This document shows, piece by piece, positions 1-64,000 of a stretch of DNA of 64,000 nt. The translations under genes and the position numbers were made by a program. This DNA is from Dokdonella fugitiva (lineage in GTDB: Bacteria > Pseudomonadota > Gammaproteobacteria > Xanthomonadales > Rhodanobacteraceae). Position 1 is the first letter of the stretch. Each line of letters opens with the position of its first letter. The stretch is taken from the NCBI RefSeq assembly GCF_014138265.1, contig NZ_JACGXL010000002.1, positions 620,001 to 684,000 on the forward strand, read 5' to 3'. The notes under the pieces were generated by a model that was not told the origin of the DNA, did not search any database, and was given only the letters and a program-made list of their open reading frames with translations.

Positions 1-87
1 CTCGGCCACGTGTTCCCGGACGGCCCGCCACCGACCGGCAATCGCTACTGCATGAACTCGGCCGCGCTCGAGTTCGCGTCGGCCTGA
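1..87 (+). CDS. msrB: Methionine-R-sulfoxide reductase MsrB, C-terminal end (5' truncated by window)
   Basis: Only the last 28 residues are in the window, starting LGHVFPDGPPPTG and ending in TGA at 85-87. This is the MsrB C-terminus. The cysteine in NRYCMNS sits at the position of the family's catalytic Cys, which reduces methionine-R-sulfoxide in oxidised proteins. The zinc-binding N-terminal half lies outside the window. The gene converges on the leftward signalling operon, with 18 bases between the two stop codons. Confidence 0.85.
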   Translation, partial: LGHVFPDGPPPTGNRYCMNSAALEFASA

Positions 88-105
88 AGCACCGCCGCGC
101 GCGCG

Positions 106-1641
106 TCAGCGCGCGCGGACTTCCTCGGCGAGCACGCGCAGGAGCTGGTCCGGATCGACCGGCCGGTCGATGAAACGGATGCGCGGCAGCGGCGGCAGGT
201 CGGGTTCGATCGTCGCGCGCTCGGTTGGCGCGGCGATCAGGATCAGCGGGCCGCGGTAGTCCTGCTCGAGCAGGTGCGACGCGGTCATCACGCCGGTCAT
301 CAGGGTCATGTGCCCGTCCATGAGCACGACGTCGGGCAGGCCGTCGCGTTCGATCGACTGCATCGCGACGGTGCCGTTGTCCGCGGGCGAGACGACGTAG
401 CCGCTCGATTCGATGATGTCCTGCAGCATGACGAGCTTGCTCTCGCGTTCGATCACGACGAGCACGCGTTCGCCACGGCCGAGCGCGGTCGCGGCCGCGC
501 CGCCGACGGTCGCTTCGGCGGCCGCCATCGGCAGGTAGATCGAGAAGGTCGAACCCTTGCCCGGCGCGCTGTCGATGCGGATCACGCCGCCGTGGTTCGC
601 GAGGATGCGCCGGCACGAGAGCAGGCCGAGCCCTGTGCCCTTTTCCTTGGTGGTGAAGAACGGCTTGAACAGGCGCTCTTGCACCTCCTGCGACATGCCA
701 ACCCCGCTGTCGGTGATCGCGATGCGCAGGTAGTCGCCCGGCGCCACGGTTTCGCCCGGCTCGAAGAAGCCGGCATCGAGTGCGAGCGTGCGCGACGCGA
801 CGCGCAAGGTGCCGCCACCCGGCATCGCCTGCGCGCCGTTGAGACAGAGGTTGAGCAGGCATTGCTGCAGCTCGGTCGCATTGCCCTCGACTTCGAGCGC
901 GCGATCGGGCGCGTCGACGACGAGCTCGACGTCGCGCGCGAGGCTGCCGCGCAGCAGCATGACGAGGCCGTCGATCAGCGAGGCGATCGAGACGCGATGC
1001 ACCGCCGCGCGGGAACCGCGCGCGAACGACAGCATTGACGCTACGATCTCCAGGCCGCGCTGGGTCGACTCCTCGATGAGGCGACCGACCTTGCGGATCT
1101 CCTCGTTGGGATCGTCACGCAGCATGGCCACGCCCATCGCGATCGGCTGCAGCACGTTGCGCAGGTCGTGGCTGAGTCCGGAGGCGAGCAGGGCGAGGCT
1201 CTCGTAGCGTTGAACGCGCAGCAACTCGGCTTCGGCCGCGTCGCGCGCGCGCTTCTCTTCGATCTCGGCGAGCGCGCGACGCACCGCGCTCGCGAGGCGC
1301 GTGAGATTGTCCTTGAGCACGTAGTCGGTCGCGCCGCGGCGCAACGCCTCGACCGCGGCATCCTCGCCGATCGTGCCCGACACGAACAGGAACGGCACGC
1401 GCGGCGCCGTGTCGCGCGCGATCTCGAGCGCGCGGTAGCCGGAGAACTCCGGCATGCTGAGATCGGAGATGACGATGTCGGGCGCGAACGTCGCGAGCGA
1501 TCCGACGAAGGCGGGCTCGTCCTCGACGCGCCGCCACTCGAGATCGAGGCCATCGTCGCGCAACTGGTCGAGCACGAGCTCGGCGTCGAGCTCGCTGTCC
1601 TCGACCAGCAGCACGCGCAGCACGGGTGGGGCGATCGCCAT
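106..1641 (-). CDS. Hybrid sensor: receiver - histidine kinase - degenerate receiver
   Basis: A 511-residue cytosolic protein with no membrane segment. Residues 8-120 form a receiver with the acidic pair in LVEDSE, phospho-acceptor Asp60 (ISDLSMPE) and Lys110. A linker leads to a HisKA domain with the H-box SHDLRN (His158), then a HATPase_c domain with clear N, G1 (DSGVGMS) and G2 (GTGLGLLSCRR) boxes. The last ~120 residues look like a second receiver, but the acidic pair reads VIERES and the conserved Lys is replaced by Arg (FIDRPVD), so it may be non-phosphorylatable. I chose the ATG at 1641 because it forms a TGATG junction with the stop of the upstream single receiver. Likely the last gene of a phosphorelay operon; the signal is unknown. 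Confidence 0.85.
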   Translation of the reverse strand: MAIAPPVLRVLLVEDSELDAELVLDQLRDDGLDLEWRRVEDEPAFVGSLATFAPDIVISDLSMPEFSGYRALEIARDTAPRVPFLFVSGTIGEDAAVEALRRGATDYVLKDNLTRLASAVRRALAEIEEKRARDAAEAELLRVQRYESLALLASGLSHDLRNVLQPIAMGVAMLRDDPNEEIRKVGRLIEESTQRGLEIVASMLSFARGSRAAVHRVSIASLIDGLVMLLRGSLARDVELVVDAPDRALEVEGNATELQQCLLNLCLNGAQAMPGGGTLRVASRTLALDAGFFEPGETVAPGDYLRIAITDSGVGMSQEVQERLFKPFFTTKEKGTGLGLLSCRRILANHGGVIRIDSAPGKGSTFSIYLPMAAAEATVGGAAATALGRGERVLVVIERESKLVMLQDIIESSGYVVSPADNGTVAMQSIERDGLPDVVLMDGHMTLMTGVMTASHLLEQDYRGPLILIAAPTERATIEPDLPPLPRIRFIDRPVDPDQLLRVLAEEVRAR

Positions 1642-2084
1642 CAGGCCTCGGGGCGCGCTTCGTTCATGACGGCCCAGAACTGGCCGAGCGTCTGCACGGC
1701 GTCGAAGAACTGGCGCGCGTCGACCGGCTTGACCACGTAGGCATTGACGCCGAGGTCCCAGCTCGCGGCGAGGTCGCGTTCCTCGCGCGAGGACGACAGG
1801 ATCACCACCGGGATCGTGCGCGTGGCTTCGTTCGTGCGGATCTCGCGCAGCACCTCGATGCCGTCCATGCGCGGCATCTTGATGTCGAGCAGGACGACCA
1901 CCGGATTGCCGTCCCGGCGGCCGGCGAACGCGTTGCGCGCATGCAGGAAGTCGAGCGCGTCGACGCCGTCCTCGACGTGGACGATCGGATTGGCGATGCG
2001 CGCCTCGCGCAACGCGTCGATGGTCATCTCGGCGTCGGCGAGGCTGTCCTCGACGAGCAGGATCGTGCGGATTTCGCGGATCAA
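1641..2084 (-). CDS. Single-domain response regulator, Rcp1/CheY-like
   Basis: A 147-residue stand-alone receiver with no output domain. The acidic pair is in LLVEDS, the phospho-acceptor is Asp67 (VLLDIKMP), and the conserved Thr/Ser and Lys lie in VVILSSS and VVKPVD. It resembles the Rcp1 type that partners phytochrome-like kinases, and the kinase directly upstream has a phytochrome-type HisKA. The start is TTG, with GGGAG eight bases upstream lying across the stop codon of the kinase gene. Its own stop overlaps the next ATG by one base. It probably shuttles phosphate between the two kinases of the operon; that role is an inference. Confidence 0.88.
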   Translation of the reverse strand: MIREIRTILLVEDSLADAEMTIDALREARIANPIVHVEDGVDALDFLHARNAFAGRRDGNPVVVLLDIKMPRMDGIEVLREIRTNEATRTIPVVILSSSREERDLAASWDLGVNAYVVKPVDARQFFDAVQTLGQFWAVMNEARPEA

Positions 2085-2089
2085 GGTCG

Positions 2090-3820
2090 TTACTCCCGGA
2101 TGGTTTCGTGTCGCGGCAGCGTGAAGTGGATCGTGGCGCCCTTGCCGGCCTCACCCTCGGCCCAGGTATGGCCGCCGTGGCGCGCGATGATGCGGCGCAC
2201 GGAGGCGAGGCCGATGCCGGTGCCTTCGAACTCGGACGCCTTGTGCAGGCGCTGGAACACGCCGAACAGCTTGTCGGCGTACTTCATGTCGAAGCCGACC
2301 CCGTCGTCGCGCACCCAGAACTCGCGCACGTCGCCGTCGTCGCGGAAGCCGATCTCGACCTGCGCTGGATCCCTGCTGGCAGTGTACTTGAGGGCGTTGT
2401 CGAGCAGATTCTGCCAGACCAGGCGCAGCATCGCCGCGTCGCCGATGACGACCGGCAGCGGCGCGACCCGCCACTGCACGCGCCGGTCCTCGACCGCCGA
2501 CAGCAGGGTCGAACGGACCTCCTCGACGAGTGACTGCAGGTCGACCGGCTGCAGCCGCAGGGCATGCCGGCCGAGGCGCGAGTAGGCGAGCAGATCCTCG
2601 ATCAGCGCGGACATGCGCTGCGCCGACTCGGCGATGATCGAACAGTAGTGGGCGAGTTTCGCGTCGCGTTCGTCGCCGAGCTGGGTCCGCAGCTTGTCGG
2701 CGAAGCCGGCGACGTGGCGCAGCGGCGCGCGCAGGTCGTGTGAAACGGAATAGGAGAACGCCTCGAGTTCGCGGTTGACCTCGGTCACCTGCTCGATCTT
2801 GCCCGACAGCTGCCGGTTCAGTTCGAGCACCTGTTCTTCGGAGTGCTTGCGCGCGGTGATGTCGCTGACCGTGACGAGCGCGGCCGGGCGCGAGATGTCG
2901 GGCAGGTCGATCGCGCGCGCGTTGACGATCACGCGCCGGCGGCTGCCGCCGGCGTCGTCCTGTTCGGTTTCGAAGTCCCACAGCTCGCGCCGCTGGCCGA
3001 TGACGTCGCGCAGGCGCTGCATGAGGGCGGCGTCGCGCCAGCCCTCGACGCTGGTGAGCGCGGTGCCTTCGGCACGGTCGATGCCGTAGAAGTCGCCGAA
3101 CGCCTGGTTCGTTTGCAACAGCGAGAGATCGGCGTCGACCACCGCGATCGGTTCGCGCACGGATTCGACGATCAGGCGCGCGCGCCCGACCGCGCTGCGC
3201 CGGTCCGCCTCGGCGTCGAGGCGGCGCCGGACCTGCTTCTCGGCGAGCCAGAGCACGATGCCGAGCAGGAGCACCTGCGCGATCGCCGTCGCGATCGTGA
3301 CCGACTGCGCGAACACGATGCGCCCGTCGGTCTGTCGCTGCCGCTCGAGCGCGAGGCGGTTCTCCTCGGCGAGGAGGTCGTCGGTGACGTCGGCGATCGC
3401 GACGCGCGCAAGCGGCGCGGGCGCATCGCGGCCGTCGACGAAGTGGTCGAGTTCGCTGGTCGCCGTGGCGAGGCGCGCGCGCAGGAAGCCGATACGTTCC
3501 TGCTGACCGGGGTTGTCGATGGTGAAGTCGCGCAACTGCTGCAGCAGCGGCTCGAAGCGCGCATGCGCATCGGCGTAGCGCGCGCGCACCTCGGCATCGC
3601 CCGGCGCGAGCCGGCTCGCGTACGCGGCCGCCTGCAGTTCGGCGAGCGCCGCGTTGAGGTCGTACAGCGTCGAGCGCACCTGGTGCGAGTGGCCGAGCCA
3701 GCGGAAGGATTCGATCGTGTCGTCGCTGACGCGCTGGCGCACGACCCAGCCGATGAAGACGATCAGCAAGAGGCTGCCCATCAGCGCGAGGAAGCGCAGG
3801 TTCGCGGCTGTCGGTCGCAC
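2090..3820 (-). CDS. Membrane sensor histidine kinase (CHASE3 - PAS - HisKA - HATPase)
   Basis: A 576-residue inner-membrane kinase. TM1 spans about residues 9-27. A periplasmic helical region of ~140 residues resembles CHASE3, and TM2 lies near residues 172-192. A PAS domain (VVDADLSLLQTNQAF) follows, then HisKA with SVSHDLRAPLRH (His361) of the phytochrome/Cph1 subtype, then HATPase_c with DDGVGFDMKYADKLF and GTGIGLASVRRI. A longer frame to an ATG at 3895 exists, but the GTG at 3820 has GGGAGGT eight bases upstream and places TM1 at the N-terminus, so I use GTG. There is no HAMP or receiver domain. First gene of the operon with the two downstream signalling genes; the ligand is unknown. Confidence 0.87.
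   Translation of the reverse strand: MRPTAANLRFLALMGSLLLIVFIGWVVRQRVSDDTIESFRWLGHSHQVRSTLYDLNAALAELQAAAYASRLAPGDAEVRARYADAHARFEPLLQQLRDFTIDNPGQQERIGFLRARLATATSELDHFVDGRDAPAPLARVAIADVTDDLLAEENRLALERQRQTDGRIVFAQSVTIATAIAQVLLLGIVLWLAEKQVRRRLDAEADRRSAVGRARLIVESVREPIAVVDADLSLLQTNQAFGDFYGIDRAEGTALTSVEGWRDAALMQRLRDVIGQRRELWDFETEQDDAGGSRRRVIVNARAIDLPDISRPAALVTVSDITARKHSEEQVLELNRQLSGKIEQVTEVNRELEAFSYSVSHDLRAPLRHVAGFADKLRTQLGDERDAKLAHYCSIIAESAQRMSALIEDLLAYSRLGRHALRLQPVDLQSLVEEVRSTLLSAVEDRRVQWRVAPLPVVIGDAAMLRLVWQNLLDNALKYTASRDPAQVEIGFRDDGDVREFWVRDDGVGFDMKYADKLFGVFQRLHKASEFEGTGIGLASVRRIIARHGGHTWAEGEAGKGATIHFTLPRHETIRE
2093..2097 (-). promoter_or_regulatory. Shine-Dalgarno for the TTG start of the receiver gene
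   Basis: GGGAG on the minus strand, eight bases before the TTG at 2084. It overlaps the last sense codon of the upstream kinase gene, so ribosomes terminating at TAA (2090-2092) sit on this site. This supports the rare TTG start and suggests translational coupling. Confidence 0.6.
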
Positions 3821-3828
3821 TCGTTCGT

Positions 3829-3835
3829 ACCTCCC
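3829..3835 (-). promoter_or_regulatory. Shine-Dalgarno that decides the GTG start at 3820
   Basis: GGGAGGT on the minus strand with an eight-base spacer to GTG. No comparable site precedes the ATG at 3895 in the same frame. Confidence 0.6.
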
Positions 3836-4071
3836 GGAAGACTCGTCGTACAGAGGGTATCTCGCACGGGAAGGCCCGCGCGTCCAGCGGCGCACCCTCG
3901 CGTGCGCTCCACCAACCCAAACTGAACGGAACCTCGCGACGCGAGCGCCGCGTTAACGATCCGTTTCACGGAGCGTAGCTACGGTGCCCCGGTCCATCAC
4001 GACGCATCGCACAGGTCCGACCCAGCACGACCCGCCCTTGCCGGGCGAACCAAAAAAATGGGGATTTCGCC

Positions 4072-4377
4072 ATGGGTTCCATCGCACCGCCTTCCACGTT
4101 CGCCGAACGCCGCGCGCAGCGCGCGAAACTCGCGGGGTCGCTCACCGGCGATCTCGGCATCATCGCCCTCAACCTGCATCATGCGCTCAAGCGCAGCGAC
4201 ATCGTGGTCTGGACCGATGCCGCCGCGGAAGTCTACTTCGACGCCGCCGATCGCTGCCCGAACGTCGAGGCCGACCACTTGGTCGGCACCTACGGCCTCG
4301 GCGCGAACATCGCCGACATCGAGGCCGACCTCGGTGTCGTGCGCAGCGAGCGCGTATCGAACGCGATGATCCTCTGA
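4072..4377 (+). CDS. Small hypothetical protein
   Basis: 101 residues, starting at an ATG preceded by GGGGAT. I recognise no family. It has no signal peptide or membrane segment. The N-terminal third is basic and helical, with a short hydrophobic run (LGIIALNLHHAL); the remainder is acidic and contains VVWTDAAAEVYFDAADRC. Base composition and codon use match the neighbours, so it looks native. The next gene begins 11 bases after its stop, so the two may be co-transcribed. It is divergent from the kinase operon, and the 251 bases between them must hold both promoters. Confidence 0.55.
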   Translation: MGSIAPPSTFAERRAQRAKLAGSLTGDLGIIALNLHHALKRSDIVVWTDAAAEVYFDAADRCPNVEADHLVGTYGLGANIADIEADLGVVRSERVSNAMIL

Positions 4378-4387
4378 GGGCACGCCC

Positions 4388-4546
4388 ATGGGCCTCGGTA
4401 CCCTGCTTCTGATCATCCTCGTCGTCGTGCTCGTCGCCGGCCTGCCGGCGTGGCCGTACAGCCGTGGCTGGGGCTATTACCCGAGCGGCGGCGCCGGCCT
4501 GCTCGTCGCGATCGTCGTGATCCTGCTCCTGCTAGGATACCTCTGA
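4388..4546 (+). CDS. DUF3309-like small membrane protein
   Basis: A 52-residue protein running from ATG at 4388 to TGA at 4544-4546. It has two hydrophobic segments (about residues 4-20 and 37-50) separated by the polar PAWPYSRGWGYYPSGG. The pattern of MGLGTLLLIILVV at the start, a central W-P-x-S-R-x-W-G-Y and a closing LLLLGYL is what I remember of DUF3309, a widespread family of tiny proteobacterial membrane proteins of unknown function. A two-helix hairpin in the inner membrane is likely. It directly follows the small hypothetical gene. Confidence 0.72.
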   Translation: MGLGTLLLIILVVVLVAGLPAWPYSRGWGYYPSGGAGLLVAIVVILLLLGYL

Positions 4547-4609
4547 CGCCGTCGCGCGCGTCGCGGCCGATGCTTTAGGATGGCGGGCTTCCCCGAGAGC
4601 CAGCCTGCG

Positions 4610-6721
4610 ATGCGAACGATCCCGTGGCGGTACCTGCCCGCCGTGGCCTGCCTGTGGCCGGCCGTCGCCCCGTGCGCCGAGACGGACCTGCCTGCCGTCG
4701 TGGTCACGGCGACGCGCACGCCGCAGGCCGCGTTCGACGTGCCGGCGTCGATCGACGCGGTCGCGATCGACGACGTCGTCGACGTGTTCGGCGTGAATCC
4801 GTCCGACTACCTCGCCGGCATTCCCGGCCTGCTCGCGCGCGACCGGCAGAACTACGCGCAGGACGAACAGATCTCGATCCGCGGCTTCGGCGCGCGCGCG
4901 ACGTTCGGCGTGCGCGGCGTGCGCCTGTACACCGACGGCATTCCCGCGACGATGCCGGACGGGCAGGGCCAGGTGTCGCATTTCAGCCTCGACTCGGCCG
5001 CGCGCATCGAAGTGCTGCGCGGACCGTTCTCGGCGCTGTACGGCAATTCGTCCGGCGGCGTGATCCAGCTGTTCGGCGCCGACGGCAGCGTTCCGCCCGA
5101 AGTCTCGCTCGATCTCGTCGGCGGCAGCTGGGGCAGCGCGCGCGCGAGCGCGAACGCGCGCGGCGTCGCCGGCGACCTCGACTACAACCTCGACCTCACG
5201 CATTTCCAGACCGACGGCTGGCGCGACCACAGCGCGGCGAAGCGCGAATCGGGCAATGCCAAGCTCGCCTGGAAGATCGGCGACGGCGGCAAGTTGACCG
5301 TGCTCGCGAACACGCTCGCGTTGCCGAACGCGGATGATCCGCTCGGCCTCACGCACGCGCAGTTCGACGCCGATCCGCGCAGCGTCGCGGCCGTCGCGAC
5401 GCAGTTCGACACGCGCAAGAGCGTGCACCAGAACCAGGGCGGCGCGATCTTCGAACAGGATCTCGGCGGCGGCCATGCGCTGCGCGTGCTCGGCTACTAC
5501 GGCCGGCGCGAGGTCGAGCAGTACCTCGCGATCCCGGTCGCGACGCAGGCGAACCCGAAGCACTCCGGCGGCGTGGTCGACCTCGATTCTGGTTACGGCG
5601 GCAGCGATGCGCGCTGGACCTGGAAGGGTGAGCTCGCCGGTCGTGCGTTCGAGCTCGCCGCCGGCCTCAGCTGGGACCGCCAGGCGCAACACCGGCGCGG
5701 CTACGAGAACTTCGTCGGCGACCTGCTCGGCGTGCGCGGCGCGCTGCGCCGCGACGAGGACGACAGCGTGCGCGACTTCGACCAGTACGCGCAGGCGACC
5801 TGGCAGTTCGCCGATCGCTGGAGCCTCGTCGCCGGCGTGCGCCACAGCGACGTCGCGTTCGACGCGCGCGACCACTACCTCGCGGTCGGCAACCCCGACG
5901 ACAGCGGTCGCGTCGACTACGGTGCGACCACGCCGGTCGCCGGCCTGCTCTGGCGCGCCGCGCGCGGCGTGAACGTGTACGCGTCCTACGGGCGCGGCTT
6001 CGAGACACCGACGTTCAACGAACTCGGCTATCGCGCCGACGGCGGCGCCGGCCTCGCGTTCGATCTCGATCCCGCGCGCAGCCGCAATGCGGAACTCGGC
6101 ATCAAGCTGCGACCGTCGACGTCGATCGACGCGAGCGTCGCATTGTTCCGCGCCGACACGCGCAACGAACTCGCGGTCGCGACGAGCGCCGGCGGCCGCA
6201 CCACCTACCAGAACATCGGCAAGGCGCGCCGCGACGGCGCCGAAGCGGCGCTCGCGTGGCGCGTCGACGACGCGTGGACGCTGCAGCTCGCCTGGACCTG
6301 GCTCGATGCGACGTTCCGTTCCGCGTTCCTCACCTGCGCCGGCACGCCGTGCACGACGCCGGACACGCCGGTCGCCGCGGGCGCGCGCATCCCCGGCATC
6401 CCGCGCAGCGACCTGCATGCGGGCATGCGCTGGGGCGGCGAACACGGCTGGCATGCGGGCGCCGCGGGCGACTACCTCGGCGCGGTCGTCGTCAATGATC
6501 TCGGCACCGACCGCGCACCCGCGTACTTCGTCGCCGCGGCCGACGTCGGCTACGCATTCGAACTCGACGCCGGCCGGCTCGACGCGTTCGGGCGCGTCGA
6601 CAATCTGTTCGACCGCCACTACGCGGGTTCGGTGATCGTCAACGATGCGAACGGGCGCTACTTCGAGCCGGCGCCGGGACGCGCGTTCATGCTGGGCGTG
6701 AAGTGGACGTGGATGCGGTGA
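4610..6721 (+). CDS. TonB-dependent outer-membrane receptor, YncD/PqqU-like
   Basis: A 703-residue receptor with a signal peptide (MRTIPWRYLPAVACLWPAV..AET), a TonB-box-like VVVTATRT, a plug domain to about residue 160, then a 22-strand-type barrel ending in a hydrophobic strand with terminal aromatic residues. Plug motifs ISIRGFGARATFGVRG, LYTDGIPATMPDGQGQ and VLRGPFSALYGNSSGG closely resemble my memory of Escherichia coli YncD, now called PqqU, the PQQ receptor. ATG at 4610 is preferred over the in-frame ATG at 4580 because it starts a clean signal peptide. It stands alone, with no PQQ enzyme or siderophore gene beside it, so the substrate assignment is tentative. Confidence 0.85.
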   Translation: MRTIPWRYLPAVACLWPAVAPCAETDLPAVVVTATRTPQAAFDVPASIDAVAIDDVVDVFGVNPSDYLAGIPGLLARDRQNYAQDEQISIRGFGARATFGVRGVRLYTDGIPATMPDGQGQVSHFSLDSAARIEVLRGPFSALYGNSSGGVIQLFGADGSVPPEVSLDLVGGSWGSARASANARGVAGDLDYNLDLTHFQTDGWRDHSAAKRESGNAKLAWKIGDGGKLTVLANTLALPNADDPLGLTHAQFDADPRSVAAVATQFDTRKSVHQNQGGAIFEQDLGGGHALRVLGYYGRREVEQYLAIPVATQANPKHSGGVVDLDSGYGGSDARWTWKGELAGRAFELAAGLSWDRQAQHRRGYENFVGDLLGVRGALRRDEDDSVRDFDQYAQATWQFADRWSLVAGVRHSDVAFDARDHYLAVGNPDDSGRVDYGATTPVAGLLWRAARGVNVYASYGRGFETPTFNELGYRADGGAGLAFDLDPARSRNAELGIKLRPSTSIDASVALFRADTRNELAVATSAGGRTTYQNIGKARRDGAEAALAWRVDDAWTLQLAWTWLDATFRSAFLTCAGTPCTTPDTPVAAGARIPGIPRSDLHAGMRWGGEHGWHAGAAGDYLGAVVVNDLGTDRAPAYFVAAADVGYAFELDAGRLDAFGRVDNLFDRHYAGSVIVNDANGRYFEPAPGRAFMLGVKWTWMR

Positions 6722-6728
6722 GGTTCGC

Positions 6729-6760
6729 CGTTCCCTCTCCCCGGTGCGGGAGAGGGAACG
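6729..6760. terminator. Perfect 13-bp stem hairpin between converging genes
   Basis: CGTTCCCTCTCCC, a six-base loop CGGTGC, then its exact complement. It lies just after the TonB receptor stop (6721) and before the stop of the leftward DUF937 gene (6829). With no T-run it may be a REP-like palindrome working as a bidirectional transcription stop. Confidence 0.6.
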
Positions 6761-6828
6761 TCACGCGAGAAACCTCGCGCTCGTCACGCAAGCGCACCCC
6801 GCAAGGGAAGCAGCGCGTGCGGGAAAAA

Positions 6829-7422
6829 TCAGACGCGCCCGCGCGCCGCGCCACCCAGCATCTGCGATCCGACCTTCAGCAGGTCCGACAGGCCGAGCTG
6901 GCCGTCGCCGTCCTGGTCGAGGATCGAGCCGAGCAGGCCGCCGTGCTGGCCCTGGCCGATCGTCTGCAGTTCGCGGCCGAGCACGTCGCCGAGGCCGCCG
7001 GCGCCGCCGCCCTGGCGCTGCGTCATGTTGCCGAGCGCGGCCATCACGATCGGCGCGAGCATCGACAGCAGCGCGCCCGCGTTCGCGGTGCCGATGCCGC
7101 TGGCCTGGCCGACGTTCTGCGCGGCCTGGCCCTGGCGGTTGCCGAAGATGTGGCCGAGAATCGCGCCACCGTCGCCGCCGCCGCCGAGCACGCTGCCGAG
7201 GATCGAGCCGAGGTCGCCGCCGGCGTGATCCTGTGCGGCCTGGTGCAGCGCGTCCGCGCCGGCATCGGTCTGCGCGTTGCGCGCGAGCCCACCGACGACC
7301 ACGGGCACGGCCTGCTGGATCGCGGCTTCGGCCTGCGACGGGTCGATGCCCAGCTGGGCCGCGATCGCCTCGATGCTCGCGGGATCGAGGTGGCTCAGCA
7401 CCTGGTTGGTCAGATCGCTCAT
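6829..7422 (-). CDS. DUF937-family protein (YidB-like)
   Basis: 197 residues, rich in Gly, Ala and Gln. The N-terminal part (LDPASIEAIAAQLGI, then AIQQAVPVVVGGLARN) is the DUF937 signature. Next come a Gly-rich GSVLGGGGDGGAILGHIFGN and a second helical module (LLSMLAPIVMAALGNMT). Near the C-terminus DQDGDGQLGLSDLL looks like an EF-hand calcium loop. There is no signal peptide. ATG at 7422 has AAGGAGA seven bases upstream. The biochemical role of the family is unknown. The gene is divergent from an HPt gene, with 159 bases between them. Confidence 0.75.
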   Translation of the reverse strand: MSDLTNQVLSHLDPASIEAIAAQLGIDPSQAEAAIQQAVPVVVGGLARNAQTDAGADALHQAAQDHAGGDLGSILGSVLGGGGDGGAILGHIFGNRQGQAAQNVGQASGIGTANAGALLSMLAPIVMAALGNMTQRQGGGAGGLGDVLGRELQTIGQGQHGGLLGSILDQDGDGQLGLSDLLKVGSQMLGGAARGRV

Positions 7423-7581
7423 GGCAACTCTCCTTGGATGTTCGCATGCGCAGGGTCGCATGCCGACCTGTCGGGTACATGTCGGCGGGCGTGAAAGATC
7501 GTCACGTCTGTGCGCGACGACGCAACCCGCGGCACCGAACGGGAGCACTATAGTCCCGACCGACGGTGTCGCAGGGTGCCG

Positions 7582-7926
7582 ATGGACGACACGGATCACC
7601 GCCTCGAATTGCTGCGCCGGCGCTACGCGCATTCGTTCCCGGCCAAGCGCGCGGCGCTCGCGGACGCCTGGCTCGCCTTCGTCGCCATGCCGGACGACCC
7701 GGCGCGCGCGCGCGAGCTGTCGATGCTGGTCCACCGCCTGTGCGGTTCGGCCGCCGCCTACGGCTACACCCGGCTCGGCGAATGCGCATGCGCGGCCGAT
7801 CGCCTCGTCGGCGACGAACTCGCGGCGCCACGGCTCGCGCCCGCCGCGCGCGTCGGGCATTTCGAGGCGGTGGTGCGCGCGGTGCTCGACGAACTTGCGG
7901 CTGCCGTGGCCTGCGATCCGGGCTGA
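7582..7926 (+). CDS. Stand-alone HPt phosphotransfer protein
   Basis: 114 residues, all helical. The HPt signature LVHRLCGSAAAYGY gives His51 as the phosphorylated residue, matching the general H-x-L-x-G-[SA]-x-x-x-[FY]-G pattern. There is no kinase, receiver or membrane segment. The start at 7582 is preceded by AGGGTG. As an intermediate it would take phosphate from a hybrid kinase's receiver and pass it to a response regulator, but no cognate pair is adjacent. A second HPt protein is encoded 1.7 kb downstream. Confidence 0.78.
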   Translation: MDDTDHRLELLRRRYAHSFPAKRAALADAWLAFVAMPDDPARARELSMLVHRLCGSAAAYGYTRLGECACAADRLVGDELAAPRLAPAARVGHFEAVVRAVLDELAAAVACDPG

Positions 7927-8054
7927 AGGCGCGCCCGGCGCGCCCGCGACCGGGTGTTTTCGTGACGGGACGGCGGTTTTCGCCGAGAATCCGGGTCGAA
8001 CAAGGACCCGGGTGCGCCGCGGCGCTGCTCACCCCCACGTAGCCCAAGGCCCCC

Positions 8055-8975
8055 ATGCAGACTTTCCCCCCGATTTCCCTCATCGGCGCCCCGACCGACA
8101 TCGGCGCCGGCCATCGCGGTGCGTCGATGGGGCCGGAGGCGCTGCGCGTCGCCGGGCTCGCCGCCGCGCTCGCCGCGCGCGGCCTCGACGTCGTCGATCG
8201 CGGCAACGTCGCCGGTCCGTTCAATCCATGGCTGCCGCCGACCGACGGCTACCGCCACCTTGGTGAAGTCGTCGCGTGGAACCGCGCGGTGATGCAGGCG
8301 GTCGCGGCGGAACTCGCGCAGGAGCGCCTGCCGGTCCTGCTCGGTGGCGACCATTGCCTCGCGATCGGTTCGATCACCGCGGTCGCGCGCCACTGCCGCG
8401 AACAGGGCAAGCGCCTGACCGTGCTCTGGCTCGATGCGCATGCGGACTTCAACACGAGCGCGATCACGCCGTCGGGCAACGTGCACGGCATGCCGGTCGC
8501 CTGCCTGTGCGGCTTCGGCCCGCAGGAGCTGACCGGCCTTGGCGGCAGCGCGCCGGCGCTCTCGCCCGAGCAGATCCGCCAGATCGGCATCCGCTCGGTC
8601 GACGCCGGCGAGAAGAAGCTCGTGCGCGACGTCGGCCTGGACATCTACGACATGCGCTACATCGACGAAGTCGGCATGAAGCGCGTGATGGAAGAAGCGC
8701 TGCTCAACCTCGGCCCGCGCGACCACCTGCACGTGAGCTTCGACGTCGACTTCCTCGACCCGGGCATCGCGCCGGGCGTCGGCACCACGATCCCGGGCGG
8801 GCCGAACTACCGCGAAGCGCAGCTGTGCATGGAGATGATCGCCGACAGCGGTCGCCTCGCCTCGCTCGACATCATGGAACTCAATCCCGCGCTCGACGTG
8901 CGCAACCAGACCGCGATGCTCGCGGTCGACCTCGTCGAGAGCCTGTTCGGCAAGTCGACGCTGATGCGCGACTGA
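8055..8975 (+). CDS. rocF: Arginase
   Basis: 306 residues, the usual length of the arginase/ureohydrolase family. It hydrolyses L-arginine to ornithine and urea in the cytosol. All binuclear manganese motifs are present: GGDH (His100), DAHAD (127-131), SFDVDFLDP (Asp231, Asp233) and the substrate-loop MELNP. The substrate-recognition segment NTSAITPSGNVHGMP is typical of arginase rather than agmatinase. ATG at 8055 follows AAGG. No urease, ornithine-catabolism or transport gene is adjacent; the neighbours are HPt proteins and a DUF4166 protein. Confidence 0.9.
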   Translation: MQTFPPISLIGAPTDIGAGHRGASMGPEALRVAGLAAALAARGLDVVDRGNVAGPFNPWLPPTDGYRHLGEVVAWNRAVMQAVAAELAQERLPVLLGGDHCLAIGSITAVARHCREQGKRLTVLWLDAHADFNTSAITPSGNVHGMPVACLCGFGPQELTGLGGSAPALSPEQIRQIGIRSVDAGEKKLVRDVGLDIYDMRYIDEVGMKRVMEEALLNLGPRDHLHVSFDVDFLDPGIAPGVGTTIPGGPNYREAQLCMEMIADSGRLASLDIMELNPALDVRNQTAMLAVDLVESLFGKSTLMRD

Positions 8976-8986
8976 GCCGCGCGGCG

Positions 8987-9628
8987 ATGGCGCCCGCGGC
9001 GCGCGAAACGCTCGTCGTGCGCTGGTTCGGCGCGTCGTTCGAGCGCCTGCACCCGCTGCTGCAGGCGCTGCATCGCGACGGCGGGCGCCTGCACGGGACG
9101 GTGGCGATCCGCAGCGGTCGCGGCATCGCCGGCTGGATCGGCCGGCGTCTCGCGCGCTCGCTCGGCATTCCGCTCGATCGCGCCGAGCGCGGTTTCGAGG
9201 TCGAGATCCGGCACCTCGACGATGCGCTCGTCTGGCGCCGTCGCTTCGATGACGGCAACGAGATGGTGTCGCGCTTCGAGCCGGTCGGCGCCTGGCCGGA
9301 CGGTTGCTGGATCGAGCGTACGGGTGCCGTGCGGCTCGACCTCGCGGTCGACGTTGTCGACGACGGCGGCTGGCGCTGGCGCACGTTGCGCGCGCGTTGG
9401 AACGGCGTCCCGCTGCCGCTCGCCCTGCTGCCGCGTGCGCGCGCGGGCAAGCGCATCGTCGACGGCCGCTACGTGTTCGAGGTCGCGTTCGCGCTGCCGC
9501 TGTTCGGCGACCTGTTCGGCTACGACGGCGTGCTCGACGCCGAAACGGCGACGCCGGCATGGACAGCGGAGCGCGCGCGCGGTATGAACACGGGCATCGA
9601 ACCGGGAGACCACGTCGGGGCTGCATGA
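8987..9628 (+). CDS. DUF4166-domain protein
   Basis: 213 residues, soluble, no signal peptide. The run LHGTVAIRSGRGIAGWIGR followed by LARSLGIPLDRAERGFEVEI, and later the aromatic WRRRFDDGNEMVSRFEP, fit what I recall of DUF4166. In other bacteria that domain often follows a saccharopine-dehydrogenase-like NAD-binding domain; here it stands alone. The ATG at 8987 lies 11 bases after the arginase stop and has only a weak ribosome site, suggesting read-through coupling with arginase. Its stop overlaps the next gene's start as ATGA. Function unknown. Confidence 0.6.
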   Translation: MAPAARETLVVRWFGASFERLHPLLQALHRDGGRLHGTVAIRSGRGIAGWIGRRLARSLGIPLDRAERGFEVEIRHLDDALVWRRRFDDGNEMVSRFEPVGAWPDGCWIERTGAVRLDLAVDVVDDGGWRWRTLRARWNGVPLPLALLPRARAGKRIVDGRYVFEVAFALPLFGDLFGYDGVLDAETATPAWTAERARGMNTGIEPGDHVGAA

Positions 9629-10206
9629 GCGCTGAGTTCGCGATAGGGCTGATCGTGCTCGTGCTGGCGGCCGTCGTCGTCGTCGTTCTCATGCGCCGTC
9701 GGTCGGCAGCGCCGCCGGCGACGACGCAGGCACCGACGCGCGCCGTACCCGCGAGGAATCGCGCCCCGCGCAAGAGCGCTCGTGCGACACCCGTCGACGA
9801 GGTCGACGACGAGCTGCGCGAGGTGTTCGTCGCCGAAGCGCGCGGTGAGATCGGCAACCTGCGCCGCAGCCTGCCGCACTGGCGTACCGTGCCCGCCGAC
9901 CTCGATCGCGCAGTGCCACTGCGCCGCTCGTTCCACACCCTCAAGGGCAGCTCACGCCTCGTCGGCGCCTTCGCGATCGGCGACTTCTGCGCGGCGATCG
10001 AGCGCCTGCTGCTCGCGGTCGTGGAAGGCAGCGTGCCTCCCGAACCGGCGGTCATCGACACGGTCGCGCGTGCGGTCGCGGCCTTGCCTGCGCTGCTGGG
10101 CGAATACACCGGCGAGCGCACGACGCGCACCGACGTATCCGCGCTCGTGCGCACCGCGGAGCATTTGTTGCGCGACGACGTGCCCGCGACCGCGAAGCGG
10201 CGCTGA
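9625..10206 (+). CDS. Membrane-anchored HPt protein, ChpA/PilL-type
   Basis: 193 residues. One N-terminal membrane helix (about residues 5-23) precedes the basic stop-transfer MRRRS, then a Pro/Ala/Arg linker to residue 57. Residues 60-185 form an HPt domain: LREVFVAEARGEIGNLRRSL, then RRSFHTLKGSSRLVGA with His104. This wording matches the HPt repeats in the long chemotaxis kinases ChpA/PilL that control type IV pili, but there is one repeat and no kinase, CheW or receiver domain. The start codon overlaps the DUF4166 stop. A tethered single HPt is unusual; the partner is not in the window. Confidence 0.78.
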   Translation: MSAEFAIGLIVLVLAAVVVVVLMRRRSAAPPATTQAPTRAVPARNRAPRKSARATPVDEVDDELREVFVAEARGEIGNLRRSLPHWRTVPADLDRAVPLRRSFHTLKGSSRLVGAFAIGDFCAAIERLLLAVVEGSVPPEPAVIDTVARAVAALPALLGEYTGERTTRTDVSALVRTAEHLLRDDVPATAKRR

Positions 10207-10252
10207 TTGGCACGCTGCTCCTCGATTCGATCTTCTGCCGGTCGCCGACGGG

Positions 10253-11602
10253 TCAGTCGAAACCGTTCTTGAAGATCACGTCGGCGGTCGCGCTGAGGCA
10301 CGCGGGCGTGTGCGAAGCGATGTAGCCCATCAGGGTGGTGATCTGCGTCGGATGGAACTGCAGCGCGTTCTGTCCGCAATTCGCGCCGTTCGATCCGCCG
10401 GTGTTGCAGTAGCTCATGAGCGAGCCGAGCGGGTGACCCGGTCCGGAAGTCGGGCAGCTCACAGCACCGCCGTAGCAGCCGGAACCGGCCTCGCCCTTGT
10501 AGCAGACGTCGATCGTGTTCGACGACACCGGCCAGGTCGCACCATTGGACGCGCTCGTGCAATGCGTGTGCGCGGCGCCGAAATTGTGGCCGAGTTCGTG
10601 GCCGACGATGCGTGCGGAGAGGTCGACGCCCACCTGCGAACTCGTGAATACCTTGTTGACGCTGTAGCTGCCGCCGTTGCCGTTCTTGTTGCAGTACGAA
10701 TTGATCCAGGCGATGCCGGATGCGGAGAAGCCGCTCGTCATCTGCCCCGACAGCAGCATCGTGAAATCACGGTCCACCGCGGCGTGGTTGGCCTGCCAGT
10801 AGTTGCCGAAGTTGTTGAGGTCGGTATTGCTCGCGGATGCATTCGCCGCGATCGAATACGGCGTCGCGCCGGTGCGGAAGATCGTCGTGCCCTGCTGCAG
10901 CATCACGTCGAGGTCGCGCACGTACATCACGTTCATCGTCGCGAACAGGTCGGCGATCCAGTTGCTCGCGGCGGTGAGGTTCGACGCGCCGGTGCCGCCG
11001 AAGCGGTTGACGAGCAGCTCGTGGTCGACATCGACCGCGATCAGCGCGCCGCGTGGCGTGGCCGCGACGTCGCCACCGCCGGCCGACAGCGGCAGGGGAT
11101 CGGGCGGCGTGCCGAGGCCCATGACGCTGCCGTCGTCGGGCAGCACCTGCGGCACCACGCCCTTCGGCAACGCCTCGTCGGACGGCTGCACGACGAGGTG
11201 CAAGCCGCGCGCGTCGGTACGCGCGGATACCGCGAACGCACCGGGCGGACCCGAGCCCGCACCCGTGATGTTGCGCAGACCGGGATCGAACGCGAGCTGC
11301 GCGCGCACCTGATCGCCGGCGTCGCGGCCGATCAGCTCGATGCGCGCGCTGCGCGGCAGCTCGTGTTCGCCGCCGGGTCCACGCGTGAGGAGGCGCGCAC
11401 CCGCGGCGTAGATGTCGATGCGCGTGAAGCGCAGGCTCGCGCGGCCGCCGTAGCCGTCCGGGAAGTCGTCGATCGCGATGGCTTCGCCGGTGCGCAGCGC
11501 GCCGAGCGCGTCGACGCGCGTGGGTTGCAGCGCGAGTTCGTGGCGCGCGGCGAGGGCGTCAACACAGCCGAGAACGAAGGTGAGGGCGAGCAGTCTGCGC
11601 AT
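10253..11602 (-). CDS. Secreted zinc metalloprotease, M12 (reprolysin/adamalysin-like)
   Basis: 449 residues with a signal peptide (MRRLLALTFVLGCVDALA). A prodomain-like region of ~180 residues precedes the catalytic domain. The zinc site is HELGHNFGAAH (His335, Glu336, His339, His345), the extended H-E-x-x-H-x-x-G-x-x-H of metzincins; the Met-turn appears as LMSYC. Several cysteines near the active site suggest disulfides in an extracellular enzyme. The protein ends ...SATADVIFKNGFD, a short motif that also occurs inside another secreted protein here (24740-26371). AGGAGG precedes the ATG. The gene lies downstream of cysA on the same strand, 93 bases away, and is probably independent. Confidence 0.88.
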   Translation of the reverse strand: MRRLLALTFVLGCVDALAARHELALQPTRVDALGALRTGEAIAIDDFPDGYGGRASLRFTRIDIYAAGARLLTRGPGGEHELPRSARIELIGRDAGDQVRAQLAFDPGLRNITGAGSGPPGAFAVSARTDARGLHLVVQPSDEALPKGVVPQVLPDDGSVMGLGTPPDPLPLSAGGGDVAATPRGALIAVDVDHELLVNRFGGTGASNLTAASNWIADLFATMNVMYVRDLDVMLQQGTTIFRTGATPYSIAANASASNTDLNNFGNYWQANHAAVDRDFTMLLSGQMTSGFSASGIAWINSYCNKNGNGGSYSVNKVFTSSQVGVDLSARIVGHELGHNFGAAHTHCTSASNGATWPVSSNTIDVCYKGEAGSGCYGGAVSCPTSGPGHPLGSLMSYCNTGGSNGANCGQNALQFHPTQITTLMGYIASHTPACLSATADVIFKNGFD

Positions 11603-11695
11603 GGCCGTTCCTCCTGCAGGCGCGAGGGTGCGGCATCATTCTAGTCCGACCCGTCGCGCGTGGGCGTGACGCGGCGCGCGACTTTGCCGGTACGG

Positions 11696-12766
11696 TCAGC
11701 CGTGCGTGACGAGGATGTCGCGCAGCGCGTTGCCGGCGCGTTCGGCGGCGTCGACGGGCGCGTCGCCGCGGAACAGCACCTGGCGCTGCGCCGAGACCGC
11801 GACGCTGCGTCCGGGTGCGAGCCCGCTGCGTGCGAAGCGCGAGCGTTCCCACACCGCGACGAGCGGCTGCGCGAGCGCGGGATGGCGCACTTCGACGCGC
11901 ATGTTCGCGCCGAGGTCGCGCACCTGTTCGACGCGCGCGCCGCCTTCGCCGGCGCTGAACTCGAGGTCGTGCGGGCGCACGAACGCGACCACGCGCTCGT
12001 CGTCGATGCCGGTCCAGCGCGCGTGCAGCGCAGCCGGCAGCTCGTTGACCTCGCCGAGGAAGCGGCACACGAACGGGTTCGCCGGATGCGTGTAGAGCGT
12101 TTCCGGGTCGGCGATCTGCTCGATGCGGCCCTTGTTCATGACCGCGATGCGGTCGGCGAGCTCGAACGCTTCCTCCTGGTCGTGCGTGACGAACACACTC
12201 GTCACGTGGATGCGGTCGTGCAGGCCGCGCAGCCAGCGACGCAGGTCCGCGCGCACGCGCGCGTCGAGCGCGCCGAACGGTTCGTCGAGCAGGAGGATCT
12301 GCGGTTCGACCGCAAGCGCGCGCGCGAGCGCGACGCGTTGGCGCTGGCCGCCGGAGAGCTGCGCCGGATAGCGGCGCGCGAACTCGCCGAGCTGCACGAG
12401 CTCGAGCAGTTCGCTCACCGCGCGTTCGAGCTCGGCGCGACGCGGGCGGCGGAACCAGCCGCGCACGCGCAGGCCGAACGCGACGTTCTCGAACACGGTG
12501 AGGTGGTTGAACAGCGCGTAATGCTGGAACACGAAGCCGACATGGCGCTTGCGCGCGCTCAGCGCGGTCACGTCGCGTCCCTCGAAGCGCACGCGGCCGC
12601 GGTCGGGGAACTCGAGGCCGGCGATCGTGCGCAGCAGCGTCGTCTTGCCGCAGCCGGACGGACCGAGTAGGGCGAGCAACTCACCCGATTCGATCGCGAG
12701 ATCGATGCCGGCGAGCGCGGTCGCATCGCGGTAGCGGTACTCGATGGCGGACAGTTCGATGCTCAT
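11696..12766 (-). CDS. cysA: Sulfate/thiosulfate ABC transporter ATP-binding protein CysA
   Basis: 356 residues. Walker A is GPSGCGKT (35-42), the Q-loop is in FVFQHYALF, the signature is [15 protein letters not shown], Walker B is [12 protein letters not shown] and the switch His is in [10 protein letters not shown]-terminal TOBE-like regulatory domain carries [12 protein letters not shown]. It powers sulfate import by the CysTW channel. The ATG at 12766 overlaps the cysW stop (ATGA), so the proteins are translationally coupled. Last gene of the sbp-cysT-cysW-cysA operon. Confidence 0.94.
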
Positions 12767-13623
12767 GCGTGGGTTCCGTCGGCGGGTGTCGCGCGGCGCA
12801 TGCGCCAGCCGACGAGTTGCTTGAGCGCGAGCGTCGCGAGCGCGAGCAAGGCCAGCAGGGATGCGACCGCGAACGCCGCGGTGCGCTGGTATTCGTTGTA
12901 GAGGATCTCGACGTGCAGCGGCATCGTGTTGGTGAGGCCGCGGATGTGCCCGGACACGACCGACACCGCACCGAACTCGCCGATCGCGCGTGCGTTGCAG
13001 AGGATCACGCCGTAGCCGAGGCCCCAGCCGATCTTCGGCAGCACGACGCGCCAGAACATCGCGAAGCCGCCCGCGCCGAGGGTGATCGCGGCCTGTTCCT
13101 GCTCGCTGCCCTGCGCCTGCATGAGCGGGATCAGTTCGCGCGCGACGAACGGGAAGGTGACGAAGATCGTCGCGAGCACGATGCCCGGCACGGCGAAGAT
13201 GATCTTCACGTCGTGCGCGGCGAGCCACGGCGCGAACAGGCCTTGCGCGCCGAACAGCAGCACGTAGATGAGGCCGGCGATGACCGGCGAGACCGCGAAC
13301 GGCAGGTCGATGAGGCTGAGCAGCAGGCCACGGCCGGGGAACGAGAAGCGCGTGATGAGCCAGGCCGCGGCGATGCCGAACAGCGTGTTCGCAGGCACCG
13401 CGATCGCGGTCACCAGCAGGGTCAGGCGGATCGCCGCGCGCGCGTCCTCGTCGACGAGACTCGCGAAATAGAAATCGACGCCCTTCTCGAACGCGTAGCC
13501 GAACACCGCGAGCAGCGGCAGCACGAGGAACAGCGCGACGAACGCGAGCGCGAGCATCAGCAACGGCAGGCGCAGCCACCAGGGATCGCGCAGCGCGTTC
13601 GAGGCCAGGCGCGGCGCGCTCAT
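12763..13623 (-). CDS. cysW: Sulfate ABC transporter permease CysW
   Basis: 286 residues with six predicted membrane helices, the first in [20 protein letters not shown]. The coupling-helix (EAA) region is [20 protein letters not shown], followed by [25 protein letters not shown]-like residues typical of CysW. It forms the channel heterodimer with CysT. Its start codon overlaps the cysT stop and its stop overlaps the cysA start, both as ATGA. Confidence 0.93.
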
Positions 13624-14456
13624 GCGGACCCCGCGGAACGCCGCCGCACGGTGACGAGCTGCAGCAGGTTCAGCGCGAGCAAGGTTGCGAACGAACCGGC
13701 GAGCAGGACGAGCGCGATCGCGGTCGCGCCCGCGTAGTCGTACTGGTCGAGCTTGGCGGTGATCAGCAGCGGCGCGATCTCCGACACCATCGGCATGTTG
13801 CCGGCGATGAAGATGACCGAACCGTACTCGCCGAGCGCGCGCGCGAACGCGAGCGCGAAGCCGGACAGGATCGCCGGCCACAGGGTCGGCAGCACGACGC
13901 GCCACAGGGTCGTGAGGCGGCCCGCGCCGAGCGTCGCCGCGGCTTCCTCGACGTCCGGTTCGAGGTGTTCGAGCACCGGCTGCACGCTGCGCACGAGGAA
14001 CGGCAGGCTCACGAACACGAGCGCGACGGTGATCCCGCTCGGCGTGTAGGCGATCTTCCAGCCGTGCGCCTCGAGCGCGCGTCCGAGCGGGCCGTTCGAC
14101 GCGTACAGCGCAGTGAGCGTGATGCCCGCGACCGCGGTCGGCAGCGCGAACGGCAGGTCGACGAGCGCATCGACGAGCGTGCGGCCCGGAAAACGGTAGC
14201 GCACGAGCACCCACGCGAGCAGCGGCCCGAACACGAGGTTGACGAGGCCGGCGAGCGCGGCGCAGCCGAACGTGACGCGGTAGGCTGCGAGCGCGCGTGG
14301 CGCGGTCACGATCGCCCAGAACTCGCCCGCGCCGAGCGAGGCCGACTTCCACGCGAGCGCGGCGAGCGGCAGCAGCACGATGAGGCCGAGGTACGCGAGG
14401 CAGACACCGAGCGTGAGGCCGAAGCCGGGCAGTGCATGGCGGTGCTTCGCGCGCAT
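13620..14456 (-). CDS. cysT: Sulfate ABC transporter permease CysT (CysU)
   Basis: 278 residues with six membrane helices. The characteristic [19 protein letters not shown] and the EAA loop [20 protein letters not shown] are present, then [16 protein letters not shown] near the C-terminus, all typical of the CysT half of the sulfate channel. It pairs with CysW and receives sulfate from the periplasmic binding protein encoded 26 bases upstream. Confidence 0.93.
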
Positions 14457-14482
14457 CGGTGTTCCTGCGTCGCACGGGCGGC

Positions 14483-15499
14483 CTAGCGGCCGGGCGTGTA
14501 GATCTGGTCGAACGTGCCGCCGTCGGCGAAATGCGTCGCCTGTGCCTTCTGCCAGCCGCCGAACGCTTCGTCGACGGTGAACAGCGGCAAGGCCGGGAAC
14601 TTCGCCGCGACCTTCGTCGCGACCGCGGCGTCGCGCGGCCGATATCCGTTCTTCGCGGCGATCTCCTGTCCCGCCGGCGTGTAGAGGAACTTCAGGTACG
14701 CCTCGGCGACCTTGCGCGTGCCATGCTTGTCGACGACCTTGTCGACCACCGTCACGGGTGGCTCGGCGAGGATGCTCACGCTCGGAACGACGATCTCGAA
14801 GCGCGCCTTGCCGTCGCCCTCGGCGAGCGCGAGCAACGCTTCGTTCTCCCACGCGAGCAGCACGTCGCCCTGGCCGCGTTCGACGAACGTCGTGGTCGCG
14901 CCGCGCGCGCCGGTGTCGAGCACGGGCACGTTCTTGAACAGCTTGCCGACGAAGTCCTTCGCGGCGGCGTCGCCGCCGAACTTCTTCGCGGCGTAACCCC
15001 ACGCGGCGAGGTAGTTCCAGCGCGCGCCGCCGCTCGTCTTCGGGTTCGGCGTGATCACGCCGATGCCGGGCTTGACGAGGTCTTCCCAGTCCTTGATGCC
15101 CTTCGGATTGCCCTTGCGCACGAGGAACACGATCGTCGACGTGTACGGCGCGCTGTTGTCGGGCAGGCGCTTCTGCCAGTCGGCCGGCACGAGGCCGCCG
15201 TGCGCGGCGAGCGCGTCGATGTCCCAGGCGAGCGCGAGCGTGACGACATCCGCCTCGAGGCCGTCGATGACGCTACGGCTCTGCTTGCCCGAGCCGCCGT
15301 GCGACTGCTTGATCGTGACGGTCTCGCCTGTGCGCTGCTTCCAGTCGGCGGCGAACGCGGCGTTGACGTCGCGGTAGAGCTCGCGCGTCGGGTCGTAGGA
15401 GACGTTGAGCAGGCTCGCGTCGGCGCGCGCGGTGCCGGCGTGGCAGAGAGCACCGGCCGCGAGCGCGGCGGCGAGCAGCGAAACGGACCAGCGTCGCAT
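14483..15499 (-). CDS. sbp: Periplasmic sulfate-binding protein
   Basis: 338 residues. The signal peptide [22 protein letters not shown] ends at ARADA, and the mature protein begins [18 protein letters not shown], the usual opening of Sbp/CysP. Conserved ligand regions include [28 protein letters not shown] and [18 protein letters not shown]. It captures sulfate or thiosulfate for CysTWA. An in-frame ATG eight codons earlier gives a poorer signal peptide; ATG at 15499 is preceded by GGGGAA. Sbp and CysP cannot be told apart confidently by eye. Confidence 0.92.
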
Positions 15500-15609
15500 G
15501 GCGGTTCCCCGGTCGAAGATCATGGGAACCAGTCTGGCAGCGAATTCGTTATCGAGGTGTTAGGCGCGCATGACGATTCGGCATGCGCATATGCAGCGGC
15601 GCCGCGGCG

Positions 15610-15646
15610 AAAAAAACGGCTGCCATTCCGCGAGGAATGGCAGCCG
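15610..15646 (-). terminator. Rho-independent terminator of the FecA-like receptor gene
   Basis: A perfect 13-bp stem (CGGCTGCCATTCC and its complement) with a four-base loop, followed on the minus strand by seven T. It lies 26 bases past the stop of the leftward TonB receptor gene and separates it from the sulfate operon, so the two are not one transcription unit by default. Confidence 0.85.
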
Positions 15647-15672
15647 CATCGTGCAGCCGTCGACAGCGGGAC

Positions 15673-17916
15673 TCAGAACTCGTACGAGGCGCCCGCGTAG
15701 AACGTGCGGCCGATCGCCGGCTCAAGGCCGCCGCTGAACACGCGCGCGTAGTACGTGCGGTCGGTGATGTTCGACACGCCGCCGAGCAGGCGCAGCTGCG
15801 GCAGCACCCACCAGTCGGCGGAGAAGTCGGCGACCGTGTACGACGGCACCTTGGCGGGAATCGTGACCGTGGTCACGCCGGCGTTGGTGACCGTCGCCGG
15901 GAGGTTCGAGTCCTGCCAGTACTGGCTCGCGACCGATACCGCCGACAGCGCGAGCTTGTAGTGCTTGTCTTCGCGCCACGACACGCCGACGCGGGCGAGG
16001 TAGTTCGGCGAGAACGCAGGCTTGTTGCCGAGGTTCGCGGGATTGCGCGTCGACGTGAATTCGGCGTTGAGCAGGCTCACGTTCGCGAACACGGACAGGT
16101 GCTGCGTCGTCTTCGGATCGCGGGCGGCGAGGAAGTCGTAGTCGATCTGGCCCTCGAAACCGCGATGGCGCGTGTCGCCGGTGTTCACGTTGATCGTGTT
16201 GCCGGGCGGCATGTCCGGGATCTGCGCCGACTCGATGCGGTCCTTCACGTTCACCCAGAACAGGCTCGCGTCGTAGAACAGGCCGTCGACCGGCGTGCCG
16301 TGCACGCCCGCTTCCCACGACACGACGTGGGTCGGGTCGGGATCGTTGATCGAGCCCGCGGCGGTGTTGCCGAACGGCGAGCCGATGTCGAAATAGCGCA
16401 CCGGGCGCCAGCCCTGCGAGACGTTGAAGTACGTCTCGTTGCCGCGGCCGAAATCGTTGCCGAGGCCGAGGCCGAACAGCGGCACGGTGTGGTCGACGCT
16501 GCGATCGACGAGGTCGCGCGTGAGCGTGACCGGCTTCACCGTCTCGTTGATGTCGACGTTCTCGCGCTCGAGGCGCACCGACGGCACGAAATGCCAGTTG
16601 CCGGCGAAACGGAACACGTTCTCGGCGAACACCGCGCCGTAGTCGGTCGAGCGGTCCTGGCGCAGGCGTGCGCAGTTCTTGTCGGCCGGGCTGCCGCACG
16701 GGTTGCCGTGGCGGTCGTAGCGATCCGGATACAGCGTGTCGTCGGTCCACTGCCGGAACGGCGCATCGGAGTGGTAGTACGTCGTGCCGATCGTGAACGC
16801 GTTGCCGCGGCCCCAGTGGTGCACGAGGCGCGCGTCGAGGCCGCCGAAGCGGAACTGGTCGTCCTGCAGCGTCGCGGTCGTCGGCGGGTTGCCGCGATCC
16901 TGCGAGCGCGCGGCGTTGTCCTGGTAGCCATACCAGACCTTCGCGACGAGTTCGGTGTCCGCGTCGAACTTGCGCTCGTGGCCGAGGATCGCGACGTAGC
17001 GGTCGGTCCAGAGGCGGTTGTACGGCGTCGTCACGGTTTCCGGGTCGGCGACGAACTGCGGATAGAGGAGCTTGCCCGGATCCCCCGTGTTCAGGCTGTA
17101 GGCGTGGAAATCGAACGTGTAGTACGCCGCGTCGTCGGGGCGGTAGCCCAGGTGCAGGTCGCCGCCGCGCAGCTTCGAGTCACCGTTGTCGCGCTCGCCG
17201 TCGCTCGTGCGGTAGTGCGCGTCGACGAGGTAGTCCCATGCGCCCGACGTGCCCGACAGCTGGTTGAAGGTCGCGAACAGGCCGTTGCTGCCGGCGACGT
17301 TCTCGGTGTAGCCGGCGAGCTCGCGATCGGCGACCGGCTTGCGGCTGACGAGGTTGATCACCGGCGGCGGCTCCGGTCCGTACAGCAGCGAGCTGCCGCC
17401 ACGGATGAGCTGCACTTCGGACAGGGTCTGCGGCAGCGGGAACGTGTAGATCGTCGGGTAGCCGATCCAATCGGACTCGAGCGGGATGCCGTCGAGCAGG
17501 ACGGTGACGAACTCCGACTCCTGCGGATTGCCGATGCCGCGGTAGCTGAAGTTCATCTGGCCCGGCGACTGCTGCTCGGAATAGAAGATGCCGGGCGTCT
17601 GCGCGAACAGCGCGCGGTTGTTGTTGTCGACCACGGTCGGGATGCTGTCGAGCTTGGTGATCGACGTCTTCTTGGTCACCGTGATGAGCGGGCCGTCGAC
17701 CTCGCGCATGATGTGCTGCAGCTTCGGTCGCGTGTCGTCGTGCATGCCGCGTTCGCGCACGTTGATCTTCGGCAGTTCGGTGGTGTTGTTCTGTGCGTCG
17801 GCAGCGGCCGTGGCATCGGCCGCGGCGACGTCGTCCGCGCGCGCGATCGCGGGCGCGAACAGGACTTGGGCAATCGCCAGGGCGAGCAGGCCCGGCACGA
17901 ACGGAGTCGTCTTCAT
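15673..17916 (-). CDS. TonB-dependent receptor, FecA-like
   Basis: 747 residues. Signal peptide MKTTPFVPGLLALAIAQVLFAP ends near ARADD. A short low-complexity N-region precedes a TonB-box-like ELPKINVRE. The plug carries QTPGIFYSEQQSPGQMNFSY, VLLDGIPLESDWIGYP and LIRGGSSLLYGPEPPP; the rest is a beta-barrel ending RTFYAGASYEF with terminal Phe. The plug resembles the ferric-citrate receptor group, but there is no FecR-type signalling extension and no fecIR. It may take up a ferric complex, or a sulfur compound given the sulfate operon downstream. GAGG precedes the ATG at 17916. Confidence 0.86.
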   Translation of the reverse strand: MKTTPFVPGLLALAIAQVLFAPAIARADDVAAADATAAADAQNNTTELPKINVRERGMHDDTRPKLQHIMREVDGPLITVTKKTSITKLDSIPTVVDNNNRALFAQTPGIFYSEQQSPGQMNFSYRGIGNPQESEFVTVLLDGIPLESDWIGYPTIYTFPLPQTLSEVQLIRGGSSLLYGPEPPPVINLVSRKPVADRELAGYTENVAGSNGLFATFNQLSGTSGAWDYLVDAHYRTSDGERDNGDSKLRGGDLHLGYRPDDAAYYTFDFHAYSLNTGDPGKLLYPQFVADPETVTTPYNRLWTDRYVAILGHERKFDADTELVAKVWYGYQDNAARSQDRGNPPTTATLQDDQFRFGGLDARLVHHWGRGNAFTIGTTYYHSDAPFRQWTDDTLYPDRYDRHGNPCGSPADKNCARLRQDRSTDYGAVFAENVFRFAGNWHFVPSVRLERENVDINETVKPVTLTRDLVDRSVDHTVPLFGLGLGNDFGRGNETYFNVSQGWRPVRYFDIGSPFGNTAAGSINDPDPTHVVSWEAGVHGTPVDGLFYDASLFWVNVKDRIESAQIPDMPPGNTINVNTGDTRHRGFEGQIDYDFLAARDPKTTQHLSVFANVSLLNAEFTSTRNPANLGNKPAFSPNYLARVGVSWREDKHYKLALSAVSVASQYWQDSNLPATVTNAGVTTVTIPAKVPSYTVADFSADWWVLPQLRLLGGVSNITDRTYYARVFSGGLEPAIGRTFYAGASYEF

Positions 17917-18049
17917 GCAACAATCCTCGGAGGGTCTTCGCGCCGCCCCCCTTGGACGTCGCGCAACCCCCTTTATCGCAGGCTTGCGCCGTATCGCGGT
18001 ACCGCCTGAGGACTTAGGTCCATAGACGGAGTCCGGTGGGCGGGCGGGA

Positions 18050-19234
18050 ATGAAAGGCATGGATCGACGCGGTTTCCTGCATTCGTGTGGTGCGCTCGCG
18101 GCCTCGGCCGCGGTGCCGGTCGCGCTCGCGGGCTGTGCGGCGACGCTGCCCATCGCCACGCGGCGCACCGCCGCGGCACCGGATCTGTCGTTTGCGGACG
18201 CGTGCGGCATCCCGCCGGTGCACGTCTCGGCCGAGCGCGAGATCCGCACGGTGGTCGGCCTGCGGCCGTACCGGCCGTCCGGTTTCGTCGTGCGGGCCGA
18301 GCGGTTCGGCGACACCCTCGTCGTGCACAACTACGGCCACGGCGGCTCCGGCATCACGCTGTCGTGGGGCACCTCGAAGCTCGCGGTCGATCTCGGCGCG
18401 CCCGGCCATCGCGGCCCGGTCGCCGTGCTCGGCAGTGGTGCGGTCGGCCTGTCGAACGCGATCCTGCTGCAGGAGGCGGGCTTCGACGTCACGATCCACA
18501 CGAAGGCGCTGCCGCCCGAGACGACCTCGAACATCGCGGGCGGCCAGTGGTTCCCCGCGTACCTGTCCGAGCGCGCGAAGCGCACGCCCGCGTTCGAGGC
18601 GCAACTGCTCGCGGCCGCGCAGTTCGCCTACCGGCGCTACCAAATCATGATGGGACCGCGCTGGGGCGTGCGCTGGATGCGCAACTACTACCTGTCGCAC
18701 GAGCCGTTCAACGAAGGCGGCTATATCGGCATGGACAGCCCATTACGCGAACTCATGCCCGAGCATCGCGACCTCGCGCCGGGCGAGCATCCGTTTGCCG
18801 ACTACGCCCACCTGCGCCAGTTCGACACGCCGGTGATCGAGCCGCCGGTCTACCTCGCGGCGATGCTCGACGAGTTCCGCATCGCCGGCGGCCGCGTGCG
18901 CGTCGGTGAGATCACCGACCTCGCCGCGCTGCAGGCGTTGCCCGAGAAGCTCGTGTTCAACTGCACCGGGCTCGGCGCGAAGGCGCTGTTCGGCGACGCG
19001 GAACTCACGCCCGTGAAAGGACAGCTGACGGTCCTGCTGCCGCAACCGGAAGTCGAATACGCGGTGATCGCAGGCGACTTCTACATGTTCTCGCGTGCCG
19101 ACGGCATCCTGCTCGGCGGCACGCACGCGGAAGGCGACTGGTCGCTCGAGCCCGACCTCGCGGCGAAGCGGCGCGTGCTCGCGGGCCACAAGTCGCTGTT
19201 CGACGGCTTCCGCGCGTGCGGGCGCAAGGCCTGA
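18050..19234 (+). CDS. FAD-dependent D-amino-acid-oxidase-like protein with circularly permuted motif order and Tat/lipobox signal
   Basis: 394 residues. The N-terminus has a twin-arginine signal (DRRGFLHSCGAL) and a lipobox LAGC with Cys29, so a Tat-exported lipoprotein is likely. The mature part starts with motifs that close the canonical DAAO fold: GLRPYRPSG (70-78) and VVHNYGHGGSGITLSWG (91-107). The Rossmann FAD motif VLGSGAVGL comes only afterwards (126-134), and the chain ends with MFSRADGILLGGT (346-358), which normally precedes GLRPxR. The order is therefore a circular permutation of the usual one, with all key motifs intact. The expected activity is oxidative deamination of D-amino acids, glycine or a similar amine at the cell envelope; the substrate is unknown. 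The gene is divergent from the TonB receptor. Confidence 0.8.
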   Translation: MKGMDRRGFLHSCGALAASAAVPVALAGCAATLPIATRRTAAAPDLSFADACGIPPVHVSAEREIRTVVGLRPYRPSGFVVRAERFGDTLVVHNYGHGGSGITLSWGTSKLAVDLGAPGHRGPVAVLGSGAVGLSNAILLQEAGFDVTIHTKALPPETTSNIAGGQWFPAYLSERAKRTPAFEAQLLAAAQFAYRRYQIMMGPRWGVRWMRNYYLSHEPFNEGGYIGMDSPLRELMPEHRDLAPGEHPFADYAHLRQFDTPVIEPPVYLAAMLDEFRIAGGRVRVGEITDLAALQALPEKLVFNCTGLGAKALFGDAELTPVKGQLTVLLPQPEVEYAVIAGDFYMFSRADGILLGGTHAEGDWSLEPDLAAKRRVLAGHKSLFDGFRACGRKA

Positions 19235-19248
19235 CGCGCGCGTTCCCG

Positions 19249-19302
19249 GCAGGAGCGACGGACGTCGCGATGCCTTGCTTCGATCGAAGAAAGTGCATCG
19301 CG
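19249..19302. repeat. Degenerate copy of the GGAGCG..GCGATGC intergenic palindrome
   Basis: GCAGGAGCGACGGACGTCGC followed by GATGC, a spacer, then GCATCGCG. It resembles the better-conserved palindrome at 21951-22018 and lies just after the oxidoreductase stop, before the convergent secreted-protein gene. Confidence 0.5.
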
Positions 19303-19328
19303 GCGGCCGGCGCGCGCGGAAGAAGCAA

Positions 19329-20186
19329 TCAGCGCCGCGGCGGCGGATCCGGCACGAAGCCGCCCGGGAACGGCTGCGGTTCCGTGCGCGCGACCGGGCG
19401 CGCGATGATCCCCTGCGCGACGAGATTGGCGTAGCTGTCGTACCACACCGCGAGCGTTTCGGCGGGCGCGCGCGACGCGCGTTCGAACGTGGTTTCGTCG
19501 ACGTGGGCGAATTCGCGCGCACCATGGCCGGTGCCGAGGCGTTCGGCCGGCGCAAAGGCGTCGGCCTTCGCGCGCGATTCCGGCTTCGCCTGCGCCATCG
19601 ACGCGTTCGGTGCGGCCGCGCCCGCCGTCGCGGCGCGTTCGGAACGCTGCATTTCGGCGGCCGGTGCCGCGGCACTCGGGGCGGGCGGCGCAGGCGCCGC
19701 GTCCTTGGCGGCGTCGTTCGCGACCTGTTCGCGCTCGCGCCACACCGGCATGCGCTCGGTGAACACGGCGACGCCGATCACGCCGACGTTCTTCGGTCGG
19801 CCGGTACGCGCTGCATAGCTGTTCGGCAGCGCGGTGAAATTGAACTGCGCGATCTCGTCGAGGTTCTTGCGCCAGCCGGCGATCTCGGTCGATTCCCACG
19901 CGTCGAGCACGTAGCCGGTCTGGCTCGTGTCGGCGGTCTGGCCGCTGACCGCGTTGACGCCGTCGACGCTGAGCACGGCGAGCACGCGCGCGCCGGTGCG
20001 GTTGGACAGGCGCACCGAGTAGCGGTGGCCGGGGGTGCCGGCGACGTAGAGCTTGCCGTTGTCGGCGTAGGTCGGCAGGGTCTGGCCGGTGTCGCGGTCG
20101 ACGACCGCGAGGTCGAGCAGGCTGCCCGCGTGCGCCGTCGAGGCGAGGCCGGCAGCGAGCAGGGCGGCGCAAAGCAGGGTACGCAT
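19329..20186 (-). CDS. Secreted protein of unknown function
   Basis: 285 residues with a clear signal peptide (MRTLLCAALLAAGLASTAHA, cleavage before GS). The N-terminal ~140 residues look like a compact beta domain (LPTYADNGKLYVAGTPGHRY, VLAVLSVDGVNAVSG). Then comes a low-complexity Ala/Pro/Glu linker, and a C-terminal part with WYDSYANLVAQGII and Pro-rich FVPDPPPRR. I think similar proteins are common in Xanthomonadales, but I know no function. GGAG precedes the ATG. Periplasmic or extracellular. Confidence 0.65.
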   Translation of the reverse strand: MRTLLCAALLAAGLASTAHAGSLLDLAVVDRDTGQTLPTYADNGKLYVAGTPGHRYSVRLSNRTGARVLAVLSVDGVNAVSGQTADTSQTGYVLDAWESTEIAGWRKNLDEIAQFNFTALPNSYAARTGRPKNVGVIGVAVFTERMPVWREREQVANDAAKDAAPAPPAPSAAAPAAEMQRSERAATAGAAAPNASMAQAKPESRAKADAFAPAERLGTGHGAREFAHVDETTFERASRAPAETLAVWYDSYANLVAQGIIARPVARTEPQPFPGGFVPDPPPRR

Positions 20187-20503
20187 GACGCATCTCCGTG
20201 GGTGGGCAGCGTTCGATCCAACGCCGCAGCGGGTGTCCCGGGGTTGAACGCGTGCCCGCGCGGGAAGCGAACGCCTCTCCGCCCGTCACCGGGCGCTCGG
20301 AGCGGGAGCCGAAAGCCTGAAACACGGAGCACACGGGACACGCCGAGGGAAAGCTCTCAGGAAAAAAAAAGCGTCTCGGCACTTGCCTCCTCCGCGTGCT
20401 CCGTGTGCTCCGTGTTTCCTCCTTTCGCCTTTGTGTCCCTCGGGCCGCACGCAGGCGACAGTTCCCGTAAACTCGTCGGTCCATCTGCAGCCCGTGCACC
20501 CGC
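20187..20503. other. Intergenic region upstream of trpS
   Basis: 317 bases without a gene. It holds a 17-bp perfect inverted repeat (listed separately), an inner GCCGAG/CTCGGC pair (20342-20347, 20375-20380), a nine-base A-run at 20362-20370, and the divergent promoters of the secreted-protein gene and trpS. I see no convincing tryptophan leader peptide or T-box. Confidence 0.5.
20320..20417. repeat. 17-bp inverted repeat (AAACACGGAGCACACGG) with long spacer
   Basis: AAACACGGAGCACACGG at 20320-20336 and its exact complement at 20401-20417. The right arm is embedded in a short GTGCTCC/GTGTGCTCC tandem. The arms are 64 bases apart with an inner GCCGAG/CTCGGC stem. Such CTCCGTGTGCTCCGTG stretches recur between genes in many bacteria, so this is probably a small repetitive palindrome and not a gene-specific control. 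Confidence 0.6.
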
Positions 20504-21865
20504 GTGAGCCACGACCAGCGCCGGATCCTGACCGGCATCACGACCAGCGGTACGCCGCACCTCGGCAACTACGTCGGTGCGATCCGCCCGGCGATCGCCG
20601 CGAGCCGCCGTGCCGACGCGGAATCGTTCTATTTCCTCGCCGACTACCACGCACTGATCAAGACCGGCGATCCCGCGCGCGTGCAGCAGTCGACGCTGGA
20701 GATCGCCGCGAGCTGGCTCGCCTGCGGGCTCGACCCGGACACCGTGCACTTCTACCGGCAGTCCGACATCCCGGAGATCCCCGAGCTCACCTGGTTCCTC
20801 ACCTGCGTGACCGCGAAGGGCCTGCTCAACCGCGCCCACGCGTACAAGGCCGCGGTCGACCAGAACAGCGCGGCCGGCGAGGACGCCGACGCGGGCATCA
20901 CCGCGGGCCTGTACATGTACCCGGTGCTGATGGCCGCGGACATCCTCATCTTCAACGCGCACGAGGTGCCGGTCGGCCGCGACCAGATCCAGCACATCGA
21001 GATGGCGCGCGACATCGGCCAGCGCTTCAACCACCTCTACGGCGGCGACTACTTCACGTTGCCGGAGGCGCGCATCGAGGAGAACGTCGCGACCCTGCCC
21101 GGCACCGACGGGCGCAAGATGTCCAAGAGCTACGACAACACGATCCCGCTGTGGTTGCCGGCGAAGGACCTGCGCAAGGCGATCCTCGGCATCGTCACGG
21201 ATTCGCGCGCGCCGGGCGAGGCGAAGGATCCGGATACGTCGAACATCTTCGCGATCTACCAGGCGTTCGCGGACGCCGACGAGACCGCGGCGATGCGCCG
21301 CGCGTTCGCCGACGGCATCGCCTGGGGCGAAGCGAAGCAGGCGCTGTTCGAGCGCGTCGACGCCGAGCTCGCGCCGATGCGCGAACGCTACGACGCGCTC
21401 GTCGCCGAGCCCGAACGCATCGAAAAACTGTTGCTCGACGGCGCGCGCCGCGTGCGCGAAATCGGCGTGCCGCTGTTGCGCCGACTGCGCAACGCGGTCG
21501 GTATCCGCCCGCTGGACGAAATTCACGGCAGCGCGCGTGGTGAAGCTTCTCGTGATCGAGTGACGTCGAGCGGAAGTGCGTTGCCGCAACTCAAGAGCTA
21601 TCGCGAGGCCGACGGCAAGTTCTATTTCAAGCTCGAAGCCGCCGACGGCGCGCTGCTGCTGCAGAGCCGAGCGTTCGATGCGCCGAAGGACGCGGGCCGC
21701 TTGAGCGCCGCGCTCGTCGAGGCGGGCGACGATGCGACGGCGATCGCCGCGCTGCTGTCGCAATGCGTCCCCGACGCTGCCTCGGTGTTGCCGACGGAAG
21801 CGATCATCGCGGCGCTCGCGCGCCTCAAGGCCGACAAGCTCGCGAAGAAGACGCAGAAGAACTGA
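20504..21865 (+). CDS. trpS: Tryptophanyl-tRNA synthetase with C-terminal extension
   Basis: 453 residues; typical bacterial TrpS has about 330. The HIGH-equivalent is GTPHLGNYVGA and the KMSKS loop is GRKMSKSYD; the tryptophan-pocket GLYMYPVLMAADIL and PVGRDQIQHIEMARDI are intact. It charges tRNA-Trp in the cytosol. After about residue 345 there is an extra domain (LPQLKSYREADGKFYFKLEA, then GALLLQSRAF) that resembles a DUF1508/YegP-like beta module, and a Lys-rich tail. I recall extended TrpS proteins in Xanthomonadales. The start is GTG with no strong ribosome site; no in-frame ATG lies nearby. Confidence 0.92.
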   Translation: MSHDQRRILTGITTSGTPHLGNYVGAIRPAIAASRRADAESFYFLADYHALIKTGDPARVQQSTLEIAASWLACGLDPDTVHFYRQSDIPEIPELTWFLTCVTAKGLLNRAHAYKAAVDQNSAAGEDADAGITAGLYMYPVLMAADILIFNAHEVPVGRDQIQHIEMARDIGQRFNHLYGGDYFTLPEARIEENVATLPGTDGRKMSKSYDNTIPLWLPAKDLRKAILGIVTDSRAPGEAKDPDTSNIFAIYQAFADADETAAMRRAFADGIAWGEAKQALFERVDAELAPMRERYDALVAEPERIEKLLLDGARRVREIGVPLLRRLRNAVGIRPLDEIHGSARGEASRDRVTSSGSALPQLKSYREADGKFYFKLEAADGALLLQSRAFDAPKDAGRLSAALVEAGDDATAIAALLSQCVPDAASVLPTEAIIAALARLKADKLAKKTQKN

Positions 21866-21950
21866 ACGCCGCAGGCGACCGTCGGTCGGCCCGCCAGCTT
21901 GGCAACTCGCGCGGCTTGATCCGCGCCCGCGAGGCTCTACATCTTCCCCT

Positions 21951-22018
21951 GTGGGAGCGGCGGAAGCCGCGATGCTTTCGCCATCCGAGCAGAGCATCGC
22001 GGCTTCCGCCGCTCCTAC
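21951..22018. repeat. Long intergenic palindrome (26-bp arms, one mismatch)
   Basis: Left arm 21951-21976 begins GTGGGAGCGGCGGAAGCCGC and right arm 21993-22018 is its complement apart from one base. It belongs to the TGTAGGAGCGGC..GCCGCGA type of extragenic palindrome common in Pseudomonas and Xanthomonadales. Placed between trpS and lpxO, both rightward, it can also act as a transcription stop for trpS. Confidence 0.75.
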
Positions 22019-22095
22019 AAAAGACGCCGATCAATAGGCCGCCGGCGCCTGACGGCGTATCCTGAGCGACCCCGAATCCCGAAATCCCCGCGTCC

Positions 22096-23031
22096 GTGTC
22101 CTTCCGCCTGATCCTCGCCGTCGTCGCCGTGCTCTACCTCGCCAGCGTGCTCTACGTGCACTGGCGCGGCCGCGAGCGCCTCTCGTTCCGGCGCCAGCTC
22201 GTCGATCACTCCGGCATATTCGCGCCGTACAACGTGCTCATGTACGCGTTCTCGGCGACACCCGCGCGGCCGTACCTCGACCGCGCCGCGTTCGCTCACC
22301 TCGACGCGCTGCGCGACGGCTGGCAGGGCATCCGCGAAGAGGCGCTGCGCCTGTTCGACGAGGGCTACATCCGTTCGGCCGAGAAGCACAACGACGCGAG
22401 CTTCTCGTCGTTCTTCAAGGAAGGCTGGAAGCGCTTCTACCTCAAGTGGTACGGCGAGCCGCTGCCGTCCGCGCACGCGCTGTGCCCGAACACGGTCGCG
22501 TTGCTCGGGACGATCCCGCAGGTGAAGGCGGCGATGTTCGCGCTGCTGCCGCCGGGCGCGAAGCTCAACCCGCACCGCGATCCGTTCGCGGGCTCGTTGC
22601 GCTACCACCTCGGTCTCGTCACGCCGAACTCGGATGCCTGCCGCATCTTCGTCGACGGCGAGGAATATTCGTGGCGCGACGGCGAGGACGTCGTGTTCGA
22701 CGAAACCTACGTGCACTGGGCCGAGAACCGCACCGAGCAGACGCGCGTGATCCTGTTCTGCGACGTCGAACGTCCGCTGCGCACGCCGATCCTGCGCGCC
22801 ATCAACCGCGTCGTCGGCCGCGTGCTCGGCCAGGCGACCGCGACGCAGAACGTCGGCGGCGAACGCGTCGGCGCGATCAACCGCCTGTACGGTCTCGCGC
22901 ACGAGGCCGGCGTGCTGCGCAAGCGCTTCAAGCGCGCGACGCCGCGCCTGTACAAGTTCACGCGCATCGTGCTGCCGCTCGTCGTGCTCGCCTGGCTGCT
23001 GCTGCCGCTGCTGCGAACGTACGCGCCCTGA
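22096..23031 (+). CDS. lpxO: Lipid A hydroxylase LpxO-like (aspartyl/asparaginyl beta-hydroxylase family)
   Basis: 311 residues. Residues 4-22 form an N-terminal membrane anchor, and a second hydrophobic segment (IVLPLVVLAWLLLPLL) ends the chain. The cupin-type Fe(II)/2-oxoglutarate site is NPHRDPF (His160, Asp162) with distal His207 in YVHWAENRT; the 2-oxoglutarate-binding Arg lies in RYHLGL. Length and both membrane ends match LpxO, which adds a 2-hydroxyl to the secondary myristate of lipid A at the inner membrane. The start is GTG at 22096. It stands alone between repeats. Confidence 0.82.
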   Translation: MSFRLILAVVAVLYLASVLYVHWRGRERLSFRRQLVDHSGIFAPYNVLMYAFSATPARPYLDRAAFAHLDALRDGWQGIREEALRLFDEGYIRSAEKHNDASFSSFFKEGWKRFYLKWYGEPLPSAHALCPNTVALLGTIPQVKAAMFALLPPGAKLNPHRDPFAGSLRYHLGLVTPNSDACRIFVDGEEYSWRDGEDVVFDETYVHWAENRTEQTRVILFCDVERPLRTPILRAINRVVGRVLGQATATQNVGGERVGAINRLYGLAHEAGVLRKRFKRATPRLYKFTRIVLPLVVLAWLLLPLLRTYAP

Positions 23032-23050
23032 GCGCGGTGAACCGAAGGTA

Positions 23051-23099
23051 GGCCGGACGCGCTTCGCGTGGCCGGCACGTGCGCCGCGAAGCGCCGGCC
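23051..23099. repeat. Imperfect REP-like hairpin
   Basis: GGCCGGACGCGCTTCGCG at 23051-23068 pairs with CGCGAAGCGCCGGCC at 23085-23099, with a small bulge. It lies between the converging lpxO and dusB genes. The CGCGCTTCGCG core recurs in the element at 37713-37801. Confidence 0.6.
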
Positions 23100-23130
23100 G
23101 ACCGATGGTCGCCCCGGCCTGCGGTTCGCG

Positions 23131-24129
23131 CTATGCCGCCGCGGCGAATTCGTGTGCCGCGTCCGCGGCGAGCGCATCGAAATACTCGCGCGTGAGGCGT
23201 TGCTGTTCGCCCGCGCTCTCGGCGCGGTTCGCGACCGCGCGGAATGCGGCGTTCTCGGGGCGGTCCTTCGCATACCAGCCGAGGTGTTTGCGCGCGATGC
23301 GCACGCCCTGCGCCTCGCCGTAGAACGCGTAGAGGTCGTCGAGGTGGCCGAGCAGGATGCCTTGCACCTCGCGCGGCGACGGCGGCGCGAGCGTCGCGCC
23401 GGTCGCGAGGTGGTGCGCGATTTCGCCGAAGATCCACGGCCGGCCCTGGGCCGCGCGGCCGATCATGACCGCGTCGGCGCCGGTGGCTTCGAGCACGTGT
23501 TTCGCCTTCGCGGGTGAATCGACGTCGCCGTTGGCGAACACCGGAATGCGGATCGCGGCCTTGATCGCCGCGATCGTCTCGTATTCCGCTTCGCCCTGGT
23601 AGAGGTCCGCGCGCGTACGGCCGTGCACCGCGAGCGCAGCGATGCCGGCGTCCTCGGCGATCTTCGCGATCACGAGGCCGTTGCGGTTGTCGCGGTTCCA
23701 GCCGGTGCGGATCTTCAGCGTGACGGGTACGTCGACCGCGTTCACGACGGCGGCAAGGATGCGCGCGACGAGCGGCTCGTCCTGCAGGAGTGCCGAACCC
23801 GACCAGACGTTGCAGACCTTCTTCGCCGGGCAGCCCATGTTGATGTCGATGAGCTGCGCGCCGTGGTCGACGTTGTAGCGCGCGGCTTGGGCGAGCATGG
23901 CCGGGTCATAGCCGGCGATCTGCACGCTGACGGGATCGGGCTCGCCGACGTGGTCCATGCGCTGGCGCGACTTGCGCGTCGTCCACAGGCGCGGGTCGGC
24001 GGTGGTCATCTCGGACACGGCGAGGCCCGCGCCGAGCCGCTTGCACAGCTGGCGGAACGGCTTGTCGGTGACGCCGGCCATCGGCGCGAGCACGACGGGC
24101 GGGTCGATCGCGTAGGGACCGATGCGCAT
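23131..24129 (-). CDS. dusB: tRNA-dihydrouridine synthase B
   Basis: 332 residues. The opening MRIGPYAIDPPVVLAPMAGV is typical of DusB. The catalytic cysteine is Cys100 in INMGCPAKKV, and FMN-binding segments include KIRTGWN, VHGRTR and ANGDVDS plus AVMIGRAAQGRPW. It reduces specific uridines in tRNA to dihydrouridine using NADPH and FMN. In many gammaproteobacteria dusB is followed by fis; here its downstream neighbour is lpxO on the other strand, so that linkage is lost. Confidence 0.92.
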   Translation of the reverse strand: MRIGPYAIDPPVVLAPMAGVTDKPFRQLCKRLGAGLAVSEMTTADPRLWTTRKSRQRMDHVGEPDPVSVQIAGYDPAMLAQAARYNVDHGAQLIDINMGCPAKKVCNVWSGSALLQDEPLVARILAAVVNAVDVPVTLKIRTGWNRDNRNGLVIAKIAEDAGIAALAVHGRTRADLYQGEAEYETIAAIKAAIRIPVFANGDVDSPAKAKHVLEATGADAVMIGRAAQGRPWIFGEIAHHLATGATLAPPSPREVQGILLGHLDDLYAFYGEAQGVRIARKHLGWYAKDRPENAAFRAVANRAESAGEQQRLTREYFDALAADAAHEFAAAA

Positions 24130-24252
24130 GGGGGCGGCATTGTAGCTGCGCGGCGTCCGGCGCGCTCCGACGCCGGATCGGGAGGCGGTGGGCGATGCGG
24201 ATCACGCCTCAAAGCGCGCACACTCGCACGATCTCGGCTGCCGGGAGGGGCG

Positions 24253-24642
24253 ATGATCGAAGGAACCTGCCACTGTGGCGCCGTTCGCTGGCGATTCGAC
24301 GGCGAGCCCGACGGCGCGACCGCGTGCAACTGCACGGTGTGCCGTCGCTACGGCGTGCTGTGGGCGTACGACTACGACGGCGAAGGCATCCACGTCACGG
24401 GTTCGACGCGTGCGTACGTGCGTGGCGAGGCGCTCGAATTCCATTTCTGCGCGAACTGCGCCTGCGTCGCGTACTGGCGCTCGCGCCGCGTGCAGAACGA
24501 CGGCCGGCGGCGCATCGCGGTGAACCTGCGCCTGGCCGAGCCCGAGGCGGTCGCGCGCATCCCGATCGACCACTTCGACGGCCTCGACACGTTCGGCGAC
24601 CTGCCGCGCGACGGCCGTTGCGTCGCCGACTACTGGTTCTAG
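24253..24642 (+). CDS. GFA-family (glutathione-dependent formaldehyde-activating/CENP-V-like) protein
   Basis: 129 residues. Zinc ligands are seen as GTCHCGAVRW (Cys-x-Cys) near the N-terminus, NCTVCRRYG, and CANCACVAYW, the standard GFA pattern of paired cysteines. GGGAGGGG precedes the ATG. GFA proteins are small zinc beta-proteins; only a few have shown S-hydroxymethylglutathione synthase activity, so the enzymatic name should not be taken literally. A single gene divergent from dusB. Confidence 0.85.
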   Translation: MIEGTCHCGAVRWRFDGEPDGATACNCTVCRRYGVLWAYDYDGEGIHVTGSTRAYVRGEALEFHFCANCACVAYWRSRRVQNDGRRRIAVNLRLAEPEAVARIPIDHFDGLDTFGDLPRDGRCVADYWF

Positions 24643-24665
24643 CGCGGCCGTCGACGAGCGCAGAC

Positions 24666-24698
24666 AAAAAGAGAGGGCGGCCCGCAGGCCGCCCTCTC
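24666..24698 (-). terminator. Rho-independent terminator of the HAF-repeat-like gene
   Basis: A perfect 12-bp stem GAGAGGGCGGCC/GGCCGCCCTCTC with loop CGCA; on the minus strand it is followed by five T. It lies 41 bases past the stop at 24740. It can also stop rightward transcription from the GFA gene by its stem alone. Confidence 0.82.
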
Positions 24699-24739
24699 CA
24701 GGCACGCAGCGCGAGCGGATCGCTCCGCCGCGCACTTCT

Positions 24740-26371
24740 TTACCGCTTCACCTGCTTGCGCAGCTTCGCCGCGGCCGCCTTCTCGAGGTGGCGGCCGAAC
24801 GCGCGGCGTGCCGGCGTGTTCGTCGCGTCGATGCTGACGTCGTCGACGAAGATATTGCCGTCGAACGTGCCGCCGCCCGGGTAGTCGTACTGGAACTGGA
24901 TCGTGTGCGGCGCGCCGTCCGCGTAGCTGGAGATGTCGATCGACTGCTGCACGTAGCTCGCGTCCGCGGCGATCGCCGACAGATCGGTCGTCTCGACCGC
25001 GGTGCCGTCGACGGTCACCGTGAGCGTGCCGGCGACGTCGGGGATGCCCGCGGCGAAGCGCCAGTAGTTGAGGTACTGCGGGCCGCTCGCCGGCATCGTC
25101 ACGGTCTGCGCGAGCGTCTGCGTTTCCTGGTCGCCGCCGCCCCAACCGCCGAACCAGACGGTGTAGATGCCGTCGTGCGTCGGCATGCCGCCCGACACGA
25201 AGTCGGTGCCGCCGCCCGAATTCGGGTTGCCGTCGAGCGCTTCCCAGTGCGGGTTCGGGCCGTAGTCGCTGGGGGTCTCCTCGAAGCTGCCGTCCGTCAC
25301 CACGGGCGGCGGCGGTGGCGGATCGAAGCCGTCGGCGAACAGGTGATCGACCGGCGAGTTGGCGCCGTCGACGACGAAGCTGACCATGCCGCCGGTCCCG
25401 TAGGTCCAGCCGGCGATCTTCGATGCGTCGCCCGACACGGCGGTGAGGCCGCCCGCGAGCGGCAGGACGAGGTCGCTCGGGATCGCGATGCCGCGGTCGG
25501 CGAGGTAGTCGGTGAGGATCTGCGAACCACCCGCTTCGGTCCAGATCAGCAGCGCACGCGGCGGGTTGTCGAAGAAGCCGCTCGCGCCGACGATCATCGC
25601 GCCGTCGTCGCTGACGCCGAACGCGAACGGCATGTCCGGGATCTCGGTGATCGCACCGGTCTGCACGTTCATGCGCCAGCCGCTGCCTACCGCCCACTGG
25701 CCGTTGCCGCTGATGCCGTCGGTCTCGCCGAGGTCGTTGCCCTGGCCGTCCCTCACGTAGGTCGCGACGCGATCGATCCAGACGACGCCACGGCGGAAGC
25801 CGGTGACCGGGTCGTCGCTCCAGCCGCCGACGACGTGGCCGTCCGCGCTGACGACGTTGCCGCGCGAGGCGCTCGTCGTGTTGTCGACGGGCAGGTCGAC
25901 GACGCCGTCGACGGGGGAGTAGTAGTACGCCTTGGCGACGCTGAAATCGTCGGTCCAGGCCAGACCGACCGCGGTGCCGTCGTCGGCGAGGTCGTAGACG
26001 TCGACGTTGTCGATGCCGGCCGGCAGCGGCAGCGGCGTCGAGGTCGTCGCGCCGATCGGCGACACCGCGGGCAGGTCGTGGCCGCCGTTGGCGGAACCGC
26101 CGTCGTCGGAGCGCGCGCCCGAGACCGTGCCGAGGTTGTTGATGCCGTTCACGTAGACCATGTCCTGCACGAGGTCTTCCGCGCCCGTCGACGCGGTCCA
26201 GCGCAGGCCGCCGGCGCCGAACACGGAGCCGACGAGGTACTCGCCGTTCTGCGAGAACTTCGTCGCCTGGGCGTTCGGCGTCGACAGTTCGATCAGGCTC
26301 GCGGCATCGGCGACACCGCCGGCCGAGACGAGGACCGCGGCGAGCGCTGCGGCAATCGGGGAAATACGCAT
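24740..26371 (-). CDS. Secreted HAF-repeat-like protein with internal FADGFD motif and C-terminal beta domain
   Basis: 543 residues with a signal peptide (MRISPIAAALAAVLVSAGGV..ADA). Residues 25-335 contain imperfect repeats such as NNLGTVSGA, DDGTAVGLAW, ADGHVVGGWSDD, GNGQWAVGSGW and DDGAMIVGASG, a propeller-like pattern reminiscent of extracellular HAF repeats. Residues 341-349 read DHLFADGFD, then a six-proline linker. The C-terminal ~190 residues begin DGSFEETPS and include TLTVTVDGTAVETT and GNIFVDDVSID, like a jelly-roll carbohydrate-binding module. AGGAG precedes the ATG. Function unknown; probably extracellular or surface-associated. Confidence 0.72.
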   Translation of the reverse strand: MRISPIAAALAAVLVSAGGVADAASLIELSTPNAQATKFSQNGEYLVGSVFGAGGLRWTASTGAEDLVQDMVYVNGINNLGTVSGARSDDGGSANGGHDLPAVSPIGATTSTPLPLPAGIDNVDVYDLADDGTAVGLAWTDDFSVAKAYYYSPVDGVVDLPVDNTTSASRGNVVSADGHVVGGWSDDPVTGFRRGVVWIDRVATYVRDGQGNDLGETDGISGNGQWAVGSGWRMNVQTGAITEIPDMPFAFGVSDDGAMIVGASGFFDNPPRALLIWTEAGGSQILTDYLADRGIAIPSDLVLPLAGGLTAVSGDASKIAGWTYGTGGMVSFVVDGANSPVDHLFADGFDPPPPPPVVTDGSFEETPSDYGPNPHWEALDGNPNSGGGTDFVSGGMPTHDGIYTVWFGGWGGGDQETQTLAQTVTMPASGPQYLNYWRFAAGIPDVAGTLTVTVDGTAVETTDLSAIAADASYVQQSIDISSYADGAPHTIQFQYDYPGGGTFDGNIFVDDVSIDATNTPARRAFGRHLEKAAAAKLRKQVKR

Positions 26372-26561
26372 GCTGACTCCTGGACGTATGGATGGCCGGG
26401 TCACGTGTCGTGCGCCGGGGTTCCCGACGCTAGTCCGAGCCCGGCGGCGCGGGACTCCCGCGCCATTCGCGCCGCATTCGCGCATGCTTCGCGGAGCGTT
26501 TTCGCGAGGCGTGACAGCCACTTGCGGGGGCGAAAGTGCGCAGGCGACCGATCCCCGGCCG

Positions 26562-26594
26562 AAAAAAAACCTTCCCCGTCGCCGGGGAAGGTTT
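26562..26594 (-). terminator. Rho-independent terminator of the MHS transporter gene
   Basis: A 12-bp stem AAACCTTCCCCG/CGGGGAAGGTTT with a four-base loop (GCGA on the transcribed strand), followed on the minus strand by a run of eight T. It lies about 75 bases past the transporter stop at 26669. Confidence 0.85.
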
Positions 26595-26668
26595 GCCATG
26601 CAAGGCGGTCGCGCGTTCGGGGGAGGGAGAGGGATGGAGCGCGCGAGCCGCCTTTCCCGAGCAGGAGG

Positions 26669-28330
26669 CTATTTGGAGATATCGACGTCCTTCGTCTCGC
26701 GCAGGAACAGCGTGCCGATCACGAAGGTCATCGCGGCGACGATCACCGGGTACCAGAGGCCCGAGTAGATGTCGCCGGTGGCCGCGACGATCGCGAACGC
26801 GGTGGTCGGCAGGAAACCGCCGAACCAGCCGTTGCCGATGTGATAGGGCAGGCTCATCGAGGTGTAGCGGATGCGCGTCGGGAACAGTTCGACCAGCCAC
26901 GCCGCGATCGGGCCGTACACCATCGTCACGTAGATCACGAGGATCGTGAGGATCAGCAGCAGCATGCCCTGGTTGATCTGCGCGGGGTCGGCCTTGTCCG
27001 GATAGCCGGCCGTCTTCAGCGCCGCCTTGAGCTGGCCGGTGAACGCTTCGGACTGCGCCTTGAACGCGGCCGGCTCGAGGCCGGCGCCGTTGAACGACGG
27101 GATCGTCGTCGAGCCGACCTTCACGCTCGCCGCGTCGGTTCCCGGCGTCGCCTCGTTCGTGTACGGCACGCCGCCCTTGGCGAGCGCGCTCTTGATGATG
27201 TCGCACGCGTTCGTGAAGGTTTTCTTGCCGATCGGGTCGAACTGGAACGCGCACTTGTCCGGATCGGCGACGACGACGACCGGCGCCGACTTCGCGGCGG
27301 CTTCGATCGCCGGATTGCCGTAGTGGGTGAGCGCCTTGAACAGCGGGAAGTAGGTCAGCACCGCGAGCAGGCAGCCGAGCATGACGATCGGCTTGCGGCC
27401 GATGCGGTCGGACAGGCCGCCGAACACGACGAAGAACGGCGTCGCGATGAGCAGCGCGCCGGCGATCAGCAGGTTCGCGGTGACCGCCTCGATCTTCAGC
27501 ACCTGGGTCAGGTAGAACAGCGCGTAGAACTGGCCGCAGTACCACACGACCGCCTGGCCCGCGGTCGCGCCGAGCAGCGCGAGCAGCACGACCTTGCCGT
27601 TGTCCCAGCGCGCGAACGATTCGGTCAGCGGCGCCTTCGAGTGGCGGCCCTCGGCCTTCATCTGCTGGAACAGCGGCGACTCGTTCAGTTGCAGGCGGAT
27701 GTACACCGAGATCGCGAGCAGCAGCGCCGAGATCACGAACGGGATGCGCCAGCCCCAGGTGTCGAAATCGGCGCCGAGCATCTTGCGGCAGGCGAGGATC
27801 ACGATCAGCGAGAGGAACAGGCCGAACGTCGCGGTGATCTGGATGAAGCTCGTGTAGAAGCCGCGCTTGCCCGGCGGCGCATGTTCGGCGACGTACGTCG
27901 CCGCGCCGCCGTACTCGCCGCCGAGCGCGAGGCCCTGCAGCAGTCGCAACGCGATGAGCAGGATCGGTGCGGCGACGCCGATCGATTCGTAGGTCGGCAG
28001 CACGCCGACGAGGAACGTCGACAGGCCCATGATCACGATCGTGATGAGGAACGTGTACTTGCGCCCGATCATGTCGCCGAGGCGGCCGAAGATGATCGCG
28101 CCGAACGGACGCACCGCGAAGCCCGCGGCGAACGCGAGCAGCGCGAAGATGAACGCGCTGGTCGGGTTGAGGCCGGAGAAGAACTGCTTGGCGATGATCG
28201 CGGCGAGCGATCCGTACAGGTAGAAGTCGTACCACTCGAACACGGTGCCGACGCTCGACGCGATGATCACGCGCTTGTGCCCGGTGCCGAGTGGAGTGGA
28301 CGACGGGGAAGTGGTCGCTACGGTTGCCAT
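26669..28330 (-). CDS. MFS transporter of the metabolite:H+ symporter (MHS) family with enlarged periplasmic loop
   Basis: 553 residues; the family is usually about 430-450. Twelve membrane segments are visible. The MHS signature is present: SSVGTVFEWYDFYLYG at TM1, GRLGDMIGRKYTF at loop 2-3, and RLLQGLALGGEYGGAATYVAE near TM4. An additional ~108 residues (about 340-448) sit between TM9 and TM10 on the periplasmic side and contain two cysteines (DPDKCAF and TNACDII) that could form a disulfide. Its position beside a DcaP-like porin and acs suggests uptake of acetate or another short carboxylate. Expected regulation by the CrbSR-like pair is an inference. Confidence 0.85.
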   Translation of the reverse strand: MATVATTSPSSTPLGTGHKRVIIASSVGTVFEWYDFYLYGSLAAIIAKQFFSGLNPTSAFIFALLAFAAGFAVRPFGAIIFGRLGDMIGRKYTFLITIVIMGLSTFLVGVLPTYESIGVAAPILLIALRLLQGLALGGEYGGAATYVAEHAPPGKRGFYTSFIQITATFGLFLSLIVILACRKMLGADFDTWGWRIPFVISALLLAISVYIRLQLNESPLFQQMKAEGRHSKAPLTESFARWDNGKVVLLALLGATAGQAVVWYCGQFYALFYLTQVLKIEAVTANLLIAGALLIATPFFVVFGGLSDRIGRKPIVMLGCLLAVLTYFPLFKALTHYGNPAIEAAAKSAPVVVVADPDKCAFQFDPIGKKTFTNACDIIKSALAKGGVPYTNEATPGTDAASVKVGSTTIPSFNGAGLEPAAFKAQSEAFTGQLKAALKTAGYPDKADPAQINQGMLLLILTILVIYVTMVYGPIAAWLVELFPTRIRYTSMSLPYHIGNGWFGGFLPTTAFAIVAATGDIYSGLWYPVIVAAMTFVIGTLFLRETKDVDISK

Positions 28331-28412
28331 GGTGTGGTCGCCCCCAAGTTGATGACGGCTGTCGCCGGCGAAGTGGATGATCGGCGGCATCGCACGGAGC
28401 GTGCGGGGCCCG

Positions 28413-28440
28413 GGGTCCCGCGCGCGTACGCGCGGGACCC
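28413..28440 (-). terminator. 12-bp GC hairpin between porin and transporter genes
   Basis: GGGTCCCGCGCG, loop CGTA, CGCGCGGGACCC. It lies seven bases after the porin stop and before the transporter start on the same strand, without a T-run. It may partly end porin transcripts, or stabilise the 3' end of the porin message relative to the transporter message. Confidence 0.55.
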
Positions 28441-28446
28441 GTGCGA

Positions 28447-29823
28447 TCAGAACGTGTACATCGCGCTCACGGCGATCTGGTTGCCGCTGGTCTCCTTGGT
28501 CGTGTCGCCCGCGATCGACTTCAGCGTGTCGTGCAGGAACTCCAGTCCGAGCTGGTATGGCCCGCTCGCGTAGTGCAGGTTGAGCGCGGTCTGCCGGTTG
28601 CGCAGCAGGCCGCTCGCGCCGTTGCCGGCCCATGCGAGCACGTCGCCCGAGTCGGGCTTGGCCGAGGCGAAGAACGCGTTGACGCTCCAGTTCTTCGTGA
28701 AGTTGTAGCCGACCTGGAAGAAGCCGCCGGTCTCCTGGATGTCGCCGAACTGCGACATCGCGCCGAAGATCGGGCCGAGGCCCTTGCCGGTGTAGACGAG
28801 GCCCTTGAGGTTCCACGCACCCGGCTTCCACGAGCCGCCGATCTCGACGCCGGTGCTCTTCACGCCGGACTTGACCGGCGTCGCCGCGGCGCCGTCGACG
28901 CCCTTGAGATCGATGTCGGCATAGTGCGCGGCCGCGTAGGCGAGCCAGTTCGAGCCTTCGGCACGGATGCGCGCCTCGAGCTGCGGCCGGAAATCCGGGT
29001 TGCCGGCGGTCAGGTGGTTGACCGCAGTGCCCTGGTTGTTCCAGCTGCCTTCGAACGCACCGACGTCGAGGCGCCACTTCGTGCCTTCGGCGCCGTGGTT
29101 GAGGTCCTGCATCATCACGACGCCCGGATAACGCCAGCCGATCACGCCCGTGCCATAGCCGAGCGGGAAGGCGAGGTGCGAGAGCGAGGTCGGGACGTTG
29201 TCGATCGGGAACATCAGGTCCCACTGCTGGCCGACGCGCACCTTCGTGCCCGAATCGGCGCGCGAAAGATCGAGGTAGGCCTGGCGCAGGCGCGGCGTCG
29301 GCTGCGACAGGCTGTACGCGCCGGTGCCGTTGAAGCCGCCGAAGAAGTCCATCTCGATGCGGCCGCCGCCGGTCCAGTCGTCGTTGAGGCGCGCGCCGGT
29401 GATGTCGAGCCAGAAGCGCGTGTTGCGGATGTCGACGCCACTCAGCGTGCCCTTCGAGCCGACCACCGGGAATTCCGCGTTCTGGCCGTTGCCGTAGGTG
29501 AACGACTTGTTCTGGCTGAACGCGGTCACGTCGACGAAGCCGTGGAACGCGACGCTCATGCCCGGAGCGGTCGTGAACGCGGGCGTCTCCTTCTTCGGCT
29601 CGGCCGGCGGCGGAGGCGGCGGTGCCTGCACCACCACCGGCGGCGCTTCGCGTTGCGCCTTGATCTGGTCCATCAAGGCCTGGACCTGGTGCTCGAGTTC
29701 GCTGACGCGCTTCTCCAGCGCATCCTCGCGCTTCGAAGCGCCGGATGCGACCGCAGGCAATGCGAGCGCGCAGGCGAGCGCGAGCGCGCTCATGCGCAGG
29801 CCGCGACGTAGCTGTGCATGCAT
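28447..29823 (-). CDS. DcaP-like trimeric outer-membrane porin
   Basis: 458 residues. The signal peptide covers [21 protein letters not shown] to about residue 29. Next is a short coiled coil ([20 protein letters not shown]) and a Pro-rich linker, then a barrel of alternating amphipathic strands starting [13 protein letters not shown] and ending IAVSAMYTF with C-terminal Phe. An N-terminal periplasmic coiled coil plus a 16-strand barrel fits DcaP of Acinetobacter, which passes dicarboxylates and other small anions. AGAGGGG precedes the ATG. The gene is divergent from acs and probably feeds the MHS transporter. Confidence 0.82.
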
Positions 29824-30063
29824 GGTGACCGACCCCTCTCTGTAGTGTGGAACCGCAGCGGTTCGACGTCTCCCCATGGCGAGCGCCAGGCGCATCGCCA
29901 GCCCCGGGTGCGATCCGCACCAGGCTCGCCGAGCTTGCGCGCGGCCGCGGCGCGGTCTCAATTCGCCAAAGGTCGCGACTCGACTAAAGTCGCAGGCGCG
30001 CCGCCGGCCCGCGCGTCGCGGGCTACCATGGCGCCACGCGTAATACGTACCGGAGAGTTCCCG
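29824..30063. promoter_or_regulatory. Divergent control region between porin and acs
   Basis: 240 bases separating two oppositely directed carboxylate-utilisation genes. A small inverted repeat GCGACT (29975-29980)/AGTCGC (29988-29993) with a seven-base spacer sits about 70 bases before acs and is a candidate operator for the LuxR-type regulator encoded next to acs. I cannot point to a convincing -35/-10 pair. Confidence 0.35.
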
Positions 30064-32004
<1,941 letters not shown>

Positions 32005-32037
32005 CCGCCGCGGCGACCGAACGGATTCAACCCTCCC

Positions 32038-32700
32038 ATGCGCGAAGTCCTGATCGCCGACGACCATCCGCTGTTCCGCGACGCGCTCAAGCGCGCGGTG
32101 CAGACCGAATGGCCGAATGCGCTGCTGCACGAAGCGGACAGCGTGCCCGCGCTGCAGGCGCTCATCGACGTGCACCCGGACGCCGAGCTGCTGCTGCTCG
32201 ACCTGCACATGCCCGGCGCGAGCGGCTTCTCAGCGCTCGTGCACGTGCGCAGCCAGCATCCGGGCCTGCCGATCGTCGTCGTGTCCGCGCACGAGGAGAG
32301 CGCGGTGATCACGCGCGCGGTCGCGCACGGCGCGTCCGGCTACATCCCGAAATCGGCTTCGATCGGCACGATCGTCGATGCGGTGCGCGGCGTGCTCGCC
32401 GGCGAGGTGTGGCTGCCCGAATCGCTCGTCGGCTCCGGCGCCGCGCTCGCACCGGCCGAGGCCGACGCCGCCGCGCGCATCGCCGAGCTCACGCCGCAGC
32501 AGTTCCGCGTGCTCGCGATGATCGCCGAAGGCCTGCTCAACAAGCAGATCGCCTACGACCTCGGCGTGTCCGAGGCGACCGTGAAGGCGCACATGACCGC
32601 GATCATGCGCAAGCTCGGCGTCGGCAACCGCACCCAGGTCGCGCTGCTCGCGAGCCAGCTCGCGCTCGACGGCGAAGTCATCGGCGATAGCATCGGATGA
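32038..32700 (+). CDS. crbR: LuxR/NarL-family response regulator, CrbR/ErdR-like
   Basis: 220 residues. Receiver at 1-120 with acidic pair in LIADDHP, phospho-acceptor Asp55 (LLLLDLHMPG) and Lys in YIPKSAS. A linker leads to a C-terminal GerE-type helix-turn-helix (LTPQQFRVLAMIAEGLLNKQ, then LGVSEATVKAHM). Its place directly after acs, and the SSS-type hybrid kinase nearby, match the acetate-switch regulator called CrbR in Vibrio and ErdR in Pseudomonas, which activates acs. It very likely autoregulates within the acs transcript. Confidence 0.85.
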   Translation: MREVLIADDHPLFRDALKRAVQTEWPNALLHEADSVPALQALIDVHPDAELLLLDLHMPGASGFSALVHVRSQHPGLPIVVVSAHEESAVITRAVAHGASGYIPKSASIGTIVDAVRGVLAGEVWLPESLVGSGAALAPAEADAAARIAELTPQQFRVLAMIAEGLLNKQIAYDLGVSEATVKAHMTAIMRKLGVGNRTQVALLASQLALDGEVIGDSIG

Positions 32701-32749
32701 TCGCGGCGCCGCGCGCGTAGGCTCGTGCAGGCAAGCCCGGTGCGGCGAA

Positions 32750-33277
32750 TCAGTCCGGCGCCTGCAGGAAGCGGAACATCACGTACACGTCGACGAGGCC
32801 GAGTCGACGGTGCTCGAACGCCTTCGGCAACGTGCCGACGACGGCGAAGCCGAGCTTGCGGTACAGCTCGACCGCTGGCGTATTCGTGCTGACCACGTAG
32901 TTGAACTGCATCGCCAAGAAGCCTTCGGCTTCCGCCCGCGTGAGGCTGTGCTCGACGAGCGCTCGGCCGATGCCGCGACCCTACACGGCAGGACTCACGA
33001 CGTACGTCGCACTGGCGATGTGCGAACCGAGGTCGGGATGGTTCGCGCCCATCTTGTACATGCCGACGATCGCGTCGTCCGCCAAGGCGACGTACGCCGG
33101 CTGGGAGCCGAACCAGTGCAACCGGAACGTGTCGCGGTCGAACCCTTCCGCGAACGGCAACGCATCGCCGGTCGCGGTGACGGCGCGGAAGATGCGCCAC
33201 ATCGCGTCGAAATCGGCATCCGTCGCGCGACGAACGGCCATGACGGCGGCGTCTCGGCACGACGAATCCGGTGTCAC
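32750..33277 (-). pseudogene. GNAT N-acetyltransferase interrupted by an in-frame amber codon
   Basis: Reading from GTG at 33277 (AGGAA eight bases upstream), the frame encodes MAVRRATDADFDAMWRIFRA and reaches ATYVVSPAV before TAG at 32983-32981. The same frame continues without shift: GRGIGRALVEHSL, then FNYVVSTNTPAVELYRKLGF, and ends MFRFLQAPD with TGA at 32750-32752. Together the parts make a complete ~175-residue GNAT fold; the stop falls exactly in the acetyl-CoA-binding loop, where V-Q-G-x-G-I-G is expected, so a CAG to TAG change explains it. Either a recent nonsense mutation or a sequencing error. An alternative start is ATG at 33241. Confidence 0.82.
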
Positions 33278-33377
33278 GGCTCATTCCTGGTGGCGAAAAC
33301 ATCATCAACGCAGCGAGCGAGGCCGACCCCGGGGCCGGCGGTCGCCGTGTCGTTTGGTCTCGTCGAGCGCATGGTCC

Positions 33378-36300
33378 TCAGCGTGCTTCCGTCGCCGCAC
33401 GCTCGGCATCGGGGTCGATCGTGCGCCGCGAACGACGGCCGAGTTGCGCGATCAGCGCGCGCACCGCGGCGGGACGCACCGGCTTGTGCAGCACGACGTA
33501 GCCCGCTTCGCGAGCCTGCGCGTGCAGTTCGGCGCCGTGGTCGGCGGTGATGAGCGCGCCGGGTGGCGCGGGTTCGCATGCGGCGCGCACGCGCGCGAGC
33601 GCGTCGATGCCGTTTTCGCCCGCGTCGAGGTGGTAGTCGGCGAGCACGAGGTCGGGCCGCTGCCGGCGCGCGGCGTCGACCGCGGCGGCGATGTCGCCGG
33701 CGAGGTCGCAGGCGACGCCCCACTGCGCGAGCACGGTCGCCATGCCGTCGAGGATCGTCGCGTCGTTGTCGATGCACAGCACGCGCAGGTCCGCGGCGAG
33801 GCCGATCGCGCGTGGCCGCGCCGGCGCGGCGCTGTTCTCCGTCGCGACCGGCTGCGCGCGCGCGACCGCCACCGAGAACACGCTGCCATGGCCGGGGCGC
33901 GAGCGCAGGTCGAGGCGATGGCCGAGCAGGCGCGCCATGCGGTCGCAGATCGACAGGCCGAGGCCGAGGCCCTTCTCGCCCCACGGCGATACCTGCGAGC
34001 CGCGATGGAACTCGTCGAAGATCGCGTGCTGCTGCTCGGGCGAGATGCCCGGGCCCGAATCGCGCACCTCGATGCGCCACGCGTCGGCGCCGGCGCGACG
34101 CACCCCGAGGAGCACGCTGCCGCTGCGCGTGTAGCGCAGCGCGTTGGCGAGGAAGTTCTGCAGGATGCGCCGCAGCAATTGCGGATCGCTGCGCACCCAG
34201 GCGCGCGTCGGCGCGAAGCGCAGGCGGATCGCGCGCGCGTTCGCCTGCACGCCGAACTGGTGGCGCAGCGGTTCGATCACGTCGGCGAGCGCGACCGTGG
34301 CGATCTCGGCGCGGTACTTGCCCGCGTCGAGGCGCGACGCCTCGAGCAGCGCGTCGAGCAGTTCCTCAGCGGCCTTGAACGCGGTGTCGATGCGTTCGGC
34401 GAGGCGGCCCGACTCGGCGTCGAGCTGCGGTTGCTGGCGCAGCGCCGAGGTGAACAGGCGCGCCGCGTTGAGCGGCTGCAGCAGGTCGTGGCTCGCCGCG
34501 GCGAGGAAGCGCGTCTTCGACAGGTTCGCCGATTCGGCGAGGCGCTTGGCCTGCTCCTGCGCGGCGAGCGCCTCGGACAACTCGTGCGTGCGCTGCTCGA
34601 CGCGCTGCTCGAGCGTCTCGTTCGCCTCGATCAACGCCTGCTCGGCGTGCTTGTACGCGGTCACGTCGTTGAACGTCGTGAGATAGCCGCCGCCGGGCAG
34701 CGGTTCGCCGCGCGTCTCGATCACGCGACCGTCGTCGCGCGTGCGCAGCCAGATGTGCGGACGCGCGCGGCGCAGGTGGGCGATGCGCTTGCGCACGTGC
34801 GCGTCGACGTCGCCGCCGCCGAGCAGGCCGCGCTCGGCGTTGTGGCGGATCAGGTCGGCGACCGGCCGCCCGACGTAGACGTAGCCTTCCGGGTAGTCGA
34901 AGAAGTCGAGGTAGCGACGATTCCAGGCGACGATGCGCAGGTTCACGTCGACCACGCTGATGCCCTGCATCATGTTCTCGAACGTGACCGCCATGAGCTC
35001 GCGGTTGAAGCGCAGTTCCTGCGACGTCTCGTCCAGCATCGCGACCGCCTCGGTGAGGTCGAGGCCGGTACCGCGCAGCGCGGTCGTGAGCATGCGCCGC
35101 GCGGTCGCGGCACCGACCGCGCTGGCGAGCAAGCGCTCGGTGTGCTGCAGCAGCGCGCGGTCGGCGTAGGCGTCGTTGGCGAGCGGCGCCTGCTCGGCCT
35201 GCGCGTAGCTCGCGAACGCGCGCTCGGCGTTGCGCTCGCCGACGATGCGCTCGGCGATCGCGCGCAGCTCGCCGACGCGCACGCGCCCGCGCCATTCGCC
35301 CGCGCCCGACGGCCGCGCGAAATCCGGGTCGAGGAACGCGGCCGCGCGCAGGCGCTCGTCGACGCCGGGGCGGAAGCGCAGCGAGACGAACACGAGCAGC
35401 GCGACGTTGAACAGCAGCGACCAGAACGCGCCGTGCGTGACCGGCTCCCAGCCCTGCAGGTTGAACAGCGCGTGCGGCCGCAGCCAGCCGATCTCGAACG
35501 GGCCGCGCTCCATCCATCGCGTCGACAGCCAGCCCGCGCTCGCCAGCGTCGGCAGCAGCAGCGTGTAGACCCAGACGACGAAGCCGGCGACGAGGCCGCA
35601 GATCACGCCGAGCCGGTTGGCGCTGCGCCAGTACAGGCCGCTGACGATCGCCGGCGCGAACTGCGCGACCGCGGCGAACGACAGCAGGCCGATCGCGGCG
35701 AGGTTCTGGCTCTGCGTGCTCGCGCGGTAGTAGGCGAACGCGAGCAGCACGAGCGCGACGATCGCCACGCGGCGCACGCCGAGCACGATGCCGGACAGGT
35801 CCTCGCGCTGTTCCAGCCGCAGCGCGCGGATGCGCAGCAGCAGCGGCATGACGAGGTCGTTGCTGACCATCGTCGCGAGCGCGACCGAAGCGACGATGAC
35901 CATGCCGGTCGCGGCCGAATAGCCGCCGATGTAGGCGAAGATCGCGAGCAGGCGGTCGCCGTTGGCGAGCGGCAGCCACAGCACGTAGGCGTCGGGCGCG
36001 ATCGCGTAGCCGCGCGCGGCGGCGGCGCCGGCGTGCACGATCGGCAGCGCGAACAGGCAGATCACCGCGAGGTAGACCGGGAACAGCCAGCGCGCGCGGC
36101 GCACGTCGGCCGGGTCCTCGCATTCGACCACGCCGACCTGGAACTGCCGCGGCAGGCAGAAGATCGCGGTGAACGCGAGCACGGTCTGGGCGAGAAAGCC
36201 GGGCGGCAGGCCGTTCGATACGGCCGCCTCGAACGGCTGCACGAACACGTCGAGATCGCGGCTGCTGCCGAGCGCGTACACGCCGACCGCGACGAACGCG

Positions 36301-36905
36301 AGCAGCTTGACCAGCGATTCGGCGGCGATCGCCAGCATCATGCCGTGGTGGTGCTCGCTCGCGTCGATGCCGCGCGTGCCGAACAGGATCGCGAACGCGG
36401 CGAGGATCAGCGCGATGTACAGCGCGGTGTCGCCGAACGGCGACGCGGCGTGGCCGCCGCCGCCGGCGAGCACGGTGAAGCTCATGCCGACCGCCTTCAG
36501 CTGCAGCGCGAGGTAGGGCACGATCGCGGTCACCGCGATCAGCGTGACGAGCGCGCCGAGCGCGTGCGACTTGCCGAAGCGCGAGCCGATGAAGTCGGCG
36601 ATCGAGGTGATGCGCCGCTCCTTGGCGACCGCGACGAGGCGTTCGAACAGGCCGAAGCCGGCGACGAACAGCAGGATCGGGCCGAGGTAGATCGGCAGGT
36701 ACGCGAGGCCGTCGCGCGCGGCGGTGCCGACCGCGCCGTAGAACGTCCACGACGAGCAGTACACCGCGAGCGCGAGGCTGTAGACGATCGGCCGCAGCCA
36801 CGCGCGCGTCGGGTAGAGCGGGCGGCGGTCGCCGTAGTAGGCGACGCCGAACAGCGCGCCGACGTACAGCACCGAAGCGAGCAGCAGGATCCAGCGTGGG
36901 ATCAT
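33378..36905 (-). CDS. crbS: CrbS/MxtR-like sensor: SSS transporter domain - PAS - histidine kinase - receiver
   Basis: 1175 residues. Residues 1-500 form a sodium/solute-symporter module of about 13 helices (SSWTFYGAVGTAARDG, ITSIADFIGSRFGKSHALG). A PAS_7-type domain follows at about 635-760 (FENMMQGISVVDVNLRIVAW), a coiled linker, HisKA with AAASHDLLQPLNAARL (His806), HATPase_c (NFLANALRYTRSGS; GLGLGLSICDRMA), and a C-terminal receiver with Asp near residue 1089 (VLADYHLD). The architecture matches CrbS/MxtR, which with CrbR/ErdR switches on acetate use through acs. GAGGA precedes the ATG at 36905. Whether the SSS part transports or only senses a carboxylate is unresolved for the family. 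Confidence 0.87.
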   Translation of the reverse strand: MIPRWILLLASVLYVGALFGVAYYGDRRPLYPTRAWLRPIVYSLALAVYCSSWTFYGAVGTAARDGLAYLPIYLGPILLFVAGFGLFERLVAVAKERRITSIADFIGSRFGKSHALGALVTLIAVTAIVPYLALQLKAVGMSFTVLAGGGGHAASPFGDTALYIALILAAFAILFGTRGIDASEHHHGMMLAIAAESLVKLLAFVAVGVYALGSSRDLDVFVQPFEAAVSNGLPPGFLAQTVLAFTAIFCLPRQFQVGVVECEDPADVRRARWLFPVYLAVICLFALPIVHAGAAAARGYAIAPDAYVLWLPLANGDRLLAIFAYIGGYSAATGMVIVASVALATMVSNDLVMPLLLRIRALRLEQREDLSGIVLGVRRVAIVALVLLAFAYYRASTQSQNLAAIGLLSFAAVAQFAPAIVSGLYWRSANRLGVICGLVAGFVVWVYTLLLPTLASAGWLSTRWMERGPFEIGWLRPHALFNLQGWEPVTHGAFWSLLFNVALLVFVSLRFRPGVDERLRAAAFLDPDFARPSGAGEWRGRVRVGELRAIAERIVGERNAERAFASYAQAEQAPLANDAYADRALLQHTERLLASAVGAATARRMLTTALRGTGLDLTEAVAMLDETSQELRFNRELMAVTFENMMQGISVVDVNLRIVAWNRRYLDFFDYPEGYVYVGRPVADLIRHNAERGLLGGGDVDAHVRKRIAHLRRARPHIWLRTRDDGRVIETRGEPLPGGGYLTTFNDVTAYKHAEQALIEANETLEQRVEQRTHELSEALAAQEQAKRLAESANLSKTRFLAAASHDLLQPLNAARLFTSALRQQPQLDAESGRLAERIDTAFKAAEELLDALLEASRLDAGKYRAEIATVALADVIEPLRHQFGVQANARAIRLRFAPTRAWVRSDPQLLRRILQNFLANALRYTRSGSVLLGVRRAGADAWRIEVRDSGPGISPEQQHAIFDEFHRGSQVSPWGEKGLGLGLSICDRMARLLGHRLDLRSRPGHGSVFSVAVARAQPVATENSAAPARPRAIGLAADLRVLCIDNDATILDGMATVLAQWGVACDLAGDIAAAVDAARRQRPDLVLADYHLDAGENGIDALARVRAACEPAPPGALITADHGAELHAQAREAGYVVLHKPVRPAAVRALIAQLGRRSRRTIDPDAERAATEAR

Positions 36906-37011
36906 CCGGGGTCCTCGACGGCGCGTGCGCCGCATCGCCGATCATACGACCGGCGACGCCGCGTGCGCTGCCGCCGTAAAATGCGCGCTCCGTACCCCGT
37001 CCGGCTCGGCA

Positions 37012-37668
37012 ATGGCGTTCCTCGACCAGCTCATCGGCCTGTTCATCCAGCACGGCTACCTCGCCGTGTTCGCGGTGCTGCTGATCAGCGGCTTCGGCGT
37101 GCCGATCCCGGAGGACCTCTCGCTCGTCGCGGGTGGCATCATCGCCGGGCTCGGCCACGCCGACGTGCGCGTGATGTGCGCGGTCGGGCTCGCCGGCGTG
37201 CTGGTCGGTGATTCGATCGTGTTCCTCGTCGGCCGCACGTTCGGGGTGCGCGCGCTGCGCGTTCGCTGGATCGCGCACCTGCTCACGCCGCGGCGCCACG
37301 CGCAGGTCAAGGCGAAGTTCACGCGCTACGGCAACCGCCTCATGTTCGTCGCGCGCTTCCTGCCCGGCTTGCGCACCGCGGTGTTCCTCACCGCGGGCAT
37401 GAGCCATCGCGTGTCGTTCCTGCGCTTCATCGCGCTCGACGGCCTCGCCGCGCTGATCTCGGTGCCGTTCTGGGTCTGGCTCGGCTATTTCGGCGCCGAG
37501 CACCGCGAATGGGTGCTCGCCCAGCTGCACCGCGGCCAGGGCGTGCTCGCCGCGCTGCTCGTCGTGCTCGTCGCCTTCGTCGCGGTGTGGGCGTGGCGAC
37601 GCGGCCGCGAGCGCCTGCGCCGCCTGCACGCGCACCGCGAACGGCGGGCGGAGCGTTCGCGCTCGTGA
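37012..37668 (+). CDS. DedA-family membrane protein
   Basis: 218 residues, about five hydrophobic segments. The DedA/VTT signature is clear: GFGVPIPEDLSLVAGGIIAG, GRTFG, and the amphipathic FTRYGNRLMFVARFLPGLRT with FLTAGMSHRVSFLRF. A basic tail (WRRGRERLRRLHAHRERR) ends the chain. DedA proteins are inner-membrane flippase-like proteins linked to undecaprenyl-phosphate or phosphatidylethanolamine recycling and to cation/polymyxin resistance. Divergent from crbS, with 106 bases between the starts. Confidence 0.86.
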   Translation: MAFLDQLIGLFIQHGYLAVFAVLLISGFGVPIPEDLSLVAGGIIAGLGHADVRVMCAVGLAGVLVGDSIVFLVGRTFGVRALRVRWIAHLLTPRRHAQVKAKFTRYGNRLMFVARFLPGLRTAVFLTAGMSHRVSFLRFIALDGLAALISVPFWVWLGYFGAEHREWVLAQLHRGQGVLAALLVVLVAFVAVWAWRRGRERLRRLHAHRERRAERSRS

Positions 37669-37712
37669 TCGTGGCCGCCGTGAAGGTCGAAAGGGCGCAG
37701 AGCACGCGGATT

Positions 37713-37801
37713 GTAGGGCGGTGCGCGCAACGCGCATGCCGCCGGCCGTGCACCTCCGTGCGATGCGGCGGGACTCGCGCTTCGCGCTCGACCCGCCCTA
37801 C
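37713..37801. repeat. REP-like element bounded by GTAGGGCGG / CCGCCCTAC
   Basis: The ends at 37713-37721 and 37793-37801 are exact inverted copies; inside are smaller stems (TGCGCGCAACGCGCA, CGCGCTTCGCG). It lies between the converging dedA and rbsK genes and its right end overlaps the rbsK stop codon. Confidence 0.6.
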
Positions 37802-38769
37802 CCGAAGCGTCGCGTGACGTCGGCGTAGCGCGGCATCGCCTCGGCCGCGCCGCGGCGTTCGGTCGACAGCGCGGCGCAGCGGTTCGCGTGCACGACGGCG
37901 TCGCGCAGCGGGCGGTCGCCGCCGCGCAGCAGCGCGGCGACGAGCGCGCCGGAGAACGCGTCGCCGGCGCCGGTCGTGTCGACGACGTCCGCGCGTTCGG
38001 CGGCGATGCGGTAGTACGGCTGCGCGTCGCCGCGGAGCTTCGCATCCGCGTGCGAGACGAAGCAGCCGTGCGCACCGAGCGTGACGACGACGCTCGCTGC
38101 GCCGAGTCCACGCGCGAGCCGGTGCAGCTCGGCGTCGTCGCGCGCGCCGAGCGTGGCCGCGTCGACGCGCGCGCCGCCGCTGCGCTCCAGCAGCAGCGCG
38201 AACTCGCTCTCGTTCGGCGTGACGACGTCGCAGCGCGCGAGCAGCGCGGCGTCGAGCGCGGCATGCACGGGCGCGGGGTTGAGCACGCGCAGCACGCCGT
38301 GCGCGTGCGCGAGGTCGAGCGCGGCGCGCGTCGCCTCGATGCCGTTCTCGAGCTGCACGAGCAGCACGTCGGCGGCGGCGAACAGGTTCGCGCGCTCGCG
38401 CAGGAACGCGGGCTCGAGGCGTTCGTTGGCGCCGAGCGCGACGATGATGCGGTTCTGCCCGCCCGCCTCGACGACGATGCAGGCGCTGCCCGTGGCCGCG
38501 TCGCCGCACACCTGCCAGTGCGCGTCGATGCCTTCGTCGGCGGCGAGCCGGCGCGCGCCGTCGCCGGCGGCATCGGTGCCGATCGCGGCGACGAACGCCG
38601 TGGACGCGCCCTGGCGCGCGCAGGCGACCGCCTGGTTGAAGCCCTTGCCGCCGGGCGCGGTGCGGAACGCATCGCCGCGCAGCGTTTCGCCCGCCGACGG
38701 CGCGCGCTCGACGCGCCAGGCGTAGTCGTGGTTGTAGCTGCCGACGACGAGCGCGAGCGGTGCGGCCAT
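37798..38769 (-). CDS. rbsK: Ribokinase (PfkB family)
   Basis: 323 residues. Substrate motifs TAPGGKGFNQAVACARQ and GTDAAGDGARR are typical of ribokinase; the C-terminal catalytic signature is VDTTGAGDAFSGALVAALL with the base Asp. It phosphorylates D-ribose at O5 in the cytosol. It is encoded 17 bases after the nucleoside transporter, suggesting use of ribose freed from imported nucleosides, although a nucleosidase is not visible here. Some related kinases take nucleosides or other sugars, so the substrate is likely but not certain. Confidence 0.85.
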   Translation of the reverse strand: MAAPLALVVGSYNHDYAWRVERAPSAGETLRGDAFRTAPGGKGFNQAVACARQGASTAFVAAIGTDAAGDGARRLAADEGIDAHWQVCGDAATGSACIVVEAGGQNRIIVALGANERLEPAFLRERANLFAAADVLLVQLENGIEATRAALDLAHAHGVLRVLNPAPVHAALDAALLARCDVVTPNESEFALLLERSGGARVDAATLGARDDAELHRLARGLGAASVVVTLGAHGCFVSHADAKLRGDAQPYYRIAAERADVVDTTGAGDAFSGALVAALLRGGDRPLRDAVVHANRCAALSTERRGAAEAMPRYADVTRRFG

Positions 38770-38786
38770 CGTCGACGCCGCCGCGC

Positions 38787-40103
38787 TCAGAGCTGTTCGA
38801 GCACGCCCGCGATCGTCGCGGTCATGAACGTGGCGAGCGAGCCGCCGAGCACCGCGCGCAGGCCGAAGCGCGCGAGGTCGGCGCGACGGTTCGGCGCGAG
38901 CCCGCCGATGCCGCCGATCTGGATCGCGATCGAGGAGAAGTTGGCGAAGCCGCACAGCGCGTAGGTCGCGATGAGCTGGCTCTCCTTCGACAGCTGGGTG
39001 ATGTGCTTGGACATGTCGACGTAGGCGACGAACTCGTTGATGACGACCTTCTCGCCGATGAAGCTGCCGACCAGCGTCGCGTCGTGCCACGGCACGCCGA
39101 TCAGCCAGGCGATCGGTGCGAGGATCCAGCCGAAGATCGTCTGCAGCGACAGGTCGACCGGATGGCCCGCGCCCGCGCTCAGCCAGGCATTGATCGACGA
39201 AGCCGGGTCCGCGCCCCAGGCGTGCGCGCCGAACCACTGGATCGGGCCGTTGATGAGTGCGATCAGCGCGATGAAGGCGAGCAGCATCGCGCCGACGTTG
39301 AGGGCGAGGCGCAGGCCGTCGCCGGCACCGCTCGCGGCCGCGTCGATGACGTTGGCGGTGGTCTTCTCGACGTCGAGCTTGACCGTGCCGCGCGTGAGCG
39401 GCTCCTCGGTCTCCGGCACGAGGATCTTCGCGAGCATCAGCGTCGCCGGCGCCGCCATGATGCTCGCGGTCAGCAGGTGCTTGGCGAAGAACTGCTTCTG
39501 CACCGGGTCGTCGCCGCCGAGCAGGCCGACGTAGGCGGCCATGACGCTGCCGGCGATGTGCGCCATGCCGCCGATCATCACGGTCATGAGCTCGGACTGC
39601 GTCATGCGCTCGATGTACGGCTTGATCGTCAGCGGCGCCTCGGTCTGGCCGATGAACACGCTCGCGCAGACGCTGGTGGTCTCGGCGCCGGACACGTTCA
39701 TGACCTTGGTGATGACCCAGGCCATGCCCTTGACGATCTTCTGCATGACGCCGAGGTGGTAGAGCACGCCGGTGAGCGAGGCGAAGAAGATGATGGTCGG
39801 CAGCACCTGCACGGCGAACACGAAGCCGAACTTCGAGATGTCCATGAAGCTGCCGAAGATGAACTCGGAGCCGACGCGGACGAAATCGAGCAGGCGCACG
39901 AAGCCGGTCGCGATCGCGTTGAACACGTCGCGGCCGAGCGGCAGCTTCAGCACGATCGCGGCGAACACGATCTGCAGGGAGACGCCGGTGAGCACGAGGC
40001 GCCAGTCGACGGCGCGCTTGTTGTTGGAGAACAGGAACGCGATGCCGACCAGTACGGCGAGGCCGAACAGCCCGAACGCGATGTGCCCAAAGGCCTGCAT
40101 CAT
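38787..40103 (-). CDS. nupC: NupC-type concentrative nucleoside transporter
   Basis: 438 residues with about ten hydrophobic segments. Signature stretches of the CNT family are present: GAETTSVCASVFIGQTEAPL (the binding-site region), GGMAHIAGSVMAAYVG, FIGEKVVINEFVAYV and LCGFANFSSIAIQIGGIG. It co-transports nucleosides with H+ or Na+ across the inner membrane. The start is the first of two adjacent ATG codons (40103), preceded by GGGGGA. First gene of the pair with rbsK. Confidence 0.92.
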   Translation of the reverse strand: MMQAFGHIAFGLFGLAVLVGIAFLFSNNKRAVDWRLVLTGVSLQIVFAAIVLKLPLGRDVFNAIATGFVRLLDFVRVGSEFIFGSFMDISKFGFVFAVQVLPTIIFFASLTGVLYHLGVMQKIVKGMAWVITKVMNVSGAETTSVCASVFIGQTEAPLTIKPYIERMTQSELMTVMIGGMAHIAGSVMAAYVGLLGGDDPVQKQFFAKHLLTASIMAAPATLMLAKILVPETEEPLTRGTVKLDVEKTTANVIDAAASGAGDGLRLALNVGAMLLAFIALIALINGPIQWFGAHAWGADPASSINAWLSAGAGHPVDLSLQTIFGWILAPIAWLIGVPWHDATLVGSFIGEKVVINEFVAYVDMSKHITQLSKESQLIATYALCGFANFSSIAIQIGGIGGLAPNRRADLARFGLRAVLGGSLATFMTATIAGVLEQL

Positions 40104-40249
40104 CTGGAAGATCCCCCGGCCCGCGTGACGCGGGCGATCGGGCGAGCGTAGAGCAGCCTTCGCGCGCGGCGCAAGGCGGCGGCCGTGTATGCTCTGCGGC
40201 GCAGCGACGATGCTGCGCCGCGGCGACTGCCGGGAGTCGACGGGCCGAC

Positions 40250-41995
40250 ATGGCGCCGCCACGAGCCTCTTCCCGACGCGAGTCGACGCCACGGATCGGC
40301 CTGCCGCTCGCGATCGTCGCCTACGCCGGCATCGCGCTGCTCGCCGGCGCCGTGCTCGTCGCCTGGCAGGATCCTGCATTCGCCGCCGACGGTGCCGCGC
40401 TCGCGGCCGCCGGCATGGTCGCGACGAACGCGATCCCCTCGCTCGTGCTCGCCCTGTTGCTGCTCGCGCTGACGCGGCGGCCACTGCTTGCGCTCGGCCT
40501 CGCCCTGCTGCCGTTGTATCTCCTCTACTGCGCCAACGCGATCAAGCTCGACTTGCTCGACACGCCGGTGCTGCCGGCGGACTTCGTCCTGCTCGGCCAC
40601 CTCGGGGACGGTGGTGCGCTGCTGCTGCGCTACCTGCCTGCCGCGGCGATCGCCGCCGCGCTCGCGTGTGCGCTCGCGATCGCCGCGCTGTTGCGTTGGG
40701 AGCCCGTATGGCAGCGGCTGCGCGGCTGGCGGCGTGCCGTGCTCGGTGCGGCCGTGCTCGGCGTCGGCGCGAGCCTGCTCGCCGGCGTGACGCCGTGGTC
40801 GCGCGTCTACGCCGCGGCGGAGGCGGACTGGCAGGAATGGTCGCCGGCCGCGTCGGCCGAACACAGCGGCCTGCCGGCGACGCTGCTGCGCTACGCATGG
40901 GGCACGACGTTCGTGCTGCCGGCGCCCGACCGCACGCTCGCGCAGCGCTTCATGCGGGAGCACGCGACGGTCGCGGCGGGGCCGTCCGAGCGGCCGGACA
41001 TCGTCGTCGTGCAGAGCGAATCGTTCTTCGATCCCGCGCGCCTGCGCGGCCTCGAACCGGCACAGGTGCTGCCCGAGTTCCGCCGCGTCGCCGCGCGGTC
41101 GCGCCACGGCGACCTGTGGGTGCCGACCTACGGCGGCGGCACGATCCGCACCGAGTTCGAGGTGCTGACCGGCATCGCGATGCGCTATTTCCCGGACGTG
41201 CAATACCCGTACTTCCGCCTCACCGCGACCGCGGTGCCGAGCCTCGCCAGCGTGCTCGCCGGGCACGGCTATTCGACGATCGCGGTGCATCCGCACGAAC
41301 GCGATTTCTGGAACCGCGCCGCCGCGCTCGACCACCTCGGCTTCGCAGAATTCGACGGCGAGGAGACGTTCGGTGACGCCGCGCGCGTCGGCTGGTACAT
41401 CGGCGACGACGCGCTCGTCGACCACGTACTGCGGCGGCTCGACGCGTCGCCCGGGCCCGCGTTCGTGTTCGCGATCAGCATGGAGAACCACGGCCCGTAC
41501 GACGGTTTCCCGAACGCGGACCCGCAGGACGTCGCGGCACAACCGGTGCCGCCCGGTGCGACCGGCGCGGCGGCCGATCGCCTGCGCGGTTACCTCTACC
41601 ATCTTGCGCGCGCCGACCGCGCGCTCGGCCGCCTCGTCGATGCGTTGAAGCAGCGACCGCGGCGCACGCTGCTGCTTTTCTACGGCGACCACCTGCCCGC
41701 GTTGCCGCGCATCTACGAAGGCGACGGCTTCGACGACGGCGGGAACGGACCGTCGCAACCGGTACCGTGGCTGCTGTTCGACAGCGCGCACGCCGAATCG
41801 GCGCCCGCGGACGAGGCGACCGCCTCGTTCTACCTCCCCGCGCTGCTGCTCGCACAAGCCGGCATCGACGACGCCTACTTCGCCGCGCTCGAATCGGCAC
41901 GGCGGCTCGACCAGCCGGGGCCGCACTGGACCCCGCGCGAGGACCAGCCGCTCGGCGCGATCATGCAGCTGCGCCAGCGCGGCGACGCCCCCTGA
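40250..41995 (+). CDS. LtaS/MdoB-like phosphoglycerol transferase (alkaline-phosphatase superfamily)
   Basis: 581 residues. Five N-terminal membrane helices lead to a periplasmic sulfatase-fold domain. Conserved elements of the LTA-synthase group are QSESFFDP, the nucleophile region GGGTIRTEFEVLTG (Thr298), HPHERDFWNR, ISMENHGPYD and FYGDHLPAL. In Gram-positives LtaS polymerises glycerol phosphate; in Gram-negatives the fold is found in OpgB and in enzymes adding phosphoglycerol or phosphoethanolamine to glycans. The likely role here is decoration of an envelope glycan from phosphatidylglycerol, which is an inference. The ribosome site before 40250 is weak. Confidence 0.8.
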   Translation: MAPPRASSRRESTPRIGLPLAIVAYAGIALLAGAVLVAWQDPAFAADGAALAAAGMVATNAIPSLVLALLLLALTRRPLLALGLALLPLYLLYCANAIKLDLLDTPVLPADFVLLGHLGDGGALLLRYLPAAAIAAALACALAIAALLRWEPVWQRLRGWRRAVLGAAVLGVGASLLAGVTPWSRVYAAAEADWQEWSPAASAEHSGLPATLLRYAWGTTFVLPAPDRTLAQRFMREHATVAAGPSERPDIVVVQSESFFDPARLRGLEPAQVLPEFRRVAARSRHGDLWVPTYGGGTIRTEFEVLTGIAMRYFPDVQYPYFRLTATAVPSLASVLAGHGYSTIAVHPHERDFWNRAAALDHLGFAEFDGEETFGDAARVGWYIGDDALVDHVLRRLDASPGPAFVFAISMENHGPYDGFPNADPQDVAAQPVPPGATGAAADRLRGYLYHLARADRALGRLVDALKQRPRRTLLLFYGDHLPALPRIYEGDGFDDGGNGPSQPVPWLLFDSAHAESAPADEATASFYLPALLLAQAGIDDAYFAALESARRLDQPGPHWTPREDQPLGAIMQLRQRGDAP

Positions 41996-42080
41996 GCAGC
42001 GATGCCGCTGCGCGGGCGGCGGCCACGGGTAGAATGCGCGCGGCGGGCGCCGCCTCGCGCCGCAGGGAAACGGGGGAAGC

Positions 42081-43295
42081 ATGTCGAATCCGTCAGTGAG
42101 CCGCACGCCGTACGTGGTGCGCGATGCGATTCATGCGCACGTCGAGGTCGCGCGCGCGACCGTCGACGACACCGCGCGGTTCCTCGCCGGCAGCGGTCCG
42201 CTCAAGTTCGGCCAGGGCACGATCGCGACGATCGTCGCGTTCTCGCTCGGCTTCCTCTGCCTGCTCGGCGTGCTCGCGTTCCATTTTCCCGAATACCTGA
42301 CCACGCCGGAGCTGCGCCACAAGTATTCCGTCGACTTGCTGCGCCAGTTGCTGCTCGTCGCGCTGCTCGTCGCCGGCGGCCTGTCGCTCGCGAACCTCGT
42401 GCTCGGCATCCGCCGCAACCTCAACCTGGTCTCGTTCGCGTTCGTGATCGTCGCGGTCGCGCTCGGCGGCTCGCGCGTGCCGGTCGGCGACTTCCCCGAC
42501 CACACGCCTTACATCGGCCTCGACTGGTTCATCCTCGACCTGCTCGGCTCGACCGTCGTGTTCGTCGCGATCGAGAAGCTGTTCCCGCTGTACAAGCAGC
42601 AGACCGTGTTCCGGCCGGAGTGGCAGACCGACCTCAAGCACTTCGCGGTCAACCATTTCCTCGTCGGCCTGATCCTGCTCACGGTGAACTTCACCATCCA
42701 CCACGGCTTCGCCTGGCTCGTCAGCCACGACTTCCAGCTCGCCGTGCAGCGCCTGTGGTTCGTGCCGCAGCTGCTGCTGTGCATCCTCGTCGCCGACCTC
42801 GCGCAGTACTGGACGCATCGCGCATACCACGAGGTGCCGTTCCTGTGGAAATTCCACGCGGTGCACCACAGCGCGAAGACGATGGACTGGCTCGCCGGTT
42901 CGCGCCAGCACGTCGCCGAGATCGTGTTCACGCGCGTGTGCGTGCTCGCGCCGCTGTTCGTGCTCGGCTTCAGCGAGGCGGTGATCAACACCTACATCAT
43001 CGTGGTCGGTTTCCAGGCCGTGCTCAACCACGCCAACGTGCACCTGCCGTGGGGGCCGTTGAAGTACCTGATCGTGACGCCGGACTTCCACCACTGGCAC
43101 CACTCGTCCGACGACGAGGCGATCGACCGCAACTACGCCGCGCACTATTCGTTCCTCGACTACCTGTTCGGCACCGCGGTGAAGGTGCCCGCGCACAAGC
43201 CGCTGCCGGCGAAGTACGGCGTGGTCGGCGACTACATGCCGGACGGCTGGCGCGCGCAGCAGGCGTTTCCGTTCCGTGCGACGCGTGCTCCCTGA
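42081..43295 (+). CDS. Sterol desaturase/fatty acid hydroxylase family membrane protein
   Basis: 404 residues. Several membrane helices surround a histidine-rich di-iron site: HRAYHE, HAVHHSAK, then NHANVH and FHHWHHSSDDE. This is the FA_hydroxylase set that uses O2 to hydroxylate or desaturate lipids or alkyl-glycerols in the membrane. The first ~150 residues, with three extra hydrophobic segments, are a family-specific addition. A GGGGAAG-type site precedes the ATG. The true substrate is unknown; neighbouring envelope enzymes suggest a lipid of the cell envelope. Confidence 0.83.
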   Translation: MSNPSVSRTPYVVRDAIHAHVEVARATVDDTARFLAGSGPLKFGQGTIATIVAFSLGFLCLLGVLAFHFPEYLTTPELRHKYSVDLLRQLLLVALLVAGGLSLANLVLGIRRNLNLVSFAFVIVAVALGGSRVPVGDFPDHTPYIGLDWFILDLLGSTVVFVAIEKLFPLYKQQTVFRPEWQTDLKHFAVNHFLVGLILLTVNFTIHHGFAWLVSHDFQLAVQRLWFVPQLLLCILVADLAQYWTHRAYHEVPFLWKFHAVHHSAKTMDWLAGSRQHVAEIVFTRVCVLAPLFVLGFSEAVINTYIIVVGFQAVLNHANVHLPWGPLKYLIVTPDFHHWHHSSDDEAIDRNYAAHYSFLDYLFGTAVKVPAHKPLPAKYGVVGDYMPDGWRAQQAFPFRATRAP

Positions 43296-43309
43296 GCCCG
43301 GCGCGACAC

Positions 43310-43336
43310 TTGAACGAAAATCTTCGTAGATATAGT
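43310..43336 (+). promoter_or_regulatory. Possible sigma-70-like promoter of the secreted-protein gene
   Basis: TTGAAC at 43310-43315 and TATAGT at 43331-43336, 15 bases apart, about 30 bases before the ATG at 43368. The locally AT-rich sequence stands out from the surroundings, but the spacer is shorter than ideal. Confidence 0.3.
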
Positions 43337-43367
43337 CTTGCATTCGTATCCCATTGGAGCCCAAACG

Positions 43368-44140
43368 ATGTTCAGTCCGCGCCGCGCATTCCTCGCACTG
43401 CTCGCTTTCCCTTCGCTCGCCATGGCTGGCTTGTGCGATACGCCGCAGTTTTCCGGCGGCGGCTGCAGCCAGACACGTACAGCGCAGATGCAGGCGGGAT
43501 GGGTGCCGTCGGCGTTCGGAGAGACCACGGATTTCCGGTGCAGCCTGGATCGGTCCGTGTTCATCAACTGGCACATGAACGTCTACCTCGAGGACATCCC
43601 GTTGCCGTCCGACGGCTCCGAGATCACGTTGCTCGAACTGTCGCTCGACGACGAAGCGGCCAAGGATGCCGGGCCGGTGCTGCCGGGCACCACGACGGAT
43701 GGCGCGTCCGGCACGCCGGTGCGCGACGCGGATGCGGACTCGCCTTCCAGCAAGGGCGTGCTGTCGCTGACGCTGGCGAGGTCGGCCACGGGCATGCGGG
43801 CGATCCGCTTCACGTGGCGCGAGGGAGATCCGCTCGCATCGGTCGTGCGCACGAGTCGCTTCGTGGGCGATCTCGGACCGACGGCACTGATCGAGCAGGT
43901 GTCCGGCGTATGGCCGTCGGTCGACGTCTACATCACGCCCAACCGGGACTGGTCCTCGCTCGATCTGAGCGTGGAGAGTGACCAACAGGAGCTGATCCAC
44001 CACGTTCTTACGCCGGCGACGGGCGTGGACCGCGTCCACGTACCGCGGCGCCTGCGCACCGGGCTCCTCGGTGGCGAGCTCGCCGACGGGATGCGTAGCA
44101 CGTTCTGGTTCTACGAGCAGCCGGGAATCTGCACGAACAC

Positions 44141-44147
<7 letters not shown>
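43368..44147 (+). CDS. Secreted hypothetical protein
   Basis: 259 residues from the ATG at 43368 (GGAG upstream). A signal peptide (MFSPRRAFLALLAFPSLAMA) precedes GLCDTPQFSGGGCSQ. Four cysteines suggest disulfides. The mature part looks beta-rich (VFINWHMNVYLEDIPL, ALIEQVSGVWPSVDVYI) with a loop of Asp/Ser (DADADSPSSKG). I recognise no family. The 5' flank is richer in A/T than most of the window. The last seven bases overlap the 3' end of the convergent kinase gene. Proximity to the sigma factor/kinase pair suggests a shared envelope process, without proof. Confidence 0.6.
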
Positions 44148-46782
<2,635 letters not shown>

Positions 46783-46786
<4 letters not shown>

Positions 46787-47382
46787 GTTCCGGCAGCCGG
46801 CGCGCCGGGTTCGAGGCGCGCGTGCAGCCACGCGCGCGCGAATTGCCAGGAGCGCTTGACCGTGCGTTCGGACACATCGAGCACGTCGCCGACCTCGGGC
46901 ACGGTCAGTCCGGCGAAATAGCGCAGCTCCACGATCTCGGCGGCGCGCGCATCGATGGACGAGAGTTCGTCGATGAGTCGATCGACCTCGACGAGATCGG
47001 CCAGCGATCCGCCGTCGGCGACGTCGACCTCGCCACCGAGTTCGTCGAGGCTGAGCGGCGCCTGCGCGCCCCCGCGCTTCTCGGCGCCGCGTTCGCGGAA
47101 GTGGTCGGCGACGACGCGGCGCATCACGCGCGCGGCGATCGCGAGGAAGTGCTGGCGGTTGCGGAAATCGGCGCGCTGACCCGGGAAGAGCCGCGCGTAG
47201 GCCTCGCCGATGAGATCGGTCGGCTGCCACGTCATCGGCGCGCTGCGGCGCAGACGATGCGCGGCGAGCTGGCGCAGCAGGGGATAGAGGTGCGTGAACA
47301 GCGCGAGCTCGTCGTCCTTGCTGCCTCCGTTGCGCCAGCGGTGGAGGAGGGCGGTGATCTCGTCCGAATCGGGAGTGGGCAT
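46783..47382 (-). CDS. ECF-type RNA polymerase sigma factor linked to a Ser/Thr kinase
   Basis: 199 residues. Region 2 spans FTHLYPLLRQLAAHRLRRS and WQPTDLIGEAYARLF; region 4 is AAEIVELRYFAGLTVPEVGD followed by SERTVKRSWQFARAWL, an HTH that would read the -35 element. The wording resembles the sigma-70-like ECF group first noted in Planctomycetes and widespread in Xanthomonadales. No anti-sigma gene is present; the overlapping Ser/Thr kinase gene is the probable regulator. The start at 47382 lacks a strong ribosome site. Confidence 0.86.
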
Positions 47383-47580
47383 CGTCGAAGCCGTGTCGTT
47401 GTGCGTCGGGACCGTGGCCCGCTTTTCCAGGAATCGCCGCGTCGTTGAGGCAATGGGCGGATGGACCGCCCAGCCGTACCCGCCCCGGCCCGACCGGCGC
47501 GGTGGCCGGCGGACGTCTGCTTTCGGCCGCAGACGGACGAATCCTACTGGAGCCGAGTACCCAAGACGATCGAGGTCACC

Positions 47581-48024
47581 ATGAACCATGCTCTCAGCCG
47601 TTTCACCCAGCGCATCGCCAGCGGCTCCTGTGCCGCCGTCCTTGCCGCCGCCGGGTCGCTGTTCGCTGCCGTCGCGATGCCGGCATCGGCACAGGCCGCG
47701 CCGACGTTGACCTGCACGATCACGCCCGGCGGGACGCCGAGCACCACAAACTGCGGAACCAGCGTCGTCAACACGGCGTACAACGCGAACTTCGTCGTCA
47801 CGGGACTGCCGTCAGGCACGTACAGCTACGCGTGGACGGCCACCGGTGCGCTGCCGCAGCCGATCTCGTGCTCCGGCTCGATCTGCAACCAGGCGCTCGA
47901 TGCCGACCATCAGGATGTGCGCGAGAAGGTGCAGGTCGTCGCGACGAACACCGCGACGAACGCGACGTACACGCTGAGCGTGCGCGTCGGCCTGTTCGCA
48001 GTCTGCGGCGCCTACCTCTGCTGA
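47581..48024 (+). CDS. Small secreted beta-rich protein
   Basis: 147 residues. A long signal peptide (to about residue 39, AMPASAQAA) precedes PTLTCTITPGGTPSTTNCGT, with YSYAWTATGALPQPISCSGS and a YTLSVRVGLFAVCGAYLC tail. Six cysteines and alternating hydrophobics suggest an Ig-like, disulfide-bonded extracellular domain. GAGG precedes the ATG. It is divergent from the ECF sigma/kinase operon, 198 bases apart, and could be one of its targets. No family recognised. Confidence 0.62.
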   Translation: MNHALSRFTQRIASGSCAAVLAAAGSLFAAVAMPASAQAAPTLTCTITPGGTPSTTNCGTSVVNTAYNANFVVTGLPSGTYSYAWTATGALPQPISCSGSICNQALDADHQDVREKVQVVATNTATNATYTLSVRVGLFAVCGAYLC

Positions 48025-48047
48025 AGACGGGCGATCGACCGTTCCGG

Positions 48048-48075
48048 CGCCATGCGGCCAGCGTGCCGCATGGCG
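48048..48075. terminator. 11-bp hairpin after the small secreted protein gene
   Basis: CGCCATGCGGC, loop CAGCGT, GCCGCATGGCG, 23 bases after the stop at 48024. No T-run follows; it may act as a structure-dependent stop or a 3'-end stabiliser. Confidence 0.5.
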
Positions 48076-48219
48076 TGGCCTTCGCCGTGCCGGAGCGCAT
48101 CCTCGCGGAAGCGGTTCGGGCCCGCGGATGATTCACGCGCGCAGCGGGCGTTCCGGCTTCGCGCCACGCGGATACCGTGAGATCGGCCATCGGAACGACG
48201 CGTCCGCGGTGAGCGGCCT

Positions 48220-48993
48220 TCAGAACAACGCGTCGTCGCGCGCCTCGAGCAGGTCGACGCCGCACTCGAGTCGTTCGATCCAGCCGATGAAGCGTTCGAC
48301 ATGGTCCTTGCCGCGGATCGGCAGGCCGTGTTGCGGCACGATCATGTCGATGTCGAGCCGGCGTGCGCGCCGGGCCCACCAGCGGCAGGCGCGATTGGAC
48401 GCCATGTAGCGGCGATGGAACGCCGCCATGCGCGGGATGTGTGCGTCGAAATCCTCGACCGGCGCATACGGCGTGTCCGCACCGACCATCGATGCGCCGA
48501 GATCGCCGCTGAACAGGATGCGGCTGGCCGGATCGTAGAACTGGAAATTGCCGACGCTGTGCAGGAAATGCGCCGGCACGGCCTGCAGGTGGCTGCGTCC
48601 GAGCGGGATCTGCGCGCCCTCGTCCGGCAGCAGCAGGTAGCGGTCGCTGCCGGCATTCTTCTGGTAGTGCGGCACGCTGTGCGGAATGAAGCGTCCCCAC
48701 AGGCGCGAGCAGACCACGCGCGCGCCCGTGTAGAGCAGCCAGCTGTCGACCGAGCCGATGATGTCCGGGTCCTGGTGCGAAGCGAGCACCCAGGTCAGTT
48801 CGCGCGGCTGCACGTAGGTGGTCAGCGCCATGTTGAGCGGCGTGTACAGCAAGGCGCCACCCGGATCGATGAGCGCCGATTCATTGCGGTCGACGACGAG
48901 GAACTGGTTCGCCTGCACGCCGTCGTCGCCGCGTACGAGGTCGGTGAAGGCGACGCAGAGGTGGTCGTCGCCGCGGAAGAGTTCGGTGGCCAT
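48220..48993 (-). CDS. Metallo-beta-lactamase-fold protein of the ODP (oxygen-binding di-iron) type
   Basis: 257 residues. Ligand motifs follow the flavodiiron-type pattern and not the classical H-x-H-x-D-H: SHQDPDIIGSVDSWL, then VPAHFLHSVGNFQFYDPAS with ILFSGDLGAS, and VPQHGLPI near the end. Proteins of this ODP group bind oxygen at a di-iron site and act as O2 sensors or reductases; I see no flavodoxin domain. ATG at 48993 is chosen over an upstream ATG because the family starts near MATELF. Divergent from the O2-sensitive indolepyruvate:ferredoxin oxidoreductase gene. Confidence 0.82.
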   Translation of the reverse strand: MATELFRGDDHLCVAFTDLVRGDDGVQANQFLVVDRNESALIDPGGALLYTPLNMALTTYVQPRELTWVLASHQDPDIIGSVDSWLLYTGARVVCSRLWGRFIPHSVPHYQKNAGSDRYLLLPDEGAQIPLGRSHLQAVPAHFLHSVGNFQFYDPASRILFSGDLGASMVGADTPYAPVEDFDAHIPRMAAFHRRYMASNRACRWWARRARRLDIDMIVPQHGLPIRGKDHVERFIGWIERLECGVDLLEARDDALF

Positions 48994-49169
48994 GCGGGGC
49001 AAGCGTCGGAAGAGGCCGCCAGTCTGCACTCGCCCACCGGCGGCTCGGTGATCTGGATCAAGTGCCGTGCCGGCGCTCGTTGCGCCGGTCTCGGTTCGTC
49101 GGCGCGCGACCGGCCGCGCCCGACTGCTACAATCCCGCTCTTGTCCAGCCCCCTTCGCCGGTAGCCGCC

Positions 49170-52100
49170 ATGTCCGTCCCCGCCAACCAGATCGAGCCCG
49201 TGCTCGTCGACCGCGAGTACACGCTCGAGCACAAGTACACGCGTACCGAAGGTCGCATCTACCTGTCCGGCGTGCAGGCGCTGGTGCGCCTGCCGCTCAT
49301 GCAGCAGATGCGCGACCGCGCCGCGGGCCAGAACACGGCCGGCTTCATCTCGGGCTACCGCGGTTCACCGCTCGGTGGTTTCGACCTCGAGCTGTGGAAG
49401 GCGAAGAAGCATCTCGCGGCGTCGAACATCGAATTCACGCCCGGCCTCAACGAAGACCTCGGCGCGACGATGGTGTGGGGCACGCAGCAGGCGAACCTGT
49501 TCCCCGGCGCGAAGTACGACGGCGTGTTCTCGATGTGGTACGGCAAGGGTCCGGGTGTCGATCGCTGCGGCGACGTGTTCAAGCACGGCAACGCGGCCGG
49601 CACCTCGGCGTTCGGCGGCGTGCTCGCGCTCGCGGCCGACGACCATGCCTGCCGCTCGTCGACGCTGCCGCACGGCAGCGAGCTCGAGTTCGTCTCGGCG
49701 ATGATGCCGGTGCTGAACCCCGCCGGCGTGCAGGACATCCTCGACATGGGCCTGCTCGGCTGGGCGATGTCGCGCTTCACCGGGCGTTGGGTCGGCTTCA
49801 AGACGATCGCCGAGACGGTCGAGTCGTCGGCGTCGGTCAACGTCAATCCGCACCAGCTCGACATCGTGCTGCCGGAGGACTTCGCGCTGCCCGCGGGTGG
49901 CCTCAACATCCGCTGGCCGGATCCGCCGCTGAACCAGGAGATGCGCCTGCACCAGTACGCGGTGCAGGCCTCGCAGGCGTTCGCGCGCGCGAACCGCATC
50001 GACCGCGTCGTGCTCGATTCGCCGAAGGCGCGCCTGGGCATCGTCACCACCGGCAAGAGCTACCTCGACGTGCTGCAGGCGCTCGAGTACCTCGGCATCA
50101 GCGCCGCGATGGCGCGCGACATCGGTATCCGCGTCTACAAGGTCGGCATGACCTGGCCGCTCGAACCGATCGGCATCCGCGCGTTCGCGCGCGGCCTCGA
50201 GGACGTCATCGTCGTCGAGGAGAAGCGTTCCTTCATCGAGTCGCAGATGAAGGAATACATGTTCAACTGGGACGCTCGCCCGCACATCGTCGGCAAGTAC
50301 GACGAGGAAGGGAACTGGATCCTGCCGTCGACGAACGAACTGACGCCGGCGATGATCGCGCTGGTGATCGCCAAGCGCCTCGGCCGCTTCTTCACCAGCG
50401 AGGCGATGACCTCGCGCGTCGCGTGGATCGAGGCGAAGGAAAAGGAACTCACGCTGCCGCGCGCGAACTTCCCGCGTGCCGCGCACTACTGCTCGGGCTG
50501 CCCGCACAACACCTCCACCGCGGTGCCGGAAGGCTCGCGCGCGCTCGGCGGCATCGGCTGCCACTACATGGTCACCTGGATGGACCGGCGCACCGACACC
50601 TTCACGCAGATGGGCGGCGAAGGCGTCACCTGGTGCGGCCAGGCGCCGTTCACCGAGACCAAGCACGTGTTCCAGAACCTCGGTGACGGCACCTACTTCC
50701 ATTCCGGCTCGCTGGCGATCCGCCAGGCGATCGCGGCGAAGGTCAACATCACCTACAAGATCCTCTACAACGACGCCGTCGCGATGACCGGCGGCCAGCC
50801 CGTCGACGGCACGCTCACCGTGCCCGACATCGCGCACCAGGTGCGCAGCGAGGGCGTGCAGACGATCATCGTGATGTCCGACGACATCGCCAAGTGGAGC
50901 CAGCCGGAGATCTTCCCGACCGGCGTCGAGTTCATCCACCGCGACGAGCTCGACGCGGTGCAGAAGCGCCTGCGCGACGTGCCGGGCGTGTCCGTGCTCA
51001 TCTACGACCAGACCTGCGCGACCGAGAAGCGCCGCCGCCGCAAGCGCGGCAAGATGGTCGACCCGAACAAGCGCATCTTCATCAACTCGCTCGTCTGCGA
51101 AGGCTGCGGCGACTGCGGCGAGAAGTCGTTCTGCGTGTCGGTGTTGCCGAAGGACACCGAGTACGGGCGCAAGCGCGAGATCGACCAGAGCAACTGCAAC
51201 AAGGACTTCTCCTGCGTGAAGGGCTTCTGCCCGAGCTTCGTCTCGGTCGTCGGCGGCGGCCTCAGGAAGAAGAAGGGCAAGGGCGCGGTCGACTTCTCGG
51301 CGTTGCCGTCGCCGGCGTTCGCGAGCGACCTCGCCCAGCCGTGGAACATCCTCGTCACCGGCATCGGCGGCACCGGCGTCGTCACGATCGGCGCGCTGAT
51401 CGGCATGGCCGCTCACCTCGAAGGCAAGGGCGGCACCGTGCTCGACCAGACCGGCCTCGCGCAGAAGGGCGGCGCGGTCACCTGCCACCTGCGCATCGCG
51501 AAGACGCCGGCGGACATCCACGCGGTGCGCATCGCCGCGGGCGAGGCCGACCTCGTGCTCGGCTGCGACATGGTCGTGGTCAACGACTACTGGGCGCTGT
51601 CGAAGATCCGCGCCGGCCGCGCGCGCGTCGTGCTGAACAGCTACGAGGCGATGCCCGGCACGTTCACCACCAAGCCGGACATGCAGTTCCCGGCGCAGGG
51701 CATCATCGACGCGGTGCGCACCGCGCTCGGCGGCGAATCGCCCGAGGTCGTCGACGCGACCGAGCTCGCGACCGCGCTGCTCGGCGACACGATCGCGGCG
51801 AACCTGTTCATGCTCGGCTACGCCTGGCAGAAGGGCTGGGTGCCGCTCTCGCACGACGCGCTCATGCGCGCGATCGAGCTCAATGGCGCCGCGATCGAGA
51901 TGAACAAGGCCGCGTTCGCGTGGGGCCGCATGGGCGCGCACGACATCGCGAGCGTGCGCGAAGCCGCGGGCATCGCGCCGCACCGGACGTCGGGTGCGAT
52001 CCCGCTCGCGCTGCCGTCGCGCAGCGTCGCCGCCGATCCGCTCGACGACGCGACGCTGAGCGCGAGCCTCGACGAGCAGGTCGCGCGGCGCGTGAAGTTC

Positions 52101-52718
52101 CTCACCGGTTACCAGAACGCGGCCTACGCGGCGAAGTACAAGGCGCTCGTCGACAAGGTGCGCGCGGCCGAACAGGCGAAGGCACCGGGTTCGGGCAAGC
52201 TCGCCGAAGCGGTCGCGCGCTACGCATTCAAGTTGATGGCGTACAAGGACGAGTACGAGGTCGCGCGCCTGTACACGAGCGGCGAGTTCGAACAGCGCAT
52301 CAAGGACACGTTCGACGGCGACTACAAGCTGCACTTCAACCTCGCGCCGCCGTTGTTCGCGAAGAAGGACGCCGAAGGCAAGCTGCGCAAGGCCGAGTAC
52401 GGGCCGTGGGTGTTCTCCGCGTTCCGCTTGCTCGCGAAACTGCGCGGACTGCGCGGCAGCGCGCTCGACGTGTTCGGCTACACCGCCGAGCGGCGCATGG
52501 AGCGCCGCCTGATCGCCGACTACGGCAAGACCGTCGACGAGCTGCTCGCCGGCCTCTCGCCCGGCAATCTCGCGCTCGCGGTCGACATCGCCTCGGTGCC
52601 CGAACAGATCCGCGGTTACGGCCACGTCAAGGAACGCCACCACGCCGCCGCGATGAAGCGCCAGGACGACCTGCTCGCGGCCTGGCGCAATCCGCTCGGT
52701 TCGCGCGTCGCCGCCTAA
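49170..52718 (+). CDS. Fused indolepyruvate:ferredoxin oxidoreductase (IorAB-like)
   Basis: 1182 residues. The N-terminal half is the TPP-dependent 2-oxoacid oxidoreductase core (GFISGYRGSPLGGFDLELWK, GCHYMVTWMDRRTDTFTQMG). A [4Fe-4S]-type cysteine cluster appears at about residue 642 (CEGCGDCGEKSFC) with further Cys in SNCNKDFSCVKGFCPSF. The gamma-subunit domain contains ITGIGGTGVVTIGALI-like residues, and the last ~200 residues form a DUF6537-like domain. It oxidatively decarboxylates aryl or branched-chain 2-oxoacids to acyl-CoA with ferredoxin. The start at 49170 is conserved in wording but has a weak ribosome site. A fused, aerobic-type enzyme. Confidence 0.9.
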   Translation: MSVPANQIEPVLVDREYTLEHKYTRTEGRIYLSGVQALVRLPLMQQMRDRAAGQNTAGFISGYRGSPLGGFDLELWKAKKHLAASNIEFTPGLNEDLGATMVWGTQQANLFPGAKYDGVFSMWYGKGPGVDRCGDVFKHGNAAGTSAFGGVLALAADDHACRSSTLPHGSELEFVSAMMPVLNPAGVQDILDMGLLGWAMSRFTGRWVGFKTIAETVESSASVNVNPHQLDIVLPEDFALPAGGLNIRWPDPPLNQEMRLHQYAVQASQAFARANRIDRVVLDSPKARLGIVTTGKSYLDVLQALEYLGISAAMARDIGIRVYKVGMTWPLEPIGIRAFARGLEDVIVVEEKRSFIESQMKEYMFNWDARPHIVGKYDEEGNWILPSTNELTPAMIALVIAKRLGRFFTSEAMTSRVAWIEAKEKELTLPRANFPRAAHYCSGCPHNTSTAVPEGSRALGGIGCHYMVTWMDRRTDTFTQMGGEGVTWCGQAPFTETKHVFQNLGDGTYFHSGSLAIRQAIAAKVNITYKILYNDAVAMTGGQPVDGTLTVPDIAHQVRSEGVQTIIVMSDDIAKWSQPEIFPTGVEFIHRDELDAVQKRLRDVPGVSVLIYDQTCATEKRRRRKRGKMVDPNKRIFINSLVCEGCGDCGEKSFCVSVLPKDTEYGRKREIDQSNCNKDFSCVKGFCPSFVSVVGGGLRKKKGKGAVDFSALPSPAFASDLAQPWNILVTGIGGTGVVTIGALIGMAAHLEGKGGTVLDQTGLAQKGGAVTCHLRIAKTPADIHAVRIAAGEADLVLGCDMVVVNDYWALSKIRAGRARVVLNSYEAMPGTFTTKPDMQFPAQGIIDAVRTALGGESPEVVDATELATALLGDTIAANLFMLGYAWQKGWVPLSHDALMRAIELNGAAIEMNKAAFAWGRMGAHDIASVREAAGIAPHRTSGAIPLALPSRSVAADPLDDATLSASLDEQVARRVKFLTGYQNAAYAAKYKALVDKVRAAEQAKAPGSGKLAEAVARYAFKLMAYKDEYEVARLYTSGEFEQRIKDTFDGDYKLHFNLAPPLFAKKDAEGKLRKAEYGPWVFSAFRLLAKLRGLRGSALDVFGYTAERRMERRLIADYGKTVDELLAGLSPGNLALAVDIASVPEQIRGYGHVKERHHAAAMKRQDDLLAAWRNPLGSRVAA

Positions 52719-52829
52719 GGCCGACCGCCCGCGCCGGCGTGCGCGCCGGCACGGCGGTCGCGCGCGCCGCCCGGCGCTTGGCGTCGCGCGTCGTCCCGCG
52801 CTGGACGCCGATGCGTCGATGCGTGCACC

Positions 52830-55800
52830 ATGCAAGGTTGGACTGCTCCGGTCATCCGCATGGACGAGACCACCTTCCGCGATCTGCTGGCGCGCCACTG
52901 GACCACGCTGTTCGATCCGCACACGATCGAGAAGGGCGCGGACTACCTGCGGCGCGGCTATGTGCTCGGCGCGCACTACGAGGCCGGCGACGGCGAGGGC
53001 GCGCTGGTCGGCATGGTCGAGGGCACCGCGCGCGATCCGTACGCAGCCGGCGTGCGCCTCAAGTGGGACGGGCAGAACGCGCGGCTCGACAGCTACTGCA
53101 CCTGTCCGCTCGAGTTCGAATGCAAGCACGTCGCCGCGACCGTGCTGTACGAACTCAAGGGCAAGCCGGCCGGGCAGCCGCGCACCGAACTCGAGCCGCC
53201 GACGCCGCAACTCGGCGCGTGGAAGGCATGGCTCGACGGCCTGCGCGCGCCGAGCGGCGATGCGCGCCTCGCGCGCGCGAACGACGACGCGCGCGGCGCG
53301 CGAGCGAACGACTCGGAAGGGTCGGTCTGCGCGATCATGCTGCGCGCGGACAACAGCCATCCGCTGCCGTCGCTGCAGGCGCAGGTCGTGCGCGTGAAGC
53401 CGGGCAAGAAGGGCGGCTACGCGACGCCGCAGCCGCTGCAGCCCTCGTGGGCCGATCCGGCGCCGTGGAGCGGCCTCGATGCCGACACGTTCCAGCTCGT
53501 CGCGGGCCTGCGCATGCGCGCGCCCGCGTTCGGCGGCAGCGGCGGCTGGTTCCAGCTCGCCAGCGGTGGCGACGAGCCGCTGCTCGAAACGCTGCTCGGC
53601 GCACTGCCGTGCTTCTTCGAAAAGGCGTCCGCGGGACGCCTCGTGCAGGGGCCGCTGCGCGCATTGCGCATCGGCTGGGAAGCGCGCGACGACGGCACGC
53701 AGAAGCTCGCGCTGAGTGTCGACGGTGCCGCCGCGAAGACGCGCCTGTTGCGTGTCGGCGGCCTCTGGTACTTCGATCCGGTCGCGCGCGAGCTCGGCCG
53801 CATCGACGGCAACACGCGCCTCGCCGAAGCGGTGCTGCGCGCGCCGCCGCTGCTGCCCGAGCAGGTGCCGCTGCTGATGGAGCGCTGGCGCGACACGCCG
53901 CTGCTCGCCGCGTTGCCGCCGCCGCTGGAGACCGCGGTCGAGCGCCGCACGGTCGCGCCGGTGCCGGTGCTCACCTTGCGCGCGGCGCCCGCGGTGACCG
54001 CGGCCGGTGCGCGTTACCAGGCCGGTTTCGCGCGCCTGGGCTACGACTACGGTGGCGTGCGCCTGCCGATGTTCCCCGCGCCCGCGCGCGAACGCCGCCG
54101 CGTCGGCGAACGCGTGGTCGAGATCGCGCGCGATCGCGCAAGCGAAGTCGCCGCGAGCGATCGCCTCGAGGAAGTCGGCCTGGTGCCCGCCGAGACGCTC
54201 GGTCGCCTGCCCGGCGTTCCCGCCGACGCGGTCACCGACAACGATTTCGTGCTCGAGCACGGCCGCGGCCAGGTCGGCGGTGCCGACCAGTTGTTCGCGC
54301 TCGCACCACGCCTGCGCGACCTCGGCTTCCGGCTCGAATCCGACGAAGGTTTCCCGTTCGCGCTGCTCGACGAGCCGAGCGACTGGTATGCCGAAGTCGA
54401 CGAACAGACCGGCAATCCGTGGTTCGACCTGCGCCTCGGCATCGACGTCGGCGGCGAACGCATCGACCTGCTGCCCGTGCTGCACCGCCTGCTCACCGAT
54501 CCCGCGTTCCCGCTCGTCGCGCGCAAGGGCGAGCCCGAGGACGCGATGTGGCTGGTGCCGATCGATGCGCGCCGGCGCGTGCCGCTGCCGCTGGCGAAGC
54601 TGCGCGCGTTGATCGCGCCGCTGCTCGAATGGCTGCAGGTACCGCTGCGCGAGGACGATGGCGCGCTGCGCCTGCGCCTGCGCCGCGCGCAGGCCGACGT
54701 GCTCGAGAAGGTCGCGAGCGGCATCGAGCGACCTTGGCGAGGCGGTGAACGTCTGCGCGCGCAACTCGAACGCCTGCGCGCACCGCGCGAGCCCGCGCGC
54801 GAGCCGGAAGGCTTTCGCGCGACCTTGCGCGGCTACCAGCGCGACGGCCTCGCCTGGCTCGGCTTCCTCGCCGACGCGGGCCTCGGCGGTATCCTCGCCG
54901 ACGACATGGGCCTCGGCAAGACGGTGCAGGTGCTCGCCCACCTGCTCGCCGAGAAGCGTCGCGAGCGGCTCGACCGGCCAGCGCTCGTGCTGGCGCCGAC
55001 CAGCCTCGTCGCGAACTGGGCCGACGAAGCCGCGCGGTTCGCGCCCGACCTCGACGTGCTCGTCGTGCACGGGCCGGAGCGGCACGGGCTGCATGAAGCG
55101 ATCCCGCAGCACGACCTCGTCATCACGACCTACCCGTTGCTGCTGCGCGACCGCGACGCGCTCGTCGCGCACGCGTACTCGGTGCTCGTGCTCGACGAGG
55201 CGCAGGCGATCAAGAACGCGAAGAGCCAGGTCGCCAAGCTCGTGCGGGAGATCGACGCGCGCCAGCGCATCGCGATGACCGGCACGCCGCTGGAGAACCA
55301 CCTCGGCGAACTGTGGGCCGAGTTCGACGCGGTCGAGCCGGGCCTGCTCGGCGACGAGAAGCATTTCACGCGCTTCTTCCGCACGCCGATCGAGAAGCAC
55401 GGCGACGTCGAGCGGCGCGAGCGGCTGAACCGGCGCATCGCGCCGCTGCTGCTGCGCCGGCGCAAGGAGGACGTGCTGTCCGAGCTGCCGCCGAAGACCG
55501 AGATCGCGCGACGCATCGAACTCGAGGGCGACCAGCGCGAACTGTACGAAACCCTGCGCCTGACCCAGCACGAGCGCGTGCTCGACGAAGTGCGCCGGCG
55601 CGGCCTCGCGCAGAGCGGCATCGTCGTGCTCGACGCATTGCTCAAGCTGCGCCAGGCCTGCTGCGATCCGCGCCTGGTCAAGCTCGAAGGCGCGCGCGGC
55701 GTGCAGGGCTCGGCCAAGCTCGAGTACCTGCTCGACCTGCTCGGCAGCCTGGTCGAGGAAGGTCGGCGCGTGCTCGTGTTCAGCCAGTTCGCCGAGATGC

Positions 55801-56225
55801 TAGGGCTCGTCGCGCACGCGCTCGACGAACGCGGCCTCGCCTACCAGAGCCTCACCGGCGACACGCCGGGCACGCAACGCGCGGCACTGGTCGAACGCTT
55901 CCAGGCCGGCGAAGTGCCGGTGTTCCTGATCAGCCTCAAGGCCGGCGGCGTCGGTCTCAACCTCACCGCGGCCGATACCGTCATCCATTACGACCCGTGG
56001 TGGAATCCCGCGGTCGAGGCGCAGGCGACCGATCGGGCGCACCGCATCGGCCAGGACAAGCCCGTGTTCGTCTACAAGCTCATCTGCGCAGGCACGGTCG
56101 AAGAGAAGATCCAGGGCCTGCAGCAGCGCAAGGCCGAACTCGCGCGCGCCGTGCTCGAAGGCGGCAGCACGCAGGCATTGCGCTTCGACGAGGCCGACGT
56201 CGCCGAGCTGTTCGCGCCGCTGTAG
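52830..56225 (+). CDS. SWIM zinc-finger SNF2-family helicase
   Basis: 1131 residues. A SWIM finger at residues 90-100 (CTCPLEFECKH) would bind zinc and nucleic acid or protein. After ~500 residues of a bacterial SNF2-associated region, the SNF2 ATPase starts near residue 670: Walker A DDMGLGKTVQV (about 690), DEAQ box LVLDEAQAIKN, GTPLENHLGELWAEF, and motifs V-VI in LKAGGVGLNLTAADTV and ATDRAHRIGQDKPVFVYKL. It is an ATP-driven double-stranded-DNA translocase; the bacterial RapA/HepA-like group remodels protein-DNA complexes. A start at 52860 (MDETTF) is also possible. It follows the oxidoreductase by 111 bases. Confidence 0.9.
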   Translation: MQGWTAPVIRMDETTFRDLLARHWTTLFDPHTIEKGADYLRRGYVLGAHYEAGDGEGALVGMVEGTARDPYAAGVRLKWDGQNARLDSYCTCPLEFECKHVAATVLYELKGKPAGQPRTELEPPTPQLGAWKAWLDGLRAPSGDARLARANDDARGARANDSEGSVCAIMLRADNSHPLPSLQAQVVRVKPGKKGGYATPQPLQPSWADPAPWSGLDADTFQLVAGLRMRAPAFGGSGGWFQLASGGDEPLLETLLGALPCFFEKASAGRLVQGPLRALRIGWEARDDGTQKLALSVDGAAAKTRLLRVGGLWYFDPVARELGRIDGNTRLAEAVLRAPPLLPEQVPLLMERWRDTPLLAALPPPLETAVERRTVAPVPVLTLRAAPAVTAAGARYQAGFARLGYDYGGVRLPMFPAPARERRRVGERVVEIARDRASEVAASDRLEEVGLVPAETLGRLPGVPADAVTDNDFVLEHGRGQVGGADQLFALAPRLRDLGFRLESDEGFPFALLDEPSDWYAEVDEQTGNPWFDLRLGIDVGGERIDLLPVLHRLLTDPAFPLVARKGEPEDAMWLVPIDARRRVPLPLAKLRALIAPLLEWLQVPLREDDGALRLRLRRAQADVLEKVASGIERPWRGGERLRAQLERLRAPREPAREPEGFRATLRGYQRDGLAWLGFLADAGLGGILADDMGLGKTVQVLAHLLAEKRRERLDRPALVLAPTSLVANWADEAARFAPDLDVLVVHGPERHGLHEAIPQHDLVITTYPLLLRDRDALVAHAYSVLVLDEAQAIKNAKSQVAKLVREIDARQRIAMTGTPLENHLGELWAEFDAVEPGLLGDEKHFTRFFRTPIEKHGDVERRERLNRRIAPLLLRRRKEDVLSELPPKTEIARRIELEGDQRELYETLRLTQHERVLDEVRRRGLAQSGIVVLDALLKLRQACCDPRLVKLEGARGVQGSAKLEYLLDLLGSLVEEGRRVLVFSQFAEMLGLVAHALDERGLAYQSLTGDTPGTQRAALVERFQAGEVPVFLISLKAGGVGLNLTAADTVIHYDPWWNPAVEAQATDRAHRIGQDKPVFVYKLICAGTVEEKIQGLQQRKAELARAVLEGGSTQALRFDEADVAELFAPL

Positions 56226-56253
56226 GCGACGCGGCGCGCTCCGACCGGCCGCC

Positions 56254-56820
56254 TCAACGCGTGCGTTGCGGCGCGAGCTCGACGAACGCGTCGATCGCCG
56301 CGCTCGCGCGCCGGCGGTCGCCGCCCGCGAGCACGGCAATGAACAGACCGTCGAACACGCCGCAACACAGCGTCGCGAGCGCGGCGCGCCGCTTCGACCG
56401 CGGCAACGCGCGCTCGAACAGTCCGAGCCGCTCGAACGTGCCGCGCTCGAGGTGGCGCGCCGGGCCGCCGTCGCGCGCGGCGAGCACCTGCAACTCGTAC
56501 CAGAGCCGCAGGTAGGCGAAGTTGCGCTGCTTCAGTGCCCAGTCCCACAGGGTGCGCAGCAGCGTCACGCGCGGCGTGCGCTCGACCGCGCGCAGGAATG
56601 AATCATGCAGCTGCCGCTGGATCACCTGCAGCACTTCGCCGAGCAGGCCATCCTTGGAGCCGTAGTGGTAGACGAGCAGGCGCGCACTCGTGCCCGCGCG
56701 CGCGGCGAGCGGTCGCAGCGAAAGATCGGCGACGCCGCGCTCGAGCAGGCACTCGACCAGCGTCGCCGTGAGTTCGTCCTTGCGCGTCGCGCCGGCGCGA
56801 CGCGCGGCGGCCGCAGTCAC
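56254..56820 (-). CDS. TetR-family transcriptional regulator
   Basis: 188 residues. N-terminal HTH: TATLVECLLERGVADLSLRP followed by GTSARLLVYHYGSKDGLLGE, the TetR recognition-helix wording. The C-terminal ligand domain has LWDWALKQRNFAYLRLWYEL and CCGVFDGLFIAVLAGGD. The start is GTG at 56820, overlapping the stop of the upstream periplasmic-protein gene as GTGA, so both are made from one message. The ligand is unknown; it may control this operon or the divergent two-component pair. Confidence 0.83.
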   Translation of the reverse strand: MTAAAARRAGATRKDELTATLVECLLERGVADLSLRPLAARAGTSARLLVYHYGSKDGLLGEVLQVIQRQLHDSFLRAVERTPRVTLLRTLWDWALKQRNFAYLRLWYELQVLAARDGGPARHLERGTFERLGLFERALPRSKRRAALATLCCGVFDGLFIAVLAGGDRRRASAAIDAFVELAPQRTR

Positions 56821-57257
56821 GACCGCGCCGGCGCCGCACCGTCGACGGGCGGAGGCGGGCGACGATCGCCGTCGTGCGCGTCGTCGCCGCGGCGCGCGTG
56901 CGGCAGCAGCCATTGCGCGTAGCGGCGATAGCCTTCGTCGCCGAGCAGCTTGCGGATGCGCTCGCCGCTCTGGTCGTCGATCCGCTCCGCCTCGTCGCGG
57001 TCGTGCCTGCGCTGCGTTTCGAACGCCGCGTGCGACTTGTCGCGCAGCGCTTCCAGCGCGTCGCGGCGTTCGCGCAGGATCCTGCGCAGTTCGGCCTGCT
57101 GCGCGGCGTCGACGCCGGGGATCGCGGCGAGGGCTTCGGCCGGCGGCACGTCGGCGCGGCCGCGCGGCGGCGGGCCGGGCTCGGGCGGCATCGGTTGCGC
57201 GCCTGCGCTGGCCGCGAGCATCGTGGTCAACAGGGCGGCCAAGGTCTGCGTCTTCAT
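56817..57257 (-). CDS. Periplasmic Spy/CpxP-like protein
   Basis: 146 residues. A signal peptide (MKTQTLAALLTTMLAASAGA) precedes a Pro-rich MPPEPGPPPRGR, then a highly charged helical domain (AAQQAELRRILRERRDALEA; DRDEAERIDDQSGERIRKLL) ending in a Pro-rich tail. Size, location and helical charge pattern fit the Spy/CpxP/ZraP group of envelope-stress chaperone-sensors, although the LTxxQ motif is not exact. GGAG precedes the ATG. Divergent from a BaeS-like kinase with 142 bases between, as expected for a sensor's periplasmic partner. Confidence 0.65.
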   Translation of the reverse strand: MKTQTLAALLTTMLAASAGAQPMPPEPGPPPRGRADVPPAEALAAIPGVDAAQQAELRRILRERRDALEALRDKSHAAFETQRRHDRDEAERIDDQSGERIRKLLGDEGYRRYAQWLLPHARRGDDAHDGDRRPPPPVDGAAPARS

Positions 57258-57399
57258 CGAACGGCTCCAGGGATGCGGCGGATCGCCGGAGCATGACGAT
57301 CGCAACGGAATGCGCAGCGCGAACGCAGGGATCGTGGAGAAATCGAGGATTCACGCGCGCGCGCCTTGCGGTGCGCGGGGCCGGCGCTATCGTGGCGGC

Positions 57400-58932
57400 A
57401 TGTCCGGACCGCGTTCGAAGCTGCGCCTGCGCCTGTGGCAACGCCTGTTCATCGCGTTCGCGCTGCTCAGCGGCGCGGTGCTGCTCGGCTTCCTCGCGTG
57501 GCAGCAGCATGCGTTCCGCGGCGCCTTCCTCGACTACCTCGATGCGGTCGCGCTGCGGCGCCTCGCGCCGTCGGCGGAGCGGCTCGCCACGGCGTACGCG
57601 GAGCACGGCGACTGGCAGTTCCTGCGCAGCGCGCCGCGGCGGCTGGGCGACTATGTCGAGCTCGACCGCTGGCGCCCGCGCGGGCGCCCCGATGCCGCGC
57701 CGCCACCCGGCGACGTGCCGCCACCGCCCGCCGACCTGCCGCCGCCGCCGGGCGACATGCCACCGCCGCCGCCCGGCGACATGCCGCCGCCCGACGATGC
57801 CGCACGTGAACCGCGCCGAGGGCCGCCGCGCGGGCCGCCCGACCTCATGCAACGGCTGCTGCTCGTCGACGCGCAGGGCGAACGCGTCGTCGGCAATCCG
57901 CACGTGTCGGCCGACGCACCGTCGATCGCGGTGATGCTCGACGGCCGCGAGGTCGGTCGCTTGCGGCTCGGCCGCCAGCCCGAGCTCGGCGACGCGATCG
58001 ACAGCGCGTTCGCACGCGCGCAAGCGCGCGACGCGCTGATCGCGGGCCTGGCGATCCTCGCACTCGCGCTGCCGCTCGCGTTCGCGCTCGCGCGCCGCCT
58101 GCTCGCGCCGGTGCGCGCACTCGCGCAGGCGACGCGCGCGCTCGCCGACGGCGACTACGCGCGCCGCGTCGACGCCTCGCGCAGCGACGAACTCGGCGAA
58201 CTCGCCGGCGATTTCAACCACCTCGCGCTGACGCTCGACCGTAATCGCGAGGCGCGCCGCGCCTGGGGCGCGGACATCGCGCACGAGTTGCGCACGCCGC
58301 TGAGCGTCCTGCGCGGCGAGGTGCAGGCGCTGCAGGACGGCGTGCGGCTGCCGACGCCGGCCGCGTTCGATTCGCTGCAGGCCGAATGCGAGCGCCTCGG
58401 CGGGCTCGTCGAAGACCTGTACCAGCTCGCGCTCGCCGACGCGGGCGCGCTCGAGTACCGCTTCGAGCCGCTCGATTTCGCCGAGCTCGTGCAACAGGCC
58501 GCAGCGATGCAGGTGGCCGGCTGCGCCGACGACGGCCTCGCGCTCGAACTACCCGCGGCGAGTCGCATCGTCGTGCGCGGCGACGCGCGCCGCCTCGCCC
58601 AGCTCGTCGACAACCTGCTCGCGAACGCACGCCGCCACACCGAATCGCCGGGGCGCATCCGCCTCGCGCTGTCGGCGCGCGACGGCTCGGTCCGGCTGGT
58701 CGTCGACGACACGCCGCCGGGCGTGCCCTCGCAGGCGCTGCCGAAGCTGTTCGATCGCCTCTATCGCGTCGACGCCGCGCGTTCGCGCGTGCATGGCGGC
58801 GCCGGTCTCGGCCTGGCGATCTGCCGCGCGATCGTCGACGCGCACGAAGGCCGCATCGACGCGCAGCCGTCGCCGCTCGGCGGCCTGCGCATCGTGGTCG
58901 AGTTGCCGCTCGCGGCGGAGGGCCGCGCGTGA
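57400..58932 (+). CDS. Sensor histidine kinase, BaeS-like, with proline-rich periplasmic loop
   Basis: 510 residues. TM1 at about 17-37, a periplasmic region to ~205, TM2 at about 207-227, HAMP (ARRLLAPVRALAQATRALAD), HisKA with DIAHELRTPLSVLR (His295), and HATPase_c with NLLANARRHTES and HGGAGLGLAICRAIV. Inside the periplasmic region, residues ~100-130 are a proline array of PPPPGD/PPPPAD units plus an Arg/Pro stretch. The D-box reads VVDDTPPGVP. It pairs with the OmpR-type regulator whose GTG start overlaps its stop (GTGA). Likely senses envelope stress or periplasmic ligands. Confidence 0.87.
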   Translation: MSGPRSKLRLRLWQRLFIAFALLSGAVLLGFLAWQQHAFRGAFLDYLDAVALRRLAPSAERLATAYAEHGDWQFLRSAPRRLGDYVELDRWRPRGRPDAAPPPGDVPPPPADLPPPPGDMPPPPPGDMPPPDDAAREPRRGPPRGPPDLMQRLLLVDAQGERVVGNPHVSADAPSIAVMLDGREVGRLRLGRQPELGDAIDSAFARAQARDALIAGLAILALALPLAFALARRLLAPVRALAQATRALADGDYARRVDASRSDELGELAGDFNHLALTLDRNREARRAWGADIAHELRTPLSVLRGEVQALQDGVRLPTPAAFDSLQAECERLGGLVEDLYQLALADAGALEYRFEPLDFAELVQQAAAMQVAGCADDGLALELPAASRIVVRGDARRLAQLVDNLLANARRHTESPGRIRLALSARDGSVRLVVDDTPPGVPSQALPKLFDRLYRVDAARSRVHGGAGLGLAICRAIVDAHEGRIDAQPSPLGGLRIVVELPLAAEGRA

Positions 58933-59624
58933 GCGCGCTCGTGCTCGTGATCGAGGACGAGCCGAAGATCGCCGCGTTGCTGCGCGACTACCTCGTCGCG
59001 GCCGGCTATCGCGTCGGCGTGCGCGAGACCGGCGAGGGCGCGATCGAGTGGGTGCGCGCGCAGGCCGCCGACGCGCTGCTGCTCGATCTCATGCTGCCCG
59101 GTATGGACGGCCTCGCGATCTGCCGCGGCGTGCGCGCGCAGTCGGACCTGCCGATCCTCATGATCACCGCGCGCGTCGAGGAGATCGACCGCCTGCTCGG
59201 CCTCGAACTCGGCGCCGACGACTACATCTGCAAGCCGTTCAGCCCGCGCGAGGTGGTCGCGCGCGTGCGCGCGGTGCTGCGTCGCGCGGCCGCGCGCGGC
59301 CAGCCGCAGGCGAGCGCGGTCGAACTCGACGACGACCGCTTCGAGGCGCGCGTGCGCGGCCGCCGGCTCGAACTGACGCCGGTCGAACTGCGCCTGCTGC
59401 GCAAGCTGAGCCAGCAGCCCGGCCGCGTCTATTCGCGCGCGCAACTCATCGACGCCGCCTACGAGGACCATCGCGTGGTGAGCGAGCGCACCGTCGACAG
59501 CCACATCAAGAACCTGCGCCGCAAGCTCGCCGACGCGGGCGTCGATCCGATCGCGTCGGTGTACGGCGTCGGCTACCGCTACGAGCCGGACGCCGCAGAG
59601 GACGCCTCGACGAGGTCGACGTAG
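58929..59624 (+). CDS. OmpR/PhoB-family response regulator, BaeR-like
   Basis: 231 residues. Receiver with LVIEDEP, phospho-acceptor Asp53 (LLLDLMLPGMDG) and Lys in YICKPFSP. The winged-helix domain contains LTPVELRLLRKLSQQPGRVY and RTVDSHIKNLRRKL, ending GVGYRYEP. A GTG start overlaps the kinase stop. The last 46 bases overlap the 3' end of the convergent ATPase gene. It likely controls the divergent Spy-like gene or an efflux system outside the window. Confidence 0.9.
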   Translation: MSALVLVIEDEPKIAALLRDYLVAAGYRVGVRETGEGAIEWVRAQAADALLLDLMLPGMDGLAICRGVRAQSDLPILMITARVEEIDRLLGLELGADDYICKPFSPREVVARVRAVLRRAAARGQPQASAVELDDDRFEARVRGRRLELTPVELRLLRKLSQQPGRVYSRAQLIDAAYEDHRVVSERTVDSHIKNLRRKLADAGVDPIASVYGVGYRYEPDAAEDASTRST

Positions 59625-60274
59625 GCGAAGCGGTCTTCGCGCAGCACGCGCTCGCCGCGCACGAGCTCGAGCGAGCGGGCGAACAGCGGTCCGCCGTGCA
59701 CGCAGGTGTGGAATTCGCCGTGCTCGCCGCACGGGTCGCATCCCGCCGGCAGGTCGGCGAGCAGCGCCGCGTCGTAGTCGCGCCCGCAGAACGCGCCGTC
59801 GAGCTGCTGCGTGTCGACGCAGCAGAGGATCGCGCGATGGCCGCGCGCGACGAACGCACGCGCGAGCCGACGCGTGTCTTCGCCCCACAGCGGAAAAACG
59901 CCGCGCCAGCCGAGCCGCGCGAGCAGCGCCTCGCGGTACGCGCGCACGTCGGCGAGGAACAGGTCGCCGAACGCGATCGCGTCGAGGCCGGGTTCGGCCG
60001 CGCGCGCCCGCGCGAGCGCCGCGGCGAACGACGCCTCGTACGTCGCGTTGTCGGCCTGCGGGGGCATCGCCGCCTCGAACAGCGGCAGGTCGAGCGCGGC
60101 CGCCTGCGCGTGCAGGATCGAGCGGCGCACGCCGTGGATGCTGATGCGGTCGTACGCTTCGGTCACGCTCGTGAGCAGGCCGACGACGCGCCAGGCAGGG
60201 TCGCTGCGCAGGCGTTCGAGCGCGAGCGTCGAATCCTTGCCGCCACTCCAGCCGACCAGCAGCGGCCGGCTCAT
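59579..60274 (-). CDS. PP-loop ATPase, diphthine-ammonia-ligase-like (adenine nucleotide alpha hydrolase)
   Basis: 231 residues. The PP-loop SGGKDS lies at residues 10-15 (LLVGWSGGKDSTLALERL). Further family motifs are LLTSVTEAYDRISIHGVRR, AFGDLFLADVRAYRE and PCGEHGEFHTCVHGGPLF, the last with Cys and His as in the ATP_bind_4 (Dph6-like) family. In archaea and eukaryotes this fold amidates diphthine; bacteria lack diphthamide, so the substrate here is unknown. The start at 60274 gives the family's N-terminus. The 3' end overlaps the response-regulator gene by 46 bases. Confidence 0.83.
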   Translation of the reverse strand: MSRPLLVGWSGGKDSTLALERLRSDPAWRVVGLLTSVTEAYDRISIHGVRRSILHAQAAALDLPLFEAAMPPQADNATYEASFAAALARARAAEPGLDAIAFGDLFLADVRAYREALLARLGWRGVFPLWGEDTRRLARAFVARGHRAILCCVDTQQLDGAFCGRDYDAALLADLPAGCDPCGEHGEFHTCVHGGPLFARSLELVRGERVLREDRFAYVDLVEASSAASGS

Positions 60275-60412
60275 GCGCCCGCCGTCCGCGCCCGCGCGAT
60301 CCGCGTGCGGCGATGCGGAAAGTCGACGTCGTCCGCATCCGTTGCCCGCGCGCGGGCGTATAAACCGAACGTGGCGCGCCGGATGCCGGCGCAACGAACG
60401 CAGGAGGCGCGG

Positions 60413-62113
60413 ATGCCGGCCGGACTCAGGAAACGCGTGCTCGCCGGCATGGTGGTGGCCTCGCTGGTCATGGCGTTCGTCGCGATCGCGGTGTGGCTCG
60501 GCACGAGCCGCTTCCTCGACAGCTTCGACTGGGTCGACCACACCAATGCGGTGCTGCGCGCGCTCGAGCGCGACCATGCGGCGATCCGCGAGGTCGAAGC
60601 GTCGCAGCGCGGCTACCTCGTCACCGGCCAGGTCGACTACGAACAGGAATTCTACGCGGCGACGCGCCTTGCGCGCGATGCGCTCGCGGACACGCGCAAG
60701 CTCGTCGCCGACAACGCGGAGCAGTCCGAGCGCGTGCACCGCCTGGCCGAACTGACCGAGCAGCGCATGCAGATCGCGATGGCGACCGCGCAGGCGTTCC
60801 GCTCGGACGGCTACGACGCGGCGCGCAAGCTCGTCGTCGCGGGCAAGGGCCGCGATCTCATGGCGCGGATCGCCGCGCTGCATGCGGAAACGGTCGAAGC
60901 GGAGGAAGCGCTGATGGCGACGCGCCAGGCGCGTGCGGTCGCCGACGCGACGCGACTGCGCCTGCTCACGCTGCTCGGCCTCGCCTCGAGCATCGGCATC
61001 CTCGCGCTCGTCGGGCGGCGCATGCTCGTCGAGACGCGCTCGCGCGCGCGCGCCGAGGCGCACACCCAGGAAGCCAACCTCGCCCTGCACGAGAAGGTCG
61101 ACGAGCTGCACCTGCGCGCGAGCCAGACGCGCGAGATGAGCCGGTACGCGGGCATGCTGCAGAGCTGCCGCAACACCGCCGAAGCGATCGCGGTCACGCG
61201 CGATGCGTGCCAGCGCCTGCTGCCCGACCTCGGCGGCGCGGTCTACCTCGTGCGTGCCTCGCAGGACCTCGTCGAAGGCATCGGCGTGTGGGGCGCGCAC
61301 GTCGTGCCGAGCGCGTCGCTGCTGTCGCCGCAGGAATGCTGGGCACTGCGCCGCGGGCGCACCTACGAGGTCGCGGACGTGCACGCCGGCATGTGCTGCG
61401 CGCACGCGAGCGTGCCGCCGGCCGAGGTGCCCGCGTCGTGCCTGTGCGTGCCACTCGCGGCGCAGGGCGACGTGATGGGGTTCCTGTACTTTTCCGGCCG
61501 CGACCGCCTCGCGGTCGCCGCGCGCGACATCGTGGTCGCGGTCGCCGAGCAATTGTCGTTGTCGCTGTCGAACCTGCGCCTGCAGGAGACGCTGCGCGTG
61601 CAGTCGATCCGCGATCCGCTGACCGGCCTGTTCAACCGACGTTATCTCGAGGAGTCGCTCGAGCGCGAACTCGCGCGCTGCCAGCGCCGTTCGCTGCCGC
61701 TCGCGGTGCTGATGATCGATCTCGACCATTTCAAGCGTTTCAACGACACGCACGGGCACGACGGCGGCGACGCCCTGCTGAGCCAGGTCGGCCGCCTGCT
61801 GCAGTGGCAGAGTCGCGCCGAGGACATCGCCTGCCGCTTCGGCGGCGAGGAGTTCACGCTGATCCTGCCCGAGATGGACGCCGACGGCGCGTACGAGCGC
61901 GCGCAGCGCATGCGTGAACTCGTCGAGGGACTGCAGGTGTGGCACCTGCGCGAGACGCTGACGCCGGTCACCGCGTCGATCGGCCTCGCCTGGTGTCCCG
62001 GCGACGCGCGCGCGTCGGCCGACCTGCTGCGCGTCGCCGACATGGCGCTCTATCGCGCCAAGCGCGAAGGGCGCAACCGCGTCGTCCGCGCGGCCGATGT
62101 CGGGGATGCCTGA
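60413..62113 (+). CDS. Diguanylate cyclase with CHASE3 and GAF domains
   Basis: 566 residues. TM1 (about 8-30), a periplasmic CHASE3-type helical domain (EVEASQRGYLVTGQVDYEQE), TM2 (about 183-200), a GAF domain (~240-390) and a C-terminal GGDEF domain. The active site is RFGGEEF (GGEEF 477-481), so catalysis is expected; an inhibitory RxxD site (RAED, 468-471) is placed five residues before it, giving feedback control by c-di-GMP. AGGAGG (60402-60407) sits six bases before the ATG, which selects this start over an ATG 11 codons upstream. It makes the second messenger c-di-GMP at the inner membrane. Confidence 0.92.
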   Translation: MPAGLRKRVLAGMVVASLVMAFVAIAVWLGTSRFLDSFDWVDHTNAVLRALERDHAAIREVEASQRGYLVTGQVDYEQEFYAATRLARDALADTRKLVADNAEQSERVHRLAELTEQRMQIAMATAQAFRSDGYDAARKLVVAGKGRDLMARIAALHAETVEAEEALMATRQARAVADATRLRLLTLLGLASSIGILALVGRRMLVETRSRARAEAHTQEANLALHEKVDELHLRASQTREMSRYAGMLQSCRNTAEAIAVTRDACQRLLPDLGGAVYLVRASQDLVEGIGVWGAHVVPSASLLSPQECWALRRGRTYEVADVHAGMCCAHASVPPAEVPASCLCVPLAAQGDVMGFLYFSGRDRLAVAARDIVVAVAEQLSLSLSNLRLQETLRVQSIRDPLTGLFNRRYLEESLERELARCQRRSLPLAVLMIDLDHFKRFNDTHGHDGGDALLSQVGRLLQWQSRAEDIACRFGGEEFTLILPEMDADGAYERAQRMRELVEGLQVWHLRETLTPVTASIGLAWCPGDARASADLLRVADMALYRAKREGRNRVVRAADVGDA

Positions 62114-62122
62114 GCGGCGCGC

Positions 62123-62734
62123 TCAGGCCCGTTGCCAGAGCAGCAGGCGGTTGTTCGCCGGCATCGCGACGTCGGCGACGAACGCGAAGCCCGCGGCGCG
62201 CGCGAGCGCGTCGACGGCGGCGACGTCGCGCAGGCCCATGTGCGGTGCGCGTGACCTCAGCAACGCGTCGAAGTCCGCGTTGCTCTCGCTGGTGTGGTGG
62301 CCGTCGACGTCGAACGGGCCGTAGATCGCGAGCTTGGCGTCGCGCGTCGCCAGCGCCGGCAGCGCTTCGAACAGCGCCTCCACCTCCACCCAGGCCATGA
62401 TGTGCAGCGTGTTCGCGCTGAACAGCGCGTCGAACGGACCGCTCGGCCACGGCCCGCTCGCGACGTCGAGCAGCAGCGGTGCGGGCGTGTTCTGCAGCGC
62501 CGCCGCGGCGAGCCAGGCACCGATCCCGGGCAGGTTCTCGACGCGGTCGGAACATTGCCAGGCGAGCGCGGGCAGTGCCCCGGCGAAATGCACGGCGTGC
62601 TGCCCGGTACCGCTGCCGATCTCCAGCACGCGGCGCCGATCGGCGAACCAGTCGCGCAGCACGCCGAGGATCGGCTCGCGGTTGCGCTCGCAGGCGGCCG
62701 AGTACGGTTTGTCGTCGCTCGCGTTGTCGTCCAT
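62123..62734 (-). CDS. DUF938 SAM-dependent methyltransferase-like protein
   Basis: 203 residues. The opening PYSAACERNREPILGVL and motif I LEIGSGTGQHAVHFAGALP match DUF938, a class I methyltransferase fold. Later segments include FSANTLHIMAWVEVEALF, AIYGPFDVDGHHTSESN and a closing NNRLLLWQRA. The substrate is unknown. It converges on the cyclase gene, nine bases from its stop, and is divergent from the SpmAB-like gene. Confidence 0.88.
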   Translation of the reverse strand: MDDNASDDKPYSAACERNREPILGVLRDWFADRRRVLEIGSGTGQHAVHFAGALPALAWQCSDRVENLPGIGAWLAAAALQNTPAPLLLDVASGPWPSGPFDALFSANTLHIMAWVEVEALFEALPALATRDAKLAIYGPFDVDGHHTSESNADFDALLRSRAPHMGLRDVAAVDALARAAGFAFVADVAMPANNRLLLWQRA

Positions 62735-62812
62735 CACGCGAGTGTGCCCGACGCGGCCCGCGCGGGACAGTTCCTGTGCGATGCTTGCCGCGGTCCCGTC
62801 GACGGTGCGCGC

Positions 62813-64000
62813 ATGCTCAACCGGCTCTGGTTCGGCTTCTTCCTCGTCGCGGCGCTCGCCGCGCTCGCGCAATGGCTGCTCGGCGGCAACCCCGGCGTGT
62901 TCGCCGCGATGGTGGCGAGCCTGTTCGACATGGCCAAGCTCGCGGTCGAAGTGATGATCCTGCTGTTCGGCACGCTCACGCTCTGGCTCGGCTTCCTGCG
63001 CATCGCCGAACAGGCCGGGCTCATCGAGCGCCTCGCACGGCTGCTCGGCCCGTTGTTCGCGCGCCTCATGCCGGGCGTACCGCGCGGCCACCCGGCGATC
63101 GGCCTGATCACGCTCAACTTCGCCGCCAACGTGCTCGGCCTCGACAACGCGGCGACGCCGATCGGCCTGCGCGCGATGCGCGAATTGCAGACGCTCAATC
63201 CGAGCGAGACGACCGCGAGCGACGCGCAGATCCTGTTCATCGTGCTGAATGCGTCGTCGCTGACCCTGCTGCCGGTGTCGGTCTTCATGTACCGCGCGCA
63301 GGCCGGCGCGCACGATCCGACCCTCGTGTTCGTGCCGATCCTGCTCGCGACGAGTGCGTCGACCCTGGCCGGCCTGCTCGCCGTCGCGTTCATGCAGAAG
63401 ATCAAGCTGCGCGATCCGCTCGTGCTGGTCTGCCTGCTCGCAGTCGCGGTGCTGCTCAGCGCGTTCATCAGCGTGCTGCTCGCGCTGCCGGCGGCGGCGC
63501 TCGCGCCGCTGTCGTCGCTGCTCGGCAACTTCACCCTCTTCGCGATCGTGTTCGCGTTTCTCGCGGTCGGCGCGTGGCGCAAGGTGCCGGTGTACGAGAG
63601 TTTCGTCGAGGGCGCGCGCCAGGGCTTCGAGGTCGCGCGCGACCTGCTGCCGTACCTCGTCGCGATGCTCTGCGCGGTCGGCGTGCTGCGTGCTTCGGGT
63701 GCGCTCGACTTCGCCCTCGACGGCGTGCGCGGGTGCGTGCAGGCGCTCGGCCTCGACGCGCGCTTCGTCGACGCGTTGCCGACCGCGCTGGTCAAGCCGT
63801 TCTCCGGCAGCGCCGCGCGCGCGATGCTGATCGAGACGATGAAGACGCACGGTGCGGACAGCTTCCCCGCGCTACTCGCGGCGACGGTGCAGGGCAGCAC
63901 CGAGACGACGTTCTACGTGCTCGCGGTCTACTTCGGCGCAGTCGGCATCCGCCGTACGCGGCATGCGGTCGGCTGCGCGCTGCTGGCCGACCTCGCCGGG
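62813..64000 (+). CDS. Fused SpmA-SpmB-like nucleoside-recognition membrane protein (3' end outside window)
   Basis: 396 codons are visible and the frame is open at the window edge. It has about nine hydrophobic segments. The N-terminal half carries ITLNFAANVLGLDNAATPIG, the SpmA signature; the C-terminal half carries TALVKPFSGSAARAMLIETM and QGSTETTFYVLAVYFGAVGI, the SpmB signature. In Bacillus the two are separate spore-maturation proteins; in non-sporing proteobacteria they occur fused and their role is unknown. The start at 62813 fits the family's N-terminus (MLNRLWFGFFL). The rest of the chain should be short. Confidence 0.86.
   Translation, partial: MLNRLWFGFFLVAALAALAQWLLGGNPGVFAAMVASLFDMAKLAVEVMILLFGTLTLWLGFLRIAEQAGLIERLARLLGPLFARLMPGVPRGHPAIGLITLNFAANVLGLDNAATPIGLRAMRELQTLNPSETTASDAQILFIVLNASSLTLLPVSVFMYRAQAGAHDPTLVFVPILLATSASTLAGLLAVAFMQKIKLRDPLVLVCLLAVAVLLSAFISVLLALPAAALAPLSSLLGNFTLFAIVFAFLAVGAWRKVPVYESFVEGARQGFEVARDLLPYLVAMLCAVGVLRASGALDFALDGVRGCVQALGLDARFVDALPTALVKPFSGSAARAMLIETMKTHGADSFPALLAATVQGSTETTFYVLAVYFGAVGIRRTRHAVGCALLADLAG

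Follow-up and report, generated by a model that had tools for sequence, protein, structure and literature searches.

We found that a gene in a 64,000-nucleotide stretch of Dokdonella fugitiva DNA (the window) almost certainly encodes a flavoprotein with the fold of D-amino-acid oxidase (DAAO) and D-aspartate oxidase (DDO, or DASPO), whose chain is circularly permuted. The initial annotation had proposed a circularly permuted DAAO-like enzyme from the order of its motifs. In the 394-aa translation of 18050-19234(+), all the named motifs sit at the residue numbers that it gave. GLRPYRPSG and HNYGHGGSG come first and GSGAVG and SRADGILLGGT follow, the whole being preceded by RR6-7 and LAGC29 (Table 1). 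HNYGHGGSG presumably corresponds to the FAD-contacting motif in DAAO. The old C-terminus meets the old N-terminus at residues 117-123. Scanning the locus for promoters and terminators found nothing.

Table 1 Features of the permuted gene and its surroundings (positions in the window).
Feature	Position	Strand	Remark
Gene of circularly permuted DAAO-like protein	18050..19234	+	394 aa plus stop
Predicted twin-arginine signal peptide, residues 6-28	18065..18133	+	RRGF (residues 6-9) plus hydrophobic stretch
Lipobox LAGC, Cys29	18125..18136	+	sequence pattern
Moved segment, residues 60-116 (canonical DAAO/DDO C-terminal segment)	18227..18397	+	profile mapping
GLRPYRPSG, residues 70-78	18257..18283	+	R72 aligned with R283 of DAAO chain 5zj9
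HNYGHGGSG, residues 93-101	18326..18352	+	motif match
New junction, residues 117-123	18398..18418	+	between helix 105-116 and strand 124-127 (model DSSP)
Main FAD domain, residues 121-386 (canonical residues 1 to about 265)	18410..19207	+	Pfam DAO 124-386, profile, Foldseek
GSGAVG dinucleotide-binding motif, residues 128-133	18431..18448	+	
TTSNIAGG, residues 158-165	18521..18544	+	aligned with TTTDVAAG of DAAO
Y345	19082..19084	+	aligned with Y228 of DAAO chain 5zj9; Y in 74/80
SRADGILLGGT, residues 348-358	19091..19123	+	
Final helix, residues 370-385; new C-terminus just beyond	19157..19204	+	model DSSP
Segment without counterpart in congener G015	17999..19329		1331 bases, against 152 bases there (L196:3369-3520)

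The window protein was mapped onto solved DAAO/DDO chains using sequence and profile searches of the PDB. The DDO chain 6rkf was matched by phmmer in three pieces in swapped order (query 123-170 to chain 14-63, 248-378 to 135-265, and 52-113 to 268-331). A family profile of 64 sequences (alignment A1) found 17 DAAO/DDO sequences, which include several near-identical variants of one enzyme, at E-values of 4.4e-48 to 1.5e-32, and the next row stood at 6.1e-8. Two passing stretches were obtained in 16 of these 17 sequences and one in 1c0i. In all five alignments inspected, profile positions 107-371 fell on the chain front and 47-111 (47/54-111) on the chain end. The full DAAO/DDO segment set is present, with E-values well apart from those of other DAO-superfamily members; the canonical segment order is absent in the window protein and in 126 of the 139 distinct two-segment ORFs described below. 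The proposal that the last canonical segment lies behind the export signal was borne out, as residues 60-116 correspond to the end of DAAO/DDO chains in the profile mapping. In these alignments, the old C-terminal segment (GLRP...HNYGHGG...WG helix) is shown to precede the Rossmann strand with a join of about seven residues, and the chain now to end after the helix that formerly led into GLRP.

General-purpose family models returned the DAO domain. Pfam detected PF01266 in two stretches, the best covering residues 124-386 on profile positions 2-299 of 353. Only sub-threshold matches were obtained with NCBIfam, the best being to ThiO (TIGR02352; 54.7 bits, against a cut-off of 250.8). ThiO and other PF01266 members share the DAO domain with the window protein and, as far as is known, have the canonical order. 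DadA (PRK00711) was matched weakly (35.1 of 383 bits), with the best stretch around the dinucleotide motif; this different subfamily acts on D-amino acids with a respiratory acceptor and is not known to be permuted. Routine annotation conceals the rearrangement, since Pfam gives an ordinary DAO domain and the annotated plasmid copies are named only "FAD-dependent oxidoreductase".

We built two HMMs from permuted sequences, one for the moved segment (residues 60-116) and one for the core (121-386), and ran them on all ORFs of 185 loci. Both segments were detected in 154 ORFs of 153 loci, 141 of them permuted and 13 canonical. Some genes are counted more than once among the 141 (the window's own gene, for example, twice); after removal of identical cores, 139 distinct ORFs remained, 126 permuted and 13 canonical. 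A search for homologues of the same order had been suggested as a check, and these 126 ORFs supply them. The other 32 loci had no two-segment ORF, comprising 31 weak matches (L082-L084, L087-L114) and one Mesorhizobium locus (L116) with a split gene. In this Mesorhizobium onobrychidis plasmid copy (L116:5926-6989), the split falls just after GxGxxG and yields two overlapping annotated CDS, and is probably a frameshift, a pseudogene or a sequencing error. The core start minus the segment end was 5-10 positions in 119 of the 126 distinct permuted ORFs and 43 in one (L164). An acidobacterial copy (L181 / G999:C8:15069-16274) carries about 42 residues at the permutation junction, where 4-9 are usual.

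The permuted order is a trait of a widespread family and not a peculiarity of the window gene. The first homologue search gave at least 583 encoding stretches, from which 79 loci were kept, all with the permuted order. Their labels include Acidobacteriota, Pseudomonadota, Gemmatimonadota, Zixibacteria, Eremiobacterota, Dehalococcoidia and others, although many of the loci are MAGs whose taxon labels may be wrong. A simple motif search on the 79 loci overlooked GLRP (13 loci), GxGxxG (1) and LGGT (3), as letters vary or the chain is short in these cases; the aligned columns are nonetheless kept. The 40 loci of full-length matches from the Pseudomonadota and Acidobacteriota samples were likewise all permuted. 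Counts in the genome samples are lower bounds, as few first-look candidates were scored per genome: at least 20 of 398 Pseudomonadota genomes matched at E<=1e-11, the own genome included and all 20 permuted, and at least 29 of 247 Acidobacteriota genomes matched, of which 20 had the permuted and 7 the canonical order and 2 gave fragmentary or weak matches. Among the matches listed for a class sample of 369 genomes, the only full permuted match was in the window's genome, and G213 was canonical. One acidobacterial genome (G843; L155, L182, L183) holds four permuted paralogues, of which two share a 17-kb stretch. A plasmid collection gave 13 matching records, of which six (H1-H6) included the front segment. 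The match began at residue 107 or later in the other seven, and the four of these loci that were inspected (L121, L122, L171, L172) were canonical. Canonical forms, which also occur in Actinomycetota, are under-sampled in these figures, the genome samples being drawn from Pseudomonadota, Acidobacteriota and the window's class. We found no report of a permuted DAAO in a full-text search of the literature, read at the level of titles and abstract openings.

The canonical bacterial DAAO-like proteins of this survey come from Acidobacteriota (L174-L180), Actinomycetota (L121, L122, L171-L173) and a gammaproteobacterium (L086). They share both segments with the permuted family, as detected by the same HMMs, but differ in their canonical order, in the lack of a Tat-like signal (13/13) and in standing one branch apart. 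When the permuted profile was rotated, the best single-domain score rose in all 13 canonical ORFs, by a mean of 62 bits. Under the canonical profile, a gain was observed for 124 of the 126 permuted ORFs after trimming (mean +56 bits) and no gain for two. The untrimmed window protein showed no single-domain gain on rotation (150.1 vs 149.4 bits), perhaps because HMMER divided the match where the joining stretch is longer.

AlphaFold2 on alignment A1 predicted a single confident fold (mean pLDDT 90.5, pTM 0.86), with pLDDT of 94-98 in the moved segment and 53-66 in residues 1-50. The best Foldseek match in the PDB was DASPO 6rkf (E 9.5e-17, TM-score 0.58 by query and 0.68 by target, 271 columns). 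Among the best 50 rows, rows 1-33 were DASPO/DAAO chains, followed by glycine oxidase at 1.2e-8. TM-scores by target for those 33 rows were 0.56-0.71 over 267-307 columns in a sequential alignment only. Foldseek aligns in chain order, and therefore only the core can align. Such a core-only match in the predicted model fits a permutation and leaves the place of the moved segment in the fold unproven. Taken with the profile mapping, the rotation test and a family of the same order, the single-fold prediction supports the circular permutation first proposed from the motifs.

The DASPO/DAAO enzymes of known structure (human DASPO 6rkf; DAAO 2du8 and 5zj9; Rasamsonia 7ct4; 1c0i) have in common with the window family the FAD fold, GxGxxG, TTS/T-D/N-x-A-x-G, NCTG or NCSG, LGG, the R283 and Y228 equivalents, and HNYGHGG or HHYGHGS. 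The window family differs from them in the C-terminal quarter placed at the N-terminus, a shorter lid and a Tat lipoprotein-like signal. In the profile alignment, R72 falls on R283 and Y345 on Y228 of 5zj9. Motif columns are invariant or nearly so across 80 aligned sequences, window included, and R72, R75, HNYGH, the GxGxxG glycines and TSN are invariant in 80/80. In the profile alignment, the active-site lid is shortened by seven residues relative to DAAO 5zj9, with no counterpart of Y224, and by two relative to DDO 6rkf. The suggestion that the permutation is functional is supported indirectly, through the conserved putative FAD- and substrate-binding motifs.

The gene neighbourhood was compared across the family. 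No conserved operon common to the whole family was found by clustering of 79 loci or by adjacency in 63 loci, and no family-wide partner emerged when eight neighbours were used as queries against 125 loci of differing length. In the related Sphingomonas loci L028 and L029, an M19 dipeptidase ORF starts downstream of the gene, in the same orientation and at a distance of about 370 bases or more. M19-like ORFs on the opposite strand, no further than 4 kb away, occur in L044 and L072 and, weakly, in L183 (23% identity). M19 enzymes favour dipeptides with a D-residue, and these neighbours are no more than a hint of D-amino acid release. Arginase-family neighbours were observed at three loci (L015, L018, L078), with cytochrome-c-like matches further downstream in L015 and L018, and in Kozakia (L120) the gene is directly followed by one for a c-type cytochrome. 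A protein family in 11 proteobacterial loci matches Pfam copper monooxygenase and cytochrome CBB3 models, both below cut-off. AP_endonuc_2 proteins lie near the gene in L059, L061-L063, L065 and L067, and L008 has a partial match. In five mostly sphingomonad loci (L016, L031, L033, L038, L042), the gene follows an ORF that looks hslV-like, and in four of the five it precedes one that looks hslU-like, which places it within that gene pair.

Considering these data together, we think it fairly probable that the window gene encodes a permuted DAAO/DDO flavoenzyme that is loaded with FAD, exported by Tat, anchored by lipid and active on neutral D-amino acids in the periplasm. The protein would fold and take up FAD in the cytoplasm, which would account for the use of Tat. 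It would be exported in the folded state and lipidated on Cys29. Asp after the lipoprotein Cys leads to inner-membrane retention under the +2 rule; as A30 is not such an Asp, the protein of this gammaproteobacterium would probably reside in the outer membrane, facing the periplasm. Its reaction there would be the oxidation of neutral D-amino acids, or of amino acids closely related to them, to imino acids; the substrate carboxylate would be bound by R72 (=R283), and Y345 (=Y228) would form part of the active-site wall. The electron acceptor would be O2 or perhaps, in some lineages, a c-type cytochrome, as suggested by the cytochrome genes in Kozakia, L015 and L018.

A D-amino acid is the rather likely substrate by homology, because the closest solved relatives are D-amino-acid and D-aspartate oxidases and because of the M19 neighbours; the shorter lid and the missing Y224 counterpart, compared with 5zj9, count against it. 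Both the substrate and the acceptor rest on homology, since no family-shared partner gene was found. D-Asp specificity, which the best match to DDO might suggest, was not adopted: the DDO side-chain arginines, at the places where we presume them to fall in the alignment, are not conserved. The alignment column of H359 holds F in 37 and H in 25 of the 80 sequences. It is possible, though less probable, that the exported permuted fold acts naturally on another primary or secondary amine or amino acid derivative, such as glycine, N-methyl or imino acids, or a peptide-bound or secondary-metabolite amine. The same lid features would suit such a substrate, as would the lack of a family-wide amino-acid-metabolism partner among the neighbours found, the arginase-family neighbours, the BBE-type FAD and TPP enzymes that flank the gene in L117 and L119 (the TPP enzyme also adjoining it in L116 and L118), and ThiO, a glycine oxidase, being the best NCBIfam match, far below its cut-off. 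Against this, the PDB profile search separated DAAO/DDO (E 4.4e-48 to 1.5e-32) from glycine oxidase (6.5e-6), and the carboxylate-binding Arg and the Tyr are kept.

The export signal was evaluated by a pattern test (RR or RK, then 13 uncharged hydrophobic residues). The prediction of a Tat lipoprotein was supported, with RRGF, the GFLHSCGALAASA hydrophobic stretch and LAGC present by pattern, and the twin arginine conserved in the family alignment (R6 80/80, R7 79/80). Tat-like signals were found in 112 of the 126 distinct permuted ORFs and in 0 of 13 canonical ones. A lipobox-like motif was found in 96 of the 126 by a loose pattern and in 66 by a stricter one. Nine of the 14 misses still show, by eye, RR with a shorter hydrophobic stretch. 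The five without such a signal are L117, L118, L119, L139 and L140, the frame of L140 being cut by a stop; L141 has a Tat-like signal, though it lies in the clade of the unsignalled group. Judged from the N-terminal sequence, Tat export of the window protein is highly likely. A misread start codon or signal, leaving a cytoplasmic enzyme with a basic N-terminus, would accord with the one permuted subgroup truly without a signal and with export being read from a sequence pattern; it is improbable in view of the aligned twin arginine and the signals or shorter RR stretches in most permuted ORFs.

A strict link between permutation and export was rejected, as the permuted L117, L118, L119 and L139 have no signal. 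Permutation does not require export, since the members of a small rhizobial/actinobacterial subgroup have the permuted order but no export signal that can be recognised. In the rhizobial L117 (4494-8720) and L119 (4363-8690), the gene lies between an upstream BBE-type FAD enzyme and a TPP enzyme, and a TPP enzyme also follows it in L116 and in Nonomuraea L118. The unsignalled rhizobial and Nonomuraea copies may possibly belong to a small biosynthetic pathway using a permuted DAAO. As this subgroup adjoins TPP and, in two cases, BBE-type enzymes, the function of the permuted family may not be uniform.

A quick tree was constructed from 83 rotated rows, picked by identity from the 139. One branch parts 71 permuted from 12 canonical sequences (SH-aLRT 99, one change) in this unrooted tree; L086 and L173 are long branches, and starred quick-tree branches are then less sure. 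The topology is consistent with a single origin of the permuted order. If the permutation arose once, its link with export is one association and not many independent ones. As far as is known, the Rossmann motif comes first in other families of the DAO superfamily, so we regard the permuted order as the derived one. A duplication intermediate was rejected, as none of the 154 ORFs has two moved-segment copies at the threshold used. An assembly or frameshift artefact was also rejected, since the order recurs in 79/79 first-search loci (some near-copies) and in many others. That the front segment is an added accessory domain resembling the DAAO C-terminus, on a core that keeps its own C-terminal piece, would be permitted by the segment order alone, no evidence in its favour having been found, but is scarcely credible given the absence of second copies at the threshold used, the single predicted fold and a chain end at a median of 5 residues (range 1-42) past the core match in the 126 ORFs, which leaves little chain for a separate C-terminal piece. 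For the permuted chain, one idea is that the new N-terminus would start at a surface loop, which would leave more space for the signal and anchor than the buried first Rossmann strand.

We searched 16 genomes of the genus for the gene. It was found in one of them, the own genome. In congeners G015 and G010, the flanking TonB receptor and hypothetical gene are present and the permuted gene is absent between them; in G006, the hypothetical gene stands beside only a TonB receptor remnant and the permuted gene is absent. The difference from G015 (Table 1) is either a gain in the window's genome or a loss in G015. The flanking gene at 19329-20186 (-) encodes a conserved hypothetical protein that matches no Pfam family at E<=0.001 and was itself matched in 13 of the 16 genomes. 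The G+C content of the permuted gene (0.705) is close to that of the window (0.704). Among the matches listed, the closest were from a Gammaproteobacteria MAG (75-76% identity) and Rudaea (74%), and the next from a Thermoanaerobaculum MAG (71-72%) and an Acidobacteria gp2 MAG (67-68%). These relatives would suit horizontal transfer. More tentatively, there may have been one ancient permutation with ends suited to the export of a folded, FAD-loaded, lipid-anchored protein, which spread by horizontal transfer as an envelope enzyme salvaging peptidoglycan D-amino acids. With equal reserve, this enzyme could be an oxidase or a dehydrogenase that in some lineages passes electrons to periplasmic cytochrome c.

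To our knowledge, few whole enzymes are naturally circularly permuted with their active site intact. Both orders exist here in the same phylum with one apparent origin, which offers matched pairs for testing how permutation affects protein folding, the uptake of FAD and export. The family also provides naturally permuted starting points for DAAO biotechnology. If the protein is a D-amino acid oxidase anchored in the envelope, it would bring the turnover of D-amino acids, and perhaps the release of peroxide, into the periplasm of acidobacteria, sphingomonads and other such bacteria.
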